DNA from: a virus | DNA length: 20,822 bases | Reading direction: 5' to 3' (one strand) | IMG/VR virus record: IMGVR_UViG_3300021335_000114 | Coordinates: 1-20,822 of that record | Part shown: one piece after another, positions 1 through 20,822 of the stretch | Numbering within the stretch: the stretch's first letter is position 1 | Layout: each line of letters opens with the position of its first letter | Program-made: the position numbers and the translations under genes | The notes under the pieces: model-generated | What the model was told of the DNA's origin: nothing | The model's input: the letters and a program-made list of their open reading frames with translations, nothing else | The model's database searches: none

Positions 1-106
1 TAATTTCTGTAGAGTAGCAGTAAGGCACACCCTGCTCGGTTAGGGTGTTTACGTTATTACTAGCACAAGCACCAAGCGTCAATAAACTGAGCAGGATGTA
101 TTTCAT
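1..106 (-). CDS. Small lipoprotein, partial (C-terminus outside window)
   Basis: The reading frame starts at ATG 106-104 and runs off the left edge after 35 codons. The N-terminus MKYILLSLLTLGAC is a typical lipoprotein signal: one Lys, a hydrophobic stretch, then a Leu-Gly-Ala-Cys lipobox, so the mature protein should begin at Cys14 and be lipid-anchored. The start codon overlaps the stop of the preceding lipoprotein gene (TAATG, 1-nt overlap), so the two are probably translated together. No domain can be named from the visible part. Two lipoproteins in a row in a phage could suggest a role at the envelope, such as superinfection exclusion or lysis, but that is inference. Confidence 0.65.
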   Translation of the reverse strand, partial: MKYILLSLLTLGACASNNVNTLTEQGVPYCYSTEI

Positions 107-654
107 TATGAGTTTTGAGAGAATTGTTTTTGTGGCATAGGATTACCTTGATTCTGCTGGGCTTTTTCTATCATAGCATCTACATTTTCTTTACTAAGCT
201 TAATCATTACAAACGAATGATAGTTACCGCCCATTTTGTAGCTATAATGCTCTGTTTGGGCATAATGTAATAATGCAGTATCAGTAATCTTATTAATAAT
301 CAGCATTTCAGTTTCGGTTTCTGATTTTAATTCACTTTCTGTGCCGATATCACTCATTCTAATTTTTGTGCCACTTGATATTTCGCCATTTAATCTATCA
401 GCTAGATTCCGCCGAGCAATTTGCACCGCTTTAATTTGTGCAGCAGATTCAAAACCACTGGTACTACTACCACAGCTATAATAATATGTTGTGCTTTGCC
501 AGAATTTCCATCCATTAGTTTCAGAATCAACATCTTTGCAATTTTGATACCAGTCTGGTTGAACATACTCTTTATGTGATGCAACCTGCACAGTTTTTGT
601 ACCACCACAGGCCGCGAGAGTTGCTACCATTGCAGCAATAAATAATTTTTTCAT
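106..654 (-). CDS. Predicted outer-membrane lipoprotein of unknown function
   Basis: A 182-aa protein with a clear lipoprotein signal peptide: MKKLFIAAMVATLAAC, with lipobox Leu-Ala-Ala-Cys at residues 13-16. The mature part has a Tyr/Ser/Cys-containing segment (about 35-68), a helical region (about 70-90) and a Glu/Thr-rich stretch (about 100-120), and ends Gln/Asn-rich. A good SD (AGGAAAC) precedes ATG 654, and a sigma70-like promoter lies at 683-710. It is the first gene of a two-gene lipoprotein unit. The middle region loosely recalls LPP20-type lipoproteins, but I cannot assign a family. The strong host-type promoter suggests expression apart from the late structural genes. Confidence 0.85.
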   Translation of the reverse strand: MKKLFIAAMVATLAACGGTKTVQVASHKEYVQPDWYQNCKDVDSETNGWKFWQSTTYYYSCGSSTSGFESAAQIKAVQIARRNLADRLNGEISSGTKIRMSDIGTESELKSETETEMLIINKITDTALLHYAQTEHYSYKMGGNYHSFVMIKLSKENVDAMIEKAQQNQGNPMPQKQFSQNS

Positions 655-682
655 GTTTCCTATTGGATTAAAAGTTTATTAT

Positions 683-710
683 ATAATAACACAAATGTTT
701 CATGTGTCAA
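683..710 (-). promoter_or_regulatory. Sigma70-like promoter for the lipoprotein genes
   Basis: Reading the minus strand, TTGACA (710-705) is followed after 16 nt by TATTAT (688-683), with TGT immediately before the -10, an extended -10 feature. It lies in the gap between the SleB gene (ends 719) and the lipoprotein start at 654. An imperfect inverted repeat ACACA...TGTGT fills the spacer. Confidence 0.65.
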
Positions 711-718
711 GTATTTTT

Positions 719-1315
719 TTACAACCATTTATAAAAACGATGTTTACCAATCCTACCAATTGGGTACAATGTAGGGGCCCATTTCGGAGATACATATGTA
801 GCATGATAATGGGTGCTACCTTCGCTGATGCCACGCATGACATTCCTACTCAATAACATGTAGGCAACTGCCTGTGCTTGCTTCCAAGATTGTTCATCAT
901 TTATTACATCTGGTTTGCCATCACAATACCAACTAAATTGGCATTTGTTTTTTACAGGATGAAATACAGCATCGTTTGGATCTGGTGTTTGTTTGGTCTT
1001 CCATGATTCGTAAACAGGGCCTTCATATATTACTGCACAGATATCGTTTGGATATCTTTTATCGTGTACTCTATTTAAGACTACGTCTGCAACAGCAAAT
1101 TGGCCTGCCATCATATCATTCCGTGCCTCGTGATAGATATTTTTAGCTAAACAATCTAATTCAGGTTCTGCTATTGTATAAATCTCAGCTGGAAGTAACT
1201 CGCTAAGAGATTTATTGGATAATTCATTAAAATTAGGAGACCCAAGAGACTGGGGATTGGTAAAAGCGGAAAGTAACAACATTCCGCTTACCGCAAATAA
1301 TATTTTCTTTATCAT
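719..1315 (-). CDS. SleB-type cell-wall hydrolase (endolysin)
   Basis: A 198-aa protein. Residues 1-20 form an N-terminal hydrophobic segment (MIKKILFAVSGMLLLSAF), either a cleavable signal or a signal-anchor. The SleB/CwlJ-type Hydrolase_2 domain covers roughly 50-198. Its landmark is Asn-Ile-Tyr-His-Glu-Ala-Arg at 59-65, where Glu63 is the expected catalytic residue, followed by the usual GQFAVADVVLNRV segment. Members of this family cleave the glycan strand of peptidoglycan. The start (ATG 1315) overlaps the stop of the upstream peptidoglycan-binding protein by 4 nt (ATGA), so the two are translationally coupled. The leader suggests export by the host Sec system, in the style of a SAR or signal-peptide endolysin, rather than release by a canonical holin. 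Confidence 0.88.
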   Translation of the reverse strand: MIKKILFAVSGMLLLSAFTNPQSLGSPNFNELSNKSLSELLPAEIYTIAEPELDCLAKNIYHEARNDMMAGQFAVADVVLNRVHDKRYPNDICAVIYEGPVYESWKTKQTPDPNDAVFHPVKNKCQFSWYCDGKPDVINDEQSWKQAQAVAYMLLSRNVMRGISEGSTHYHATYVSPKWAPTLYPIGRIGKHRFYKWL

Positions 1316-2160
1316 TGTTTCCAGTATTTTGAATGATCAGGTATGCCTGCATTTGCAGCTTTAGGATCATCTGAATATCTTGACGTTACTGCACTTTTTG
1401 TAGTAGGAGTCCCGTCATCCGATGCTCCTGTTTTCGGAGCTGTCATACTCATTTTAGTTTGCTTCTGCATAAGAGGCTTTACTACTTTTTCGTATAGTTC
1501 TGAAAGGAAATTTCGACTCATATCAAAAATGTACATCATTTTATACATATCTCGGACAGGCTCTTCTTTAGTCAAATCTAAGTTGTCATAATGTTTTACA
1601 TAAATTAGTGCATTGTCTAAATTATCCTTGATATGGGCTAAATGATCTTGATATGACTGATCAAGTTTTTTATGCATATTTTGATTTGTTATCATTTTGT
1701 ATTTGGCTTCTGTTTCCAAAGCTATTTTTCTAAAGGTTTTTTTGAAAACATCATCTTGCATAAATTTTCCATCAGTGACGTTCTTTACAGTATTAGACGG
1801 AGATGCTCCAACTTCAACTCCGACTGCCTTAATCATTTTGCTTGCAGTTTCAGGTCCAACATCACCATCTGGTTTTGCACCAACTTTTTTTTGCATTTGA
1901 CGAACAGCATTGGCGACACCTTTACCGTACCATCCATCAATTTTACCAGGATTAAATCCGCTCCAATGTAGAAATGCTTGTAATGTTTTTACAACTGGTT
2001 TGATTAATCCTTTTTTGCCTTTTCGAAAAAGACTTCCCTCTTCTTTCGCCGCATCAATAATATTTTGGGCGAAGTAAGTTTTTCCTTTATATTCGAACTT
2101 TTTTTCTTTTCCTTGTAGGAGTGCATTTTCCTGTTCATATAAGACTTCGTTTACTAGCAT
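1312..2160 (-). CDS. Peptidoglycan-binding domain protein with capsid-targeting-like N-terminus
   Basis: A 282-aa protein. Residues about 56-110 match the PG_binding_1 fold: LQAFLHWSGFNPGKIDGWYG, then AVRQMQKKVGAKPDGDVGPET, including the characteristic Asp-Gly-x-x-Gly turns. The rest is helical with charged linkers, and the C-terminus (about 235-282) is low-complexity Thr/Ser/Lys-rich. No catalytic domain is visible, so it may act as a binding partner for the SleB hydrolase encoded immediately downstream (4-nt overlap), or as a virion protein. The N-terminus MLVNEVLYE is one of several in this window that share the pattern M-K/L-L/V-x-E-x-L-x-E, resembling the T4 capsid-targeting sequence with an LxE protease site. 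Confidence 0.8.
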   Translation of the reverse strand: MLVNEVLYEQENALLQGKEKKFEYKGKTYFAQNIIDAAKEEGSLFRKGKKGLIKPVVKTLQAFLHWSGFNPGKIDGWYGKGVANAVRQMQKKVGAKPDGDVGPETASKMIKAVGVEVGASPSNTVKNVTDGKFMQDDVFKKTFRKIALETEAKYKMITNQNMHKKLDQSYQDHLAHIKDNLDNALIYVKHYDNLDLTKEEPVRDMYKMMYIFDMSRNFLSELYEKVVKPLMQKQTKMSMTAPKTGASDDGTPTTKSAVTSRYSDDPKAANAGIPDHSKYWKQ

Positions 2161-2169
2161 TTCAATTAC

Positions 2170-2373
2170 TCACCTATTCCTATGCCTTTTAATAATATGA
2201 TCATAATCATCACTTCCGCCACTTCTTCTAGTAGAGTTATCATCGTCGTTATCATTATCATCATCGTCTTTGCGGAAATCATCTATTCTGCTACGTGATA
2301 ATCTCCCAATACCTTTTCCAGCAGACTTTAGTAAATCTATCGCAAAATCATCTAGAAATTCATTAAGTTTCAT
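2170..2373 (-). CDS. Small bipolar protein, shared N-terminal motif
   Basis: A 67-aa protein beginning MKLNEFLDDFAIDLLKSAGKG. The middle (about 33-46) is a nearly pure Asp/Asn run, and the end is Arg/His/Lys-rich. No known domain is visible. The first nine residues match the M-K/L-L/V-x-E-x-L motif shared with other genes here, with Asp instead of Glu at the would-be cleavage position. A good SD (AAAAGGAAAAG) precedes ATG 2373, and a late-promoter-like GCTAAATA lies at 2389-2396. The gene follows the tmRNA closely and lies 9 nt upstream of the peptidoglycan-binding gene. The function is unknown. A packaged internal peptide is a possibility raised by the motif. Confidence 0.65.
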   Translation of the reverse strand: MKLNEFLDDFAIDLLKSAGKGIGRLSRSRIDDFRKDDDDNDNDDDNSTRRSGGSDDYDHIIKRHRNR

Positions 2374-2388
2374 ACTTTTCCTTTTTTG

Positions 2389-2396
2389 TATTTAGC
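2389..2396 (-). promoter_or_regulatory. Late-promoter-like box (GCTAAATA)
   Basis: On the minus strand GCTAAATA stands 15 nt ahead of ATG 2373. It is a weaker match to the T4 late -10 box (TATAAATA) than the others in this window, and it follows the U-run that ends the tmRNA. Confidence 0.35.
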
Positions 2397-2412
2397 AAAA
2401 AAAGCAGGAGGG

Positions 2413-2441
2413 ATAGTCCGTTCTGTTGCCCGGTGGACTAT
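2413..2441 (-). other. Helix near 3' end of tmRNA coding piece, followed by U7
   Basis: ATAGTCC (2441-2435) and GGACTAT (2419-2413) form a perfect 7-bp stem around a 15-nt loop. A run of seven U follows at 2403-2397. It is either the last helix or pseudoknot arm of the coding piece, the transcription terminator, or both. The 9-nt gap between stem and U-run is long for a simple terminator. GCUUUU at this end could pair with AAAAGC in the acceptor piece, as expected when the two pieces associate. Confidence 0.6.
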
Positions 2442-2461
2442 GCCGCGGAGTTCACAACTTA

Positions 2462-2542
2462 TTAGGCTGCGAGTAATTCACCTTCACTAGCCATTGACAT
2501 GTCTAATGAAGTAAATGCTCCAGGTACAAAATTTTCGTTTGC
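2462..2542 (-). other. tmRNA proteolysis-tag reading frame
   Basis: The resume codon is GCA at 2542-2540. The frame encodes 26 residues beginning ANENFVPGAF and ending EGELLAA, closed by tandem TAA TAA stops. The Ala-Asn-Glu/Asp-Asn opening is typical of alphaproteobacterial tags, and the Leu-Ala-Ala end is the ClpXP recognition signature. At 26 residues it is towards the long end of known tags. There is no start codon, as expected for trans-translation. Confidence 0.88.
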
Positions 2543-2629
2543 ACTTATAAAGGTTTCTTGCATTAACCGAGCTTGCTCCGGATAACTCAGCATCCCTACT
2601 TACTGCTTGTCGAATACCTGAACACCCCC

Positions 2630-2645
2630 GTGTGTTGAAAATGTG
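2630..2645 (-). other. Intervening spacer between tmRNA acceptor and coding pieces
   Basis: The 16 nt between the encoded CCA end and G1 of the coding piece form the loop that closes the permuted acceptor stem in the precursor. It should be removed by tRNA-type processing (RNase P at G1, 3' trimming at CCA) to give two RNAs. Confidence 0.75.
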
Positions 2646-2707
2646 TGGTGGAGGTGGCCGGAATCGAACCGGCGTCCAAGTTCAGCTTTTGTTCAGCGTC
2701 ATCGTTA

Positions 2708-2812
2708 TTAGTTTAGATCAGGTACGTGTAAAGCAATTTCTAATGACCAAATTAATATGTATATAATAGCCATACATAATAACCAAATAGCCAAGTTTTT
2801 ACCGTCACGCAT
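2708..2812 (-). CDS. Predicted 34-aa single-pass membrane peptide
   Basis: ATG 2812 is preceded by AAAGGATTAGG, a good SD, and the frame closes with TAA just before the tmRNA acceptor piece. The peptide begins MRDGKNLAIWLLCMAIIYI: a short charged N-terminus, then about 20 hydrophobic residues (7-26) that can span a membrane, and a short tail ending PDLN. It matches no family I know. It is transcribed in the same direction as the tmRNA, so it may be co-transcribed and then cut off by 5' processing. The small size keeps confidence moderate. Confidence 0.5.
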   Translation of the reverse strand: MRDGKNLAIWLLCMAIIYILIWSLEIALHVPDLN

Positions 2813-2826
2813 CCTAATCCTTTATT

Positions 2827-2907
2827 TTAACAGCCGCACTCTTTGCAATTAGGTTTACAGTCTTTGCAGTTGCACGGATCGCATTTACAGTTTGGATTAT
2901 TACACAT
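2827..2907 (-). CDS. 26-aa cysteine-rich, metallothionein-like peptide
   Basis: ATG 2907 follows an excellent SD (AAGGAGA, 6-nt spacing). The peptide has 26 residues, nine of them Cys, at positions 2, 7, 9, 12, 14, 17, 21, 24 and 26. It includes three Cys-x-Cys pairs (CKC, CNC, CGC) separated by Lys, Asn, Asp and Pro, with no hydrophobic core. This spacing is typical of metal-thiolate cluster peptides. It begins MCNNPNCKCDPCNC. It sits between a basic 43-aa gene upstream and the small membrane peptide downstream, with close spacing throughout. Metal binding (Zn, Cu or Cd) is inferred from the Cys pattern alone. A small zinc-binding structural peptide is the alternative. Confidence 0.7.
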   Translation of the reverse strand: MCNNPNCKCDPCNCKDCKPNCKECGC

Positions 2908-2928
2908 AATTTTCTCCTTGTCAATTAT

Positions 2929-3060
2929 TTATTTGCCTTGTCCGCGATATCTTTTCCATGCCCTTCGAATTCCTTTATTCTTAGGACGGCTATATCCGCT
3001 ATTTCCTATACTCGTCCTTTTACGGAATCTTGTTCTTTTTTGTATTTTAATTTGTGCCAT
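2929..3060 (-). CDS. 43-aa highly basic protein
   Basis: ATG 3060 with SD AAAGGAAAAA, ending TAA at 2929. The protein begins MAQIKIQKRTRFRKRTSIGN and ends WKRYRGQGK. About one third of its residues are Lys or Arg, with only a trace of acidic residues, so it should bind nucleic acid or another acidic surface. No known domain is visible. It lies 8 nt downstream of the PAAR gene and is probably in the same late operon. It could be a DNA-condensing or packaged peptide, but the function is unknown. Confidence 0.65.
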   Translation of the reverse strand: MAQIKIQKRTRFRKRTSIGNSGYSRPKNKGIRRAWKRYRGQGK

Positions 3061-3068
3061 TTTTTCCT

Positions 3069-3371
3069 TTATGCTGCGTCTGATGTTCCTGAACCAGAAG
3101 TAATTGTTGCTACATATGGTCCAGCTACAGAATCACCCACTCTTGCAATTGGTATACCGTCTGCATACGATGTACCAGATCCTGAAACTATAGTGCTTAC
3201 ATGACCACAACCTGGTAAAACCGAATCTCCTATCCTTGCCACAGGGATTCCGTCTGCATGGGTAGTTCCTGATCCCGAAATTATCACACCTGATCCTACA
3301 AAAGGTTTTTTCGGATGTCCTAAAGGGCATGTCCCAAATGTAGAGTCACCTATCCTTGCAATTGCCGCCAT
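3069..3371 (-). CDS. PAAR-repeat protein, tail spike tip (T4 gp5.4-like)
   Basis: A 100-aa protein beginning MAAIARIGDSTFGTCPLGHP. It has three copies of the PAAR-type unit: ARIGDS / ARIGDSVLPGCGH / ARVGDSVAGPY, each followed by a Ser-Gly-Ser-Gly-Thr turn and an Ala-Asp-Gly-Ile-Pro strand. His and Cys residues (Cys15, His19, Cys55, His57) are candidates for the metal site at the cone apex. PAAR proteins cap the central spike of contractile tails and sharpen it for membrane piercing. This supports a contractile-tailed phage. It lies immediately downstream of the histone-like gene and upstream of the basic 43-aa gene. Confidence 0.9.
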   Translation of the reverse strand: MAAIARIGDSTFGTCPLGHPKKPFVGSGVIISGSGTTHADGIPVARIGDSVLPGCGHVSTIVSGSGTSYADGIPIARVGDSVAGPYVATITSGSGTSDAA

Positions 3372-3374
3372 ATT

Positions 3375-3551
3375 TTACATCGCATTCTTTTTATCTTGTA
3401 TTTCTCTTCTACGATCTTTTGTAAGTTTGCCTAAATCGCCAAGGGCCTTCCTTGCTCTTGCAGCAGCAGCTTTTACACCTTTATCATCAAATGTAGCAGC
3501 TTCTGCCATGTAAGATGTATATGCATGTATTATTTGTTCATGTAATGTCAT
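3375..3551 (-). CDS. 58-aa histone-like (Hc1-type) protein
   Basis: ATG 3551 to TAA 3375. The protein begins MTLHEQIIHAYTSYMAEAAT and continues with a basic helix containing KGVKAAAARARKALGDLGKL and then KDRRREIQ. The Lys-Ala-Ala-Ala-Ala-Arg-Ala-Arg-Lys core, in a Lys/Arg/Ala-rich amphipathic helix, resembles the N-terminal domain of bacterial Hc1-type histone-like proteins. Possible roles are DNA compaction or packaging as an internal protein. It lies between the LSm-like gene (1-nt gap) and the PAAR gene. The family assignment is by resemblance. Confidence 0.7.
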   Translation of the reverse strand: MTLHEQIIHAYTSYMAEAATFDDKGVKAAAARARKALGDLGKLTKDRRREIQDKKNAM

Positions 3552-3552
3552 T

Positions 3553-3846
3553 TTAAACTCCTAAGCTTAATCCTGTGGTTGATTGTAAATAGTGATCTGC
3601 AACTTCTTTATGACTTTTTGCTGTGATTACTATTTGGTTTTTACTTACGATTAAATCCTTTTCTGGATCAACGGTGAGCATAAAAGGAATCATTGCTAAT
3701 CCTTTTTCTGACATCATTGCCGCAAGTGGTTGTTTTAATTTTATTGTACTGGTATCATCTGCTAGTAATTTTCCTACAATTTCTTCTCCCGACGAGAGTC
3801 TAACAGATATTACATCACCTGTTGTATAAGGTGCTTCTATTAACAT
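3553..3846 (-). CDS. LSm/Hfq-like fold protein
   Basis: A 97-aa protein beginning MLIEAPYTTGDVISVRLSSG. Residues about 9-72 follow the Sm pattern: a strand with GDVISVRLSSGEEIVGKLL (Sm1-like, with the Gly-Glu-x-x-x-Gly bend), a connecting strand (TIKLKQPLAAMM), and IVSKNQIVITAK at the end (Sm2-like). Sm-like proteins form rings that bind RNA. A baseplate or connector role for this fold in phage cannot be excluded. The start overlaps no neighbour and lies 1 nt after the glutaredoxin gene ends (3848). RNA binding is inference. Confidence 0.65.
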   Translation of the reverse strand: MLIEAPYTTGDVISVRLSSGEEIVGKLLADDTSTIKLKQPLAAMMSEKGLAMIPFMLTVDPEKDLIVSKNQIVITAKSHKEVADHYLQSTTGLSLGV

Positions 3847-3847
3847 T

Positions 3848-4099
3848 TTATCCTTTATGCATAATGTTTTGATAATTCATAGTTTCTACGTATGTAATCA
3901 TTTGATCACACCCACCTACACTTTTACCGTCAATGGTAATTTGTGGAAAAGTTTTTGCGCCCGGAAACCATTCAAAGATTTGTTCTCTTGTAAAATCTTT
4001 GTCTAGTTGCTTATACTCGTAATCTAAATTCCTAGTTTCACAGAAAATTTTTGCTTGGTGACACTTAGGGCAAGAACTTTTTCCATAAATTTCAATCAT
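3848..4099 (-). CDS. grx: Glutaredoxin
   Basis: An 83-aa protein, a normal length for phage glutaredoxins. The active site is Cys10-Pro-Lys-Cys13 after a beta strand (MIEIYGKSSCPKC). The cis-Pro loop is TFPQITIDG, and the GSH-binding turn is Gly-Gly-Cys-Asp. It starts at ATG 4099 with SD AAAGGATTTTC and overlaps the end of nrdB (4096) by 4 nt. Glutaredoxin reduces the C-terminal cysteine pair of NrdA after each catalytic cycle, so this is the electron donor of the reductase operon. Confidence 0.93.
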   Translation of the reverse strand: MIEIYGKSSCPKCHQAKIFCETRNLDYEYKQLDKDFTREQIFEWFPGAKTFPQITIDGKSVGGCDQMITYVETMNYQNIMHKG

Positions 4100-5196
4100 A
4101 ATGAAAATCCTTTTAATAAGTCTTTGTTAACATCTTGTTTAATACCGCCAATTATATAAGATTCTACTTCAGTTTCCTGCGGAGCAACTTGTAAACCTGA
4201 ACTGCTTAACCAGTGTGTAGTCCACGGTAAAGGATTTGTGTTTACTGGTTGTTCAAATATAGTTTCAAAACCAAGTGCTTTTAACCGTCTGTTTGCAATA
4301 TATTCTACGTATTGGTCTAATAGCGTTTTATTTAGTCCAATCATAGATCCATCCTTAAATAAATATTCCGCCCATGCTTTTTCTTCGTTTACACATTCTC
4401 GCCAAATCTCATAAACATCTTGCTCGCAATCTTTTGCTGCCTGTTGCATCGCAGGATCGTCCTTTCCTTGCATCCATAGTTTTAGTATATGTGTGCTTAT
4501 TGCGAGGTGCTGTGCTTCGTCACGTGCTATTAACGAGATAATTTTTGCAGAACCTTCCATTAATTTCAATTCACCAAATCCAAACGTACATGCAAATGAA
4601 ACATAAAATCTTAATCCTTCAAGGATGTTGACAGTCATCATTGCAAGGAAAAGTTTTTTATTTAGGATTTTTTTGTCAATTGACCGATCGTGTGTATATT
4701 GTTGTGCAAGTTTCATAAATTCATCGTAATACTTTGTTACACTGTTTGCACGATTAATAATCATTTCATCGTCTAGTATTGTATCAAATACTTCCTCTGG
4801 ATTTGCATACACATTTTTCATAATATGTGTATAAGATCGACTATGGATAGTTTCGAAGAAATCCCATGTAACAATGCATCCTTCTAATTCAGGCAGTGAT
4901 ACATATGGAAGGAAAGCTAGGCAAGGACCTCTACCCTGTACGCTATCAAGCAAGGTTTGATATTTTAGATTAGCAGTAAAAATATGTTTTTGTTCTGGTC
5001 GGAAATTTTGATAATCTGCACGATCTTTTTGTAAACTTACTTCTTCAGGACGCCAAAAATAACCAAGCATTGTTTGATTTAATTTATCAAACTGTGGAAA
5101 TTTAAATGTATCATACCTTTGCACATTTTGATCTGCACCAAAAAACATATGTTGCTTACTAAAATCAATCTTATCTCTATTAAAAACAGTTTTCAT
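4096..5196 (-). CDS. nrdB: Class Ia ribonucleotide reductase, beta subunit
   Basis: I choose ATG 5196 (366 aa). It has SD AAAGGAAAAAA and lies after the nrdA stop, whereas the upstream ATG at 5238 would overlap nrdA. With this start the metal and radical residues fall at Asp84, Glu115, His118 and Tyr122, the same numbers as in E. coli NrdB. Further ligands are in NILEGLRFYV (Glu193), and in ARDEAQH (Glu227, His230). The segment ETIHSRSYTHI is diagnostic. The protein carries the diiron-tyrosyl radical that starts nucleotide reduction on NrdA. All key residues are intact, so it should be active. It is the second gene of nrdA-nrdB-grx. Confidence 0.96.
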   Translation of the reverse strand: MKTVFNRDKIDFSKQHMFFGADQNVQRYDTFKFPQFDKLNQTMLGYFWRPEEVSLQKDRADYQNFRPEQKHIFTANLKYQTLLDSVQGRGPCLAFLPYVSLPELEGCIVTWDFFETIHSRSYTHIMKNVYANPEEVFDTILDDEMIINRANSVTKYYDEFMKLAQQYTHDRSIDKKILNKKLFLAMMTVNILEGLRFYVSFACTFGFGELKLMEGSAKIISLIARDEAQHLAISTHILKLWMQGKDDPAMQQAAKDCEQDVYEIWRECVNEEKAWAEYLFKDGSMIGLNKTLLDQYVEYIANRRLKALGFETIFEQPVNTNPLPWTTHWLSSSGLQVAPQETEVESYIIGGIKQDVNKDLLKGFSL

Positions 5197-5206
5197 TTTT
5201 TTCCTT

Positions 5207-7504
5207 TCAAATTGCACAGGCTTCGCACTCTTCTGCATCGTTTTCTACGGGCAGTTGAGGTAGTTGCTCTTCTTTTTCTTCAATATCATTTGGATCAATT
5301 TTAAAATCATATGTATTTTGATAATAACTTGTTTTCCAGCCGAGTTTGTAAGTGGTTATTAAATCTTTAAGCATTACGCTCATAGGAACTTCATTGTTAG
5401 GATAGTGTGTAGGATTGTAACTCCAATTTCCACTAATCGCTTGGTCGAAGAATTTTTGCATAACAGCAACAATATTAATGTATCCTTGGTTGTCTGGCAT
5501 ATCCCATAAAAGTGTATAAAAAGCTTTGAGAGTTTGATACTGTGGAACAATTTGTTTCAACGGTCCTTTTTTACTCTTTTTTACTGATAGGTAACCTCTT
5601 GGTGGCTCGATTCCATTTGTTGCGTTAGAGACTACCGAGCTGCTTTCGCTTGGCATCTGTGCTGATAGTGTGCTGTGTCGTAGGCCCCATATTTCTATTT
5701 GTTGTCGCAAATCGTCCCAATCCATTTTCAATTCATTAGGAACAATAGTATCTACATCATTTTTATAGGTATCAATCGGTAATATTCCTTTTGCGTATTT
5801 TGTTTTCTTATAACCATCACACACACCTTTTTCTTGTGCAATCCTATTACTAGACTTCAAAAGATAGTATTGGAACGCTTCAGTTAAATCGTGAACTAAG
5901 ACAGCAGCTTGTGGATCGCTATATTTTACTTTGTTTTTTGCTAGATAATGAGCAAGTCCAATATAACCTATACCTAATGATCTCCTAGCCTTTGTTCCTT
6001 TTTCTGCTGCTTTTACAGGATATCTTTGATAGTCAATAATTTCCTCAAGAGCCCTAACTGCTAAATCACAGAGTTCTTCAAGGTCAGTAGTTTCTTTAAT
6101 AGTTCCTATGTTAATAGCACTTAATATGCATAGGGCAATTTCTCCACTTTCGTCGTCTATATGTTGGATAGGAGTTGTAGGTAAGGTAATTTCTTGACAC
6201 AAATTAGACATATAAACTGTGTCATTAAAACTGCTATGACTGTTACAATGGTCAACATTCATGATATAAATTCTACCAGTTTCTGCTCTTTCCTTTATAA
6301 GTTCTGAAAACAACTCCATTGCATCAATTTTTTGTTTTTTGATACTTGTTGCTCTCTCATATTTTTCATAAAGTTCTTCAAACTTGCTCTGATCACTAAA
6401 GAATGCTTCATATAAATCCGGTACATCATGAGGAGAAAAAAGAGTTATTGTTCCTCCCTCTAGCAAACGTGTATACATAGTTTTATTCATTTGGATTGAA
6501 TAATCTAATTTTCTAACACGATTATCTTCAGTCCCTTTATTATTTTTTAAGACAAGCACATCTTGAATTTCTTGATGCCAAAAAGGAAAATGCACTGTTG
6601 CACTTCCGCCACGCACTCCATTTTGTGTGCAGCATCTCACAGTTGCTTCAAACTTTTTTAAAAATGGAATCACACCTGTATGAGCTACTTCTCCACCTCT
6701 AATTTTTGAATTAACTCCTCTAATTCTACCAGCGTTGATTCCTATGCCAGCTCTTTGGGCAATATATTTGCCAATTGCCATGTCTGACGAAAAAATGCTA
6801 TCAAGGGTATCGTCGCTATCTACCAATACACAACTTGCAAATTGACGTACCGGTGTTCGTACGCCAGCCATTACTGGTGTAGGAATGTTAATTTTAAACA
6901 AGCTGATACAATCATAGTATCTACGAATGTAATGCATCCTTGTTTCGCGTGGATAATTTGCAAACAATGTTGCTGCAATCATCATGTACATATGCTGCGG
7001 TGATTCAAATACCGTTCCAGTTGATCTATCTTGGCACAAATATTTGTCTAATACCTGACGTAAGCCTGCATAGGTAAAATTTTCATCTCTTTTATGGTTA
7101 ATGTAGGTGTCTAATTTTTCTAATTCATTAGTTGTGTATTTTTCTAAAATTTCTTTATCATACACTCCTCTTTCAACATTCTTTTTTATCATTTGACTTA
7201 GAGGTAATGCAGTATACTGACCAAACACTTTTTTGTATACATCATATGATAATAATCTAGCAGCAGCATATTGGTAGTTTGGATGATCAAGAGATATAAG
7301 ATCATTTGCACTACGCACTAAAATTTCTTGAATTTCAGAACTTGTCATGCCATCATAAAATTGTAGGTTTGCATTCATTTCTATTTGGCTACTGCTTACT
7401 CCGGCTAAATTGGAGCAAGCAAATTCAACCACACGGTGAATTTTATCAATGTTTAATCCTTCTTTTTGTCCTGTTCTTTTTATGATATTGATAGGAGAGG
7501 TCAT
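5207..7504 (-). CDS. nrdA: Class Ia ribonucleotide reductase, alpha subunit
   Basis: A 765-aa protein, close to E. coli NrdA (761). Residues 1-95 form an ATP-cone (KRTGQKEGLNIDKIHRVVEF), so activity should be regulated by ATP/dATP. The catalytic core shows the redox cysteine in VRQFASCVL, the thiyl-radical loop NLCQEITLP, the second redox cysteine in ALCILSAINIG, and a Tyr-Tyr pair (TSYYQNTY) for radical transfer. The C-terminal tail ends CEACAI, the Cys pair reduced by glutaredoxin. It converts ribonucleoside diphosphates to dNDPs for phage DNA synthesis. It is the first gene of the nrd operon. The SD is AAGGA, and a late-like AATAAATA lies at 7532-7539. Confidence 0.97.
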   Translation of the reverse strand: MTSPINIIKRTGQKEGLNIDKIHRVVEFACSNLAGVSSSQIEMNANLQFYDGMTSSEIQEILVRSANDLISLDHPNYQYAAARLLSYDVYKKVFGQYTALPLSQMIKKNVERGVYDKEILEKYTTNELEKLDTYINHKRDENFTYAGLRQVLDKYLCQDRSTGTVFESPQHMYMMIAATLFANYPRETRMHYIRRYYDCISLFKINIPTPVMAGVRTPVRQFASCVLVDSDDTLDSIFSSDMAIGKYIAQRAGIGINAGRIRGVNSKIRGGEVAHTGVIPFLKKFEATVRCCTQNGVRGGSATVHFPFWHQEIQDVLVLKNNKGTEDNRVRKLDYSIQMNKTMYTRLLEGGTITLFSPHDVPDLYEAFFSDQSKFEELYEKYERATSIKKQKIDAMELFSELIKERAETGRIYIMNVDHCNSHSSFNDTVYMSNLCQEITLPTTPIQHIDDESGEIALCILSAINIGTIKETTDLEELCDLAVRALEEIIDYQRYPVKAAEKGTKARRSLGIGYIGLAHYLAKNKVKYSDPQAAVLVHDLTEAFQYYLLKSSNRIAQEKGVCDGYKKTKYAKGILPIDTYKNDVDTIVPNELKMDWDDLRQQIEIWGLRHSTLSAQMPSESSSVVSNATNGIEPPRGYLSVKKSKKGPLKQIVPQYQTLKAFYTLLWDMPDNQGYINIVAVMQKFFDQAISGNWSYNPTHYPNNEVPMSVMLKDLITTYKLGWKTSYYQNTYDFKIDPNDIEEKEEQLPQLPVENDAEECEACAI

Positions 7505-7531
7505 GTGTGTCCTTGTTCTTTTAATATTCTA

Positions 7532-7539
7532 TATTTATT
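7532..7539 (-). promoter_or_regulatory. Late-promoter-like box ahead of nrdA
   Basis: AATAAATA on the minus strand, 27 nt before ATG 7504. It differs from TATAAATA at the first position. The short intergenic stretch (7505-7534) holds no better sigma70 match, so nrdA transcription may also come from upstream. Confidence 0.35.
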
Positions 7540-7930
7540 TTTTTTGTTCTACAGCAATTTGGTTTAGAATTTGATATTGTGTATAATCTAAACTATAAAT
7601 TTTATTGTTGACTGAAAAAGCATAACCTATTTCTCCTGTAATATTTTGTAAAATAATAACAAAAAATTGGTCTTTACTAAATCTATCACACAACATGCAA
7701 CTATAGATTATTCCGAGTATAATACTAAAGCTACAGTATTGATTTTCTTCTACTAGCTGCCAAGGTGACGGCCAAGAATTTTTGTTCCAGGGATCATATC
7801 TTAAACTGTGTCTTTCAACATCATTATAGTAATGAATTACTTCAGCAACTGGATCCTCTGATTGCTCAATTTTTTCTCTAAAATTTTTCCATTCGGCAAA
7901 TCGATCAAAAGCGTTTTCTAAATGAAACAT
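7535..7930 (-). CDS. Unknown protein coupled to tail fibre gene
   Basis: I prefer ATG 7930 (131 aa) over the TTG at 7933. It overlaps the tail-fibre stop as TGATG and has no SD, which points to translation by coupling. The protein begins MFHLENAFDRFAEWKNFREK. A central conserved-looking block contains NSWPSPWQLVEENQYC, followed by a hydrophobic stretch and Cys-rich GIIYSCMLCDRF, then a beta-rich tail (IVNNKIYSLDYTQYQIL-like). I do not recognise a named family. The position directly after a fibre gene suggests a fibre chaperone or attachment factor, which is inference. Confidence 0.75.
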   Translation of the reverse strand: MFHLENAFDRFAEWKNFREKIEQSEDPVAEVIHYYNDVERHSLRYDPWNKNSWPSPWQLVEENQYCSFSIILGIIYSCMLCDRFSKDQFFVIILQNITGEIGYAFSVNNKIYSLDYTQYQILNQIAVEQKK

Positions 7931-9609
7931 CAAAATGAAAATCTATGGGTTTCTAACTTGTATCTAAATCTGGTATTACCTGTCATTGCAGTTCCTGTTT
8001 TTGTTCGTAGGTATATCGAAAATTGTGGGTTTTCTACAGTACCTTCGTCTACAAAATCTGCACTAAAAGTAATGTCATAAGACAAATAGTTATCGCCTGT
8101 ATCATAATCAGCTTCGCCATAATGGTCGTAATCGTCGGAGATGCGAACTACACTTGGTGTTGGACTACCTTCGCACATCAATGTCAGCTTACCATAACGG
8201 TTAAATTTTATATTTGGATTAGACATATAATAATGAAGCACATATGTTTGGTCATATGCCCCTGGTAATCTTAATAACGGTAGAATGTTTTCATTTTGGG
8301 AAATTTCTAATTCTTCCGTGTAATAGTTAGTTCCGTAAACTGATCCACTAATTTCTTCTACAAAAGGAATAGACGAATCTAAATTTGTAGATTTTAATGA
8401 CGATCTTAGAAAATAGTCACTATCGGATTGGTTAGTTGGATTTTCAAAATGGATAACTGCATATAAGCTTTGTGTTTCTTTACTTTGATAATTGTTACCT
8501 GCATTTACAGCGTTGCCTACACTACGGAAATAATTATTTTTACTTAAATTATATTCACCTCTGATGATATTTATAGCTTGGTTATGAATGTCAGTAAATT
8601 GACAACTTAAAAATTGGTTATGCATTGGGAACAAAGGATCCCCGTTAATGTCTGTAAGATTTTGTGTACCAAAATTTACACCTTCTCCTAACATATTAAA
8701 TTCGCAAAATTTAAATATATTATGAGCGCTTTGCTTGTTTGCTATAACGCCATAATTCCAATTATTGAATTTACATCTAAAAAACAAATTATTGGTACAC
8801 TGTATAACAGGACTAAAAGAGTCTAATAAAACAGCAGTGTTTACCGGTAAGCTGGTAGTGGGAATTGGTGCTATCACCTGGCCAAATTCCCACGAGCCTA
8901 TAAAATCAATATCTGAAAAATCACTATCCTTACAACTTCCTAACTGTAGGCCAATGCCGTTACCAGCGTGAGATAAGGTAAAGCCTTTAAGTAATATTCT
9001 GCGTGCCTGTGTTTCTGATGTAGGATTTTCTATTTCACCGTCGGTGCCAACAATTCTAATGCTTTCGTTTGTAACGCACCTAATTACTGTTTTTTCCGGT
9101 CCTGCACCTACGATAGAAGCAAATGGAGGTATATTAATCCAGTTATTAATTGTATAGACACCAGGATTCAAATAAAGGGTAACTCGATTTTGTTCAACTC
9201 CTGCACCATTGAAATTATTTCCAAATAATTGGTCTATTGCTCGCTGTAAAATCTCAGTAGCATCTTGATCTTGATCACCAGTTGCACCAAATGACCTTAT
9301 ACTAATATAATCATCTAATCGGTCTTGTAAAGTTCTAAAATAAGGACTTGTTAGACTTTGTCCTGTTTGTATACCTGAGTCTTTTTTGTAACTATATGTA
9401 TCAGTTAATGAAAAAATATCATCCGATTGGGTTAAAATTTTTGTATTACCTACTGCTGGAGCGCCTTCATTTAGACTTCCATTACCTATAAACAATTCTT
9501 GGGTATCAATTGCCCAGGCTAATTCACCACTCGCAAGTTGCGGTAAGCCTTCGCCTTGATTTTTTTGTCCTCTACGGATTTGTATCCTACTAATTTGAAC
9601 AACTGCCAC
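7930..9609 (-). CDS. Tail fibre / tailspike with beta-helix domain
   Basis: A 559-aa protein. The start is GTG 9609, with SD AGGAGAAGTAC and a late box 22 nt upstream. Residues 1-50 (SRIQIRRGQKNQGEGLPQLA, ASGELAWAIDTQELFIGNGS) form the short N-terminal module found in many phage tail and receptor-binding proteins, including the Mtd type. Residues about 100-130 show ISIRSFGATGDQDQDATEIL, the entry strand of pectate-lyase-type right-handed beta-helices. The repetitive Asn/Phe-rich segment to about 370 fits helix rungs. The C-terminal about 150 residues are a separate beta domain, perhaps for receptor binding. It should recognise or degrade surface polysaccharide. Catalytic residues cannot be picked out. 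Confidence 0.85.
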   Translation of the reverse strand: MAVVQISRIQIRRGQKNQGEGLPQLASGELAWAIDTQELFIGNGSLNEGAPAVGNTKILTQSDDIFSLTDTYSYKKDSGIQTGQSLTSPYFRTLQDRLDDYISIRSFGATGDQDQDATEILQRAIDQLFGNNFNGAGVEQNRVTLYLNPGVYTINNWINIPPFASIVGAGPEKTVIRCVTNESIRIVGTDGEIENPTSETQARRILLKGFTLSHAGNGIGLQLGSCKDSDFSDIDFIGSWEFGQVIAPIPTTSLPVNTAVLLDSFSPVIQCTNNLFFRCKFNNWNYGVIANKQSAHNIFKFCEFNMLGEGVNFGTQNLTDINGDPLFPMHNQFLSCQFTDIHNQAINIIRGEYNLSKNNYFRSVGNAVNAGNNYQSKETQSLYAVIHFENPTNQSDSDYFLRSSLKSTNLDSSIPFVEEISGSVYGTNYYTEELEISQNENILPLLRLPGAYDQTYVLHYYMSNPNIKFNRYGKLTLMCEGSPTPSVVRISDDYDHYGEADYDTGDNYLSYDITFSADFVDEGTVENPQFSIYLRTKTGTAMTGNTRFRYKLETHRFSF

Positions 9610-9630
9610 GTACTTCTCCTATTATTTACA

Positions 9631-9638
9631 TATTTATC
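9631..9638 (-). promoter_or_regulatory. Late-promoter-like box for the tail fibre gene
   Basis: GATAAATA on the minus strand ahead of GTG 9609, matching seven of eight bases of the T4 late box. It lies within the last codons and stop of the nuclease gene. Confidence 0.55.
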
Positions 9639-10317
9639 TGCTATGCTGCTCATAATATGTATATAATCTTTCATACCATTCATTTTTCCAGTAAGGATAA
9701 TCCGCAGGTAAAAGATCAAATTGTTGATATTCTAAGTTCCTACTACACATAAAAATGTGACCTTCTTTTATATCAGTGTCATACAGTTCATTATGCGCTT
9801 CTATATAAGCAACTAGTTGTAAGTAATAATCATCTACCCAGTCCTGTTTCTTTGGTTTGTTAGTTTGTTTAAAATCGCATATTGATAGGTTACCATCATA
9901 GGTACAGACTAGATCTGTAGTACCAGCATATAATTTTGGCATCCATAAATTAACTTCTGATCCTAATATTTCGTCTATAGACGGGAAGGCATTTTCCTTA
10001 ATAACTTTAGCCATTTCGTTTGCTTGCGAAGCATACCAATTACTACCTGGTGAAGGCCATGACCCTGTGTCGATATAGTCCTCTAAATATTTGTGCATCC
10101 TTGTGCCTACACCTGCTGCTTCAGTAGTAATTTCTTGGGCTTTTTTTTCTCCTACCCGCCTACGCCACTCAAATAAATGTGTATTATCTTTAGTTTTACT
10201 TAAGATGGTAGTGACGCTAGCAACAGCATTACCGTCTGGAGTAAGATATAATCTCTTGCCTTCTATTTGTTTTCTAGAAATCGAAGCATAATCAAATTTA
10301 CGTTTTATTAAACTCAT
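9634..10317 (-). CDS. PD-(D/E)XK nuclease, RecB/Cas4-like
   Basis: A 227-aa protein. Motifs in order: GTRMHKYLE (His75, the RecB-type GTxxHxxxE helix), Glu121 (GSEVNLW), GTTDLV with Asp135, CDFKQ with Asp148 and Lys150, and DYYLQLVAY with Gln167/Tyr171 (QxxxY). This is the full active-site set of a PDDEXK_1 exonuclease. No Cys cluster for a Cas4-type Fe-S centre is visible. Its likely role is DNA end processing in phage replication/recombination or host DNA breakdown. The start (ATG 10317) overlaps the nfu stop by 4 nt (ATGA), so it should share the early promoter at 10660-10687. Confidence 0.85.
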   Translation of the reverse strand: MSLIKRKFDYASISRKQIEGKRLYLTPDGNAVASVTTILSKTKDNTHLFEWRRRVGEKKAQEITTEAAGVGTRMHKYLEDYIDTGSWPSPGSNWYASQANEMAKVIKENAFPSIDEILGSEVNLWMPKLYAGTTDLVCTYDGNLSICDFKQTNKPKKQDWVDDYYLQLVAYIEAHNELYDTDIKEGHIFMCSRNLEYQQFDLLPADYPYWKNEWYERLYTYYEQHSR

Positions 10318-10640
10318 GCTTCTTCATCAAAATAGTAATTTTGATACAGAAATGGATCATTGTGATAAAAAGGATCAATGGTACTATTAGGATCATCTTG
10401 CGCTATAATATTTGTAACCTCAGGAACAAAGTGCATTAACATTCCTTCTACACCTTGTTTTAAAGTATAGATACTTCCTGCACATCCACTGCATGCACCA
10501 CTTAGCATTAATTCGACAGTACCATTATCGTAATTTACAAAATTAATTGATCCTCCATGTTCTGCAACTGCAGGTTGCACATAATCTTCAAGTGCTTCTT
10601 TAATTGCGGTAATTATTTCTTCGTTTGTTCTTTCTTTCAT
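10314..10640 (-). CDS. NifU C-terminal-like (Nfu) Fe-S protein
   Basis: A 108-aa protein. Residues about 5-75 form an Nfu domain: helix EEIITAIKEALEDYVQPAVA, then EHGGSINFVNYDNGTVELML, then Ser-Gly-Ala-Cys50-Ser-Gly-Cys53-Ala with TLKQGVEGML. The Cys-x-x-Cys pair binds a 4Fe-4S cluster at a dimer interface for transfer to target proteins. About 25 extra C-terminal residues are Asp/Phe/Tyr-rich and unlike the family. It is the first gene behind a near-consensus sigma70 promoter and is coupled to the PD-(D/E)XK nuclease gene. It may supply clusters to host or phage enzymes; the target is not evident here. Confidence 0.9.
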   Translation of the reverse strand: MKERTNEEIITAIKEALEDYVQPAVAEHGGSINFVNYDNGTVELMLSGACSGCAGSIYTLKQGVEGMLMHFVPEVTNIIAQDDPNSTIDPFYHNDPFLYQNYYFDEEA

Positions 10641-10659
10641 AAAACCTTTTTAATTTTTT

Positions 10660-10687
10660 ATTATAACATTTTTATTGCTTATGTCAA
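10660..10687 (-). promoter_or_regulatory. Near-consensus sigma70 promoter for nfu-nuclease operon
   Basis: On the minus strand, TTGACA (10687-10682), 16 nt, TATAAT (10665-10660), with TGT directly before the -10 (extended -10). Both hexamers match consensus. It overlaps the end of the upstream gene (stop at 10679) and starts transcription about 12 nt ahead of ATG 10640. Confidence 0.75.
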
Positions 10688-11061
10688 CTGGTCTCCTAAG
10701 TCAGTAGCTGATTTCGCCATCTGAGCTACTTCGTCTCCACTTGTATCGAGTTGTTCTTGGTCATCAATTGTATTAGCAGTTTTTGGTTCAATGCCTGCTT
10801 TGCTAAAATTATGCACCATAGTTTTCACACGTGGATCGCTATCATAAGCAGCCTTGAAGGTTCCATAATCAAATTGCTCTCCACCTACATTTTGCATAAG
10901 CTTGTTAAGATCGAGATTTTTTGCGTCTTTCTTTATATTTTCTTTTTTCGGGGGAGTATCAAAATGTAAAAATACAGATGCGTTTTGATCATCTGCACTT
11001 GATATTATAGTTCTTAAAACTTGGACCAACTTGGTTGGTTGGTCCAATGCTTCATGTATGG
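10679..11061 (-). CDS. Downstream frame of probable -1 frameshift fusion; unknown
   Basis: The frame is open from the slippery A-run at 11066-11074 to the TAA at 10679. The conventional reading begins at TTG 11047 (122 aa, MDQPTKLVQVLRTIISSADD). That TTG has no SD and is the first base of a perfect hairpin, so independent initiation looks poor. Entry by a -1 shift would add Leu-Thr-Ile-His-Glu-Ala ahead of it. The protein has a helical N-terminus, a Lys-rich linker (PPKKENIKKDAKN), and an acidic C-terminus ending ATDLGDQLT. There is no recognised domain. The real N-terminus is undetermined (frameshift, ATA 11059 or TTG 11047). Confidence 0.65.
11021..11047 (-). other. Perfect 10-bp hairpin downstream of slippery site
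   Basis: On the minus strand TTGGACCAAC (11047-11038), loop of 7 (CAACCAA), GTTGGTCCAA (11030-11021). The stem is a perfect 10-bp inverted repeat. It lies inside coding sequence 17 nt past the A AAA AAC TAA site, and it contains the only TTG start available to the downstream frame. It is not followed by a U-run, so it is not a terminator. Confidence 0.8.
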
Positions 11062-11074
11062 TTAGTTTTTTTTT
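11062..11074 (-). other. Candidate -1 programmed frameshift site, A AAA AAC TAA
   Basis: A run of nine A (11074-11066) plus C11065 places the classic X XXY YYZ heptamer A AAA AAC (11071-11065) in the zero frame, directly before the TAA stop. Slipping -1 continues into the downstream open frame (CTA ACC ATA CAT GAA ...). This frame begins just upstream of the run (TAG at 11080-11078). The predicted product is about 446 aa. Confidence 0.6.
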
Positions 11075-12018
11075 GAACTAAGGATTTGTCCTAAAGAACG
11101 AGCTAAATTTTGTCTTTCAACAATTTTAGCTTTTCTTAATTCTCTGCGGATAGATTCTCTTTTTTCTCTGCCTGTTTCTTCCATTCCGCCTGCGGCTGGT
11201 TCGGCTGCAGCAAACTCGTCACCCATTTCTGCTTCAGCATCAACAGTAGGCTCCATTCCTGGTTCTTCCATTCCTGGTTCTTCCATTCCTGGTTCTTCCA
11301 TTCCTGGTTCTGCACCCATTGGCGCAGGCATTTCTTCGCCTGTTAACATGGTTACACCTTGTGTAAGTGTGCCTCTTGTGCTTTCAAGTGCTTGATATAG
11401 TGCCTCAAGTGCTGGTTTTACAGAATCGGTGAATGATTGTGATTGTTCTTGGCCCAATTCGTCGCGGATAGCATCACCTAGTTCTAGCATAGATTCTGTT
11501 TGCATTTCTGCAGTATCTTCCATCCATGCTGTAATGCGATCAACCATGTCTTTTGCAGCCATTACTAGTTCTGCTTTATCTTCTTCACCTTCTACTATTG
11601 GTTTTTGTGTCCGAGAAATAGAAGAATTTTCTTTACTTTTTTTACCTGTAGCTTTTTCTACAGCATCATCGTGGCTCATTCCTGATGCTTTCATTCTTGC
11701 AATTTTTACATCATTAAAATCGTTTTTTCCATCGCCATCTTGATCTACTTTTTTTGCTTCTTGGATGTTTCTTTCTTCAATAGCTTGATTTAGTACATCT
11801 AAAAACATTTTATTTTTTTGATAAGAAGCATTACTAGAAGGTGCATCAAAGCTTTCATTGGTCTCAATTTGGCTTAATTTTGTTCGTAATTTATTTCTAG
11901 CATCTTGAAGTTGTTCAAGTGTAAACGTGTCAACATCAATTGTAGTGTTAAACATCTTGGCTAGATTTTCGTTAAGTGTTTTAACTGTGGTCGGTTTAGA
12001 AATTTCTCGTAACTTCAT
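11062..12018 (-). CDS. Glu/Met-rich virion-type protein with EF-hand loop and PGMEE repeats
   Basis: A 318-aa protein beginning MKLREISKPTTVKTLNENLA. Residues 34-52 (LEQLQDARNKLRTKLSQIE) look coiled-coil. Residues 92-103 (DQDGDGKNDFND) form a calcium-binding EF-hand-type loop with Asp at positions 1, 3, 5, 9 and 12. A helical region follows at about 145-225, then four tandem Glu-Pro-Gly-Met-Glu units encoded by a 15-nt repeat, then a basic C-terminus (REKRESIRRELRKAKIVERQ). Leu-Asn-Glu at 15-17 could be a prohead-protease site. The reading frame ends on A AAA AAC TAA. It has its own late box at 12047-12054. It could be a head or scaffold-associated protein; the function is not established. 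Confidence 0.8.
   Translation of the reverse strand: MKLREISKPTTVKTLNENLAKMFNTTIDVDTFTLEQLQDARNKLRTKLSQIETNESFDAPSSNASYQKNKMFLDVLNQAIEERNIQEAKKVDQDGDGKNDFNDVKIARMKASGMSHDDAVEKATGKKSKENSSISRTQKPIVEGEEDKAELVMAAKDMVDRITAWMEDTAEMQTESMLELGDAIRDELGQEQSQSFTDSVKPALEALYQALESTRGTLTQGVTMLTGEEMPAPMGAEPGMEEPGMEEPGMEEPGMEPTVDAEAEMGDEFAAAEPAAGGMEETGREKRESIRRELRKAKIVERQNLARSLGQILSSKKN
11251..11310 (-). repeat. Four tandem 15-nt repeats (Glu-Pro-Gly-Met-Glu)
   Basis: Four head-to-tail copies of a 15-nt unit (plus strand TTCCATTCCTGGTTC, first copy with one change), in frame within the 318-aa protein. It is a low-complexity linker likely to vary in copy number by slippage. Confidence 0.9.
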
Positions 12019-12046
12019 ATGAATAATCCTAATTAAACTTTACATT

Positions 12047-12054
12047 TATTTATC
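12047..12054 (-). promoter_or_regulatory. Late-promoter-like box for the 318-aa gene
   Basis: GATAAATA on the minus strand in the 38-nt gap ahead of ATG 12018. It matches seven of eight T4 late-box positions. Confidence 0.55.
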
Positions 12055-12056
12055 AT

Positions 12057-12467
12057 CTAATGTAATATCAATCCATGTAATTCTTTTTTGGCACTTTGTA
12101 AAATCTGATCAGCAATTTCTAATCTTGTCATTGTAGAAAACCTTTTGTTTTTATTTTTTACAGTTGACATTGTATGTTTATAAAAAGTACAATCGTTTTG
12201 ATTTTTTTCAATTGTGTTATCTAATTCAAGTATATACTTTTCATTCTTATCGTTTTTTAATTTTGCTTTAACTATAGCTAAGGCAGCGGCTTTTGTGTAG
12301 GTGGTTGCAATACATTTATTATTCTTCGATATATAATATAAATTATTTTTATAATTTATAATCCAATCTTTAATTTGAATTTGATTATCTTTTACTTGTG
12401 GAATAGACGTAAGGATTTCATTTTGGAATAAAAGTTCTAATTGTTGTAAAATTTTATTTTTGTTCAT
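12057..12467 (-). CDS. Unknown protein
   Basis: A 136-aa protein, Lys/Asn/Ile-rich, beginning MNKNKILQQLELLFQNEILT. A beta-rich centre (WIINYKNNLYYISKNNKCIA) is followed by an Ala-rich helix (TKAAALAIVKAKL) and a C-terminal helix ending HGLILH. No family is recognised. The start overlaps the end of the 69-aa gene by 14 nt. It is the last gene of the five-gene run that begins at 13587. The SD AAGGAAAA sits close to ATG 12467. It lacks the N-terminal motif that its three upstream neighbours share. Confidence 0.75.
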   Translation of the reverse strand: MNKNKILQQLELLFQNEILTSIPQVKDNQIQIKDWIINYKNNLYYISKNNKCIATTYTKAAALAIVKAKLKNDKNEKYILELDNTIEKNQNDCTFYKHTMSTVKNKNKRFSTMTRLEIADQILQSAKKELHGLILH

Positions 12468-12663
12468 TTTTCCTTATATAAACATCTGATTGATTGTTAA
12501 TTTTTGTAACTAAACTTTTACGTATTAAAGAATCCGCTATAAATTGATCATGTTCGTCTAGATCTTTATAGCGTTTTGGTTTTGTATCTAATTTATCTAA
12601 CAGTGTTTGTTCTTCACCGTTTGTGTAGATACCAAATTCGCCTAACAATTCATTCACTTTCAT
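12454..12663 (-). CDS. Small protein with capsid-targeting-like N-terminus
   Basis: A 69-aa protein beginning MKVNELLGEFGIYTNGEEQT. The first nine residues fit M-K-V-x-E-L-L-x-E, with Leu-Gly-Glu as a possible prohead-protease site, leaving about 60 residues after cleavage. The remainder is charged and helical (LLDKLDTKPKRYKDLDEHDQ, FIADSLIRKSLVTKI) and resembles a small winged-helix-like layout, though I cannot confirm a fold. The start overlaps the stop of the preceding gene (ATGA), so it depends on coupling. Confidence 0.75.
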   Translation of the reverse strand: MKVNELLGEFGIYTNGEEQTLLDKLDTKPKRYKDLDEHDQFIADSLIRKSLVTKINNQSDVYIRKNEQK

Positions 12664-13082
12664 GCAACACGATCCGGTAAACCTTTGTGCTTGGTGCTGG
12701 CAAAATCTGTTAAATCACTTTGGTTCATTTTAGCCATTTCTTTACTTGCACCACGGAGTTTACTTGCAGGAATTTTTCCTTTTTGAGCTGCATGAGCAAT
12801 ACCTGCTGCCTGCTGTTGTTTTCGTGATACTGCCTTTTCTTTAACTAAATCTTGAATTTCTACTTGTTCACCAGGTTTTATTTGTTGATCTACTTCTCCT
12901 GCGGCCTGTGTGGTTGCTCGCAATTTTTGTGTTTGCGGATCACGAGTAATCATACCTGGTTTATTGGGATCTTTTGGAATCACAGTCTGAATTTTTGTTT
13001 TAGGATCTACAAGTGTAGTAGACTTCATATCATTTGCTACAACTTGCATTGTTTGTTCATCTAGTATTTCATATAATTTCAT
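12660..13082 (-). CDS. Unknown protein with capsid-targeting-like N-terminus
   Basis: A 140-aa protein beginning MKLYEILDEQTMQVVANDMK. Ile-Leu-Asp-Glu at 6-9 fits a T4-type prohead-protease site. The rest is Lys/Gln/Ala-rich and probably extended: DPKTKIQTVIPKDPNKPG, then KAVSRKQQQAAGIAHAAQKG, which looks like an Ala/Gln-rich basic helix, and a Lys-rich end. There is no known domain. The start overlaps the previous stop (TAATG) and the end overlaps the next start (ATGA). This is consistent with a nucleic-acid-associated small virion protein, but only by composition and context. Confidence 0.75.
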   Translation of the reverse strand: MKLYEILDEQTMQVVANDMKSTTLVDPKTKIQTVIPKDPNKPGMITRDPQTQKLRATTQAAGEVDQQIKPGEQVEIQDLVKEKAVSRKQQQAAGIAHAAQKGKIPASKLRGASKEMAKMNQSDLTDFASTKHKGLPDRVA

Positions 13083-13354
13083 TAACGATTCCTTTTGTTC
13101 ATACTTTGTACACGCTTACTAGCTGGATTAACTCTTTTTGTTTTTTTAGATATACGTGCTAACTTTGATCCTAATCTAGCTTTTGTTTTCTTTAAGGTAA
13201 GTTTTTTCTTTACATCTATGGGTGCAAAACACTGTGCAGGAGATGCTACTACTCTACCACTGCGTCTTCCACTAGAGCATCTATATTTTCTAACAACTTT
13301 TTGTCCTGACCTTGCCCAAACTTGTTTTTCACCAAGTATTTCATGCACTAACAT
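13082..13354 (-). CDS. Highly basic small protein with capsid-targeting-like N-terminus
   Basis: A 90-aa protein beginning MLVHEILGEKQVWARSGQKV. After Ile-Leu-Gly-Glu (6-9), almost everything is Lys/Arg: VRKYRCSSGRRSGRVVASPA, then KKKLTLKKTKARLGSKLARI, ending VQSMNKRNR. Two Cys are present (26 and 42). The charge is strongly positive, so DNA binding inside the head is a natural hypothesis, as for T4 internal proteins, which are cleaved from such leaders and injected with DNA. The start overlaps the stop of the membrane-protein gene (TGATG). Confidence 0.78.
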   Translation of the reverse strand: MLVHEILGEKQVWARSGQKVVRKYRCSSGRRSGRVVASPAQCFAPIDVKKKLTLKKTKARLGSKLARISKKTKRVNPASKRVQSMNKRNR

Positions 13355-13587
13355 CAGCCTAATTTATCCAATATTACCACTACAGTTGATAAAAATCCTA
13401 CAATGATAGTAGCTGCAGCTCCGATAAAAACTTTTATCATTGCTTTATTACCAGCAAGGATGTCGTTATGAACCCGTTCAACTTTATCTTCAATTACTGA
13501 AAGTCTTTTGTCTAATTGTTGATATCGCTCTTGGCATAGCTCAACATGGGCTTCTAAATGTTGCTTTTCAATTTCGGTAGCTGACAT
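13354..13587 (-). CDS. Coiled-coil plus C-terminal membrane segment (XhlA-like)
   Basis: I choose ATG 13587 (77 aa), which has SD GGAGG six bases upstream; the TTG at 13590 is less likely. Residues about 1-48 are a charged amphipathic helix (EKQHLEAHVELCQERYQQLD, KRLSVIEDKVERVHNDI). Residues about 54-75 are one transmembrane helix (VFIGAAATIIVGFLSTVVVI), and the tail is LDKLG. This layout matches XhlA-type phage membrane proteins associated with holins. A late box lies at 13606-13613. It heads a run of five overlapping genes. A lysis role is plausible but unproved. Confidence 0.72.
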   Translation of the reverse strand: MSATEIEKQHLEAHVELCQERYQQLDKRLSVIEDKVERVHNDILAGNKAMIKVFIGAAATIIVGFLSTVVVILDKLG

Positions 13588-13605
13588 CAAAATCCTCCAT
13601 TAAAC

Positions 13606-13613
13606 TATTTATC
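13606..13613 (-). promoter_or_regulatory. Late-promoter-like box for the 13587-12057 operon
   Basis: GATAAATA on the minus strand in the short gap after the gene ending at 13614, 18 nt ahead of ATG 13587. Confidence 0.55.
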
Positions 13614-14009
13614 TTACAAATCAGTAAATCTAAACACTATATTTTTGAGGTCAGGGTCGGTAGTATTAAAAACATTATTAGGTATTTTTACAGTTTCGTC
13701 TAAACCGAGAACAATAGGAACTAAATCGAAATCTTCGTTTAACATAGCTTCATCTAAGCCAACCGATTCTCGTTCAGCTTCAAGTCTAATGATCCAATGT
13801 TTTTGTTTATCTTTATATTTTTTTCCAAAACCAAATTGATTTACACTGCTGTTGTTTATATCTACACGGATAGGAAGGAAGTTTGCTCTTAATGTTGCTG
13901 TTTGGATTATAGTGTTAAAATTGGATTGTTGTGAATAACGCCTAGGCTCTCCGCCTCTCTTCTCGTTGGTCTGCGTTGCGTCAACGAGCGTAACAATTTC
14001 TAGTCTCAT
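13614..14009 (-). CDS. Unknown protein, possibly virion component
   Basis: A 131-aa protein beginning MRLEIVTLVDATQTNEKRGG. It is beta-rich: an N-terminal strand, then QQSNFNTIIQTATLRANFLP, then a Lys-rich loop (GFGKKYKDKQKHWIIRLEAE), and an acidic C-terminal half ending VFRFTDL. No family is recognised. There is no SD before ATG 14009. Instead a TGTAAATA box ends 5 nt upstream, which by T4 late-promoter geometry would start the mRNA at the A of the ATG. It follows a terminator for the gene upstream, so it needs its own promoter. Confidence 0.75.
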   Translation of the reverse strand: MRLEIVTLVDATQTNEKRGGEPRRYSQQSNFNTIIQTATLRANFLPIRVDINNSSVNQFGFGKKYKDKQKHWIIRLEAERESVGLDEAMLNEDFDLVPIVLGLDETVKIPNNVFNTTDPDLKNIVFRFTDL

Positions 14010-14014
14010 GTTGT

Positions 14015-14022
14015 TATTTACA
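14015..14022 (-). promoter_or_regulatory. Late-promoter-like box abutting the start codon
   Basis: TGTAAATA on the minus strand, five nt before ATG 14009, just after the terminator at 14027-14055. It differs from TATAAATA at one position. If used with T4 geometry, the transcript is leaderless. Confidence 0.4.
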
Positions 14023-14026
14023 GGTC

Positions 14027-14055
14027 AAAAAAAAAGCACCATGTAAAAATGGTGC
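14027..14055 (-). terminator. Rho-independent terminator
   Basis: Minus strand: GCACCAT (14055-14049), loop of 6, ATGGTGC (14042-14036), then nine T (14035-14027). It sits 30 nt after the stop of the 126-aa gene and isolates it from the next gene. Flanking T/A runs on both sides mean it could also work weakly in the other direction. Confidence 0.85.
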
Positions 14056-14084
14056 TTTTATTGCTAAATTTTCTAAAAAATTTA

Positions 14085-14465
14085 TTATGTAGCTGGTGTA
14101 AATACTGCTTCAACTGCTACAGTGAATGTTGTATTACCAACAGCGTCGCCTGCAGCTTTTACAGCAGCTTCCCAAGCTGCATCATGGTCACCTGTACCTT
14201 GGCATCTTAGAAAGACTTTGGTTGTAGCACCTGATGCAAATGCACTTCCGTCAGCTGTTCCTAAACCACCAACTGTAAAAGCACTATCGCCTGTGCCACC
14301 TGAACCATGTTGTGTGGTAATGTAAGCAATCATTGCGTCAAGATCTGCGTCAACCATTGCGGCTGCGCCTAATATACTGACAATAAGCTCTTTACCTACG
14401 CCTGATTGGCTTATAACGTGCTTTTTATAATTTGCAGCAATATCCGTTCCTATTAAACTTGGCAT
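14085..14465 (-). CDS. Probable abundant structural protein (small Ala/Gly/Thr-rich)
   Basis: A 126-aa protein beginning MPSLIGTDIAANYKKHVISQ. It is rich in Ala, Gly, Thr and Val, with few Lys or Asn, and its DNA is visibly more GC-rich than its neighbours, a common mark of highly expressed genes in AT-rich phages. It is a self-contained unit: late box (14515-14522), 5' leader hairpin (14488-14505), very strong SD (AAAGGAGA) and terminator (14027-14055). Segments such as SAFTVGGLGTADGSAFASGA and TTFTVAVEAVF look beta-sheet. A head decoration or other abundant virion protein is likely, but no family is recognised. Confidence 0.8.
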   Translation of the reverse strand: MPSLIGTDIAANYKKHVISQSGVGKELIVSILGAAAMVDADLDAMIAYITTQHGSGGTGDSAFTVGGLGTADGSAFASGATTKVFLRCQGTGDHDAAWEAAVKAAGDAVGNTTFTVAVEAVFTPAT

Positions 14466-14487
14466 TTTTTTCTCCTTTAATTCATAT

Positions 14488-14505
14488 GCCTTATGCCTAT
14501 AAGGC
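14488..14505 (-). promoter_or_regulatory. 5' leader hairpin of the 126-aa gene
   Basis: GCCTTAT (14505-14499), loop of 4, ATAAGGC (14494-14488) form a perfect 7-bp stem. From the late box the transcript would start near 14509, so the hairpin is at the 5' end of the mRNA and may protect it from decay. Confidence 0.6.
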
Positions 14506-14514
14506 TTCTACTTT

Positions 14515-14522
14515 TATTTATC
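14515..14522 (-). promoter_or_regulatory. Late-promoter-like box for the 126-aa gene
   Basis: GATAAATA on the minus strand, in the gap between the 291-aa gene (ends 14532) and ATG 14465. It matches seven of eight T4 late-box positions and is followed by the leader hairpin. Confidence 0.6.
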
Positions 14523-14531
14523 ATCTAAATA

Positions 14532-15407
14532 TTAAAACTTTTTCTTACGCTGATTTTTTGCTCTTTTTTGTAATGATTTAAGCATACTAATATAAGTTGG
14601 TCCAGCGGTTATAATATCATCTATCATCTCTGCTACAGGAGCATATGCCCTAACCATGTTACTAGGAATAGCTTTACCTTCTTTCATGTTTTCTAAAAAA
14701 TGCTTTATCAAAATTAAATTATCTGGTTTTGCAATAAGCCTATAATAAAGCAAATCTTGAGGCGTTGTTACTAAATCAGGTTTACTAATTGTTGGTTCAG
14801 TATCAGGTTGCCATTGACTTTCTAAATCAAAATGTGTAATTAATTTATTAAAATCTTCTATAACATCGCTGTTACGCAATTTGGCTCTAGCTGCAAATAA
14901 TAATCTAGTTGCAATTGCTTTTTGTCTAACTTTACTTTGACTGTTTAATTTTCCAATATTGCGTCTTATTTCTTTATATTCTGCATTCTGGATACGTAAT
15001 CCATTTTCAATCCTAATAAACATCTGTTGTACCATAAAAGGTCTATTACCAATTGAAACTTTAGAAAAGTAATTTATAATATCTGATAAAGGTAGTGCAG
15101 TTGATGCTTGGACGTTTCCGGCTGATTCTGGATCTTTTAATTTTCCAAGAGCATGTTCATCGCCGTTTATAAAGTATAATAGATTGTACGCATCAGTGCC
15201 ACTAATCTTGAAATGTTTGAAATTGTCACTCTTTGTCCGTTTACAATAATTTTGTACAAAATGAGTACTATAGGGCATCTCCCGCATCATTTCTACAATT
15301 AGCATTATAAGATAGAATTTTTCGCAACAGTCATTATATGTTAGGACTTTTTGATCCTGTTTATCTCTTGTTAATCGAGATTCTTTTAGCTCTTGTAAAA
15401 ATTCCAT
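14532..15407 (-). CDS. Unknown helical protein with LQE-type N-terminus
   Basis: I choose ATG 15407 (291 aa), with SD AAAGG, over the TTG at 15419. The protein begins MEFLQELKESRLTRDKQDQK. Most of it is predicted helix: KFYLIMLIVEMMREMPYSTH, then IEDFNKLITHFDLESQWQ, and a strongly basic C-terminus (LKSLQKRAKNQRKKKF). No known domain is visible. Leu-Gln-Glu at 4-6 would fit a T4 prohead-protease site. It lies 1 nt after the ligase-like gene stop and is probably in the same operon as that gene and the nucleotidyltransferase. Confidence 0.75.
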   Translation of the reverse strand: MEFLQELKESRLTRDKQDQKVLTYNDCCEKFYLIMLIVEMMREMPYSTHFVQNYCKRTKSDNFKHFKISGTDAYNLLYFINGDEHALGKLKDPESAGNVQASTALPLSDIINYFSKVSIGNRPFMVQQMFIRIENGLRIQNAEYKEIRRNIGKLNSQSKVRQKAIATRLLFAARAKLRNSDVIEDFNKLITHFDLESQWQPDTEPTISKPDLVTTPQDLLYYRLIAKPDNLILIKHFLENMKEGKAIPSNMVRAYAPVAEMIDDIITAGPTYISMLKSLQKRAKNQRKKKF

Positions 15408-15408
15408 A

Positions 15409-16557
15409 TCACCTTTCAATCGCCCTATTGGCTGCAGTAAATCCAGCTCTATCTACAAGCTTAATAGCGCCTTCAGGATGAGCAAGAACAAAACCTTCTC
15501 CGCCTGCTTTGTCGTTTACGAAAGCTTTAACCGGAGCGTCTTGAGATTCTAATTGATTTATAATATCATTTTTTACCTTTTGAATTCCTGAAACAATTTG
15601 CCATAGTCCAGCAAATGCACTTTTATATTTTCCAATATACTCTGCAATTTTTGTTTGTTTGACCTTGCTTACTTTACTCGTAGATAACCAGTCGAGAAAA
15701 TCATTTCCTAAGCTTTCTAATCCTGTATCAACTTTAGAATTAAGATAGGTATATAAAATTTTAGAAAAATCACTTAATTTTAATGCTGCTAATGTTTGTG
15801 AGTTTAACAAGATATCTATTTCTTTAGCATGTTGACTTACCAATTGGTGTAGATTTTTTATCTCTTCGTCATTTACACTAGGCGCTTTCGAAACTGTCAC
15901 GGGCGGTACAACAAGTACCTCATCTCCTTGAAAATAATTTTCTGGATCAATATCTAAAGGTCTATCATTTCCGTCTAAGTCTAATTCATTATGAATTACA
16001 ACTCCACTTTTACTTTTTGCGATTTTCATTCCTAATGGACTTTTCGCATCAACTATATAAGTAACTACATTTGGTTTGAAAGTAAACGAGTGTTTGGATA
16101 ATAGCGGAGTGTTGTAATACAACAAATCTCCTTTAAAATATCCTCTGTGGTCTTTAGGTGTTGCTTTTTCATATTCGTCAAATATGTCTCGCATATTTCC
16201 TGCAAACTGCCTAAATTTGTCATCTGGTTCTTGGCCTTTACTATATTTCCTGTTCAGCAACATTTTTTCTAAATCTTTTGCGCTTGTGCTTTTTCCGTCA
16301 TACCCTTTTGCAGTGAATCCGCTTTTATCTGTTAAAACAAATTCGCCTTGTTCATTCCTTCCAAAAATAATAGCAGGAGATCCATCCCATTTAATAGTGA
16401 CGTCAGTGTGTCCACCTTGTTCGAGATTTTTTAAAGCTTCAATTGCCCGTGTAGCACCTTTACTTCCTTCCCAAAAGACTATGTCTTCAGCATGTTGGAT
16501 TCGTGCATCTTCCATTAATGGTATTGATTTGGACTGATAAAATTCAAAAAATCTCAT
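15409..16557 (-). CDS. RNA/DNA-ligase-like nucleotidyltransferase
   Basis: A 382-aa protein beginning MRFFEFYQSKSIPLMEDARI. Ligase-superfamily motifs: motif I IKWDGSPA (Lys56-x-Asp-Gly59), the residue that would be AMP-modified; a motif III-like GYFKGDLLYY (139-148); a motif IIIa-like FKPNVVTYIVD (160-170); a C-terminal GEGFVLAHPEGAIKLV (353-368) that reads as motif IV (Glu-Gly-x-Val) and motif V (Ile-Lys-Leu-Val). A helical insert of about 130 residues (220-345) separates them, which is unusual. The partner gene is the Pol-beta-type nucleotidyltransferase immediately upstream (4-nt overlap). A nucleic-acid end-joining or repair role is inferred; the substrate is unknown. Confidence 0.65.
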   Translation of the reverse strand: MRFFEFYQSKSIPLMEDARIQHAEDIVFWEGSKGATRAIEALKNLEQGGHTDVTIKWDGSPAIIFGRNEQGEFVLTDKSGFTAKGYDGKSTSAKDLEKMLLNRKYSKGQEPDDKFRQFAGNMRDIFDEYEKATPKDHRGYFKGDLLYYNTPLLSKHSFTFKPNVVTYIVDAKSPLGMKIAKSKSGVVIHNELDLDGNDRPLDIDPENYFQGDEVLVVPPVTVSKAPSVNDEEIKNLHQLVSQHAKEIDILLNSQTLAALKLSDFSKILYTYLNSKVDTGLESLGNDFLDWLSTSKVSKVKQTKIAEYIGKYKSAFAGLWQIVSGIQKVKNDIINQLESQDAPVKAFVNDKAGGEGFVLAHPEGAIKLVDRAGFTAANRAIER

Positions 16558-17288
16558 ATTCCAGCTAGCTCCTTCATCCTAAGGATCTCCGTGCTTTCAG
16601 GCAGTGTGAGTCTGTCTCTTTCAAATGCAGTTCTAGCATCTGCAGTAAGTTGTTCTAGATCGCTTCTTCCTCTAATAGCATCATATATACTGGTAACAGT
16701 TTCTAGACTTTTCGCATCGGTATTTTTACCAAGTAACATTTTTGCTATCTCGTCAGGTTGATCTGAAATAACATCGTCAGTTGCCCTATCAAGTAGTCCT
16801 CGCAGATAACTCCATTTCATGCCTTGTGCTTTAGCAATACTAGCTAAAAGTATATGTCTATGTTTACCTTTGTATTGACTGCCACCAGGTTCACCACGCA
16901 TACTCCATTTTAACCATTCAGGATTTCCAAACATTAAATCCGTTTGTACAAATCCTAGTGACTCATCGCCGTTTATTGGTGTTTTAAAGTGTACATTAAT
17001 GCCAGACTTGGCAATCCATTCTTTTGGATTTTTTCCATTTTGTTTACACCAAGACGATAATCTTTGCACCATTTCATCTTTTGATACATCATCTATGTTG
17101 ACAGCAACATCTAGGTCACCTGAAGTATCTGCTACGCCAGTGGTACCCAGCTTGAAATCATTATGCGGTAAACCTGTTATTTTTTCAAGCCAAGTAAGAG
17201 TATTTTCAACGTCTTCTCTGTTAATTCTTTTTGTTGCTAATGACTTGTCAGGATTTTTAAAAACATTACCGCCTTCTTTAAGGAGCAT
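16554..17288 (-). CDS. Pol-beta-superfamily nucleotidyltransferase
   Basis: A 244-aa protein beginning MLLKEGGNVFKNPDKSLATK. It carries the diagnostic motif KLGTTGVADTSGDLDVAV, with Gly-x-x-Gly and Asp58-x-Asp60, and the third acidic residue in GFVQTDLMF (Asp117), so the metal site is intact. The C-terminal half is helical with a basic patch (PGGSQYKGKHRHILLASIAK). Such enzymes add nucleotides to RNA, tRNA, antibiotics or proteins. The pairing with a ligase-like gene suggests nucleic-acid repair, possibly of tRNA, but the substrate is not shown. SD AAAGGAATAAG; the start overlaps the upstream gene by 11 nt. Confidence 0.75.
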   Translation of the reverse strand: MLLKEGGNVFKNPDKSLATKRINREDVENTLTWLEKITGLPHNDFKLGTTGVADTSGDLDVAVNIDDVSKDEMVQRLSSWCKQNGKNPKEWIAKSGINVHFKTPINGDESLGFVQTDLMFGNPEWLKWSMRGEPGGSQYKGKHRHILLASIAKAQGMKWSYLRGLLDRATDDVISDQPDEIAKMLLGKNTDAKSLETVTSIYDAIRGRSDLEQLTADARTAFERDRLTLPESTEILRMKELAGI

Positions 17289-17544
17289 TCTTATTCCTTT
17301 TGCTTTCTATAATTCTTTTAATGCCACGCTTAAATTTATTTGGATCTCCTGTCCGAACAGAATTAAGAAATCTTTTCTCTAATTCAGCGGCATCATTTTC
17401 ATTATAATTTTCGTAGATTAAATTTATAAGATTGATACTGCTATTAATTATATTATTTGCTGTACTTTCAATACGTAAATCATTATCTTTATTAATTGCA
17501 AGATTACTCAGTTCTTGCAATATACTTCTAGTTTGTTTTCTCAT
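17278..17544 (-). CDS. Unknown small helical protein
   Basis: An 88-aa protein beginning MRKQTRSILQELSNLAINKD. Two or three helices are likely (ESTANNIINSSINLINLIYE, DAAELEKRFLNSVRTG), with a basic end (FKRGIKRIIESKRNKNAP). No family is named. SD AGAGGA and a late-like AATAAATA (17562-17569) precede ATG 17544. It heads the operon containing the nucleotidyltransferase, the ligase-like gene and the 291-aa gene. The basic C-terminus could bind nucleic acid. Confidence 0.72.
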   Translation of the reverse strand: MRKQTRSILQELSNLAINKDNDLRIESTANNIINSSINLINLIYENYNENDAAELEKRFLNSVRTGDPNKFKRGIKRIIESKRNKNAP

Positions 17545-17561
17545 AGCGTATCCTCTTAATG

Positions 17562-17569
17562 TATTTATT
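17562..17569 (-). promoter_or_regulatory. Late-promoter-like box for the nucleotidyltransferase operon
   Basis: AATAAATA on the minus strand, 17 nt ahead of ATG 17544, in the short gap after prs. Confidence 0.45.
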
Positions 17570-17577
17570 TTAAAATG

Positions 17578-18507
17578 TTACACAAAAAGACTACTAATAG
17601 ATTCCTCATTCGTTACACGTCGGATAGCTTCTCCAAACAAATTCGCTACACTAACTTGCCTTACCCTACACCCATCTTCACAATGATCTGCAATCGTATC
17701 AGTGATAACTAGTTCAGTCAAAACGCTTTCTCTTACCCTAATACAGGCACTACGACTTAATACACCATGTGTAATGTAGGCTTTTACATCAATTGCACCT
17801 GCATCCATAATGGCCTTTGCAGCATTGCATAATGTACCTCCACTGTCTACGATATCATCTACTAGGATAGCATGCTGGCCTTCCACATCGCCAATTAAAT
17901 GCATTACTTCACTCTTACCAGCTGCAGGTCTACGTTTATCAACAATAGCAATGTTACCATGGAAAGCGTCTGCAAACTTACGAGCACGGACAGCACCACC
18001 TGCGTCTGGACTTACAAACACATACTCACTATTGTCTTTTTGATGTTCTTTAATATCTCTTGCAAAGATAATCCTACTGGTAAGATCGTCAACAGGAATA
18101 TCAAAGAACCCTTGTATCTGTCCTGCATGTAAATCCATAGTCAATACACGGTCAGCACCTGCTGTGGTAAGTAGGTCAGCAACTAGTTTTGCTGTAATTG
18201 GTGTGCGGCTGGCACTCTTGCGGTCTTGTCTAGCATATCCGAAATATGGAATGACTGCTGTAATACGTTGTGCAGAACTACGTTTAGCTGCATCAATCAT
18301 AACCATTAGTTCCATTAGGTTATCGTTGACCGGAGTGCTGGTAGATTGGATTATAAAAACATCTTCTCCTCGGATATTTTCTAAGAATTCTACAGAAGTT
18401 TCTCCGTCTGAAAACCTGTCAATCTTAGCCGGTACAAGAGTACTAAAACTATGCTCTGCAATTGCGTTTGCAAGAGGCTGATTTGAATTTCCTGCGATTA
18501 GTTTCAT
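17578..18507 (-). CDS. prs: Ribose-phosphate pyrophosphokinase (PRPP synthetase)
   Basis: A 309-aa protein, close to bacterial Prs (about 315). Motifs: the ATP/Mg site PYFGYARQDRK (87-97), DLHAGQIQGFFDIPVD (125-140), the catalytic flexible-loop region VDKRRP (189-194), and the PRPP loop VDDIVDSGGTL (216-226). All are intact. It makes PRPP from ribose 5-phosphate and ATP, feeding purine, pyrimidine and NAD synthesis. It fits the reductase genes as part of phage takeover of nucleotide supply. It is expressed from a strong sigma70-like promoter at 18535-18563, so probably early. ATG 18507 lacks a strong SD (only AAAGAATA upstream). Confidence 0.95.
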   Translation of the reverse strand: MKLIAGNSNQPLANAIAEHSFSTLVPAKIDRFSDGETSVEFLENIRGEDVFIIQSTSTPVNDNLMELMVMIDAAKRSSAQRITAVIPYFGYARQDRKSASRTPITAKLVADLLTTAGADRVLTMDLHAGQIQGFFDIPVDDLTSRIIFARDIKEHQKDNSEYVFVSPDAGGAVRARKFADAFHGNIAIVDKRRPAAGKSEVMHLIGDVEGQHAILVDDIVDSGGTLCNAAKAIMDAGAIDVKAYITHGVLSRSACIRVRESVLTELVITDTIADHCEDGCRVRQVSVANLFGEAIRRVTNEESISSLFV

Positions 18508-18534
18508 TATTCTTTAGATTAAGGTTAAATTATT

Positions 18535-18563
18535 ATAATACTGTAAAAAGTTATTTACGTCAA
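18535..18563 (-). promoter_or_regulatory. Sigma70-like promoter for prs
   Basis: TTGACG (18563-18558), 17-nt spacer, TATTAT (18540-18535) on the minus strand. It overlaps the end of the upstream gene (stop at 18560), with a predicted start about 20 nt before ATG 18507. Confidence 0.7.
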
Positions 18564-18934
18564 CCTAATAATATATCAAGGATGTTTTGATTAGATATAT
18601 CTACTAACTTTGCACCGCAAGCTTCGGCTTCTTTTGCAAGCAATTTATGTTCATTGTTGTTACAGATACTTACAAAATAATCACAGGCCTTAAACCATCC
18701 TGCAAGTTCTTTATCAGTATGGTAACTTACAAAAATTGTATCAGGTAGGTCGTTGAGGGTAGAATGGGCAAGCACAACTTTTGTCGCTCTTGCAGGTAGG
18801 TCAAGTTCGCAAAATGCAGCAAGCTGTTCTTCTGCACACCCTAAACTAACTGTTATTACTATTGGTCTACCGCAGTATAATGTAGCAGGATTTTCTCTGT
18901 TCCATATCGTACGGTCAATATCATTATCTTCCAT
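18560..18934 (-). CDS. Unknown small protein, Rossmann-like layout
   Basis: I choose ATG 18934 (124 aa). The longer frame would run back through the divergent promoter region and begins with an odd Cys-rich stretch. The protein begins MEDNDIDRTIWNRENPATLY. Alternating strands and helices (VITVSLGCAEEQLAAF, TKVVLAHSTL, ACDYFVSICNNNEHKLLAKE, GAKLVDISNQNIL) suggest a Rossmann-type or glycosyltransferase-B-like half-domain. No motif is decisive. There is no SD. CATAAATA ends 7 nt before the ATG, so the late transcript would have almost no leader. It is divergent from the plus-strand genes at 19044. Confidence 0.68.
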   Translation of the reverse strand: MEDNDIDRTIWNRENPATLYCGRPIVITVSLGCAEEQLAAFCELDLPARATKVVLAHSTLNDLPDTIFVSYHTDKELAGWFKACDYFVSICNNNEHKLLAKEAEACGAKLVDISNQNILDILLG

Positions 18935-18941
18935 AACAAAA

Positions 18942-18949
18942 TATTTATG
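18942..18949 (-). promoter_or_regulatory. Late-promoter-like box, near-leaderless gene
   Basis: CATAAATA on the minus strand, 7 nt before ATG 18934. It matches seven of eight T4 late positions. Confidence 0.5.
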
Positions 18950-18978
18950 TTGATTTTTTATTATAGATAATTTATAAT
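18950..18978 (+). promoter_or_regulatory. Sigma70-like promoter for the three plus-strand genes
   Basis: TTGATT (18950-18955), 17 nt, TATAAT (18973-18978). The -10 is perfect and the -35 matches 4 of 6. A late-type GATAAATA follows directly at 18979-18986, so the unit may be served by both promoter classes. The region is divergent with the minus-strand gene at 18934. Confidence 0.7.
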
Positions 18979-18990
18979 GATAAATAGTTT

Positions 18991-19004
18991 TGTGCAGTTG
19001 CACA
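18991..19004 (+). promoter_or_regulatory. Palindrome downstream of promoter, candidate operator
   Basis: TGTGCA-GT-TGCACA is a perfect 6-bp inverted repeat with a 2-nt centre, lying just after the predicted transcription start. A repressor site here would block the plus-strand unit. The repressor is not identified. Confidence 0.45.
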
Positions 19005-19043
19005 GTTACACACAAACATTTACACACATAGAAGGAGACACAA

Positions 19044-19217
19044 ATGAACATTGTAACATCAATTTTTGATTGGTTGAATGGCAGCGCCAGTGAGCGAGAT
19101 CGCGAACTAAAAACTTTCGTAAAATCCGAATATAAACATGATTGGGAATACGCTTTTAATACCCTAAAAGAAAGCCGACAGCTACCTCATTTAGAGGATA
19201 GATGGAATGTTAGATAA
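19044..19217 (+). CDS. Unknown 57-aa protein
   Basis: ATG 19044 with an excellent SD (GAAGGAGA), TAA at 19217. The protein begins MNIVTSIFDWLNGSASERDR and ends HLEDRWNVR. It is a charged, mostly helical small protein. The layout (short hydrophobic lead, then Glu-Arg-Asp, then an acidic/basic helix) loosely recalls DUF3563-type small proteins, but that is weak. It is the first of three overlapping plus-strand genes behind the promoter at 18950. The next gene starts 11 nt before this one ends. Confidence 0.72.
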   Translation: MNIVTSIFDWLNGSASERDRELKTFVKSEYKHDWEYAFNTLKESRQLPHLEDRWNVR

Positions 19218-19311
19218 GCTACGAGCTTTAGGAAAACGTTTGCTTGCAGCTATCGAAAAAAGCCAAATGCTTCGGGCTCGTCGTGAGATGGAGCAAGGCG
19301 GATGGAGCTAG
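19207..19311 (+). CDS. Unknown 34-aa basic peptide
   Basis: ATG 19207 (overlapping the previous gene by 11 nt) to TAG 19311. It begins MLDKLRALGKRLLAAIEKSQ and continues MLRARREMEQGGWS. It is one amphipathic, Arg/Lys-rich helix. The core resembles the N-terminus of DUF1127-type small proteins common in Alphaproteobacteria, without the rest of that domain. SD GAGGATAGATGGA is imperfect, so coupling is likely. Confidence is moderate because of its size, but it is in register with a clear three-gene overlap chain. Confidence 0.55.
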   Translation: MLDKLRALGKRLLAAIEKSQMLRARREMEQGGWS

Positions 19312-19520
19312 ATCAATTTGCTTTTAAAGAAATTGGTCATAACATACTTGGCCCCAATCGAAACAGTTGGGGCTATGTATATACAATTGCAATATATGCA
19401 AGAGATGATATCATTATTAAAACTATTACACCGAGCAAAACAAAAATAATTAAAAGATTTAGTTGTTGGAATGACGCTGCAGATTATGTAGAACTGATAA
19501 ATGCAGATAGACGTTATTAA
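19302..19520 (+). CDS. Unknown 72-aa protein
   Basis: ATG 19302 overlaps the end of the 34-aa gene (10 nt), with SD-like AAGGCGG. The protein begins MELDQFAFKEIGHNILGPNR and ends YVELINADRRY. It has two or three strands (GYVYTIAIYA, DIIIKTI) then a helix (NDAADYVELI), a small alpha/beta fold. No family is recognised. Its stop overlaps the stop of the convergent minus-strand gene (19517) by 4 nt. Confidence 0.7.
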   Translation: MELDQFAFKEIGHNILGPNRNSWGYVYTIAIYARDDIIIKTITPSKTKIIKRFSCWNDAADYVELINADRRY

Positions 19521-20002
19521 TTTGCATCTACCCACTGGGCACTTTGGCCATCATCATAATATATTTTAAGCTTACCATCGGCAGAATTCCACCATAAATC
19601 TCCTTGACTAGGATTACTAGGGGAATTGTCTGACACAATTGCCTGTGCTGACGCGGTTTGTTGTTGTGGTAAATCAGTTGGTACAAATGCATTAGCAGTT
19701 TGATCCCAACTTAGTATTTTTCCTTGTCCATTAGCTGCATCGAGTGTAACAGAATTAGAATCAACATCAGTAAGATCAAATATCGTGGATATTGAACTAC
19801 CTGTTGATAATCCATCCAAGGCATCAGCAAGTTTTTTTTCATTGACAAGAAGGAAACCGCCTTTTGTTTCCTTGTTGTACAATCTTAAAGAATCATTGTC
19901 ATTGTCGAAATAAATTTCTCCACGTGACCCTACGTTATTTTCTAGAAAATCAGTTTCTCTTGGAATAACCCTAATCCTATTTACAATCGGCGATGATGAC
20001 AT
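19517..20002 (-). CDS. Tail/virion protein with fibre-type C-terminus
   Basis: A 161-aa protein beginning MSSSPIVNRIRVIPRETDFL. The N-terminal block contains VGSRGEIYFDNDNDSLRLYN, a module seen at the start of phage tail and fibre proteins. The middle is Ser/Thr/Asp-rich (SSISTIFDLTDVDSNSVTLD). The C-terminus PSQGDLWWNSADGKLKIYYD...WVDAN is the standard fibre-associated 'GDLWWNS..GKLKIYY' repeat. The start has SD AGAGGA and a late box at 20021-20028. It is likely a fibre, baseplate or collar adaptor. It is related in style to the N-terminus of the 559-aa fibre but is not a duplicate. Confidence 0.78.
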   Translation of the reverse strand: MSSSPIVNRIRVIPRETDFLENNVGSRGEIYFDNDNDSLRLYNKETKGGFLLVNEKKLADALDGLSTGSSISTIFDLTDVDSNSVTLDAANGQGKILSWDQTANAFVPTDLPQQQTASAQAIVSDNSPSNPSQGDLWWNSADGKLKIYYDDGQSAQWVDAN

Positions 20003-20020
20003 AAAAAATCCTCTTTACGA

Positions 20021-20028
20021 TATTTATC
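20021..20028 (-). promoter_or_regulatory. Late-promoter-like box for the 161-aa tail protein
   Basis: GATAAATA on the minus strand, 18 nt ahead of ATG 20002, embedded in the near-palindrome CGATAAATATCG. Confidence 0.55.
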
Positions 20029-20049
20029 GTGTAATGTTGGTAAATATAT

Positions 20050-20078
20050 TTGACATTTGAAAGCAAATGTTATATATT
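20050..20078 (+). promoter_or_regulatory. Strong sigma70-like promoter with palindromic spacer
   Basis: TTGACA (20050-20055), 17 nt, TATATT (20073-20078). The spacer carries ACATTTG (20053-20059), AAAG, CAAATGT (20064-20070), a perfect 7-bp inverted repeat overlapping the -35, so a repressor or activator site is likely. Confidence 0.72.
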
Positions 20079-20107
20079 ATTTTTTTACACACACAGAGGA
20101 GTACAAC

Positions 20108-20407
20108 ATGACCAAAAATAATTATACCAACCAAACCTTTGACCAAATGAATGATATGATGAAAAACTTCATACCCGTGGTAAAGCCTAATAAGAATGGA
20201 TATGAAATCCGGACTAAAGTGCTAGAAATGGCACAAAACCAAATGTGGCAAGACTACCATGCAAAATGGGGAGCTTGGGAAACTAAGATCTCTAAGGACG
20301 GAGACGAAATTGTTACAGAAGTAAAGATGCCCGAAGTACCTGGTGTAGAGTCAGTTTTATCAGCAGCAGAAAGAATGTATGCATTCGTCACTGGTAATAA
20401 TAAATAA
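20108..20407 (+). CDS. Unknown 99-aa protein
   Basis: I choose ATG 20108, which has SD GAGGAG; the in-frame ATG at 20057 is upstream of the promoter's -10. The protein begins MTKNNYTNQTFDQMNDMMKN. The centre (NGYEIRTKVLEMAQNQMWQD, then YHAKWGAWETKIS) looks like one long helix. The C-terminus (PGVESVLSAAERMYAFVTGN) is a second helix. The organisation resembles phasin-type or small helical phage proteins, but no family can be named. A TACACACA-x-GAGGAG leader resembles that of the gene at 19044. It is probably early and controlled at the palindrome. Confidence 0.78.
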   Translation: MTKNNYTNQTFDQMNDMMKNFIPVVKPNKNGYEIRTKVLEMAQNQMWQDYHAKWGAWETKISKDGDEIVTEVKMPEVPGVESVLSAAERMYAFVTGNNK

Positions 20408-20473
20408 GTTGTAACCAGAAGACCTAAATAGGAAACGAGAGCATAGCTCGGGAAATATTTATTTTGTTAAGAA

Positions 20474-20548
20474 AGCCCCTAGCAATTGAATCTAATAGCT
20501 CGCTTGAGCGAGGCACTGTTTAACGGTTGTTAGGGGTTAACCTTTTTT
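20474..20548 (+). ncRNA. Structured RNA / 3' UTR with long stem and U-run
   Basis: CCCCTAGCAA (20476-20485) pairs with TTGTTAGGGG (20527-20536) in a 10-bp stem with one G-U; G-U and A-U pairs extend it to about 15 bp. Inside lies a second hairpin CTCGC-TTGA-GCGAG (20499-20512). A TTTTTT run follows at 20543-20548. The G-U makes the plus strand the better RNA. It follows the 99-aa gene by about 70 nt, so it may be its terminator region or a separate small RNA. It is not a tRNA. The preceding 20408-20473 shows a small CGAG...CTCG hairpin and nothing else. Confidence 0.5.
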
Positions 20549-20696
20549 AAATCTTCAAATATATATCTAATATAATTGCAAAAAATATTTGTACAAAGAA
20601 AAGTATAAAAAGTATAGTAAGAAATTTCCTTGTAGCACATCCTTTACATACTTCTTTAATCAATATAATATCGTCTTTTAATTTCTTAAACAACAT
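20547..20696 (-). CDS. Predicted 49-aa membrane protein
   Basis: ATG 20696 to TAA 20547. The protein begins MLFKKLKDDIILIKEVCKGC, with Cys17-x-x-Cys20, then a long hydrophobic segment (KFLTILFILFFVQIFFAIIL, 24-43) that should span the membrane, and a short tail. No family is recognised. The SD is weak (AGGTT at some distance). It follows the end of an upstream gene by 8 nt, which supports coupling. Its stop overlaps the end of the structured RNA on the other strand. Confidence 0.5.
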   Translation of the reverse strand: MLFKKLKDDIILIKEVCKGCATRKFLTILFILFFVQIFFAIILDIYLKI

Positions 20697-20704
20697 TATT
20701 AGAG

Positions 20705-20822
20705 TTAACCTAACATAGTATATTCTTTATAGTGTAACGGTACTAAATGGAGTTGCCAAGCCTTTTTTATAATTTGACTAATATCATTGATGTCTTTTAT
20801 ATTTACGCTGTTAATTCTTAAT
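20705..20822 (-). CDS. Partial unknown gene (N-terminus outside window)
   Basis: An open frame enters from the right edge and ends at TAA 20705. The last 38 residues include INDISQIIKKAWQLHLVPL and end YTMLG. No in-window stop interrupts it, and the next gene starts 8 nt later. It is too short to assign a function, and a chance open frame cannot be ruled out. Confidence 0.45.
   Translation of the reverse strand, partial: LRINSVNIKDINDISQIIKKAWQLHLVPLHYKEYTMLG

Follow-up and report, generated by a model that had tools for sequence, protein, structure and literature searches.

Permuted tmRNAs are made as precursors that are cleaved into two pieces, which are then joined by base pairing; one-piece phage tmRNAs have the standard gene order and are not permuted. 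Two-piece forms make up 53 of the 133 distinct phage tmRNAs of PMC9004378, 50 of them being marine or aquatic, and a permuted tmRNA has already been reported there for phage Melnitz (MZ577097), which infects a gammaproteobacterium, so that the type of a tmRNA can mislead about the host. The tmRNA database of 2025 contains 79 phage sequences (PMC11915505), and huge phages have been found to carry tmRNA along with SmpB (PMC7162821). An earlier note on the DNA discussed here had treated the permuted form as not yet well described in phages; this main claim to novelty fails in view of the published cases and of the matches of the Rfam model RF04321 (tmRNA_permuted) to Melnitz and to Pelagibacter phage Mosig (MT647606).

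The stretch analysed, referred to below as the window, is a linear IMG/VR record of 20,822 bases. Its genes are phage genes, many of them typical of T4-like phages (NrdA, NrdB, thioredoxin/glutaredoxin, PAAR, endolysins and an exonuclease), and it also encodes a ribose-phosphate pyrophosphokinase and a NifU-domain protein; the NifU-like iron-sulphur scaffold domain (PF01106, E 4.7e-23) lies in the phage protein at 10314-10640 (-). A permuted, two-piece tmRNA gene with an alpha-type coding piece is borne by this phage at positions 2708-2404 of the minus strand; no strand had been given in the earlier note. The covariance-model search which that note had proposed yielded a full-length match to RF04321 (model 1-213) at 2708-2462, with 87.4 bits and an E-value of 7e-16 against a gathering score of 47 bits. 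RF01849 (alpha_tmRNA), the top scorer in its clan, matched 2786-2412 with 53.4 bits, a narrow margin over its gathering score of 50 bits. ARAGORN called no tmRNA gene in the window, so routine annotation would miss this gene, and counts based on that program may be too low.

Along the RNA, all read from the minus strand, the T-arm is followed by the acceptor 3' strand and its CCA, the spacer, the acceptor 5' strand, the pseudoknot region, the tag and, last, the 3' hairpin. The acceptor piece occupies 2646-2708, its 5' end being taken from the RF04321 match and its 3' end from the encoded CCA. The T-arm GCCGG-UUCGAUU-CCGGC, with a canonical T-loop, lies at 2657-2673, as placed by the covariance match and by direct reading and a script; the latter two also locate the acceptor 3' strand with the encoded ACCA (CACCUCC-ACCA, 2656-2646) and the 16-nt intervening spacer CACATTTTCAACACAC (2630-2645). 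The acceptor 5' strand, GGGGGUG at 2629-2623, forms a 7-bp stem including G3-U70 with CACCUCC across the spacer, giving the acceptor half before the coding half and the spacer-spanning stem that characterize a permuted tmRNA. The coding piece, at 2404-2629, starts with acceptor G1 and runs through the whole 3' hairpin region; the RF01849 match reaches 2412, and the gene probably ends at 2404, where a T-run closes it. The tag frame, ANENFVPGAFTSLDMSMASEGELLAA (26 aa) with its stop and the resume codon GCA, was found by direct reading and script at 2462-2542. Alignment to alpha_tmRNA and folding place the 3' hairpin/pseudoknot region, AUAGUCC...GGGCAACAGAA...GGACUAU, at 2413-2441, with the alpha-type GGCAACAGAA motif inside it. 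The alanine identity pair G3-U70, the GCA resume codon, the stop and the LLAA end are all present, and every element listed in the earlier note -- acceptor half first, 7-bp stem, G3-U70, T-arm, CCA, 16-nt spacer and 26-codon LLAA tag -- was seen in the sequence. The fold of the whole region barely beats shuffles (z -1.43), which is no surprise in an RNA with many pseudoknots. The window's tmRNA is very probably a genuine and intact phage gene of the permuted two-piece kind, which would work in ribosome rescue with the SmpB of the host.

Two candidate promoters for the gene were rejected. The MotA-type middle promoter TTGCTTTA-13-TAAACT at 2736-2710 is a single match in the window and is not enriched in a 117-kb relative (3 against 2.5 expected), and the TATAAATA of a T4 late promoter is not present upstream of the window's tmRNA. 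Of 109 viral copies, 43, such as L210 and L204, have a TTGACA-like -35 element and TATAAATA directly before the acceptor piece, as overlapping sigma70-like and T4-late-like elements; this arrangement is absent from the window. Adjoining the window's tmRNA at 2827-2907 (-), with a ribosome-binding site, is the gene for a cysteine-rich mini-protein of 26 residues, MCNNPNCKCDPCNCKDCKPNCKECGC, which has metallothionein-like spacing and no Pfam match; several relatives have kept it, L355 and L008 in shorter forms.

The gene nrdB (4096-5238 (-); PHROG 86, E 2.9e-150) lies upstream of the tmRNA in the same orientation and served as bait for relatives, which were viral contigs fetched through NrdB at 75-100% identity. 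A permuted tmRNA scoring over the cut-off is present in 42 of 80 such records, and in 27 of the 30 nrdB-related records that have at least 3.5 kb downstream of nrdB; where the anatomy script located it, it was on the same strand as nrdB and 1.4-5 kb downstream. The same tag (with one S/N variant), in a gene arranged in the same way and with a spacer of 16-20 nt, recurs in at least 10 other virus records (L002, L005, L006, L007, L011, L359, L360, L361, L368 and L373). This recurrence makes the tmRNA gene a regular part of the phage clade, a widespread marine one in which the two-piece form is evidently standard; together with the synteny with nrdB and the phage genes on either side, it excludes mis-assembled host DNA, the outcome that the earlier note had named as fatal to its reading. 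Among phage isolates, the only close DNA relative was of nrdA (71% in S-SRM01), and the tag lineage was not found by tblastn with a 24-aa query, a weak negative for so short a query. The neighbouring protein at 1312-2160, used as bait, returned no loci.

The two halves of the molecule differ in how closely they resemble cellular copies. Among the tmRNAs found by their tag ends alone there are five versions of the acceptor stem -- GGGGGUG/CACCUCC, GGGCCUG/CAGGUCC, GGGGCUG/CAGCUCC, GGGGCCG/CGGCUCC and GGGGGCG/CGCCUCC -- in which the changes compensate on both strands and U70 is constant; the stem, scored at a threshold of at least 6 of 7 pairs, is kept in every tag-found copy that is not cut by a contig end. 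The T-loop UUCGANU, which in the window is UUCGAUU, occurs in 0 of 63 distinct cellular alphaproteobacterial copies, while 56 of the 63 have GGCRGUA and the others are close to it, in a sample drawn partly by tag and score and not by T-loop. (Proportions of viral T-loops were left uninterpreted because part of the viral sample was drawn with the pattern TTCGANT.) The window thus lacks the GGCRGUA-type loop of the cellular RF01849 members, and its alpha-like coding piece and canonical T-loop make the phage molecule mixed in type: the designation "alphaproteobacterial type" of the earlier note holds for the coding piece and not for the T-loop.

The 26-aa tag of the window belongs to a phage family whose middle is AFTSLD[ML]SM. 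A degenerate pattern for this middle matched in 35 viral records, each time within a tmRNA tag. Because that pattern itself fixes the middle, a second scan was run in which only the tag ends were fixed and 33-60 nt between them left free; it returned 32 viral records, all within the first 35 and all with the AFTSLD[ML]SM middle. The family was found in 0 of 385 alphaproteobacterial genomes, so the tag does not identify a host, although the earlier note had read its start as pointing to an alphaproteobacterial one. Tags of at least 20 aa were seen in 43 of 97 parsed phage copies against 3 of 62 cellular ones, a phage share inflated by several scans that selected long tags; the median for cellular alphaproteobacterial tags is 12 aa. 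A second long phage tag family, ANDNALxNVTFVDF...NEDFALAA (lineage B; loci L061, L068, L070, L075-L080 and L380-L420), combines a conserved core with a variable linker, and the evidence for protein-level constraint on its NVTFVDF tags is weak (p 0.02).

Over the nine middle codons, eight distinct DNA versions require at least 11 synonymous and 2 non-synonymous changes (binomial p 9e-7), both of the latter M-to-L in one codon, and the six loop codons outside a small RNA helix show 6 against 2 (p 4e-4), these being parsimony minima over few changes that ignore the tree, with the synonymous changes coming from one clade. The middle also stays constant across several T-loop and acceptor versions. 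It appears, on these codon counts, to be conserved at the protein level, which strengthens the earlier idea of a phage-specific peptide. Some of the conservation may instead be at the level of RNA, since the tag RNA of the window can fold into a hairpin and a 6-bp helix, in which the F-T codons pair with the R-E-L region, overlaps the tag (it pairs in 97% of alignment cells, with one compensatory pair). One possibility, to which we would give a little less than an even chance, is that the middle, AFTSLDMSM, is read by a host or phage protein such as a protease adaptor, which would redirect the fate of truncated proteins instead of just adding to host rescue; the identity of the middle in all 32 ends-only records, its bias towards synonymous change, its stability while T-loop and acceptor stem vary and its absence from the alphaproteobacterial genomes are consistent with such recognition, against which the partial overlap with the hairpin and the simplicity of a count drawn from so few changes have to be set.

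The spacer of the window measures no more than 16 nt; elsewhere in the clade small genes occupy it. The parser read 109 distinct viral copies, not including the sublineage of the window, which its motif did not recognise, and in 16 of the 109 the spacer is at least 100 nt long. An ORF that has a Shine-Dalgarno motif and begins no more than 30 nt from the CCA fills 15 of these 16 distinct phage spacers, against 0.04 expected from dinucleotide shuffles; the count for cellular spacers of at least 100 nt is 0 of 4. The spacer ORFs (loci L352, L356, L376, L261, L412, L203, L205, L204, L206, L208, L378, L350, L363, L393, L405 and L251) form about nine unrelated families. One ORF of 62 aa, with a dN/dS of about 0.43 (p 0.002), is common to two phage groups that have different tags (L352/L356/L376 and L261/L412), and is homologous to gene 85 of Melnitz (57% identity, E 1e-19), which lies outside the tmRNA, just upstream of it; Melnitz's own spacer holds a different ORF of 54 aa, at about 46.1 kb, so that spacer genes have gone unannotated even in a published isolate. 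For the remaining spacer ORFs Pfam gave no convincing family. The 88-nt tmRNA spacer of L059 resembles a decayed tRNA, with ends that pair (TCAGCACATTG/CAATGTGCTGA) and a T-arm-like GAGAGGTTCGAATCCTC.

The open-licence literature yielded no description of genes within a tmRNA spacer or of phage tags under selection at the protein level, and the tag family with its conserved middle and the spacer genes look new at the level of the clade. Whether the clade's tmRNA is a multi-purpose locus seems to us an evenly balanced question: its tag middle would be selected as protein for a role beyond degradation, and its spacer would dock small phage genes that can replace one another, with either the precursor or the fragment cut out of it serving as the message. 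Both the tag family and the spacer genes deserve to be pursued, the first because a protein-constrained middle is a testable handle on why phages carry a rescue RNA of their own, and the second because phage genes would have a new home in the part of a structured RNA gene that is thrown away.

By analogy with the maturation of other permuted tmRNAs, host tRNA-processing enzymes would cut the transcript at its encoded CCA and again ahead of acceptor G1, freeing the 16-nt spacer, and pairing of the acceptor stem would hold the two pieces together. Host AlaRS would then charge the CCA end, G3-U70 and A73 both being present, and host SmpB would bring the charged tmRNA to stalled ribosomes; SmpB (PF01668) was found in 0 of 29 phage records, mostly fragments, with matches in 10 of 14 controls, so the host protein is most likely the one used. 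The tag that the ribosome would append is the phage's own, 26 residues long, and ends in a hydrophobic LLAA of the usual degradation type, which should direct the product to host proteases. The phage would presumably gain rescue capacity and free ribosomes during host shut-off and the degradation of host mRNA. The SmpB result would also suit a decoy, which would block trans-translation in the host by titrating its SmpB or in some other way; such a role has been proposed for a truncated tmRNA-like RNA in mycobacteriophage DS6A (PMC4131195; PMC11915505). Unlike the DS6A RNA, that of the window keeps a complete and constrained tag frame, a stop and the LLAA end, for which a decoy would have no need, and this alternative is improbable. 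Integration often takes place at tmRNA genes. A reading of the gene as passenger host DNA, or as what is left of an integration site, without function for the phage, an origin discussed in PMC9004378, is still less credible and can hardly apply to a gene that is intact in many independent records and holds its place downstream of nrdB, with a tag family not seen in the sampled hosts, compensatory acceptor-stem versions and no integrase among the window proteins searched.

Ribosome rescue through a permuted phage tmRNA thus remains the preferred reading, and the window's gene can be set beside four known kinds. The one-piece tmRNAs of mycobacteriophages and Stenotrophomonas phages are phage-encoded too, but in the matches found the similarity to the window is limited to about 33 nt. 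Alphaproteobacterial ssrA (RF01849) is the best match in the clan and shares the ANxNF tag start and the GGCAACAGAA 3' region, but differs in its prevailing GGCRGUA T-loop and its shorter tags. The tmRNA of Mosig, annotated as SsrA, is likewise a permuted phage tmRNA (RF04321, 93.6 bits), but has the tag GEDNFALAA, the T-loop TGCAACT and another genomic position. Melnitz, also a marine T4-like phage, likewise has a permuted tmRNA (RF04321, 113.4 bits) with an alpha-type coding piece and, presumably, use of the host SmpB; the T-loop of this tmRNA is GGCAGTA, its spacer is 142 nt long and its tag, ANDNYVPVDYALAA, has 14 aa, where the window has TTCGATT, 16 nt and 26 aa, and it adjoins the gene for the late-transcription coactivator, whereas the window's tmRNA lies downstream of nrdB.
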